From positions 1 to 30,111 of the IMG/VR virus record IMGVR_UViG_3300023434_000007: a stretch of DNA of 30,111 nt; one strand, given 5' to 3'. The notes beneath the pieces are model-generated. The model had not been told where the DNA came from. It did no database searches and saw only the letters and a program-made list of their open reading frames with translations. Positions 1 to 30,111 of the stretch are shown here, piece by piece. Numbering within the stretch: position 1 is the stretch's first letter; each line of letters starts with the position of its first letter. This DNA comes from a virus. Made by a program: the position numbers and the translations under genes.

Positions 1-5
1 GCTTA

Positions 6-1034
6 ATGATTAATATGGGAACTGAACAATATAATGTACAAGAAAACGAGAAAGTTGAACATAGTGATGTACAACTATTATACGGAGATTGTTTTAAGGA
101 GATGGAGAAGTTAAAACATGGGAGTATAGATTTGATAATAACCGACCCACCATACGGAACAGTTAATGGAATAGCGTCTGGTGATTTTGAGCATGGGATG
201 AAAGACAAGACAGAATGGGATAAAGTCTTAGATATAAAAGAGATTTTCAATTATGCAAATAGAGTTTTGAGAAGAAACGGAAAATTAATTCTATTTAGTC
301 AAGAGCCATATACATCAAAATTAATAACCGAAGCAATACCAAATTTACAATTCTGTTATAGAATGGTTTGGGAGAAAGACCATTTTGCAAATAGCCTTAT
401 AGCAAAAAAAGCACCAGTTAGTTATTATGAAGATATTTTAGTTTTTAGTAAAATGAATCCGTTACATGATACCGAATTTATACATCCATTAAGACCATAT
501 TTTAAAGAGGTGTTTGAATTTATTGGATTAACAAAAAAGAACATAGTAGAAATAGTAGGACAAGGTGCAGACCATACTTTTAGATTCGGAAGTTCTCAGT
601 TCAGCCTATGTACAAAAAAGACATACGGTAAAATAGTAGAACATTTTAACATAAACAATATGGATAAATTTATTAACTTTGAAGAATTAATTAAAATAGA
701 TAAGCCATTTAAGAGTAGCCATAATGAAGAATTAAATAAGATAAATCCATCAATATTTAACCTGCCAGTTGATAAAAAGATTAAATCCAATATACTAAAA
801 TACAAGAAAGATTATGACGGATTTCATCCAACACAAAAACCAGTAGATTTACTAAAAGATTTAATTAGAACTTATTCAAATAAAGGAGATACTGTCTTAG
901 ATTTTACAATGGGTTCTGGTTCTACTGGAGTAGCTTGTGTTAATTTAAACAGGGATTTTATTGGAATGGAACTTGATGAAAAATACTTTGAGATAGCTAA
1001 ACAGAGGATTGAGGATTCGCCTAAGCCTTACTAA
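6..1034 (+). CDS. DNA N6-adenine/N4-cytosine methyltransferase
   Basis: Predicted S-adenosylmethionine-dependent methyltransferase acting on an exocyclic amino group of DNA. The catalytic motif TDPPYG is at residues 46-51; a helical insert of about 200 residues follows; then come the HPTQKP motif and the AdoMet-binding loop FTMGSGST near residue 300. This order (catalytic motif before the AdoMet loop) is that of the beta class. At 342 residues it is a complete single-domain enzyme. No partner restriction enzyme or specificity subunit is visible, so it is probably a solitary viral methyltransferase, perhaps masking the genome from host restriction. The ATG lies five bases from the window edge, so the upstream context cannot be judged. 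A shorter relative of its C-terminal half lies at 4698-5012. Confidence 0.9.
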   Translation: MINMGTEQYNVQENEKVEHSDVQLLYGDCFKEMEKLKHGSIDLIITDPPYGTVNGIASGDFEHGMKDKTEWDKVLDIKEIFNYANRVLRRNGKLILFSQEPYTSKLITEAIPNLQFCYRMVWEKDHFANSLIAKKAPVSYYEDILVFSKMNPLHDTEFIHPLRPYFKEVFEFIGLTKKNIVEIVGQGADHTFRFGSSQFSLCTKKTYGKIVEHFNINNMDKFINFEELIKIDKPFKSSHNEELNKINPSIFNLPVDKKIKSNILKYKKDYDGFHPTQKPVDLLKDLIRTYSNKGDTVLDFTMGSGSTGVACVNLNRDFIGMELDEKYFEIAKQRIEDSPKPY

Positions 1035-1041
1035 ACGCACT

Positions 1042-1110
1042 ATGGAAATAAATAATGATTTTTTAACAAAGCAGTTGAGATACTTAAAAGAATACAGGGC
1101 AGAAATATGA
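1042..1110 (+). CDS. possible 22-residue leader-like peptide
   Basis: A short open frame (starts MEINNDF, ends YRAEI) begins seven bases after the methyltransferase stop and ends in a 4-base ATGA overlap with the next gene. That junction is the commonest translational-coupling arrangement in this window, which is the only reason to list it. No domain can be recognised at this length; it may simply carry ribosomes from the methyltransferase into the following gene. Confidence 0.3.
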   Translation: MEINNDFLTKQLRYLKEYRAEI

Positions 1111-1349
1111 AAACATATGTCAGCGATACTTTCCCATTAGAAAAACTAGAATGTGCTTATATGGATATTTGTGGAGACTATCGACCAGCGCATCAATGCA
1201 AAGGAGAGAAGAAAGTTTGTTCGTATACTTATCCATGCGAATTAAGGCAATGGTTTAAAGAAGTGATACTGGATAGAATCCCAAAAAAGAATCTCGAACT
1301 TCAAGTAAAATTATTATTCGATGAACATGGTAGACGAAAAAAACGTTAA
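1107..1349 (+). CDS. small cysteine-rich protein, function unknown
   Basis: 80 residues with six cysteines (among them LECAYMDIC and KVCSYTYPC), followed by a basic C-terminus ending in GRRKKR. The cysteine spacing suggests a metal-binding knuckle, but I do not recognise the family. The start overlaps the preceding short frame by ATGA, and the end overlaps the nuclease gene by 29 bases, so it appears to be part of one translational unit with its neighbours. Confidence 0.6.
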   Translation: MKTYVSDTFPLEKLECAYMDICGDYRPAHQCKGEKKVCSYTYPCELRQWFKEVILDRIPKKNLELQVKLLFDEHGRRKKR

Positions 1350-1887
1350 GAGGGGCAAGAAGTCCAAAGCCCAGGGAGCAATTTTTGAGTTACGAGTACG
1401 TTCTGACCTAGAAGAAAAGGGTTGGACAGTTGACAAGTGGACGAATAATGTGGAACCTGGACATGTTGAAGGAGTCGGAGGATTAAAAATAGAGGATATT
1501 GAAGTTAAGAAGTGGGTACATCCGAAATTAATCAGAGCAAAAAATAAATGGGCAGGACCAGGCAGACCAATCTCCCAGGGCGCAGGATTCCCAGACTTTG
1601 TTGTATTTAGACCAAGTAACTTTGAAAGATTCGGATGTTCTGAATGTAGAAGAGTTATAAATGTAAATAAAGAACTTGGACAGATATACGAAGTGATTGG
1701 GGTCGAATCAAAAATCGGTGGAGAATTATCCAAAATAGAAAAAGAAAAATGTAAGTGGATGCTAGACAATAATATATTCAGTAAGATTCTAATTGCAGAG
1801 AAAACAAAGGTGAAGAATAAAGTAGTGATCGTTTATCATGACTTCAAAGAAAAATACTGGAGATTCTATGAAAACTCAAAAGACTAA
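1321..1887 (+). CDS. PD-(D/E)XK nuclease, Hjc/VRR-like
   Basis: 188 residues with a PD-(D/E)XK nuclease signature: an N-terminal helix GAIFELRVRSDLEEKGW (Glu23), then FPDF (Asp92), then VESK (Glu129, Lys131) on the next strand, and a following KILIAE strand. The order and the N-terminal G-x-x-x-E-x-R helix resemble archaeal Holliday-junction resolvases (Hjc) and related VRR-type nucleases. In a virus such an enzyme would process branched replication or packaging intermediates; that role is inferred. An internal ATG at 1327 is an equally possible start. A CSEC pair near residue 106 could bind a metal and is not typical of Hjc. Confidence 0.72.
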   Translation: MNMVDEKNVKRGKKSKAQGAIFELRVRSDLEEKGWTVDKWTNNVEPGHVEGVGGLKIEDIEVKKWVHPKLIRAKNKWAGPGRPISQGAGFPDFVVFRPSNFERFGCSECRRVINVNKELGQIYEVIGVESKIGGELSKIEKEKCKWMLDNNIFSKILIAEKTKVKNKVVIVYHDFKEKYWRFYENSKD

Positions 1888-2011
1888 ATTTGCCTATATG
1901 GTATGCATCAAACCAAACATTTATGTTTGTCTAATTTCATAAGGGCGATGATTGCATAAGGCACATCTGCAGGAGTCCTTGTCTTTTGAGACAAAAACCA
2001 AAACCACAAAG
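1888..2011. other. non-coding gap with a perfect 7+7 palindrome
   Basis: This stretch has no gene I can support. It holds a perfect inverted repeat CAAACAT-TT-ATGTTTG at 1914-1929 and a weaker hairpin TTGTC/GACAA around 1979-1994. The first could be an operator or part of a termination signal after the nuclease gene. It ends at the leaderless promoter of the next operon. Confidence 0.5.
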
Positions 2012-2019
2012 TTTAAATA
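2008..2019 (+). promoter_or_regulatory. archaeal BRE/TATA promoter
   Basis: AAAGTTTAAATA is an archaeal TFB/TBP element. The TATA centre near 2015 is 26 bases from the ATG at 2041, the spacing expected if transcription starts on the A of that ATG. It therefore predicts a leaderless mRNA and argues against the upstream in-frame ATG at 2029. Confidence 0.7.
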
Positions 2020-2040
2020 GCAAAATATATGTTTATATTT

Positions 2041-2235
2041 ATGGGTGATTCTAACAGGAAGAACATAAACGTTGCAACTCTTGAGAAGGTTAAGCAATTT
2101 CTAAAAAAACAAGACGAGCCAGTATTCAAATCAGATATAGTGAAGGGCGCAAGTGTGGACTTTTATTCTGTTGGGATAGCGATAACAATGCTAAACGTTC
2201 GAATCAATAAAGATGGGAGAATTAAACTCAAATGA
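2041..2235 (+). CDS. small basic protein, possible mini winged helix
   Basis: 64 residues starting MGDSNRKN. The pattern of two short helices (ATLEKVKQFLKK; FKSDIVKGA), a third helix (YSVGIAITML) and a terminal beta-like segment (VRINKDGRIKLK) resembles a minimal winged-helix DNA-binding protein, but no family is certain. The start at 2041 is chosen from the TATA spacing rather than the longer frame from 2029. It is the first gene of the operon and overlaps the next one by ATGA. Confidence 0.6.
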   Translation: MGDSNRKNINVATLEKVKQFLKKQDEPVFKSDIVKGASVDFYSVGIAITMLNVRINKDGRIKLK

Positions 2236-2846
2236 ACTGGGATAATATTAAAATTGCTTTGAGGAATGGTGAAAAAATCACAAGACCAAGCTGGGAAGCA
2301 GAACATTTTTGGGTTTTAAGTGAAGATGGACTTGAGAGGATTGTATGTCACGACGGAACTCATGCGAGAGTACACCTTCGACAAACCGAAGTATTTGATT
2401 GGAAGATATGGAAAGATGTGAATCAGTTAGATAATATAAACAGAGCAGTAACAACTTATATTATGAATAATAGAGAAATACCAAACACGATTAGACTTGG
2501 AAAAAAACTTAAAGACAAATTTGGAAAATCATTAAAATTATTAGGGATGGATGTTCTTATTGATGATACACTTGATCCAGAATCTTTCCATGTTTATTTT
2601 GGGGCATTAGAATTTGATATTTTTTGTGATGGGATATATGAGACTAAAGAAGGAAGATTTATTCAAGTCAAGGAGATAACATATTATAATAATTTTCCAT
2701 CTGAGACTACTCCAAAACAAATAGCATGCATAGTCGTAAGTGAAGCAACAGTGTTCGCAGGAGATTCCAGAACAACAATAATGAGAGAAGTTTGTACAGA
2801 ATCCCAATTCAGAGAAAAAGTGAGGTCAAGAGTATGTTGGAGATAA
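2232..2846 (+). CDS. DUF2829/Tad2-like protein with C-terminal extension
   Basis: The first ~62 residues follow the DUF2829 pattern: MNWDNIKIALRNGEKITRPSW, then an aromatic strand (FWVL), a variable loop, and a terminal Asp-Trp (TEVFDWKIWK). Known DUF2829 members include Tad2, a phage protein that sequesters the cyclic ADP-ribose signal of the Thoeris defence system; whether this copy does so is inference. Residues ~65-204 form an extension I do not recognise, with a helical part (YIMNNREIPNTIRLGKKL) and a beta-rich part. The gene starts in an ATGA overlap with the previous one, and its end overlaps the regulator gene by 13 bases. Confidence 0.5.
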   Translation: MNWDNIKIALRNGEKITRPSWEAEHFWVLSEDGLERIVCHDGTHARVHLRQTEVFDWKIWKDVNQLDNINRAVTTYIMNNREIPNTIRLGKKLKDKFGKSLKLLGMDVLIDDTLDPESFHVYFGALEFDIFCDGIYETKEGRFIQVKEITYYNNFPSETTPKQIACIVVSEATVFAGDSRTTIMREVCTESQFREKVRSRVCWR

Positions 2847-3229
2847 TTAATCAAAAAAATATGAATTTCTTAATTGAGATTTCAAAAAAGCCTAGGAATA
2901 TTTCTGAGTTAGCAAAACGTTGTGATTTGGCGTTGAGTGCTGCATCAACATTAATATCCAGGTGGGCAAGATCAAACATAGTCAACAAAACCGAAGGAGA
3001 TGGAAAGCGCGGGAAGGAAATTGTTATCACACTTACAGACTATGGCAAATCGCAGATCAAACTTTTAAAGGAGATTAAGAAAAATTATCATAACAACAAA
3101 AATGGAGTCTTGAGTGATATAGAGTTGACGGCTGTTAATTTAACAAGGAGTCCACAGGAATGCTGCGAGTTTAGTAAAATTGAAGAAACTGAGAAGGGAG
3201 GTGAAAATGCCCTACGCAAAATATCATAG
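2834..3229 (+). CDS. winged helix-turn-helix transcriptional regulator
   Basis: 131 residues. Residues 21-50 (RNISELAKRCDLALSAASTL and the next ten) form a clear MarR/ArsR-like helix-turn-helix, and GDGKRGKEIVITLTDYGK is the wing and following strand, ending in the LTxxGK motif common in archaeal regulators. The start at 2834 is preferred to 2792 because GAGGT lies just upstream at good spacing. It probably represses or activates viral genes; the paired palindromes at 4129 and 4163 are candidate sites. The C-terminus contains adjacent cysteines (QECCEF). Its last 23 bases overlap the following HNH gene. Confidence 0.75.
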   Translation: MLEIINQKNMNFLIEISKKPRNISELAKRCDLALSAASTLISRWARSNIVNKTEGDGKRGKEIVITLTDYGKSQIKLLKEIKKNYHNNKNGVLSDIELTAVNLTRSPQECCEFSKIEETEKGGENALRKIS

Positions 3230-3626
3230 AAAAGAGAAAGAGAAAGAACGATCACTTAAGAGGAAGGAGAGTTATAAACATAAAGGATACAATCCTAAGA
3301 GTATTGAAAATGGCTTTAAAAAAGGACACAAATTACAAAGCGGGAATAAACATTGGAATTGGAAAGGTGGAATATCTTCTAAAAATATAAAAATAAGAAA
3401 TTCTATGGAATATAGATTATGGAGAGAAGCGGTATTTAAAAGAGATAATTGGACTTGTAGATTTTGTGGGCAAAGAGGTGGAAACTTAAATGCAGACCAC
3501 ATCAAACCATTCGCCTTATTCCCAGAATTAAGATTTGCTATAGATAATGGAAGAACACTCTGTAAAGAGTGTCATAAAACTACAGATACATTTTCAGGAA
3601 AATTAAACAAAAAAAAATGGAGGTAA
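3207..3626 (+). CDS. free-standing HNH homing endonuclease
   Basis: 139 residues. The HNH/zinc core runs from FKRDNWTCRFC (Cys84, Cys87) through ADHIKPF (Asp97, His98) to CKECH (Cys119, Cys122, His123), preceded by a basic DNA-binding region with NGFKKGHK and GNKHWNWKGG motifs. The start at 3207 has the strong ribosome site GGGAGGTG a few bases upstream; the frame from 3180 lacks one. It is a close type-match of the enzymes at 22952, 24664 and 28969. Its last codons (Trp-Arg-stop, TGG AGG TAA) double as the ribosome site of the next gene. It probably spreads by cutting homologous genomes lacking it; the target is unknown. Confidence 0.85.
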   Translation: MPYAKYHRKEKEKERSLKRKESYKHKGYNPKSIENGFKKGHKLQSGNKHWNWKGGISSKNIKIRNSMEYRLWREAVFKRDNWTCRFCGQRGGNLNADHIKPFALFPELRFAIDNGRTLCKECHKTTDTFSGKLNKKKWR

Positions 3627-3633
3627 AAAATAC

Positions 3634-4095
3634 ATGGTACAGAATAAACTAGACGAAACATCTAAGTTAACATACGACGAGCGAAGAAAAATCCTATTGC
3701 AGAAGAAATCCAACGTCATGGAGAACAAGACTGAGGAAGTTATTGGAGACGAATCCAAGAACATAGAAGCAGTAGAATCCAAACTCGTGTCAACAGTCAA
3801 ATCCAGCATGGAAGTTGAGTATACTGAAGAAGGAATCAAACTTGCATACAAAGGCCTAGTCCAGGAGAAAACATATCACGACAAACATCTTGTTGAGATG
3901 AATAACAGCCTAAAAGAAGCAGGCGAAATGACTCCAGAGCTAACAAAGCTAAAAGAGGACTTGCAGACAATTGCTAAGATAGACCAAGCGGAGAAATCCA
4001 AAAAGGAAATCGAATCAACTGAGGACAGGCTCAAAATAGTCAACAAAGAAATCAACGAAATCAAAGAAGAAATCGGGTCCCAATTAAAGCTTTAA
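3634..4095 (+). CDS. coiled-coil protein, function unknown
   Basis: 153 charged residues rich in Glu and Lys, mostly helical. The last ~70 residues (LTKLKEDLQ to INEIKEEIGSQL) have heptad spacing typical of a coiled coil. There is no signal peptide and no recognised domain. The ribosome site GGAGGTAAAAAA ahead of the ATG is one of three almost identical strong sites in the window (also before 15480 and 25223), which hints at high expression, and a T-tract terminator follows. A structural or scaffold-like role is possible but not shown. Confidence 0.65.
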   Translation: MVQNKLDETSKLTYDERRKILLQKKSNVMENKTEEVIGDESKNIEAVESKLVSTVKSSMEVEYTEEGIKLAYKGLVQEKTYHDKHLVEMNNSLKEAGEMTPELTKLKEDLQTIAKIDQAEKSKKEIESTEDRLKIVNKEINEIKEEIGSQLKL

Positions 4096-4105
4096 TTTCA
4101 AAACA

Positions 4106-4127
4106 AATTTTATTTTTTATTTTTTAT
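4106..4127 (+). terminator. T-tract terminator
   Basis: An almost pure T run (ATTTTATTTTTTATTTTTTA) lies just after the stop of the coiled-coil gene. Archaeal RNA polymerase terminates on such T-rich non-template runs without needing a hairpin. Confidence 0.6.
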
Positions 4128-4128
4128 C

Positions 4129-4179
4129 GTTCAAAAATATTGAACACGCTGAACAGGAAAGCGTTCAAAAATCCTGAAC
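4129..4179. promoter_or_regulatory. paired 17-bp palindromes, candidate operators
   Basis: GTTCAAAAATATTGAAC (4129-4145) and GTTCAAAAATCCTGAAC (4163-4179) match at 15 of 17 positions; their centres are 34 bases apart. Each is an inverted repeat (GTTCAA/TTGAAC and GTTCA/TGAAC). They lie between a terminator and a run of tiny genes, eight bases before the first ATG. I infer binding sites for a dimeric regulator, perhaps the one at 2834. Confidence 0.55.
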
Positions 4180-4186
4180 AAACACA

Positions 4187-4273
4187 ATGGTATTAGAAAG
4201 GCATCCAAAAACAGGAAAATTTGCAAGAGAAATCCCAGAAGGCGAAGCTCCGGATATAGAGGAAGATGATTAA
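4187..4273 (+). CDS. 28-residue protein, function unknown
   Basis: A short frame starting MVLERHPKTGKFAREIP and ending in an acidic tail (EAPDIEEDD). It is listed because it directly follows the operator-like repeats and is joined to the next gene by the recurring TAA-A-ATG junction (one base between stop and start). The phrase HPKTGKFA resembles short substrate or DNA-tail motifs seen in many small phage proteins, but no function can be given. Confidence 0.45.
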   Translation: MVLERHPKTGKFAREIPEGEAPDIEEDD

Positions 4274-4274
4274 A

Positions 4275-4418
4275 ATGGCAAAAATACATCTTAAATCAAA
4301 AATAGAGCAAATAGAAAATTTAAAACTTAAAGATATTGAGACTGTTGGAGAACTTATTGATATTCTTAAACAGCATAAAAAGTCTATGTGGAAAAAACAC
4401 AAGGAGAAAGCGAAATGA
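4275..4418 (+). CDS. 47-residue charged helical protein
   Basis: Starts MAKIHLKSKIEQIENL and ends in a Lys-rich tail. The whole chain is predicted to be helical from its residue pattern (LKLKDIETVGELIDILKQHK). It sits one base after the previous stop and overlaps the following gene by ATGA. No family recognised. Confidence 0.5.
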   Translation: MAKIHLKSKIEQIENLKLKDIETVGELIDILKQHKKSMWKKHKEKAK

Positions 4419-4570
4419 TAAACAAAATATTGTGCTGGTTGTTTGGGCATCAAGAATATAATCAATTAAGAGGACTAGGAGCTAAAAATCATTATTTTGA
4501 AGCTATTTGTTTTAGATGTGGAAGAATCAGAAAATTTAAAAAATTAAATCAACCGGAGGAAAAATCATGA
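4415..4570 (+). CDS. DUF1660-like zinc-knuckle protein
   Basis: 51 residues starting MINKILCWLFGHQEY and containing CFRCGR near residue 32. The C-x-(L/F)-F-G-H start followed by a CxxCG pair matches the small phage proteins of the DUF1660 type, which probably bind zinc. The start at 4415 is taken from the ATGA overlap with the preceding gene; an upstream in-frame ATG at 4388 would lie wholly inside that gene. Function unknown. Confidence 0.6.
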   Translation: MINKILCWLFGHQEYNQLRGLGAKNHYFEAICFRCGRIRKFKKLNQPEEKS

Positions 4571-4701
4571 GCAAATTTGAAATATACAAAGGCAAATCCG
4601 ACTGGAGATGGAGATTGATAGCAGATAATTATAAGATCGTGGCGCAGGGCCAAGGCTATGCATCAAAAAGAAATGCAGAAAATGCAACATTAACAAAATG
4701 A
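4567..4701 (+). CDS. DUF1508 (YegP-like) domain protein
   Basis: 44 residues, MSKFEIYKGKSDWRWRLIAD then KIVAQGQGYASKRNAENA. This is one DUF1508 repeat: FEIYK, a W-R-W-R-L strand, an I-V-A turn, a G-Y-x-S/x-K-x-x-x-E-N helix. Family members are short beta-rich proteins of unsettled function. Start and end both fall in overlaps with neighbours (last codons of the DUF1660-like gene; ATGA with the next gene). Confidence 0.7.
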   Translation: MSKFEIYKGKSDWRWRLIADNYKIVAQGQGYASKRNAENATLTK

Positions 4702-5012
4702 CCCATGAGGAACTGAAGCGATTCGTAAACAAGATCAAGGAGCAAAGCACAGTATGGGAAATCAAGAAGGATTCCAACAAGAACTACATCCACCCAACCC
4801 AAAAACCAACAAAACTAGCCCAGAGAGCAATATTAAACAACACAAAGAAAGGACAGGCAGTACTCGACCCATTTGGGGGTTCATTCAGCACTTTAATGGC
4901 CTGTGAGGAAAGAAAACGTGTTTGTTACACAATAGAGCTAGACCCGGACTTTTGCTCACACGGGATAGAAAGATGGGAAAACCATACGAAAATGAAGGCG
5001 GTGAAATTATGA
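4698..5012 (+). CDS. truncated DNA methyltransferase, C-terminal half only
   Basis: 104 residues that correspond to the C-terminal half of the methyltransferase at 6-1034: IHPTQKP, then VLDPFGGSFSTLMACE (AdoMet loop), then IELDPDFCSHGIERWEN. The catalytic (D/N)PP(Y/W) motif is absent and no upstream frame supplies it, since the DUF1508 gene abuts directly. It has an intact ATGA-coupled start and a clean stop coupled to the next gene, so it looks maintained rather than freshly broken. It may bind AdoMet or act with another subunit, or be a relic. Confidence 0.6.
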   Translation: MTHEELKRFVNKIKEQSTVWEIKKDSNKNYIHPTQKPTKLAQRAILNNTKKGQAVLDPFGGSFSTLMACEERKRVCYTIELDPDFCSHGIERWENHTKMKAVKL

Positions 5013-5224
5013 AAAAATTTGAAGAATTAACAGATGAGTGGTTCAATAATGAAGATATAAAGGAAGGACTAGACGAGTTCATAAAAAATGAAGTAACCAA
5101 TATGATTAAAGAATGGCAAAAAGATAAAAAACAATGTAAAAATAGAGAATGTTTAGCAGGACACTGTGCACAAATATATTGGTTTTGTGACTTTTTTGGT
5201 ATAAAAGAGGCGGATACATTATGA
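5009..5224 (+). CDS. small acidic protein with C-terminal cysteines
   Basis: 71 residues starting MKKFEELTDEWFNNEDIKEG; the N-terminal two-thirds are acidic and helical, and the end carries four cysteines (CKNREC, GHC, WFC) that could hold a metal. The ATG at 5009 overlaps the previous stop as ATGA, which is why it is preferred over the longer frame from 4922. Not recognised. Confidence 0.55.
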   Translation: MKKFEELTDEWFNNEDIKEGLDEFIKNEVTNMIKEWQKDKKQCKNRECLAGHCAQIYWFCDFFGIKEADTL

Positions 5225-5394
5225 GTAATTTTGATTGGAAGTTTGATTGGAGTAAAAAAGAATACAACGAAAGCCTAGATGAAGACATTACACACGAAAA
5301 AATAGGAAAAATTAGCCCAATGAAAGTCGGAAGTAGCATGCAAGACTTCCTAAACAGAGTATTTAATAAAAATAAAGAGGAAAAATCGAACTAA
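5221..5394 (+). CDS. 57-residue protein, function unknown
   Basis: Starts MSNFDWKFDWSKKEYNESLD with a repeated F-D-W segment, and has a second half ISPMKVGSSMQDFLNRVFNK. ATGA overlap with the gene before and a one-base gap to the gene after place it in the coupled run. No family recognised. Confidence 0.5.
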   Translation: MSNFDWKFDWSKKEYNESLDEDITHEKIGKISPMKVGSSMQDFLNRVFNKNKEEKSN

Positions 5395-5395
5395 A

Positions 5396-5557
5396 ATGGT
5401 CGAAAAAAGAGTAGAATATGAGGTTAATTCAATGGAATCGTTCAAAAAAGGCATGGAAATGATTAAATCTGGAGCTTTATGTCAAGTTGCGCGGTCGGAT
5501 TTGCGAGTAAAACTTGACAAACTTGACAAAAACCATAGTTTTGGGCGGAAAAATTAA
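5396..5557 (+). CDS. 53-residue protein preceding small terminase
   Basis: Starts MVEKRVEYEVNSMESFKKGM and ends in KLDKLDKNHSFGRKN. Joined to its neighbours by one-base junctions on both sides (TAA-A-ATG before, TAA-C-ATG to the small terminase gene). No recognised domain. Confidence 0.45.
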   Translation: MVEKRVEYEVNSMESFKKGMEMIKSGALCQVARSDLRVKLDKLDKNHSFGRKN

Positions 5558-5558
5558 C

Positions 5559-5984
5559 ATGGCAAAGATAACTGAAAAGACATTCAAGGCGGCACTCGTA
5601 AACTCAGGCGGAAACCAAGCAAGGATAGCCGAGAAGATGGAGAAGACCAGACAAGCAGTAGGATTATTCTTAAAAAAGCGACCAAAGATGCGAGAGCTAC
5701 TAGATTTAGAAGTTGTTAAATTGGTAGAAAACGCAGAAGATATAGTAGCAATGTCAATATTATCAAACAGAGATATAGACCAAAGCAAGTGGTTATTAAC
5801 AAACTCCAAAGTAGGAAAACAAAGGGGATGGGGACAAAAGCAGGAAATAGAACACTCTGGAGAGCAAAGTATAACCTTTCAAGAAGTAATCATGAGTGAT
5901 GAGACAATTAAGAAAATGAAAGAAGAATCAATTATGAAAATCAAAGATGATAAGAAAAATAACCTTAAGCCAAAAGCAAAGTGA
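5559..5984 (+). CDS. terS: terminase small subunit
   Basis: 141 residues. Residues 1-50 contain a helix-turn-helix (FKAALVNSGGNQARIAEKME then RQAVGLFLKKRPKMRELLD) like those of small terminases that bind the packaging start site and recruit the large subunit. The middle (AEDIVAMSILSNRDIDQSKWLL) is the usual helical oligomerisation region, followed by a Lys-rich tail. The start at 5559, one base after the preceding stop, is preferred to 5514. Its last 38 bases overlap the large subunit gene, as is common for terminase pairs. Confidence 0.8.
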   Translation: MAKITEKTFKAALVNSGGNQARIAEKMEKTRQAVGLFLKKRPKMRELLDLEVVKLVENAEDIVAMSILSNRDIDQSKWLLTNSKVGKQRGWGQKQEIEHSGEQSITFQEVIMSDETIKKMKEESIMKIKDDKKNNLKPKAK

Positions 5985-8900
5985 GATCCTTAATACTCTA
6001 GATGATGATGAACACACAGAAATCTTTATGGGTGGCGCAGCCGGTGGTTGCGGAGTTGGTGTAACTAAGGTCAGAACCACCACTACCCTAGGGGAAAGGT
6101 TTCTAAAAGATATTAAAAAAGGTGAAATTGTGCTTACTTTTAATAAGAAAAAGAATATTCTGGAATATAAGCCAGTGTTAGAAACTTTTATAAATGGTGG
6201 TTCCGTTGGATGTATAGAGTTAAAATTAAAAGATGGAACAAAAATCAACTTCACACAAGCGCATAAATTCTTATTTGATGGAGAATGGGTTGAGATTGGA
6301 GAACTTGCCAGAGGAGTATTGGGTAGAAGTAAAAGAAACGAATGGTCGGTATTTGATAAGCAACAAAGGGAGATTAAAGACAATCAATTGGAAAAATTCT
6401 GGAAAGATTATGATAATGAACCCCGGGATAACAAAGAAGGGTTACTTGAGAACAACTATTGTTTTAAATACAGGAAAGGAAGGCGTACAAATTCACAGAT
6501 TAGTAGCCAAAACATTTATTCCGAATCCGGAAAGCAAACCAGAAGTAAATCACAAAGATCTCAACAAACGAAACAATCAAATAGAAAATCTAGAATGGAT
6601 GACTGGAAAGGAGAACTTCCATCATGCGGAGAAACTAGGAAGAATGAACCCATTTATGGAGAATGTAGGGAATCGAGCAAATCTTCAAAGGAAGCCAGGG
6701 AGTCAGAACGGAATGAGCAAACTAACCGAGCAACAGGTAAAAGAGATAAGGGAGAAATTCATCCCGAGGAAATACGGGAGAAAGAAGTTGGCAGTGGAGT
6801 ACGGAGTAAAACCAAGTTGTATAAAGGACATTATAATAAGAAAAAGTTGGAAGCATGTGAAATAAATTTAAATGATATTTTAGAGATTAGATTTTATTGG
6901 CAAAATGAACCAATGTATGATATTGAAACAGAGAACGAATCCTATGTTTTGGCTAATGGGATAATTATTCACAACTCGAAAAGTTTTACAGGATGTTATT
7001 GGCAAATTAAACGAAGATTGAAGTATAAAGGTTCCAGAGGATTTCTCGCGAGAGCACGTCTTAAAGATTTGAAAGCATCAACACTCTTGACATTTTTTGA
7101 AGTTGCGAGTAAAATGGGGTTACAAATGGGTATAGACTATAATTACAATGCTCAGGCATCTTATATCACCTTCTCGAATGGAAGCGAAGAATATCTTAAG
7201 GACTTATTTTTATATCCAAGTGACCCTGAGTTTGTAAGTCTTGGTTCGACCGAGTATACTGACGGCTTTATTGATGAGATGGGTGACATTACTGAACAGG
7301 CGTACCAAATCATTCGAAGTCGTATGAGGTTCAAGTTGGATGAGTTCGGATTAATCCCAAAGATTGGGATGGGGAGCAATCCTTGTAAGACTTTTATTTA
7401 TAGAGATTTTTATAAGAAGTGGCGAGACAACGAACTCGAACCCTTCAAAGCATACGTGCCGGCGAGTGTTTACGACAACCCATTTATCTCAGTGCATTAT
7501 ATCGAGAATTTGAAGAAGCTAGACAAAAAGAACCGGGAGAGATTGTTGAATGGGAATTGGGAGTATGATGATGATCCAACAAAGATATTCAACTACGACT
7601 CAATCGTTGATTTATTCACAAATGAGGCCAAGCGAGGAAAGAAGTATTGCATAGTGGACCAGTCAGGATTCGGAAGGGATAGTTGCATGGTGTCGATTTG
7701 GGATGGGTTATTTATTACTGAGCTTTTACAATTTTCAGAAGGGCTGTCGAGTAGTGAGTTGGATGAGATACTAACAAGCAGAACAATCCCAAGAAGCCAT
7801 TGCCTAGTGGATGAGATTGGGGTGGGGTTCGGATTGAAGAAAGAAATGCCGGAGATTATCGGATTCGTAGCAAACGCGGCGCCACTAAAGAAAAAGAAGC
7901 AAAGCACGGATGATGAGGGGCTGGACAATTACAAGAACCTAAGAAGCCAGTGTTGGTTCGAATTAGCAAACCATGTTAACTCTGGGATGATTGGAATTTA
8001 TAGGGAGCTGCCAATCAACATCAAAGAATTAATTATTGAGGATTTAGAAGTCATGAAGCAAATGGACTCAGACAAAGATGCGAAGATGAGAGTGATAACA
8101 AAGAAAGAGCTTCATGACTCGGCCGCACTTAGCAGGTCAACGGATGCAGGTGATTGTCTGGTAGGAAATACCAACGTATTAACCACAAATGGATATAAAT
8201 TCATTAAGGATATTAATATTGGAGAAAAGGTAATAACTCCATATGGAAGCAGGAAAGTTTTAGAAGTAAAAAGGAAGAAATCAAAGCAAATTGTAAAAAT
8301 AAAATTTAATAATGGTAAGGAAATTTATTGCACACCAAATCACAAGATTTATCTAAATGATAGTTTTAAAAAGGTTAAAGCCCTTAAGATGAGAGAGTAC
8401 AAAGGAGAGATATTAAACACAAAAAATTTATTAAAATGGAGAATAAAGAGATTATTTACAAAGGAGAAAGATACAGGCTTTTATCCAGTGGAAGATATTA
8501 TTACAAGAAAAGAAATGGAAAAATCGAAGCATTGCATAGAAGAGTTTATGAGGATTCAACAGGAAGACCAATCCCTAAAGGATACTCGGTTCACCATATT
8601 GACGGAAACCATTTCAATAATAATCCAAAGAATCTTACAATCATTGAATCATCGGAACATCAAAGGATTCATGCAAAACAAAATATCAAAAACATTAAAA
8701 AAATATGTGAATTCTGTAAAAAAGAATTTATTGACAAAAGTGTACACCAATGCGGTAAATATTGCTCAAACAAATGTTTTCAAAACGCAAAGTATAAAGA
8801 AAAAAGATATTTTGAAAGAAGAAATTGTTTATACTGCGGAAAAGAATTCAGCGTCAAAAAACAAGACTCAACCAAATGCTGTTCAAGAAGTTGTGCTGCT

Positions 8901-9168
8901 AAGCTTATGTGGGGAAATAGACGTTTATGATTTAAAGGTTCAAAAAGACCATTGTTATTATGCTAATGATATTCTTGTTTCTAATTGCTTAATGATGAGA
9001 ATGTATTTTGAGATTAACCCAAACGAATCGGCGTGGGTTTTTACGGATCCAATTGACACCATCGAGGAAAATAACAAATTAAAAGTTTTTGGAGAAGGAG
9101 GCATAACAACAAAGGTAGTCGATGGCAAAGAAGTTCGAATGGTTAATGGGAGGATTCTCGTAGAATAG
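5947..9168 (+). CDS. terL: terminase large subunit with two inteins
   Basis: ATPase-nuclease motor that packages DNA into the prohead. The 1073-codon frame holds two inteins (6049-6975 and 8155-8985); after splicing about 487 residues remain, the normal size. The Walker A loop is rebuilt across intein 1 as GGAAGG|SKS. Walker B is IDEMG (7270-7284). Nuclease aspartates are in IVDQSG (7657), LVDEIG (7810) and DAGD (8152), the last directly before intein 2. So one intein disrupts the ATP site and the other the nuclease site, and the enzyme is inactive until both splice out. The start lies inside the small-subunit gene. Each intein also contains an HNH gene in another frame. Confidence 0.9.
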   Translation: MIRKITLSQKQSEILNTLDDDEHTEIFMGGAAGGCGVGVTKVRTTTTLGERFLKDIKKGEIVLTFNKKKNILEYKPVLETFINGGSVGCIELKLKDGTKINFTQAHKFLFDGEWVEIGELARGVLGRSKRNEWSVFDKQQREIKDNQLEKFWKDYDNEPRDNKEGLLENNYCFKYRKGRRTNSQISSQNIYSESGKQTRSKSQRSQQTKQSNRKSRMDDWKGELPSCGETRKNEPIYGECRESSKSSKEARESERNEQTNRATGKRDKGEIHPEEIREKEVGSGVRSKTKLYKGHYNKKKLEACEINLNDILEIRFYWQNEPMYDIETENESYVLANGIIIHNSKSFTGCYWQIKRRLKYKGSRGFLARARLKDLKASTLLTFFEVASKMGLQMGIDYNYNAQASYITFSNGSEEYLKDLFLYPSDPEFVSLGSTEYTDGFIDEMGDITEQAYQIIRSRMRFKLDEFGLIPKIGMGSNPCKTFIYRDFYKKWRDNELEPFKAYVPASVYDNPFISVHYIENLKKLDKKNRERLLNGNWEYDDDPTKIFNYDSIVDLFTNEAKRGKKYCIVDQSGFGRDSCMVSIWDGLFITELLQFSEGLSSSELDEILTSRTIPRSHCLVDEIGVGFGLKKEMPEIIGFVANAAPLKKKKQSTDDEGLDNYKNLRSQCWFELANHVNSGMIGIYRELPINIKELIIEDLEVMKQMDSDKDAKMRVITKKELHDSAALSRSTDAGDCLVGNTNVLTTNGYKFIKDINIGEKVITPYGSRKVLEVKRKKSKQIVKIKFNNGKEIYCTPNHKIYLNDSFKKVKALKMREYKGEILNTKNLLKWRIKRLFTKEKDTGFYPVEDIITRKEMEKSKHCIEEFMRIQQEDQSLKDTRFTILTETISIIIQRILQSLNHRNIKGFMQNKISKTLKKYVNSVKKNLLTKVYTNAVNIAQTNVFKTQSIKKKDILKEEIVYTAEKNSASKNKTQPNAVQEVVLLSLCGEIDVYDLKVQKDHCYYANDILVSNCLMMRMYFEINPNESAWVFTDPIDTIEENNKLKVFGEGGITTKVVDGKEVRMVNGRILVE
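6049..6975 (+). other. intein 1 (in Walker A of TerL), 309 residues
   Basis: Begins with Cys after GGAAGG and ends with the canonical His-Asn (GIIIHN) before Ser. Splicing blocks: CGVGVTKVRTTTTLG with DIKKGEIVLTF; block B as FTQAHKFLF plus GEWVEIGEL; C-terminal YDIETENESYVLANG. Between about 6340 and 6865 the intein frame encodes only a Ser/Arg/Lys/Glu-rich stretch with no motif, while another frame encodes a complete HNH enzyme. Excision joins GGAAGG to SKSF and restores the P-loop, which fixes both boundaries. Confidence 0.9.
6278..6865 (+). CDS. HNH endonuclease nested out of frame in intein 1
   Basis: A 195-residue NUMOD4-HNH homing endonuclease read in the +1 frame relative to TerL. Domains in order: NUMOD4 (LPEEYWVEVKETNGRYLISN then KGRLKTI, residues 10-36), HNH core (IHRLVAKTF with His73; EVNHKDLNKRNNQIENLEW with Asn91, His92 and Asn103), and a C-terminal helix-turn-helix (SKLTEQQVKEIREKF to GVKPSCIKDIIIRKSW). 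It matches free-standing intron and intergenic enzymes of the I-HmuI type. The frame is open from 6233; I prefer the ATG at 6278 because NUMOD4 begins soon after it. No good ribosome site is seen before either. The stop falls just ahead of the intein C-terminal blocks. Confidence 0.8.
   Translation: MENGLRLENLPEEYWVEVKETNGRYLISNKGRLKTINWKNSGKIMIMNPGITKKGYLRTTIVLNTGKEGVQIHRLVAKTFIPNPESKPEVNHKDLNKRNNQIENLEWMTGKENFHHAEKLGRMNPFMENVGNRANLQRKPGSQNGMSKLTEQQVKEIREKFIPRKYGRKKLAVEYGVKPSCIKDIIIRKSWKHVK
8155..8985 (+). other. intein 2 (at nuclease Asp of TerL), 277 residues
   Basis: Begins CLVGNTNVLTTNGYKFIKDI, with block B CTPNHKIYL and C-terminal VYDLKVQKDHCYYAND ending LVSN, followed by extein Cys. 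The penultimate residue is Ser instead of the usual His. Excision joins DAGD to CLMMRMYF, placing the nuclease aspartate next to its helix. From about 8430 to 8910 the intein frame shows no endonuclease motif; an HNH gene in another frame fills that space. Confidence 0.88.
8436..8930 (+). CDS. HNH endonuclease nested out of frame in intein 2
   Basis: 164 residues in the -1 (+2) frame relative to TerL. Residues 1-80 are an HNH_3-type enzyme: LHRRVYEDSTGRPIPKGYSV, HHIDGN (His53, His54), NNNPKNLTII and EHQRIHAK. Residues 90-155 are two cysteine knuckles (CEFCKKEF and CGKYCSNKC; CLYCGKEF and CCSRSCAAK). The ATG at 8436 directly follows the N-terminal intein blocks, and the stop overlaps the first codons of the C-terminal block, so it occupies exactly the usual endonuclease position but in the wrong frame for fusion. 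It must be translated on its own. AT-rich upstream bases show no clear ribosome site. Confidence 0.82.
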   Translation: MENKEIIYKGERYRLLSSGRYYYKKRNGKIEALHRRVYEDSTGRPIPKGYSVHHIDGNHFNNNPKNLTIIESSEHQRIHAKQNIKNIKKICEFCKKEFIDKSVHQCGKYCSNKCFQNAKYKEKRYFERRNCLYCGKEFSVKKQDSTKCCSRSCAAKLMWGNRRL

Positions 9169-9192
9169 ACGCTTAACGATTTTCGCAAGAAG

Positions 9193-9201
9193 GTTTATAA
9201 A
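9193..9201 (+). promoter_or_regulatory. TATA-like promoter of portal operon
   Basis: GTTTATAAA in the gap between terL and the portal gene. A start about 26 bases downstream would give a leader of roughly 48 bases. That leader holds a 5-bp hairpin AAGGT-TGCCC-ACCTT (9243-9257) close to the ATG at 9270. Confidence 0.45.
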
Positions 9202-9269
9202 ATTATTTTAATTAGAGTTATTATCCAGACCAGCACTTCATCAAGGTTGCCCACCTTAATATCACATTC

Positions 9270-12200
9270 ATGGAAAGAAAATCAGCCTCAATATTTTCAA
9301 ACTGCCCTTGGGAAACGGGTAGTAAATCAGTTCTACAACCATTCGGCCAGCAAGCAAATCAGCACACAAGACAATCAATAGGACCATACAACAAAGCAAC
9401 CGGCAACCCAAAACCAACTAGAAGCAATGCAGTGACCGTTTACGAAGAGACGAGAGACGGCCAACCCAAAGCATACATTCCAAACTTTTTCTACCGAGCA
9501 CCATTCGGATATCCAAGATATAAAGACCTTAATTATTACAGACAACTAGCAGCCTCAATTTATGTGGATATGTGTGTGACAGCAATCATCGATGAGGTGT
9601 GTTCGATTCAATATGAAATCGTAGCAGAGGACCGAGCAGGAAACGAAGTACCAGGAAAGGATGCAGATGTTGAGAGATTGCAGGACTTCTTCGAGAACCC
9701 AAACACAAACAAAGAGTCATGGGAAATGATTGTGAGAATGATGTTGCCAGATTTACTAGAACTTAACTCCGGAGTCATGGTGAAGATTTTTAACATGTTT
9801 GGAGAGATGGTTGAGATTTGCGCAAGGGATGGAATGGCATTCACAAAGAATCCCGATCCTTATGGATTTTACACGACTAGGGCAGACTTAATTTTAATGA
9901 AGAACATTCTTGGGGAAGGAGAAGAGCAAACCCAAACAATGGAATATCCGGCAATCCAAGCAGAGATGACGGCTGAGGATGCGCATGAAGAGGGCGCGTA
10001 CTTCCAATACGGATTCAACACAGGCGCCAGACCAATCCCATTCGGAAGGCGAGAGGTAGTGTGGTTTGAGAAGAAAGTTAGGACCGACAATTTATATGGC
10101 CGAAGCAGTATGGAAGTTTTGGCAAAGACGGTTCAGACATTAATCTACGCAGTGGAGAGTCAACTCGAATATTTCAACGACAACTCAATCCCTCCAGGAG
10201 TCTTGGGATTAGAAGGGATGAGTAGTGAGGATTTGACAGCGTTCGGACAACAGTGGATTCAGCAGCAAAAGGTGCAGGACGATCTGGGTAACTGGAAGAG
10301 AGCGAATCACAAACTCCCAATGGTTAACAAGATGCCAAAGTTCGAGAGATTAGGATTCACAAACCAGGAGCTAGAACTTATCGAAAGCCAGAAGTGGTGG
10401 TCAAAGCTAGTGTGGGGAGCCTTCGGGATTACAGCCACAGAACTAGGATTTTGTTATTCAGATGATACACAGGTTTTAACAGACAACGGACTCAAATATT
10501 ATTGGGAAATTAAAGAAGATGATAAAATTGCCACCATAATAAATCAAAAAGAAATAGAATATATAAAACCAGATAAAATTCATACATTTGACGTTAAAGA
10601 TAGAAACTTTCATTTTTATAAAAATAATTGTGTAGATGTTCTAGTTAGCGATAATCACAGAATGTATTATAGGACTCCTAAAAAAGAAGAATATAAATGT
10701 AGTCCCTCGAATGAAATAGATGTGGATACGGTTAAATTTCTACAAGGAGGACTGGGGTGGGAAGGGGAATATTTAGATGAAATCAACATACCCTTAGTAG
10801 AATATGAAAACAATAAAGATAAGGGAAGATATCAACAAACAACTTTTAATATAGATGAATGGTGTGAATTTTTAGGTTATTATTTGTCTGAAGGTTCTGT
10901 ATTAAAGAAGATGAGAGAAAGAAAACAATTTCATGTTAAAATAGCACAAGTAAAACCAGAGGGTATTAAAATTATGAAACCATTAGCTGAAAAAATGGGA
11001 TTCAGAAGAGAAAAGGTTTGCTGGACACTTAATAATAAATCTCTAGCCCTTTATTTGAGTAGATTTGGTGGAAGCTTAGAAAAGCATATTCCACAAGAAA
11101 TAAAGAATTTACCAAAGCCACAATTAAGAATATTATTAGATGCCTTGGTATCTGGAGATGGTTCAAGAAGGGAAGGGGAAGATTCATTTAATTATTCATC
11201 CAGTAGTAAGAGATTAATTGAGGATGTGTTTGAAATATGTTTAAAATTAGGATATAAGGCTTCTATTTACGAAAGAGAATTTGATAACCCAAAATGGAAT
11301 AAAACCTATGAACTTAATGTTAATATTTCGCAAAAAGAACCAAGAGTTGTTATATCTACTCAAAGATTTAATGAAAAATATACTGGAACAATGTGGTGTC
11401 CAAGCGTAAGAAACAGACCATTCATTACTTGTAGAAATGGAAAGGTAGGTATTCATTATAACACAGAAGATGCAAAAGGATCCGCAAACCAAATCGTACA
11501 GACAAGCGTAGCAAAGAAACGAATCATCTACCCTTTACTAAGATTAATCGAATACCACGTCAACACGGAAATCATCCCGGAGTTTGGAGTTGAAGGTGTA
11601 AGATACAAATACAAGATATTTGACATAGACGAAGAAACAAAGAAGTGGGGATTATACAAGTTGCAGACCGAATCAGACCTTAAGACAATCAACGAAGTGC
11701 GTAACGCAGAAGGATTAGATGATGTAGAATGGGGTGACAAGAATGTTGGAGAGAGAAGTCCAAATCAGGGAACGAACATAAACGTAGGGGATCCCCGACA
11801 ACAGGACGCAGACAAAATCAATAGGGATAGCGCAAACAATCGTGACAAGATGACAGGCAAGCCGGCTAAAGGAGATAAGCCAAAGGATGTCAAGAAGGCA
11901 TCAACCTCAGACTCACCAAACACACTAGGACCAGGAGAAGAACTAAGTCCATCCGAGAAGAAGCTAAAGAAGAACATCACAGACCTCCTAAAGGTCAATA
12001 AAAAGAAGGTGTTCGAATTACTAGAAGAACAAGGCAAGCCTGAACAATTACTACAGATTAAGGGAATAGACGATTTGCCAAGAATCATTAAGAAGATATT
12101 TGAGATTTTCACATTTAGAAAGGTAGTAGACGAAGTCATCAAAGTAAACTTTCAATTTGGATGGGACACCTCAGAGAAGCAAATAGACAAGAATATCCCA

Positions 12201-12653
12201 ATGAATAACAATGCAGTTCAGTTTTTACAAGACCACACGTTCGATAATGTAAAGGGAATGACAGAAGAAATAGCAAACAACCTAAAAGCCGAATTAGGCA
12301 GAGGAATAATCAACGGGGAAGGGGTAACAAAGCTAAAAGCAAGAGTGACAAAAGTATTCAACGTAGGAGATAATCGGGCCGAAATTATAGCTATAACAGA
12401 AGTCGGAAGAGCAGAAAATCAAGGAAAACTACTAGCAATGAAGGGTTCTGGATTGGATATGAAAAAACAATGGTTGAGCGCACATGATGACAGAACCTCA
12501 GATATTTGTAAGCATTTAGATGGTCAGATAGTCGGACTAGACGAAGACTTTCATTATAAGGATTGGTCTGGACAAAGTCCTCCCTCACATCCCAGATGCC
12601 GTTCTGTTTTGCTGTTTTTAGAAAAAGAAGAAGATAGTATCAGTTCTGAATAA
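9270..12653 (+). CDS. portal protein fused to MuF-type head protein, with intein
   Basis: 1127 codons including a 337-residue intein (10452-11462). The exteins form a phage portal: YYRQLAASIYVDMCVTAIID, the loop region with RREVVWFEKK, and the ELGF|TEDAKGSANQ motif split by the intein. Portals form the ring through which DNA enters. After a Pro/Ser/Lys-rich linker (near 11750-11960), the last ~100 residues are a MuF/SPP1 gp7-like domain: ITEVGRAENQGKLLA, WLSAHDDRTSDICKHLDGQ, PPSHPRCRS. In most phages that is a separate minor head gene downstream of portal; here the two are one chain of about 790 residues after splicing. Confidence 0.88.
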   Translation: MERKSASIFSNCPWETGSKSVLQPFGQQANQHTRQSIGPYNKATGNPKPTRSNAVTVYEETRDGQPKAYIPNFFYRAPFGYPRYKDLNYYRQLAASIYVDMCVTAIIDEVCSIQYEIVAEDRAGNEVPGKDADVERLQDFFENPNTNKESWEMIVRMMLPDLLELNSGVMVKIFNMFGEMVEICARDGMAFTKNPDPYGFYTTRADLILMKNILGEGEEQTQTMEYPAIQAEMTAEDAHEEGAYFQYGFNTGARPIPFGRREVVWFEKKVRTDNLYGRSSMEVLAKTVQTLIYAVESQLEYFNDNSIPPGVLGLEGMSSEDLTAFGQQWIQQQKVQDDLGNWKRANHKLPMVNKMPKFERLGFTNQELELIESQKWWSKLVWGAFGITATELGFCYSDDTQVLTDNGLKYYWEIKEDDKIATIINQKEIEYIKPDKIHTFDVKDRNFHFYKNNCVDVLVSDNHRMYYRTPKKEEYKCSPSNEIDVDTVKFLQGGLGWEGEYLDEINIPLVEYENNKDKGRYQQTTFNIDEWCEFLGYYLSEGSVLKKMRERKQFHVKIAQVKPEGIKIMKPLAEKMGFRREKVCWTLNNKSLALYLSRFGGSLEKHIPQEIKNLPKPQLRILLDALVSGDGSRREGEDSFNYSSSSKRLIEDVFEICLKLGYKASIYEREFDNPKWNKTYELNVNISQKEPRVVISTQRFNEKYTGTMWCPSVRNRPFITCRNGKVGIHYNTEDAKGSANQIVQTSVAKKRIIYPLLRLIEYHVNTEIIPEFGVEGVRYKYKIFDIDEETKKWGLYKLQTESDLKTINEVRNAEGLDDVEWGDKNVGERSPNQGTNINVGDPRQQDADKINRDSANNRDKMTGKPAKGDKPKDVKKASTSDSPNTLGPGEELSPSEKKLKKNITDLLKVNKKKVFELLEEQGKPEQLLQIKGIDDLPRIIKKIFEIFTFRKVVDEVIKVNFQFGWDTSEKQIDKNIPMNNNAVQFLQDHTFDNVKGMTEEIANNLKAELGRGIINGEGVTKLKARVTKVFNVGDNRAEIIAITEVGRAENQGKLLAMKGSGLDMKKQWLSAHDDRTSDICKHLDGQIVGLDEDFHYKDWSGQSPPSHPRCRSVLLFLEKEEDSISSE
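10452..11462 (+). other. intein 3 (portal), in-frame LAGLIDADG endonuclease
   Basis: Starts CYSDDTQVLTDNGLKYYWEI, with block B VSDNHRMYY, and ends GIHYN before extein Thr. Two LAGLIDADG motifs are in frame: LGYYLSEGS (about 10875) and LLDALVSGDGS (about 11135), so this is a classical intein-homing endonuclease fusion. Excision restores ELGF-TEDAKGSA, a conserved portal motif. The penultimate residue is Tyr rather than His, and block B has Ser in place of Thr. Confidence 0.9.
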
Positions 12654-12661
12654 GAACAGAA

Positions 12662-12670
12662 ACTTTTAAA
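12662..12670 (+). promoter_or_regulatory. TATA promoter of HNH gene
   Basis: ACTTTTAAA(AGG) with its TATA centre about 26-27 bases before the ATG at 12694 predicts a leaderless transcript starting at that ATG and argues against the in-frame ATG at 12685. A mobile endonuclease gene with its own promoter is notable in an otherwise coupled operon. Confidence 0.55.
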
Positions 12671-12693
12671 AGGATAGATTTCTTATGTTGTTT

Positions 12694-13188
12694 ATGAAAT
12701 TCAAACCCGGAAAAGAAAATATAATGTATGGAAAACGACCACATAATTATAAGGGTGGAACTATCAATAAAGATGGTTATAGGTGCATAGAGATTAAAGG
12801 TAAAAAATATTTAGAACATAGATACTTGTGGGAGAAGAAATTTGGAAAAATACAAAAAGGCTTAATATTGCATCATTTAAACAACAATCCTTCAGACAAC
12901 AGAATAGAAAATCTTATGTTAATGACACAGAAGGCACATTTGAAACTTCATGGAATACCCGGGGCTAATAAAATAGAAATTGATTTGGAATTAATGAAAA
13001 ATTTATATTATGAAAAGAAGTGGGATTATAAAAAAATAGCAGACTTTTTTGGTTTTAAATCAAAATCAGCAATATATGATAGATTTAAAAAACTAGGATT
13101 AGAAGCTAGAACAAATACCGATTTAAAGACTGGATTTAAACATTCTAAGAAAACAAGAGAAAAAATAAGTAAGGCATTACGTAAATAG
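12694..13188 (+). CDS. free-standing HNH_3-type homing endonuclease
   Basis: 164 residues. N-terminal GKRPHNYKGG and NKDGYRCIEIKGKKYLEHRY lead into the HNH core GLILHHLNNNPSDNRIENL (His60, His61, Asn72-Leu74) and HLKLHG. Residues 100-135 are a helix-turn-helix (YKKIADFFGFKSKSAIYDRF), and the end is a NUMOD3-like motif (GFKHSKKTREKISKAL). It lies between the portal and protease genes and is a different HNH subtype from the zinc-containing group at 3207, 24664 and 28969. Being inserted at a junction, it interrupts no host gene. Confidence 0.85.
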   Translation: MKFKPGKENIMYGKRPHNYKGGTINKDGYRCIEIKGKKYLEHRYLWEKKFGKIQKGLILHHLNNNPSDNRIENLMLMTQKAHLKLHGIPGANKIEIDLELMKNLYYEKKWDYKKIADFFGFKSKSAIYDRFKKLGLEARTNTDLKTGFKHSKKTREKISKALRK

Positions 13189-13221
13189 ACAGAATAATAC
13201 TTCTAAAATTTTGAAAGTAGA

Positions 13222-13230
13222 TTTATAATA
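13222..13230 (+). promoter_or_regulatory. TATA promoter of protease-capsid operon
   Basis: TTTATAATA centred about 25-26 bases before the ATG at 13251 predicts a leaderless mRNA for the prohead protease and capsid genes. Confidence 0.6.
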
Positions 13231-13250
13231 AAAAAAGAGTTAGACTGATT

Positions 13251-14267
13251 ATGGATCAAGAAGCAAGCTTCACATTCACTACTCCCCTCAACGTAAATAT
13301 AGTTAACCTGAAGGGAGAGGAGCACCTGTATGTTGAGGGAGATATTTCCACAAACGATATAGACTTCGTAAACGATATTATGACAAAGGATTGTCAAAAG
13401 TCTATGCAGAAACAAATTCTAGAAAGAAATATGAAATTAGATTTAGAACACGAAGCGTTTAAGGGAGATACTCATGAGGAAAAAGAAATTAACAAAACAA
13501 GGATCCCTGCAGGAAAGATAATCGATGCAACCATTAAAGATTTAGGCAAAGGAAGATACTCAACAAGCGTCAAGTGTGAGATCAATAGGTACAATCCAAA
13601 CTATAAATCAATCAAAGGAAATCTAATAGAAAAATATTTAGATGCTTTCTCGGTGGCATTTCTACCAACCGACATCTCGTACGATCAAAGAGAAGGGAAA
13701 TCAATTCGAATGCTTAATGATGTTACTCTATTAAATGTAGCAATGACAGGAAACCCATGTAACACACGGGCCCAAATGGCAGAAGTATTCACGAAATCAA
13801 TGGATGCACTAGAAGAATATAAGAAAAGAAAATCACTAGATCCAAGCGTAGAAGGACAACTCGAAGTTAAGAGCAAATCACATTCAACCGTTAAATCGGA
13901 AGATATAACTAAATTACACACAAAAAATTCTAAGATGACAGATGACGAAAACGACAAAGAAACTGAAACCGACGAAGGCAGCGATGCTGGAGAAGGCGAA
14001 GGTTCGAATGACGTTGAAGGTAAATCAATTGAGATGCTTAAATCTATTTCAAACGAATTGAAGTCTATGAACGAAAAGTACGACGCTGTTGTGAAAGATA
14101 ATGTTTCTATGAAGGAAGCTCAATCAGAAATGAAAGAGAACATTGCTAAGATTACAGATGCTTTAAAACAACCCGTACATAAGTCCTTGAACAACAATGA
14201 GAATGAACCAGATAAGAAAGCAGCTGAAGCTGATTTAAAATCTGTTGATCCTTTAGACCTTTGCTAA
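13251..14267 (+). CDS. HK97-type prohead protease with scaffold-like C-terminus
   Basis: 338 residues. Residues ~20-175 match HK97-family (U35/S78) prohead proteases: LYVEGDIST, NDIMTKD, MKLDLEHEAF (His67), the catalytic-serine strand LDAFSVAFLP (Ser134), and the terminal TGNPCN turn. The family cleaves scaffold and capsid precursors during maturation. Residues ~205-338 are acidic and helical with a predicted coiled coil (MLKSISNELKSMNEKYDAVV), the expected look of a fused scaffold (delta-like) domain. The MCP gene follows after one base. Confidence 0.87.
   Translation: MDQEASFTFTTPLNVNIVNLKGEEHLYVEGDISTNDIDFVNDIMTKDCQKSMQKQILERNMKLDLEHEAFKGDTHEEKEINKTRIPAGKIIDATIKDLGKGRYSTSVKCEINRYNPNYKSIKGNLIEKYLDAFSVAFLPTDISYDQREGKSIRMLNDVTLLNVAMTGNPCNTRAQMAEVFTKSMDALEEYKKRKSLDPSVEGQLEVKSKSHSTVKSEDITKLHTKNSKMTDDENDKETETDEGSDAGEGEGSNDVEGKSIEMLKSISNELKSMNEKYDAVVKDNVSMKEAQSEMKENIAKITDALKQPVHKSLNNNENEPDKKAAEADLKSVDPLDLC
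14232..14240 (+). promoter_or_regulatory. possible internal promoter for capsid gene
   Basis: GATTTAAAA within the last codons of the protease gene, about 32 bases before the MCP ATG. Spacing is a little long for a leaderless start; it could boost capsid expression. Confidence 0.3.
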
Positions 14268-14268
14268 A

Positions 14269-15369
14269 ATGGGACAAGCATTCACAGGAAGTACAGATGG
14301 CCTTGATTTTCAAGACGCCTACTTCCAATCGTTCGCAAACCTTAAGAGCAAAACCATGTATTGGGACCCAGTAAGTGGTGTGGACATGAGGCCAGAGGCC
14401 GGCATGAAAGCAACTACTACAACTCAGGGTGGAACTGGAACTGCAGGATATGCAATGATTCCAGTCTATTTATCTCCTTTGCTGATTGATCAGACGAGGA
14501 AGAGAACACCATTAGTTGAGCTAATTCCTCGAGTGACAAACTTGGGAATGTACGCTGACTGGAACGAGATAACTGAAAAAGGTGCTGCGTTTACAGCACT
14601 AGAAGATGGTGCATTTGGAGAAGCTAACGATACAATCGATAGGTACTCTACGCCAATCAAATTCCTTTATTCAGTTGGTCGAGTTACTGGACCTGCACGA
14701 GCAGCGCAACCTGCGTTCGTTCTTGAAGGCTTTCAGGGAACTGGTTCTGGGTTAGGCGGTAGTGCATTCGGAAACGTTGCAGCCTCTAACGCTATGCAAT
14801 TAAGAGTTCTAACCGCGGCAAGAGCACTAAAGGAATTGGAAGAAAGTTTAATCGTTAATGGTGACGCATCCACAGACGCAACTGAGTTCTCAGGTATCGT
14901 AAAGTTACAGAGTACAACAAATCAGCTTGATTTGGACGGCGCAGCATTAACATACAATGATATTGAAACAGCGGTTAGATACGCTATTGATGACTCGGGT
15001 AACCCTAAGTTAGCAATCGCTTCTAGCGCAGCACTACAGGACGTGCGAAAGATTATGTTGGATACATACCGATATTCTCCAAGCGATGTTCCTAATGGTA
15101 TCTTACCATTTGGTGTACCAGCTGCTATATCAGTAATGACAATTGCTGGTCCAATACCAATGATTTATTCTCAATATTTGAGCAATACTTCAGGTGCTAA
15201 ACAGATTTACTTCCTTGATACAGATTACATCGAGATGAGGGTTTTGCAGGATACAACATACGAAGCGCTAGGTAAAACTAACGATTCGGATAAGTTCTAT
15301 CTAAAGCAGTACCAATGTCTAGTGATGAAAAATCCAAAGTTCAACGCGTTTATTGACAATATATTATAA
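14269..15369 (+). CDS. major capsid protein, HK97 fold
   Basis: 366 residues. After a variable N-terminal ~60 residues the sequence shows the HK97-fold progression: YAMIPVYLSPLLIDQTRKRT (N-arm to spine helix), PLVELIPRVTN, the central A-domain segment with ALKELEESLIVNG, AIASSAALQDVRKIML, and the terminal YFLDTDYIEMRVLQD and QYQCLVMKNPKFNAFI. Together with its place after the protease this makes a capsid protein secure. It starts one base after the protease stop and is followed by a strong T-tract, consistent with high expression. No intein or HNH gene interrupts it. Confidence 0.9.
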   Translation: MGQAFTGSTDGLDFQDAYFQSFANLKSKTMYWDPVSGVDMRPEAGMKATTTTQGGTGTAGYAMIPVYLSPLLIDQTRKRTPLVELIPRVTNLGMYADWNEITEKGAAFTALEDGAFGEANDTIDRYSTPIKFLYSVGRVTGPARAAQPAFVLEGFQGTGSGLGGSAFGNVAASNAMQLRVLTAARALKELEESLIVNGDASTDATEFSGIVKLQSTTNQLDLDGAALTYNDIETAVRYAIDDSGNPKLAIASSAALQDVRKIMLDTYRYSPSDVPNGILPFGVPAAISVMTIAGPIPMIYSQYLSNTSGAKQIYFLDTDYIEMRVLQDTTYEALGKTNDSDKFYLKQYQCLVMKNPKFNAFIDNIL

Positions 15370-15375
15370 ATAACA

Positions 15376-15420
15376 ATTTTATTTTTATTTTTTTATTTGA
15401 ATTTTCTCGGTCGGAGAAAA
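15376..15420 (+). terminator. T-tract terminator followed by hairpin
   Basis: A T-rich run (15377-15399) just after the capsid gene should terminate transcription in archaea. It is followed by a 7-bp hairpin TTTTCTC-GGTCG-GAGAAAA (15402-15420), which may protect the end of the mRNA or act on the downstream message. The same two-part arrangement recurs at 16817-16863. Confidence 0.6.
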
Positions 15421-15465
15421 AAAACATACGACAGTGCCAGAACAGGCATCCCAACTAAATCACAC

Positions 15466-15472
15466 AGGAGGT
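15466..15472 (+). promoter_or_regulatory. strong ribosome binding site before an AUA codon
   Basis: AGGAGGT followed by seven A's and then ATA GCA. The spacing is ideal for initiation at ATA (15480). The same GGAGGTAAAAAA sequence precedes ATG-started genes at 3634 and 25223. Confidence 0.6.
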
Positions 15473-15479
15473 AAAAAAA

Positions 15480-15752
15480 ATAGCAGCAATAGATATAGAT
15501 GATTGTACGGTAACAAACGACCCACAAGTTGGGTTTAATGTTTACAAGATAGTAACACCAGCAACAGCTGATGACGCAGATACGATTGACATCAGTTCAC
15601 TTGTGGATATCTCAAAGATAGTATGCGCTTCAAGTTATGGAGCAACTGACGACTGGGAACCAATCCTAGTAATTACAGACGCGACAGGACTACTGATTCC
15701 AGGAGCAACTGATAGCGAAGCAAGAACAATCTACGTAATGGGCCGTCTTTAG
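15480..15752 (+). CDS. virion-associated protein with apparent AUA start
   Basis: A 90-codon frame (first residues written (M)AAIDIDDCTVTNDPQVG, ending SEARTIYVMGRL) with a strongly coding look: Ala/Thr/Asp-rich, beta-like, much like its neighbours. No ATG, GTG or TTG opens it; an in-frame stop lies at 15456 and the only codon at ribosome-site distance is ATA. The first in-frame GTG, near 15601, would discard the first 40 residues. Position directly after the major capsid protein suggests a capsid decoration or head protein. Either AUA is used as a start, or the ATG has mutated and the gene is silenced. Confidence 0.65.
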   Translation: MAAIDIDDCTVTNDPQVGFNVYKIVTPATADDADTIDISSLVDISKIVCASSYGATDDWEPILVITDATGLLIPGATDSEARTIYVMGRL

Positions 15753-15772
15753 ATTGCCGTTTTTGAATTAAA

Positions 15773-16549
15773 ATGGTAGGACAAGGAATAGTAAGCGGAA
15801 ACATGACTGGCGACCGAGTGTACAAAGACAAAGTTAAAGTTGAGGGAAATTTTAGTCGAAGTCCAGAGAGATATTATCTTGAATGGATGGGACGAAAGGT
15901 TGGTCTTAACGGAGATATTGATGCAGTGTACACAACTGAAATAGCTCGAGCAATTAGTACAGACTTCGAACTTTTGGGAGAAAATGCAGTTACAACTTGT
16001 AGTACGTATTCGGCAACGGACGCGGCTATGCTTTTGACAACAACTGCAGCTGATAACGATCAAGTGATTTTATTGCCACATCTAGACTCTGAATACTCGC
16101 CATGGACGGGAGTAAAATGGGGAACTGAAAACCAGGTAATCTGGGAAGCAGCAATAAAAACACCGGCATCAGTAGCGACAATTCTATTCTGGGCAGGTTT
16201 GAAATTAACAAACACACCCGTAATAGCAACCGACGATGACAAAGTATTCTTCAGATATTCAACTGACGATACGGATGCAGGATGGGTAGTTGAAAGTTCA
16301 ATTGGTGGCACAGACACAGCGAAAGCAAGTGGAGTGACATGCGCGGCAAGCACAGTTTATCGATTTAGAATTGAAATAGATTCAGACCGAAAAGCACATT
16401 GTTACATCAATGATAAATGTGTAGAAGTGACTACAGCTTTGACAAATGACGTGGATTTAATTCCATACATCGGAATGCAAAACCTGGGAGCAGGAGCTAG
16501 AGTGTTGACAGTTTACTACGAGAAAATCTCTCGAGTGTTATTCGAATAA
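15773..16549 (+). CDS. lectin-like virion protein (capsid fibre/decoration candidate)
   Basis: 258 residues. Residues ~90-258 have the strand pattern of a concanavalin-like jelly-roll: NQVIWEAAIKTP, ATILFWAGLKLT, DDKVFFRYSTDDTD, STVYRFRIEIDSDRKAHCYI and NDVDLIPYIGMQNL, as in phage head- or fibre-associated carbohydrate-binding modules. Residues 1-60 are a separate basic segment. Located behind the capsid gene, it may decorate the head. No transmembrane or signal sequence. Exact family not certain. Confidence 0.6.
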   Translation: MVGQGIVSGNMTGDRVYKDKVKVEGNFSRSPERYYLEWMGRKVGLNGDIDAVYTTEIARAISTDFELLGENAVTTCSTYSATDAAMLLTTTAADNDQVILLPHLDSEYSPWTGVKWGTENQVIWEAAIKTPASVATILFWAGLKLTNTPVIATDDDKVFFRYSTDDTDAGWVVESSIGGTDTAKASGVTCAASTVYRFRIEIDSDRKAHCYINDKCVEVTTALTNDVDLIPYIGMQNLGAGARVLTVYYEKISRVLFE

Positions 16550-16550
16550 A

Positions 16551-16811
16551 ATGGCGAAAGACAAATTAATCGAAGCACCAAAGAAATCTGAAGTAGCAAC
16601 AGTCAAACCCGTAGAGCCTAAGGTAGAACCAAAACCAGTAGACAAACCAATTGAGCAACCCAAAGTATTAAAATTCATGAACCCCGGAAAGGCGATCAAG
16701 ATTAAATTAATCGAAGGGAACAAGTTCAGATGGATAACATTGAAGACTGGAGAAGAAGTGGAACTATCACAAAGAATCGCTAAAAGGAACAATCTCGTAG
16801 AAGTTAAATAA
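16551..16811 (+). CDS. small virion-module protein with Pro/Lys linker and beta domain
   Basis: 86 residues: an N-terminal Pro/Glu/Val/Lys-rich linker (about residues 10-45, e.g. EPKVEPKPVDKPIEQP) and a small beta domain (AIKIKLIEG, FRWITLKTGEEVELSQR, LVEVK). The beta domain resembles the N-terminal part of the gene at 17279 (IKIRIG, HWATIRKGESVELTAR), so the two are probably paralogous modules. It starts one base after the previous stop. Function unknown; location suggests a head-associated accessory protein. Confidence 0.6.
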   Translation: MAKDKLIEAPKKSEVATVKPVEPKVEPKPVDKPIEQPKVLKFMNPGKAIKIKLIEGNKFRWITLKTGEEVELSQRIAKRNNLVEVK

Positions 16812-16816
16812 ACAAA

Positions 16817-16863
16817 CTTTTTTTTATTTTTTTTATTTATTTTTCTTGTTTTAAGAAACAAGA
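16817..16863 (+). terminator. T-tract terminator followed by hairpin
   Basis: T-rich run 16818-16844 followed by an 8-bp hairpin TCTTGTTT-TAAG-AAACAAGA (16844-16863). A further small hairpin AGGTC-GAGG-GACCT follows (16863-16876). It repeats the arrangement seen after the capsid gene. Confidence 0.6.
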
Positions 16864-16902
16864 GGTCGAGGGACCTTAAGTCAACTAAATGGAGAAACAA
16901 AC

Positions 16903-17277
16903 ATGTCAAAAATAACAAAGTACAAAATATCGGCAACAATTGCAGCAGGTGCGACCTCAGCCTCAGCTTATAGCGTACCTATAAGAGGAAGGGTTATTGC
17001 AGTAGGAGTTGACTATCCGACGCACAGTTGTACCGTTGACCTAGACACGGATGGAGAAGCTTCGGCTCAAAAAATCCTAGACTTGGCAGCAGCGACAACA
17101 GATAAGACTTATTATCCAAGAACACCAGTTTGCATAAATACTGGAGCAGAAACAGTATTGTCGTACACAGGATTAAAAGTTTATGAGCCATTCACGGTTT
17201 ACGGACGAGTTAAATTATCACTTGCATCTGGAACAGCAACAGAAACCGTATCAGTACACTTGATGGTTGAGGAATAA
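16903..17277 (+). CDS. beta-rich virion accessory protein
   Basis: 124 residues starting MSKITKYKISATIAAGATSA. Alternating Ala/Thr/Val segments (VRGRVIAVGVDYP-like strand, FTVYGRVKLSLASG, VSVHLMVEE) suggest an all-beta fold typical of head decoration or fibre proteins. No signal peptide. It follows its own terminator/hairpin region with GGAG ahead of the ATG, so it may be separately expressed. No family recognised. Confidence 0.5.
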   Translation: MSKITKYKISATIAAGATSASAYSVPIRGRVIAVGVDYPTHSCTVDLDTDGEASAQKILDLAAATTDKTYYPRTPVCINTGAETVLSYTGLKVYEPFTVYGRVKLSLASGTATETVSVHLMVEE

Positions 17278-17278
17278 A

Positions 17279-17653
17279 ATGTGGTTCATCAATAGAGGTG
17301 GGACAATTAAGATTCGTATCGGGAAAGCAAGGGATTGTCATTGGGCCACAATAAGAAAAGGAGAAAGTGTAGAGTTAACAGCTAGGGCTGGAATTTCTTA
17401 TGGGTTCTCCGTCAAAACGACTGAAGGACAAATTGGATCCAAGAAAGTCGAAACAAAACAAATCCAAAACACATTTCTAGAAGAATTAATAAAAATCAAA
17501 GGCATAGGTCGAAAGACGGCCCAGGACATTACAAAAATATTCCCTGCAAGAGAAGAACTAATAAAAACGATTCGGGCTAGTACCGATGAATATGCACTTC
17601 CATTCAGGGATGATATTGCTAAGATTTTGGAGGAGGCCTATGGCACCAAATAA
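17279..17653 (+). CDS. beta-domain plus helix-hairpin-helix protein
   Basis: 124 residues. Residues 1-50 repeat the small beta module of the protein at 16551 (TIKIRIG, HWATIRKGESVELTAR). Residues ~68-95 form a helix-hairpin-helix, LEELIKIKGIGRKTAQDITK, a non-specific DNA-binding motif or a rigid connector. The start at 17279 gives the one-base TAA-A-ATG junction; the frame from 17267 would overlap the previous gene without a ribosome site. The end overlaps the next gene by 14 bases. A head-internal DNA-binding or connector role is possible. Confidence 0.6.
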   Translation: MWFINRGGTIKIRIGKARDCHWATIRKGESVELTARAGISYGFSVKTTEGQIGSKKVETKQIQNTFLEELIKIKGIGRKTAQDITKIFPAREELIKTIRASTDEYALPFRDDIAKILEEAYGTK

Positions 17654-17882
17654 GATGGCGGGGTGTGCTTTTGGAAAGGTGTCCAGGGAAAAGATAGAAA
17701 ATCTTAAAGCAGGGTTTGAGAAGGTCGAAAAGAAAATTGATGGCCTAGATACCAAAGTCACACAATTATTTAATCATCAATCGAACAGACTTCCAACATG
17801 GGCAACAATAGCATTATCATTTTTAACAATGTTGGTTGGAGCATTACTAGGAGTTATCGGAAGGGGGATATTCAATGGCTGA
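17640..17882 (+). CDS. XhlA/holin-like coiled-coil membrane protein
   Basis: 80 residues from ATG 17640, which has GGAGGAGG just upstream. Residues 15-48 are a coiled coil (KIENLKAGFEKVEKKIDGLD), and 53-75 a single membrane span (TWATIALSFLTMLVGALLGV). This coil-plus-C-terminal-span layout and size match XhlA-type phage hemolysin/holin accessory proteins. A lysis role in an archaeal virus is inference; the location within connector genes rather than a lysis cassette is unusual. The longer frame from 17586 is unlikely. Confidence 0.6.
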   Translation: MAPNKMAGCAFGKVSREKIENLKAGFEKVEKKIDGLDTKVTQLFNHQSNRLPTWATIALSFLTMLVGALLGVIGRGIFNG

Positions 17883-18708
17883 AGATGACGGAGACTTCGC
17901 AACTGTGGCTGAGGTTAGGCGTATTTGTGGAATTGCTGCAGCAGAGATAAGCGACACGGATGTTGGACTTATGATAGTGGACGCAGAGGCTAAGATTCCA
18001 AGATTTTTTAATACATATTTCAAACCGACAGAGGTAATCGAGATTAATGATGGGGAAGGAACTAGTAGGCATCACCTCGAAAAGAACCCCGTGTTGGGCG
18101 TGAGAGCCTTAAAAATCGACGGGACCACAGTGGATCCAGACGACTTGGAGCTTCAGAAGGAATCGGGTTATATTTTTTTAGGAACAGGGGCAGAAGTGCC
18201 AACATTTTCAAGCAAGCGTAATTCTGTCGTAGTCAAATATGTGTATGGCAGTGTCATACATTCACAGACAGTCAGCACAACATCCTCGGCGGCAACCATC
18301 GCAGGTACGGGGGTCTCAGTCTCCGTTGCAAGCGAAACGGGATTCGCTGAGAATGATTGGGTTGAAATTTTAGGAATGGACGGATACCGAGAAGCGGCAA
18401 AGATAACTGCAACAGGAGTAGGAAGCATAACACTCGACCAATTAGTTTTAACACATGAGTCCGGGAGCAGCATTGTGAAATTAGAAGTAGAGCACATCTT
18501 CATCGAATTAATGAATACGGTTTGCGCAATTGCATGCGTTGCAAGAATTATCGGACAATCCTACACAGACATCGTAGGCTACACATTAGCAGAGATGCAT
18601 GTCCAAAAAGGAGAGCCGTACACACAATTTAGAGAAACTGCTAACCAGCTAATTAAACAAAGAGATGAGATGATGTCGAGGATAAGCATCAGACCAGCAA
18701 TATTCTAA
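17875..18708 (+). CDS. head-tail connector/adaptor candidate
   Basis: 277 residues. The start (FATVAEVRRICGIAAAEISD then VGLMIVDAEAKIPRFFNTYF) is the helical pattern of gp6/gp15-type head-tail adaptors, and the C-terminal part (LMNTVCAIACVARIIG to FRETANQLIKQRDEMMSRI) supplies the other helices. Between them sits a beta-rich insertion of about 130 residues (VIEINDGEG, LKIDGTTVDPDDL, SVSVASETGFAENDW) that is larger than in classical adaptors. Role inferred from position between capsid and neck genes. It overlaps both neighbours by a few bases. Confidence 0.6.
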   Translation: MAEDDGDFATVAEVRRICGIAAAEISDTDVGLMIVDAEAKIPRFFNTYFKPTEVIEINDGEGTSRHHLEKNPVLGVRALKIDGTTVDPDDLELQKESGYIFLGTGAEVPTFSSKRNSVVVKYVYGSVIHSQTVSTTSSAATIAGTGVSVSVASETGFAENDWVEILGMDGYREAAKITATGVGSITLDQLVLTHESGSSIVKLEVEHIFIELMNTVCAIACVARIIGQSYTDIVGYTLAEMHVQKGEPYTQFRETANQLIKQRDEMMSRISIRPAIF

Positions 18709-21062
18709 TGTCAGACTTCACACCACAGGGCGATATTAACCTACGAGATACTTATGAACTAGAAGGCGCTACAAAAGTCACAGCCACAGAATTCTATGGA
18801 GATGGTTCAAATTTAACTGGTGTTAGTGGAAACGTAAGCACCTCAGGAACCCCAATAGCAAACGACTTCGCAAGATTTTCAGCCGGAGCAGTGATTGCAG
18901 GTCTTTCTTATACTGAGACTAGAAGCGCTCTAAACATTGAAGATGGAGCAGATGTCACAGATTCAACAAACGTTGCCTCAGCAGGTGCGGCAATGGCAGG
19001 AGGAGCCTTCCATGATGGGTTCTCTGATTTTGTAGCAAACGAGCATCTCGATTGGACAGCAGACCAGGGAGCAATAAACATTCATTCAGGAAACTACACA
19101 GATACAAATACCCAATTAAGTGATGGAGACATTGGAGCATTTGGTTATACAAAAGATGTGGAAGTCGATTGGACAGTAGACCAAAATCCGGCTGTGATTA
19201 ATGCGGCAAACTACACTGATACAAACACAACCTACACAGCCGGAGATTTCGCGCATGATAGTTTGGCAAGTATTCCAGTAAACGACCATTTAGATTGGAC
19301 AGCAGACCAGGGAGCGAAAAACATCCATTCCGGAAATTATACTGATACAACATACGCAGCAAACCAAGTTTTAGACTGGACAGCAGACCAGGGGGCAACT
19401 AACATCAATGCAGGTAATTATACGAATACCGGAGACACAACAGCCCATGCCTCTTTTTCACAATTAGACTATGCAAGTGCAGGACACACAGGATTCGCAC
19501 CAGCTTTGACAGGCGACCAAAATTATGTTACTGATGATGATATAACACTTCTAGGAAATACAAGCGGAACAAATTCAGGAGATCAAGATATAAGCGGAAT
19601 AGGAACAAACACAACAGCGATCGATTTTAATACAACTCATAGGGGATTAACAAACAACCCACATTCAGTAGACAAAACAGATGTGAGTCTTGGAAATGTT
19701 CCGAATGTTGACTGTACAAATGCTTCAAATATTTCTAGTGGAACCATTTCAAGTGCAGTATTACCACCAGTAGCATTGACTTCGGTACAAACTGCAGTAA
19801 GTGAAGTGGCAATGTTAGCATTAACAACAGAAGAAGGTGATGTGGTTATTCGAACAGATGAGAATAAATCGTATATGCACAATGGCGGAAGCGCAGGAAC
19901 TATGGCAGACTTTACAGAATTACAAACTCCAACAGATAGTGTCTTGAGTGTTAATGGAGAAACAGGAACAGTAGTTTTAACGACTGGAGATATAGGTGTA
20001 GATGCAGATTCAAATTATGTAACAGACGCTCAAGTAACGGTAATCGGAAATACTACAAATACAAATTCTGGAGACCAAACAAGCATTGTAGGGATTACTG
20101 GAACCAAATCACAATTTAATACAGCAGTAACAGATGGAGATATAGCTTATAGTGGTGGAGCTTTCCATGATGGATTTTCTGATTTTGTTGTTAATGAGCA
20201 TCTAGACTGGACCACAGACAGAGGAGCAACAAATATCCATTCTGGAAATTATACTAACACAACCTATACTTCTTCAGATTTTACTCACGATAGTTTAACT
20301 GGAGTTACTGCTAACGAACATCTTGATTGGACAACCGATTTGGGTGCAACTAATATCAACGCTGCTAATTATACAGACACAGGGGACACAACAGACCACA
20401 CAGCTTTAAGTAATATTGGAACTCAAACTCACGCTCAACTCGAAACAGCAATCGGACTAAACACAGCAAAGGAAACGGACGTAGACCATAATGTAACAAC
20501 AAATATTACAGTAGTCGAAGCTCCAACAAATGTAGATATTCAATCAAGTGATGGAACAAATGATACTATTGCCGCTGCTAATGCGACGAACGCTGGGGTT
20601 ATGACAACTACTATGTATGATGAACATGTTGTTAATAATGCTAAAGATACAGATGTGAATCATAATGTTTCAACAAACCTAAGTGTAGGAACAAAGACAG
20701 CCACTACGATGGATGTTAATTCTTCTGATGGAACAAACGCAACTCTAGTTGAAGCAGATACTACAAATGCAGGACTATTAGGGGCAGACAAGTGGGATGA
20801 GATTGTTGCTAACACTAACAAAATTTCTTATAATTCAACAGCATCAACTAAACTAGGAACAATCGAAGAAAGTGCGGATGTGACAGACGCGACAAATGTT
20901 GTTAGTGCATTAAGCGCAGCAACATTGACTGGAGCATTAACTGCAGCAGACCACGGGACAGCAGCAACCGACCAAGTAGTTAATGTTTGTTACGGGACGG
21001 GAAGTCCACCAACAGCAAACACTACAACGATTGGAAGTTTGTTTGTGAAATACACGGCATAA
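18708..21062 (+). CDS. large repetitive fibre protein
   Basis: 784 residues rich in Thr, Asn, Asp, Ala and Gly, with many short repeats. The clearest is (N)EHLDWT(A/T)D(Q/R)GAxNIHSGNYT, present completely or partly about six times, plus repeated DGFSDFV and TNTxSGDQ segments. It opens with DINLRDTYELEGATKVTATE and GDGSNLTGVSG, a common start-of-fibre element. This is typical of trimeric tail or head fibres that touch the host surface. Placed between connector genes rather than after the tape measure, it may decorate head or neck. The last codon overlaps the next start (TAATG). Confidence 0.8.
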   Translation: MSDFTPQGDINLRDTYELEGATKVTATEFYGDGSNLTGVSGNVSTSGTPIANDFARFSAGAVIAGLSYTETRSALNIEDGADVTDSTNVASAGAAMAGGAFHDGFSDFVANEHLDWTADQGAINIHSGNYTDTNTQLSDGDIGAFGYTKDVEVDWTVDQNPAVINAANYTDTNTTYTAGDFAHDSLASIPVNDHLDWTADQGAKNIHSGNYTDTTYAANQVLDWTADQGATNINAGNYTNTGDTTAHASFSQLDYASAGHTGFAPALTGDQNYVTDDDITLLGNTSGTNSGDQDISGIGTNTTAIDFNTTHRGLTNNPHSVDKTDVSLGNVPNVDCTNASNISSGTISSAVLPPVALTSVQTAVSEVAMLALTTEEGDVVIRTDENKSYMHNGGSAGTMADFTELQTPTDSVLSVNGETGTVVLTTGDIGVDADSNYVTDAQVTVIGNTTNTNSGDQTSIVGITGTKSQFNTAVTDGDIAYSGGAFHDGFSDFVVNEHLDWTTDRGATNIHSGNYTNTTYTSSDFTHDSLTGVTANEHLDWTTDLGATNINAANYTDTGDTTDHTALSNIGTQTHAQLETAIGLNTAKETDVDHNVTTNITVVEAPTNVDIQSSDGTNDTIAAANATNAGVMTTTMYDEHVVNNAKDTDVNHNVSTNLSVGTKTATTMDVNSSDGTNATLVEADTTNAGLLGADKWDEIVANTNKISYNSTASTKLGTIEESADVTDATNVVSALSAATLTGALTAADHGTAATDQVVNVCYGTGSPPTANTTTIGSLFVKYTA
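19003..20380 (+). repeat. imperfect protein-coding repeats in fibre gene
   Basis: Copies of the NEHLDWTxDxGAxNIHSGNYT unit begin near 19039, 19284, 19368, 20196 and 20317, with a partial one at 19161. A longer duplicated block (GAFHDGFSDFV plus the unit) is seen at 19003-19095 and 20158-20250. The nucleotide copies differ mainly at third positions, so the duplication is old or under selection. Confidence 0.7.
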
Positions 21063-21856
21063 TGGCATTAATAGACTCATGTGTTGCTTATTGGAAGATG
21101 GACGAGTCTTCGGGAGACATGATTGACGCAGAGGGGTCTAATGATGGGGCAGTTACTTCTACAACACAAAACAGCGACGGAATAATAAACACGGGATATT
21201 ATTTTGATGGAGCAAACGATATTGTACAAGTGGATGATGACGCTAGCATTAATTTTGATGAGAATGATAATTTTAGTATAGGATATTGGACAAAATTTAA
21301 TGGGGATGTTGGGACAGTAGAGGTAATTATGAAACGTAACTTAAACGACCGATACGGCTTTTTTAATTTGGCCGGAAATTTTGCCCACTGTCAAATGGGT
21401 GACGGGAGCACGGCTATTTCTATTTCCGACGATGTTGATTTAAATGATGGGGAGTGGCACTTAATTATTATGTCTTATTCGGGCTCAACTTCTACACTTT
21501 ATTTATATGTTGATGGGACGGAAGTAGATAATACTTCTAGCGCAGCTTTGAGTGGACTAGCTACTTCGACGGCTAAATTAAAATTTGGATATGAAAGGAT
21601 AGGATGGTATAAGGGATATTTGGATGAAGCTTTTGTTTTTTCAAAAGCCTTAGACAGCGACGACGTAACGGCATTATGGAACTCTGGGGCAGGATGGGCT
21701 TATCCTTTCTCGGCAGCAACAGGCACAAACATGAAAATCAATATCGGAGATACATTCAAAGATGTAGATAGTATGAAAATCAATATTGCTGATACTTGGA
21801 AAGCAGTAGAATCAGTTAAAATAAATGTTGGAGATTCCTGGAAAACTGTTTTTTAA
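21062..21856 (+). CDS. LamG/concanavalin-like adhesin
   Basis: 264 residues from the TAATG start at 21062. Residues ~5-215 are a laminin-G-like jelly-roll: VAYWKMDESSGDMIDAEGSN, GYYFDGANDIVQVDD, FSIGYWTKFN, GEWHLIIMSYSGSTSTLYLY, KLKFGYERIG and YLDEAFVFSKALDSDDV. Such modules bind glycans, fitting a receptor-binding or fibre-tip role next to the large fibre gene. The end is three tandem 14-residue repeats (KINIGDTFKDVDSM type). The frame can be extended upstream to 20987 but that lies inside the fibre gene. Confidence 0.8.
   Translation: MALIDSCVAYWKMDESSGDMIDAEGSNDGAVTSTTQNSDGIINTGYYFDGANDIVQVDDDASINFDENDNFSIGYWTKFNGDVGTVEVIMKRNLNDRYGFFNLAGNFAHCQMGDGSTAISISDDVDLNDGEWHLIIMSYSGSTSTLYLYVDGTEVDNTSSAALSGLATSTAKLKFGYERIGWYKGYLDEAFVFSKALDSDDVTALWNSGAGWAYPFSAATGTNMKINIGDTFKDVDSMKINIADTWKAVESVKINVGDSWKTVF
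21731..21853 (+). repeat. three tandem 42-bp coding repeats
   Basis: Units at 21731-21772, 21773-21814 and 21815-21853 encode MKINIGDTFKDVDS, MKINIADTWKAVES and VKINVGDSWKTVF. The similarity is clear in protein and DNA. Such terminal repeats may be a docking peptide for a partner virion protein. Confidence 0.8.
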
Positions 21857-21878
21857 TTATACAATTAGATATATAAAA
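21850..21878 (+). promoter_or_regulatory. leaderless promoter (with preceding T-run)
   Basis: TTTTTTAATTAT closes the adhesin gene and may terminate it. GATATATAAAA (21868-21878) is a TATA box centred about 25 bases before the ATG at 21899, predicting a leaderless mRNA for the neck-tail genes. Confidence 0.6.
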
Positions 21879-21898
21879 AACAAAAACATTAAAATAAA

Positions 21899-22510
21899 AT
21901 GGCAACAATAAAAACATTCAACGGAACAGGAGCAGACACAAGTGGAGCTTCAGGAGATTCGAATAGAGTCCTAATTCTGTCAAATACAGGAACAACACAA
22001 CAAAGTGGATTTTTAGTTTATGCGAGTGGATTGCCTTTAGGATTAGATTTAGAATACACAGTCAGTCACTTATCAGCTTCAACAGAAATAACATTCTTAA
22101 ACGGACTCTGGGATGATATGACGGTTGTAGTTAATTATTACGAGAAAGCAACTGTGGGAGTAAGTGGAGATTTCAACCTTGGGCCCCTTTCTGATTTTGG
22201 GGTTGTAGCAACTCGAACACCGGTGACAATGGCGCCAGACTACTCGGGAAATAAAAGTTATACTGACGGAACTGATGAGGATATCAACATAGTGATCAGC
22301 CCATACAAAGCAAAATATGACCTCGACAAATCAGGTTTAAACAAATCATACGATGCAATGGCATTCATCGGCCCGGACACAACGCTAAATAAATACGATA
22401 AGATAACACATGATTCCAGAGTGTACCGAGTCGACACAGTAAGTGTGAGAGATTTTGCAGGGACCGGAAGTTTTAAACTTGCAATGCTTTTTTATGTAGA
22501 AGATGAATGA
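21899..22510 (+). CDS. neck protein, head-closure/stopper candidate
   Basis: 203 residues starting MATIKTFNGTGADTSGASGD. The first ~95 residues are beta-rich (VLILSNTGTTQQSGFLVY); the second half (KYDKITHDSRVYRVDTVSVR to FKLAMLFYVED) has the strand pattern of head-closure (SPP1 gp16-like) proteins. Position directly before the gp10-like neck protein supports this. The end overlaps the next gene by 8 bases. The family assignment is by pattern and order only. Confidence 0.5.
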   Translation: MATIKTFNGTGADTSGASGDSNRVLILSNTGTTQQSGFLVYASGLPLGLDLEYTVSHLSASTEITFLNGLWDDMTVVVNYYEKATVGVSGDFNLGPLSDFGVVATRTPVTMAPDYSGNKSYTDGTDEDINIVISPYKAKYDLDKSGLNKSYDAMAFIGPDTTLNKYDKITHDSRVYRVDTVSVRDFAGTGSFKLAMLFYVEDE

Positions 22511-22958
22511 GATTGAAGAAGCGATTTGGAGAGCAATCCCACGAATAGCAATAAGGATTCAGAACGAACTAATTATAGCAGCTCCAGTAGATACTGGGAG
22601 ATTAAGAAATTCAATCAGGGTCACATCAGACGGGATGACACTAACAATCTCAATAGTCGATTATGCTTTTTATGTGGAGTTTGGATGCTTTTTTAAAGAC
22701 ACTATTCCTATTAAAACTAAGAAAGGAAACAAAAAATTAAAAGATTTGAAAATAGGGGAATTAATATGGACTGGAAAAGAATACAAAAAATTAATCCAAA
22801 AAGAAAAAATGGAGATTGGGTATCCAATAAAAAAGATTATTATGAAAACCAAAAATAAGAAATTAGAAATCACAGAGGACCATCCCATCTGGACAAGTAA
22901 AGGATGGAAGAAAGCTCATAAATTAAAAGTCAGAGATAGGATAAAAAAAATATGGTAA
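22503..22958 (+). CDS. gp10-like neck protein, N-half plus N-intein
   Basis: 151 residues. Residues 1-61 are the N-terminal half of an HK97 gp10-like neck protein (RIQNELIIAAPVDTGRLRNS, then IVDYAFYVEFG). At Cys62 an N-terminal intein segment begins (CFFKDTIPIKTKKG, LKDLKIGELIWTG, and block B ITEDHPIWTSKGWKKAH), and the frame stops eight codons after DRI at an A8 run. The rest of the neck protein is on the overlapping ORF at 22952. Splicing in trans, or a -1 slip followed by splicing in cis, would give a complete 122-residue gp10-like protein. Confidence 0.85.
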   Translation: MNEIEEAIWRAIPRIAIRIQNELIIAAPVDTGRLRNSIRVTSDGMTLTISIVDYAFYVEFGCFFKDTIPIKTKKGNKKLKDLKIGELIWTGKEYKKLIQKEKMEIGYPIKKIIMKTKNKKLEITEDHPIWTSKGWKKAHKLKVRDRIKKIW

Positions 22959-23560
22959 GGGCTGGGGGAACACCTTGGAATAAGGGTATTATAACAGAAA
23001 TAAAAATAGAATGTAAATGCGGGAAAAAGTTTTTTGTTAGCCCATCAAGAAAAGATACTGCCAAATTTTGTTCACAGGAATGCTATCATAAATATTCTAG
23101 ACATGATTATTCTAAAGGAAAGCATTGGAAGTTATCTAAAGAAACAAGAACAAAGCAAGGATTATCTCAGACTGGGAAAAAAAATCACAATTGGAATGGA
23201 GGAATAACAAATCCAAGAAAAAATAAGGAAGAAAAAGTTTGGGTTAGAGCAGTAAAAAAACGTGATAAATTTTGTGTTATTTGTGGGATTAAAAAAATAG
23301 AATCCCATCATCTTAATGGATTTGATAAATTTCCAAAAGAAAGATATGATGTTAAGAATGGAGTTGCCTTATGTGAAAAACATCATAAAGAATTTCATAA
23401 AAAATATGGATATGGAAAAAACACAAAGAAACAATTCGAAGAATTTATAACAGAAGAAATAATTGATATTGAAACTATTTTGATGAATAAATCAACAATT
23501 TATAATTTAACATTAGAAGGAGAAGATACGTTCTTTGCTAACGGTATATTCACACATAAC
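22686..23560 (+). other. intein 4 (gp10-like), split across two frames
   Basis: N-intein starts at Cys (22686) and C-intein ends FTHN (23560) before Thr. Excision joins YVEFG to TPPHIIKPK, the expected continuous gp10 motif, which fixes both ends. The region is 875 bases, not a multiple of three: N-terminal blocks are in one frame, and HNH plus C-terminal block STIYNLTLEGEDTFFANG are in the -1 frame. Confidence 0.88.
22943..22949 (+). promoter_or_regulatory. A-AAA-AAA slippery heptamer at intein split
   Basis: An A8 run (22943-22950) in phase ATA AAA AAA ATA gives a classical -1 slippery heptamer six bases before the zero-frame stop (22956). A -1 slip here reads AAA AAT ATG and enters the HNH-C-intein frame without interruption. 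Independent initiation at the overlapping ATG (22952) is the alternative. Confidence 0.5.
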
Positions 23561-23746
23561 ACGCCACCACATATAATCAAGCCAAAAGACAAGAAGGCAC
23601 TCAAATTCAAAGTAGGAAATGGCAAGGTGTTCGCTAAGGTTGTTAAACATCCAGGAACAAGACCAAACCCATTCATAAGAAACACGATTCGAAACAAACT
23701 AGCAGGAATTATCCAAGAAGAGATAACAAAACAATTCGCGAATTAG
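22952..23746 (+). CDS. HNH endonuclease fused to C-intein and gp10 C-half
   Basis: 264 residues in three parts. Residues 1-160: a zinc-knuckle HNH enzyme (CKCGKKFFVS and FCSQEC; NUMOD-like GKHWKLSKETRTKQGLS; KKRDKFCVICGIKKIESHH with Cys108, Cys111, His119 and His120; CEKHH). Residues ~181-203: C-intein ending THN. Residues 204-264: C-terminal half of gp10 (TPPHIIKPKDKKALKFKVG, KVVKHPGTRPNPFI). The start MVRAGGTPWNKG resembles the natural beginning of free-standing HNH enzymes, suggesting an HNH gene with its own ATG was inserted into the intein. Essential neck function then depends on this ORF. Confidence 0.85.
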   Translation: MVRAGGTPWNKGIITEIKIECKCGKKFFVSPSRKDTAKFCSQECYHKYSRHDYSKGKHWKLSKETRTKQGLSQTGKKNHNWNGGITNPRKNKEEKVWVRAVKKRDKFCVICGIKKIESHHLNGFDKFPKERYDVKNGVALCEKHHKEFHKKYGYGKNTKKQFEEFITEEIIDIETILMNKSTIYNLTLEGEDTFFANGIFTHNTPPHIIKPKDKKALKFKVGNGKVFAKVVKHPGTRPNPFIRNTIRNKLAGIIQEEITKQFAN

Positions 23747-23751
23747 AAAAC

Positions 23752-23763
23752 AAGATTTAAAAA
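23752..23763 (+). promoter_or_regulatory. TATA-like promoter of tail genes
   Basis: AAGATTTAAAAA after the gp10 gene; a start 26 bases on would give a leader of roughly 35 bases before the ATG at 23819, which also has an AAGAGGAAA ribosome site. Confidence 0.45.
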
Positions 23764-23818
23764 CATGCTAGAGTTAAGAATACTAAGCCAAGCGGCATAA
23801 CATTCCAAGAGGAAACAA

Positions 23819-24454
23819 ATGGACATACCAAAAATCAAATCAGAGCAGGTAGACTTTCTAAGAAATAATAATGTATTTACTATCAGTGAGAGGGGCGTGA
23901 CAACCGATACTCAAGAGGATACATTGGCAGCAGAGGACACAATCACAATTGCACTATCAACGGTTAAGAACATTCGAAGCATTACGGTTGGAGGAACCTC
24001 AAAATATCTCGGGACCGATTGGAATGCAGATTATAAGAATGCGGCCGGTTGTTTAATTACATTCGAAGCAGACCAAACAGGGGCATACGTCGTGACTTAT
24101 GATTATGGCGGAGACAAAATATACCCAGACTTTCCAAGAAACGATTTAACAATAAACTCATACCCACGAATCGCAGTAGATGTGATAAACGTTGCAACCG
24201 ATGCGCTAGGGATAGGCGGAGACAGCTTTATATCAAACGTAGCAATTACGATCGTTGTATACGCAGACAACTCAGACGACCTAGACACCTACATCCAAGC
24301 AATCAAAGAACTCTACGTTTCTAACGCAAAAAACTTTTATTATTTAAAATTTGTTAAGCCAACATTTATCGGACCAACAATTAAATCCCAAGACAAAAAA
24401 GATGAGATTATGCAAAAAAATATCGACATCATGGGGATGTTCAATGTTGAATAA
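23819..24454 (+). CDS. tail terminator/completion candidate
   Basis: 211 residues. The N-terminal ~95 residues are beta-rich (VTTDTQEDTLAAEDTITIAL, AYVVTYDYGG). The second part has the alternating strand-helix pattern of tail terminators: NSYPRIAVDVINVATDALGI, ISNVAITIVVYADNSDDLD, TYIQAIKELYVSN, NFYYLKFVKP. Its place between gp10 and tail tube is that of a tail terminator. Family assignment is by order and pattern. The last 11 bases overlap the next start. Confidence 0.55.
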   Translation: MDIPKIKSEQVDFLRNNNVFTISERGVTTDTQEDTLAAEDTITIALSTVKNIRSITVGGTSKYLGTDWNADYKNAAGCLITFEADQTGAYVVTYDYGGDKIYPDFPRNDLTINSYPRIAVDVINVATDALGIGGDSFISNVAITIVVYADNSDDLDTYIQAIKELYVSNAKNFYYLKFVKPTFIGPTIKSQDKKDEIMQKNIDIMGMFNVE

Positions 24455-24662
24455 AGCTAAAAAGCGTTTAATGACGGATGTCGCGAAAGGGAAGTTAACA
24501 ATGGCTCAGGCTGAAGAACTAATGGAACCCGCCCAAGATGACAAAAATAATTCAGAAAAAGAAATCATCGACGACGAACTAACCGCGCAGAAGAAGAAAA
24601 CTCAAATGAGAAAACTAAATCCAAAGAAGAAAATTTTAAAAAAGCAGGAGATGTCTTCTTAA
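24444..24662 (+). CDS. small charged protein, function unknown
   Basis: 72 residues starting MLNKAKKRLMTDVAKGKLTM with a helical AQAEELMEP segment, an acidic middle and a Lys-rich end. The ATG at 24444 gives a short overlap with the preceding gene; the longer frame from 24351 would be nested in it. One base separates its stop from the HNH gene. Not recognised. Confidence 0.5.
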   Translation: MLNKAKKRLMTDVAKGKLTMAQAEELMEPAQDDKNNSEKEIIDDELTAQKKKTQMRKLNPKKKILKKQEMSS

Positions 24663-24663
24663 T

Positions 24664-25221
24664 ATGGCACAATTTGAGAAAGGACAGAGTGCAAATCCAG
24701 AAACACAATTCAAAAAGGGATGCATCCCATGGAACAAGGGAAAGAAAGGTTACAAAGTTAAAACTGGAAATTATAATAAGAAATCAGGATTCCAAGAAGG
24801 TCATGCAAATTATCATAAGGAATGTCATACTTGGAGCATGGAATCTAGAATAAATAAAAGTTTAGAACAGACTGGAGATAAAAAATTTACTGGATTTAAG
24901 AGAGAATTAAGGGGAAGAATTATGATGATGAGAGAATATTTAGAATGGAGAGCAGATGTTTTCAAACGTGATAATTATCATTGTCAACATTGTGGAAAAA
25001 AAGGATATTTGGAAGCACACCATATAATCGCATTTTCAAAACTATTAAAACTATTTAACATAACTACATCCGAACAGGCAAGAAAATGTAAGGAATTATG
25101 GGATATAGGAAATGGAATAACTTATTGTAAACCCTGTCATATTTTACTAGATGAAAACATTGGGAAACGAGGATTAGGAATCAAACTAAAATTAAATAAC
25201 ACGGGAGGTAAAAAAAACTAA
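24664..25221 (+). CDS. free-standing HNH homing endonuclease
   Basis: 185 residues. The N-terminal DNA-binding part has TQFKKGCIPWNKGKKG, close in style to the start of the enzyme at 22952. The core is FKRDNYHCQHCGKKGYLEAH (Cys107, Cys110, His119, His120), followed by CKPCH (Cys155, Cys158, His159). Inserted between the small gene at 24444 and the tail tube gene with one-base gaps at both ends. Its last codons, GGA GGT AAA AAA AAC TAA, contain the ribosome site of the tube gene, as the HNH gene at 3207 does for its neighbour. Confidence 0.85.
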   Translation: MAQFEKGQSANPETQFKKGCIPWNKGKKGYKVKTGNYNKKSGFQEGHANYHKECHTWSMESRINKSLEQTGDKKFTGFKRELRGRIMMMREYLEWRADVFKRDNYHCQHCGKKGYLEAHHIIAFSKLLKLFNITTSEQARKCKELWDIGNGITYCKPCHILLDENIGKRGLGIKLKLNNTGGKKN

Positions 25222-25222
25222 C

Positions 25223-26227
25223 ATGGTTAACAATTATATTGGAGGAGGAAATTCAACTGCTTTATTCGCATTCGAAGATATGGATGGGTGGGGCGTAGCG
25301 GCCGCATCGCACACAGCTAGCGACGAGACTTATATGCCGTTTGGTCAAGGGATTGAAGTAACGATAACCAGGACAAACAACGCAGAAAGAGTCTATGGAA
25401 TTGGAGCACGAAACGCAACTGCAACAATCAACAAACAATACGGAGGAGAGGCAAGCATCACAGGGATGGTCGCAAATGCTTATTGGCTATTGGGAGTTAT
25501 GGGAGCAAATTCCGACGGAGGAACAAGCGAAGCATATACCCACACGTACACAGAAGCGGATATTCTACCAAGTTTTACTATCAGTTCAAGCATGGAGTTG
25601 GGAACAACAGACTTCACATCTGTCCTTATTGGAAACGTTATTAATAATTGTACTTTGACAGCGGCGGTAAACGAAGCATTAAAATTCACATTAGAAACAA
25701 TGTACCGATACGAAACAGTCAACACAACATTCGTTGCAAACAACGCAGAGATAGAACCGATATTCACTTTCGCACATGGGAGCATCGAGATGCCAGACGG
25801 AACAAAAATCGCAGCGGTTCAGAGTTTCGAGTTGAGTATTGGAAATAGCGCGAAAGCAGTTTATGGGATAGGGTCCAGATTCATGACAGGAGTAGTTGCT
25901 GAAAATCGAGAATACAACTTCACGATGACAGCAGCGTTCAACGATTACACTGACTTATTGACATATTTCTTTAATGGGACAAATTCAGCAACTGCACCAG
26001 ATGCAGGAAGCGGAACAGAGATTGCAACATTAGAGTTAACATTCACAAATGACGATGGAGATATCCTGGACATCAACTTGACTGGAATACACTTGAATGA
26101 AGAAACCCTTCCACAGAATGCAACAGAAGTAATTAAAGAGGATGTGACCGGCTGGGCCAGAGGTTGCACTAACATTATTTATACAAATGATGTCGAGACA
26201 GCACCTGTAGCAGCAGACAACATTTAA
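25223..26227 (+). CDS. tail tube protein
   Basis: 334 residues, mostly beta: FEDMDGWGVAAASHTASDET with PFGQGIEVTITRTNNAERVY, ATINKQYGGEASITGMV, FTISSSMELGTTDFTSVLIG, and KFTLETMYRYETV. The E-N-x-R/ERVYGIG motif, Ig-like strand pattern and position before the frameshifted chaperone and tape measure identify a siphovirus-type tail tube. The sequence contains two similar halves (AERVYGIGARNA and AKAVYGIGSRFM), suggesting two tube domains in one chain, as in trimer-type tubes. A strong ribosome site precedes it. Confidence 0.8.
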   Translation: MVNNYIGGGNSTALFAFEDMDGWGVAAASHTASDETYMPFGQGIEVTITRTNNAERVYGIGARNATATINKQYGGEASITGMVANAYWLLGVMGANSDGGTSEAYTHTYTEADILPSFTISSSMELGTTDFTSVLIGNVINNCTLTAAVNEALKFTLETMYRYETVNTTFVANNAEIEPIFTFAHGSIEMPDGTKIAAVQSFELSIGNSAKAVYGIGSRFMTGVVAENREYNFTMTAAFNDYTDLLTYFFNGTNSATAPDAGSGTEIATLELTFTNDDGDILDINLTGIHLNEETLPQNATEVIKEDVTGWARGCTNIIYTNDVETAPVAADNI

Positions 26228-26228
26228 G

Positions 26229-26639
26229 ATGGCAGAGGATAAAAAACCCGTTATGCCGATTATGGAGATCAATGCTAAGAATCAAATCGTAGAACAAACA
26301 AAGGATATCCCTTTGATGATTAAACGAGACGATAAAGAAGTAGAGGAAATGATCACAATTCGGAAACTTAACACTGGGATAAGGAACAGAATCAAATCCG
26401 AATGCACTAAGACAACAATACTCGGTGGGCAACCACAGATTAAAATTGACGAGAGTGAGATTCAGGAGAAGATACTGGCCGAGGCAATTATCAAAGCTCC
26501 TTTTGAGACTTCAGTTGCAGACTTAAAGAAATTACCTGCAGACGTCACTGATTATTTGTTCGAAGCATATAATGAGTTCGCGGAGCCCTCTGAAAAAAAA
26601 AATTTAAAATCAGAGAAAGCATCTCCGGACACTACCTAG
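26229..26639 (+). CDS. tail assembly chaperone (gpG-like)
   Basis: 136 residues, acidic and helical: KEVEEMITIRKLNTGIRNRI, EKILAEAIIKAPFETSVADL, LPADVTDYLFEAYNEF. It lies between tail tube and tape measure, the place of lambda gpG-type chaperones that coat the tape measure. The frame ends at TAG (26637), shortly after an A10-TTTA slippery sequence that leads into a start-less -1 frame. Confidence 0.75.
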   Translation: MAEDKKPVMPIMEINAKNQIVEQTKDIPLMIKRDDKEVEEMITIRKLNTGIRNRIKSECTKTTILGGQPQIKIDESEIQEKILAEAIIKAPFETSVADLKKLPADVTDYLFEAYNEFAEPSEKKNLKSEKASPDTT

Positions 26640-26800
26640 ACGATCCAGAGATTTCACAAGAATTTATTTATTGGTTTTTCGCTAATCGGTTTAATTACAC
26701 CCCGAGTCAGGTAGACGCGCTACCTTACGACAGAATGTGTTATATGAGGGAAATGGAAATGGAATATAAAAAGAAGGTTGGGGCCGAGATGAAGGATTGA
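26229..26800 (+). CDS. frameshifted tail assembly chaperone (gpGT-like)
   Basis: A -1 shift at A-AAT-TTA (26600-26606) fuses the 126 upstream residues to 64 more (KIRESISGHYLDDPEIS, then FIYWFFANRFNYTPSQVDAL, PYDRMCYMREMEMEYKKKVG), giving about 190 residues. The -1 frame has no start codon at its beginning and a TGA at 26591 just before the slip site, so it can only be reached by slipping between 26594 and 26639. It ends by overlapping the tape measure start (TGATG). This G/GT layout is known from many siphoviruses. Confidence 0.82.
26593..26606 (+). promoter_or_regulatory. -1 ribosomal frameshift site
   Basis: Ten A's followed by TTTA. In phase GAA AAA AAA AAT TTA, it contains a canonical X-XXY-YYZ heptamer A-AAT-TTA (26600-26606) and also A-AAA-AAA. 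It controls the ratio of the short to the long chaperone. Confidence 0.75.
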
Positions 26801-28035
26801 TGGCAGAGAGCACCATGGAAATCAAGGTTCCAATCACCGTTAAAGGTGGAAGAGAAGGAGACAAAGTCGGCAAGCAGATTGGCGACAAGATAGCGGCGTC
26901 TCTAAATAAGTCCTTAAAATCTGCGGGTTTTGGGGGTTCCAAATCCTCAGCAAGTGCAGGTGGAGGCGGAGGCGGAGGTTCAGCAGGATCAGGGTTTATG
27001 GGATTATCAAAAGGGATGGGTGCAACCGTTGCAAAGTTAGGAATAATAGCGGCAATCGCTGGAACAGCCTTGGGATTAATGAAGAAGTCAAGCGGATATC
27101 TTAGAGGAGTTTTGTCAGTTTTTGGAAGAGCATTTTTAATATTTTTTAGGCCATTTGGAGATTTTTTGGCAGGGTTACTTCGACCACTAGCAATCATGTT
27201 AATGAAAGCAGCAGTCTCATGGCTAAAATTTTCTAGAACAGGAATCGGGAAGAAGGTGGTTGGAACTGCGTTGGGCGCAGGAGGCGGAGCTTTGGCCGGC
27301 GCGGCGATCGGTGCATTAGGAGGACCAATCGGAGCAGCAGCCGGAGCTTTAATTGGAGCAGGCCTTGCATTACTAGCACAAATTGACTGGGGAGCAGTAT
27401 ACAATAAGATGAAACAATTTGGAGGATGGTTGTGGGATAACATTAAGAAAATTTGGAATTGGACAGCAGACTTCGCCGGATGGTTATGGGATAAATTGAA
27501 ATCAGTTTGGAGTTGGTATTGGGATTTTGGAGGATGGCTCTGGGATAAATTGAAGACAGTTTGGAATTATGTGATGGATTTCGGAAGTTGGTTATGGGGC
27601 GTGTTGATATCGGTTTGGAATTACACAATGGACTTCGGCTCTTGGTTGTGGGGAAAGATGAAAGCAGTTTGGAATTATGTGGCCGACTTTGGAGGATGGC
27701 TCTGGGGAAAAGTAAAATCAATCTGGAGCTGGCATTGGAACTTCGGTGCATGGTTATGGAAGAAAGTAAAATCAATCTGGAAAGGGGATGATGATGATGA
27801 TGTTGAAGGACATCAAACAGGAACAGCGTTTGTAGGGCAAACAGGAATGTACAAATTGCATAGGGGAGAAAGCGTGATTCCAAGAGTTAATAATAATAGC
27901 AACAGCTCAAGCAGTATTATTCTAAAGCCAACAATTCAAATGAACGGGAACTCTTCGAATATTGATCCGGATGAACTTGCGAGAAGATTCTCGAATATTA
28001 CAATGATGGAATTAAAATCTCGAGGGATAGCATAA
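26800..28035 (+). CDS. tape measure protein with Trp-rich repeats
   Basis: 411 residues, short for a tape measure (tail about 60 nm at 0.15 nm per residue, if the family rule holds). N-terminal basic part; Gly-rich linker; hydrophobic helices (LGIIAAIAGTALGLM, FGRAFLIFFRPFGDFLAGLL, and a Gly/Ala glycine-zipper stretch VVGTALGAGGGALAGAAIGA); then six and a partial seventh 18-residue repeat (FGGWLWDKLKTVWNYVMD type); an Asp5 run; and the usual C-terminal signature LHRGESVIPR with a helical end. It sets tail length and probably forms a membrane channel during infection. ATG at 26800 overlaps the chaperone stop. Confidence 0.85.
   Translation: MAESTMEIKVPITVKGGREGDKVGKQIGDKIAASLNKSLKSAGFGGSKSSASAGGGGGGGSAGSGFMGLSKGMGATVAKLGIIAAIAGTALGLMKKSSGYLRGVLSVFGRAFLIFFRPFGDFLAGLLRPLAIMLMKAAVSWLKFSRTGIGKKVVGTALGAGGGALAGAAIGALGGPIGAAAGALIGAGLALLAQIDWGAVYNKMKQFGGWLWDNIKKIWNWTADFAGWLWDKLKSVWSWYWDFGGWLWDKLKTVWNYVMDFGSWLWGVLISVWNYTMDFGSWLWGKMKAVWNYVADFGGWLWGKVKSIWSWHWNFGAWLWKKVKSIWKGDDDDDVEGHQTGTAFVGQTGMYKLHRGESVIPRVNNNSNSSSSIILKPTIQMNGNSSNIDPDELARRFSNITMMELKSRGIA
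27418..27786 (+). repeat. 54-bp tandem repeats encoding Trp-rich 18-mers
   Basis: Six complete units plus one 15-residue unit with consensus FG(G/S)WLW(D/G)K(L/V)K(S/T)(V/I)W(N/S)(Y/W)xxD; each holds three to five tryptophans. Eighteen residues equal five alpha-helical turns, so the same side chains fall on the same face in every unit. Confidence 0.88.
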
Positions 28036-28466
28036 TGGGAAATACAACATTAGGATTTCTAGGCGATGGAGAGTATACTGAATATGTTACACTTCATGGT
28101 GATGGGAATGCTACTATTACTGATAATGATTGTAGTAAAGATTCTAGTCTTGCAATCATGCCTCTTTATTTATCCGATGCGGATGGTACCGATGTATTCG
28201 ATTATGGAGGAGTTACAAAAACAATAACTCTAACAGGGGTATATCTGAATGAATCAAAGGCAAATATTGTTGGGTGGATTGCAGATGTAGAGAACCTTCA
28301 ACAAGGTCATCAGGACAATGATTCGGGGTACCCATTATATTTTAATGATGACATAAGAGGAGGGCTATGGGTTAAAGTTTTAAGTTTTAGTTCAACATAT
28401 ACTGAGGCAGAACCAACAAAATTGAGATGGAACTTAAAGCTTGTGCAATCAAGTACAAACACATAA
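28035..28466 (+). CDS. tail protein after tape measure
   Basis: 143 residues starting MGNTTLGFLGDGEYTEYVTL. Beta-rich with VTKTITLTGVYLNESKANIV, GYPLYFNDDIRGGLWVKVLS and a final KLRWNLKLVQSS strand. The single-domain jelly-like pattern and position suggest a distal tail or tail-tip adaptor protein, but I do not recognise a specific family. Last base of the tape measure stop overlaps its ATG. Confidence 0.55.
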   Translation: MGNTTLGFLGDGEYTEYVTLHGDGNATITDNDCSKDSSLAIMPLYLSDADGTDVFDYGGVTKTITLTGVYLNESKANIVGWIADVENLQQGHQDNDSGYPLYFNDDIRGGLWVKVLSFSSTYTEAEPTKLRWNLKLVQSSTNT

Positions 28467-28972
28467 TGGGAAATAGAAGAATTTACTTAAGAAGAGAATC
28501 AAGTAAGTACGCAAAGATAGCAGGTGGTGCGATTATCACAGTGACTTCTTTATTTTTTGTTTTGATGGCGATGGGGTTTGAGATAACTGGAAGCGATGAT
28601 GTGTGTCTTGGAACTCCAGACGATCCTTGTGTTTCGTATGGTAAGATTTGTAACTTAGGACCAGACAATTATGATATTTATAACCCAGAGGAATTTAAGA
28701 TGGACTTCTCACCAGGGATCCCTGATTATTGGATTTTTTTTAAAGATGGAAGAGTCAAGAAACAATTTTTATATGACAAGGGAATACGGGCATCAACAGC
28801 AGGATGGAGATATGAGAACTTCACAAATGCAACAAAGCCAAGAAAAGATAGAATTTATGTTCACAGATTTGCGAGATATAGTTGCCAAGATTATATGCTT
28901 GTTGGGCTTAAGAGTAACCCGGACGAAACAATAGTTTGGGGAATGGAAATAAACAACGAGGTATTAAAGTGA
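28466..28972 (+). CDS. membrane-anchored protein with cysteine-containing ectodomain
   Basis: 168 residues from the TAATG start at 28466. A basic N-terminus (GNRRIYLRRESSKYAK) is followed by a membrane span at about 17-37 (GGAIITVTSLFFVLMAMGF) and an outside domain with Cys47, Cys55, Cys62 and Cys140 that could form disulfides, plus one sequon (NFT). In the tail module one expects tail-tip genes; a type II membrane anchor is unusual for a virion protein and may mean lysis, superinfection exclusion or a membrane-guided tail part. Family unknown. Confidence 0.6.
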   Translation: MGNRRIYLRRESSKYAKIAGGAIITVTSLFFVLMAMGFEITGSDDVCLGTPDDPCVSYGKICNLGPDNYDIYNPEEFKMDFSPGIPDYWIFFKDGRVKKQFLYDKGIRASTAGWRYENFTNATKPRKDRIYVHRFARYSCQDYMLVGLKSNPDETIVWGMEINNEVLK

Positions 28973-29505
28973 GATTTCAGAAAGGAAGTAAGATAAATGT
29001 TGGAAGGAAAAAAAGTAAAGAAGAAATAGATAGGAGAACAAAAACAAGACAAAAGAATGGATTTTTTAAAGATTTGGAAAAAAGAAAAAGAATATCTAAA
29101 CAAGTTTATGATAGAACACTTAAATGTCCAATTTGTAATTGTTTAATGTCTAAAAATAAAAAACATTCATGTAGGGAAATTTGGGATAAGATAAATACAA
29201 AATTTCAAAAAGGAGAATTACATAAATATTTTGATAATTGGAAATCATTGGAACCCTATGGAAAGGATTTTAATAAAGAATTGAAAAAAAATATAAGAAA
29301 AAGAGATAATTTTAGATGTCAAGAGTGTTTTAAGCATGAGAAAGAATCAAAAAGAAGATTAAGTATTCATCATATAGATTATGATAAAAACAACAGTAAA
29401 CCAGATAATTTAATTTGTTTGTGTGTTTCATGTCATGCCAAAACAAATTATACAAAAGAGAAATGGGAAAATTATTTTATAAAAAGGAGAAGTGGAAAAT
29501 GTTAA
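28969..29505 (+). CDS. free-standing HNH homing endonuclease, GTG start
   Basis: 178 residues. I choose the GTG at 28969, which overlaps the previous stop as GTGA and has GAGGT six bases upstream; the ATG at 28936 lies inside the previous gene with no ribosome site. Basic N-terminus with FQKGSKINVGRKKSKEEIDR, a first cysteine cluster (CPICNC), then the core KKNIRKRDNFRCQECFKHEK (Cys117, Cys120), SIHHIDYDKNNSKPDNL (His134, His135) and CLCVSCHAK. It is the fourth free-standing enzyme and sits at a gene junction. Confidence 0.85.
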   Translation: MRFQKGSKINVGRKKSKEEIDRRTKTRQKNGFFKDLEKRKRISKQVYDRTLKCPICNCLMSKNKKHSCREIWDKINTKFQKGELHKYFDNWKSLEPYGKDFNKELKKNIRKRDNFRCQECFKHEKESKRRLSIHHIDYDKNNSKPDNLICLCVSCHAKTNYTKEKWENYFIKRRSGKC

Positions 29506-30111
29506 AGGAAGTTTTATTTTATTCTTGGATGATTTTAATTATTTGTTCTGGGATATATATTTTTGAAGGATTGGTTATTAATCCTTCTTCTGGATTTTGT
29601 TTGGGAGATCCTTTTTGGTATGGAGTAAACGACACCGCAACAAATCTAGTAAGCGGAAATATTTCGGTAGAACTTGGAACCCCAATAAACTTCACAACAA
29701 ATCTAACCGGCGCGACAACAACGTGTGTGGATATCGACCACCCAAACTATGGAGACAACTACACATGTGGAACCCCAAACGCAAATTTTACTCTCAATAT
29801 TTCTTATTTTAGAAAAACAGAATTAAATGACAGTTCTACTTCTAAAAATATTAGTTGGGTGAATGGTGGAAATGATACGGTTTATATTAAGGGACATCAT
29901 TATGACGAGATAGAAAATGTTTCGATTAATGTTTCTGGTTATATTTCAAATGGAACATATCCCACAAATGTTAAAATATATGTAAATAATACTTTAAGTA
30001 ATAATGTTGGATTGGTTTTTGATGGAGAGATTGCCCTTGATGAATTAAATGATGGTTCTACAATCAAGAATATAACTTTTGATAAAGCTGAAACAAATAT
30101 TGAGTATTTAA
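29499..30111 (+). CDS. membrane-anchored, sequon-rich surface protein (partial)
   Basis: At least 204 residues; the frame runs off the window. It starts MLKEVLFYSWMILIICSGIY, a signal-anchor span (about 5-27), followed by a beta-rich ectodomain with repeated FTLNIS- and ENVSINVSG-type strands. I count 15 N-x-S/T sequons in the visible part, a density seen in archaeal exported glycoproteins. It overlaps the HNH stop (ATGTTAA). The Cys-containing start of the ectodomain (CLGDPFWYG) loosely resembles the beginning of the 28466 ectodomain (CLGTPDDP). Possibly an S-layer-like or receptor-interacting protein. Confidence 0.75.
   Translation, partial: MLKEVLFYSWMILIICSGIYIFEGLVINPSSGFCLGDPFWYGVNDTATNLVSGNISVELGTPINFTTNLTGATTTCVDIDHPNYGDNYTCGTPNANFTLNISYFRKTELNDSSTSKNISWVNGGNDTVYIKGHHYDEIENVSINVSGYISNGTYPTNVKIYVNNTLSNNVGLVFDGEIALDELNDGSTIKNITFDKAETNIEYL

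What the first reader, a model, noticed from the sequence alone, without database searches (positions are those of the whole stretch)
22503..23746. gp10-like neck gene fractured by a split intein whose C-half carries an HNH enzyme
N-extein plus N-intein and HNH plus C-intein plus C-extein are on two overlapping frames. This resembles the known 'fractured genes' with split inteins and an endonuclease between the halves, but here the HNH is fused in frame to the C-intein and starts on its own ATG at the break. It would be an intermediate between a nested and a fully split form. Ligating the exteins gives a perfect gp10 join (YVEFG-TPPH).
Basis: partly seen in the sequence, partly recalled or inferred. 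Interest (0 to 1): 0.88.

Follow-up and report, generated by a model that had tools for sequence, protein, structure and literature searches.

The report
Split phage intein carrying its endonuclease
A tail/neck gene of this uncultured tailed virus is broken into two overlapping genes by a self-splicing protein element that exists as two halves, and its DNA-cutting homing enzyme has its own start codon and is fused to the second half; seven diverged viral lineages share the break, so it is a real conserved arrangement that may show how split inteins arise.

Summary
Confirmed. ORF1 (22503-22958) is gp10/Neck1 N-extein plus N-intein. ORF2 (22952-23746) is an HNH endonuclease plus C-intein plus C-extein. 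ORF2's ATG overlaps ORF1's stop (ATGGTAA). Joining the exteins gives a 122-residue Neck1 protein (PHROG E 3e-15) that aligns without a gap across the join to an intein-less relative. I found the same intein at the same site in six further diverged lineages (42-77% identity), all broken, none continuous. The second start always touches the first stop (ATGGTAA x4, TAATG, ATGGTTTTTAA, ATGGCATTTAA), in either of two frames. This rules out a sequencing error in the A8 run and argues against programmed frameshifting as the shared mechanism. Both halves are under purifying selection (four lineages tested), and the intein appears to have moved between viruses more recently than its host gene diverged. 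In one lineage (L098) HNH and C-half are separate genes, the fully fractured form. Best reading: a trans-splicing split intein that still carries its homing endonuclease, on the C-half. Splicing and cleavage are untested. The same virus's terminase has two inteins with HNH genes overprinted out of frame, so independently started HNH genes are a theme here.

The parts
22503..22685 (+). gp10/Neck1 N-extein, 61 codons
   Evidence: PF04883 E 3e-5; phrog_5 and phrog_169 E about 1e-7
22686..22955 (+). N-intein, 90 residues: C1 (C62), block B TEDH (T124-H127); stop at 22956-22958
   Evidence: Pfam Hint-type matches; PDB intein matches; best fold match gp41-1; C62, T124 and H127 invariant in 7 lineages
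22943..22950 (+). A8 run, a possible -1 slippery site (A AAA AAA); kept in L007, replaced by T TTA AAA in L013, absent at the junction in L008, L076, L078, L098
22952..22958 (+). ATGGTAA: ORF2 start overlapping ORF1 stop, the conserved gene boundary
   Evidence: start/stop contact in 7 of 7 lineages, two different registers
22952..23446 (+). HNH endonuclease domain with CxC..CxxxC zinc-ribbon-like region (residues 21-44) and CxxC..HH..N..H HNH core (residues 108-149)
   Evidence: PF13391 E 0.001, just below the curated cut-off; PDB profile match GVE2 HNH 5h0m; fold match T5 SciA prob 0.99 and 5h0m prob 0.98; key residues invariant in six fused forms
23447..23560 (+). C-intein, about 38 residues, blocks F and G ending THN
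   Evidence: PF14890 partial, below cut-off; gp41-1 C-terminal match; own HMM; H202, N203 and T204 invariant
23561..23743 (+). gp10/Neck1 C-extein, 61 codons from T204 (+1 Thr); stop at 23744-23746
   Evidence: joined product phrog_5 E 3e-15, gap-free alignment to intein-less L061

Best explanation
This is a naturally split, trans-splicing intein that still carries its homing endonuclease. ORF1 makes gp10N-IntN. A ribosome finishing ORF1 at TAA restarts on the overlapping ATG and makes HNH-IntC-gp10C. The two Hint halves associate, Cys1 and Thr+1 drive splicing in trans, and a whole 122-residue Neck1 protein is released together with IntN and HNH-IntC. The HNH part nicks or cuts the uninterrupted gp10 site (VE[FYW]G|T) of co-infecting relatives, and the whole two-ORF cassette is copied in. 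Shown: anatomy, catalytic residues, exact extein join, conservation of the break, purifying selection on both halves (four lineages), an empty-site relative, and lower divergence of the intein than of its host gene. Inferred: reinitiation as the translation mode, trans-splicing, and the cutting activity and its target.
For: Seven lineages split, none continuous, start/stop contact in all, register free to change. Gap-free extein join. Intein and HNH residues invariant. dN/dS about 0.1-0.26 for the N-intein, dN below dS for the HNH and C-intein. Intein dS 0.40 against N-extein 1.9 for window-L008, and an empty-site relative with matching neighbours. Similarity to the natural split intein gp41-1 in both halves. 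Neighbouring genes of this virus also abut or overlap, and many lack a clear Shine-Dalgarno sequence, so the ORF1/ORF2 boundary looks like an ordinary gene boundary here.
Against: No experiment. A slippery heptamer sits at the junction in three of the seven lineages. Structure models are of modest confidence and the lone C-intein is unstructured in the model. Lineages are related, so seven is not seven independent origins; dN/dS was computed for four. Slower evolution of the intein could explain part of its lower divergence.
Confidence: 0.8

Rival explanations
1. Programmed ribosomal frameshifting: a fraction of ribosomes slip at the junction and make one continuous HNH-bearing intein that splices in cis; ORF2's ATG is incidental or a second route.
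For: A AAA AAA in window and L007, and T TTA AAA in L013, lie right before the stop; L008 has TTT TAA, a possible +1 shifty stop.
Against: No heptamer in L076 or L078, none at the junction in L098, which is in any case in the +1 register; register -1 in five lineages and +1 in two; ATG placed at the stop in all seven; no notable downstream structure.
Confidence: 0.13
2. Sequencing or assembly error in a homopolymer, in truth one continuous in-frame HNH intein.
For: The break falls next to an A8 run.
Against: Other assemblies show the same split frames; diverged lineages without the A8 run are broken at the same place in two registers.
Confidence: 0.01
3. A recently broken, decaying intein with no splicing, gp10 being supplied otherwise or not at all.
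For: No activity data.
Against: Purifying selection on both halves and exteins, invariant catalytic residues across seven lineages; no second gp10 locus was seen by the ORF1 profile in the 41.7 kb near-identical contig, whose only other match is a terminase-intein hit.
Confidence: 0.05
4. RNA-level splicing (an intron with HNH) rather than an intein.
For: HNH genes commonly live in group I introns (general knowledge).
Against: No Rfam family at E up to 1 in 22000-24200; intein blocks conserved at the protein level with invariant catalytic residues.
Confidence: 0.01

Closest known systems
'Fractured genes' with split inteins (Dassa et al. 2009, NAR 37:2560; gp41-1, NrdJ-1, IMPDH-1 and relatives; described here from memory, paper not held)
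   Same: A gene broken at the intein's endonuclease site, two precursor ORFs, an endonuclease coded between the splicing halves; both Hint halves resemble gp41-1
   Different: There the endonuclease is a free-standing ORF of a Vsr-like family; here it is HNH and fused in frame to the C-intein. Only L098 has the three-ORF layout; L170/L171 look like the classic layout in a dUTPase-like gene.
Full-length inteins with a nested endonuclease domain
   Same: Endonuclease lies at the canonical insertion point between N- and C-splicing regions and shares a chain with the C-intein
   Different: Not one ORF: the N-splicing half ends at a stop and the endonuclease starts on its own ATG, in any register
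ShiLan out-of-frame 'hidden' HNH element (PMC11855218)
   Same: HNH with its own start codon, out of frame with the upstream part of the host gene
   Different: ShiLan is not an intein and its host frame stays open; here Hint halves are present and the upstream frame closes
Aeromonas phage Aeh1 mobE / genes-in-pieces NrdA (cited in PMC10448857)
   Same: A homing endonuclease splits a phage gene that stays functional
   Different: No intein; the NrdA pieces work as separate peptides and the endonuclease is a separate gene

Membership tests
Naturally split intein | Two separate ORFs, each an extein joined to a Hint half | tested here: met
   ORF1 and ORF2 in different frames with own starts and stops, 7 lineages
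Naturally split intein | Splicing residues Cys1, TxxH, penultimate His, Asn, and Cys/Ser/Thr +1 | tested here: met
   C62, T124-x-x-H127, H202 N203, T204 invariant
Naturally split intein | Splices in trans | not testable with these tools
   needs co-expression and mass spectrometry
Fractured gene (Dassa type) | Endonuclease coded between the two intein halves | tested here: met
   HNH lies between the N- and C-splicing regions
Fractured gene (Dassa type) | Endonuclease is a free-standing ORF | tested here: not met
   Fused in frame to the C-intein in window and five other lineages; separate only in L098
Fractured gene (Dassa type) | Vsr-like endonuclease family | tested here: not met
   HNH by Pfam, PDB profile and fold
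Full-length nested-endonuclease intein | One continuous reading frame through N-intein, endonuclease and C-intein | tested here: not met
   0 of 7 lineages continuous
Homing element | Present at a fixed site in some relatives and absent in close ones, with intein less diverged than host gene | tested here: met
   L061 empty site with matching neighbours; dS 0.40 against 1.9 for window-L008
Homing element | Endonuclease cuts the intein-less allele | not testable with these tools
   needs purified enzyme and an empty-site substrate
HK97 gp10 / Neck1 host protein | Joined exteins match the family across the join | tested here: met
   phrog_5 E 3e-15 for the joined protein, gap-free to L061
Programmed -1 frameshift gene | Conserved slippery site and constant register in relatives | tested here: not met
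   Junction heptamer in 3 of 7 only; register -1 in five and +1 in two

The most novel reading that the evidence does not exclude
A fourth natural intein configuration: split, yet still endonuclease-bearing, kept across diverged viral lineages, with the endonuclease's own start codon forming the split. Together with the overprinted HNH genes in the same virus's TerL inteins, it suggests that independently translated HNH genes repeatedly settle in inteins and are the agents that turn continuous inteins into split ones; L098 records the last step, to a free-standing endonuclease.
Probability: 0.5. Interest if true: 0.8.

Novelty: new variant of a known kind. Interest (0 to 1): 0.72.

Why it matters
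Where naturally split inteins come from is an open question. A review sorts inteins into full-length with endonuclease, mini, and split (PMC7765530), and another paper describes naturally split ones as mini-inteins (PMC6801210). This family is split and endonuclease-bearing at once, with fused and fully separated forms among relatives, so part of the path can be read from sequence and tested. If it splices, it gives new natural split inteins with a Thr at +1 and a large natural cargo on IntC, and a case where the homing enzyme is translated from its own start, apart from the upstream half of its host gene.

Tried and rejected
A continuous cousin at the same site: viral-contig scans with P0001, P0002 and A1-A4 found none, and two genome-contig scans gave no relatives. 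Known phages: only HNH-domain or intein-less Neck1 hits. Programmed frameshifting: examined per lineage and by RNA folding, not conserved. Shine-Dalgarno before ORF2: the SD-like KKGD codons in some relatives sit 12-20 nt away and encode a common intein motif, so I do not count them. Charge complementarity of the halves as in DnaE: N-intein basic in six lineages, C-intein neutral to weakly acidic, but not in L098; no clear rule. Intron: nothing in Rfam. Literature: terms for split inteins with fused or out-of-frame endonuclease gave only reviews, the ShiLan paper and one announcement; Dassa 2009 is not held, so the comparison with it rests on memory and on L170.

Full report
What was claimed and what is there. 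The window (a virus record of 30,111 bases) holds two overlapping frames at the stated place. ORF1, 22503-22958, starts as an HK97-gp10-like protein (PF04883 E 3.4e-5) and continues from Cys62 as the N-terminal half of an intein. ORF2, 22952-23746, starts on an ATG that overlaps ORF1's stop (ATGGTAA), reads through an HNH endonuclease and a C-terminal intein half ending FTHN, and finishes with the rest of gp10. ORF2 is in the -1 frame, so a ninth A (or the loss of two), not a seventh, would join them.

The join. The 61 residues before Cys62 plus the 61 residues from Thr204 make a 122-residue protein that scores 57.7 bits (E 3e-15) against phrog_5 (tail completion/Neck1); the N-half alone scores 33.9 bits and the C-half alone gives no hit. 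It aligns to the intein-less homologue L061 with 56% identity and no gap at the join, VEFG|TPPH against VEYG|TNPH.

Not an error. Contigs from two other metagenomes (L002 at 99.99%, L003 at 99.9% over 7.7 kb) have the same two split frames. More telling, scans of viral contigs brought in six diverged versions of the same intein at the same site: L008/L004 (77% identity of ORF1), L007 (70%), L013 (57%), L076 (46%), L078 and L098 (42% each). All are broken at the endonuclease insertion point; none is continuous. The second start touches the first stop every time: ATGGTAA in window, L007, L013 and L078; TAATG in L076; ATGGTTTTTAA in L008; ATGGCATTTAA in L098. The second ORF is in frame -1 in five lineages and +1 in two, so the register is free to change while both proteins and the start/stop contact stay. 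In this AT-rich stretch an ATG fills a given codon position in about 1-3% of cases, so contact within 1-11 nt would be expected in roughly a tenth of cases or less each; the lineages are related, so I do not multiply these.

Selection and movement. Among window, L007, L008 and L013, dN/dS is about 0.1-0.26 for the N-intein, and dN is below dS for HNH, C-intein and exteins wherever dS could be estimated (for some C-extein pairs it was saturated). Cys1, TxxH, HN and Thr+1 are invariant, as are the zinc-ligand and HNH residues of the six fused forms. Between window and L008 the N-intein differs by dS 0.40 but the N-extein by 1.9; DNA identity is 89% in the N-intein, 72% in the HNH core, 83% in the C-intein, and 69% and 60% in the exteins. 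L061 lacks the intein although its neighbouring genes are as close to the window as those of L008. This is what a recently moving homing element leaves, although slower evolution of the intein could contribute to the identity contrast.

Structure. The N-half profile matches PI-MtuI, DnaX, gp41-1 and NrdJ-1 inteins, and the C-half profile matches the C-terminal end of gp41-1, all at weak E-values. The ORF1 model's best fold match is gp41-1; the HNH part of ORF2 matches T5 SciA and the GVE2 HNH enzyme. Model confidence is modest, and the lone C-intein is of low confidence in the model, as one might expect of half a Hint fold; I use these as support only.

Frameshifting considered. Window and L007 have A AAA AAA and L013 has T TTA AAA directly before the stop, so -1 slippage that would give a continuous cis-splicing intein cannot be dismissed for them; L008 has TTT TAA, a conceivable +1 shifty stop. 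L076 and L078 have no such site, the one heptamer near the L098 overlap lies about 30 nt upstream and would shift the wrong way, the register is not constant, and no downstream structure stands out in the four lineages folded. Slippage may add to expression in some members; it does not explain the family.

The fully fractured relative. In L098 the HNH ORF (3767-4255) ends early and a new ATG at 4258 starts MKQEKILNVRIENRLQSTIYNITLEG...THN-TPPH. The old linker between HNH and C-intein can still be recognised in another frame (NTLSQFIEFVKDE against NTKKQFEEFITEE; shuffle P 0.001 to 0.02 against five of six homologues, 0.13 against the sixth). So a three-ORF arrangement seems to have arisen here from the HNH-fused one. 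It rests on one contig. L170/L171 give what looks like the classic three-ORF arrangement in a dUTPase-like gene for comparison.

Context. The same virus's terminase gene carries two inteins (about 6049-6975 and 8155-8985). In each an HNH gene with its own ATG (6233-6865; 8436-8930) is overprinted in another frame while the intein frame stays open. Homologues keep this (L159-L161; L174, L175). The HNH frame is under purifying selection; the intein linker frame is near neutral in sequence but free of stops, where synonymous reshuffling would give about 16 and 5 stops (P(0) below 0.0005 and 0.0015). The held literature describes an out-of-frame HNH only in a non-intein methylase insert (ShiLan, PMC11855218; also announced for phage Applejack, PMC12613952). 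The gp10 case therefore fits a wider pattern in which HNH genes keep their own starts inside inteins. Whether overprinting preceded the gp10 split is not known.

Verdict. Observation confirmed, interpretation supported in its main points; a new variant of split intein/fractured gene. The chemistry, the mode of ORF2 translation and the homing activity remain to be shown. The virus is only distantly related to described phages; its major head protein has a weak match to a haloarchaeal tailed virus, so its host is unknown.

Noticed in passing
window 5947-9168, overprinted ORFs 6233-6865 and 8436-8930: The terminase gene holds two inteins, and in each an HNH homing endonuclease gene with its own ATG is overprinted in another frame while the intein frame stays open; conserved in homologues, HNH frame under purifying selection, intein linker frame near neutral but stop-free (P(0 stops) below 0.002). 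Held literature shows this only in a non-intein insert; possibly of greater interest than the gp10 case.
   Followed up: partly
L041, L069, L071/L072, L162, L166/L167: Further viral inteins, in terminase genes in at least some cases, with an HNH-like ORF overprinted in another frame inside an open intein.
   Followed up: partly
L170/L171 2349-4108: A dUTPase-like gene fractured into N-half, a Vsr-like endonuclease ORF with zinc-finger-like repeats, and C-half: the classic three-ORF layout; the family names are from sequence inspection only.
   Followed up: partly
window 24664-25221: Free-standing HNH gene that is missing in the near-identical contig L003 (alignment jumps from 24626 to 25188), so apparently an occupied/empty pair for a second mobile HNH.
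   Followed up: no
window 9270-12653: Portal fused to a Mu-F-like domain in one ORF, with an in-frame LAGLIDADG-bearing insert of intein type in the portal part.
   Followed up: no
window 18708-21062: Repeat-rich 784-residue protein with recurring units such as DWTADQGAxNIHSGNYTDT, probably a tail fibre, with internal DNA repeats.
   Followed up: no
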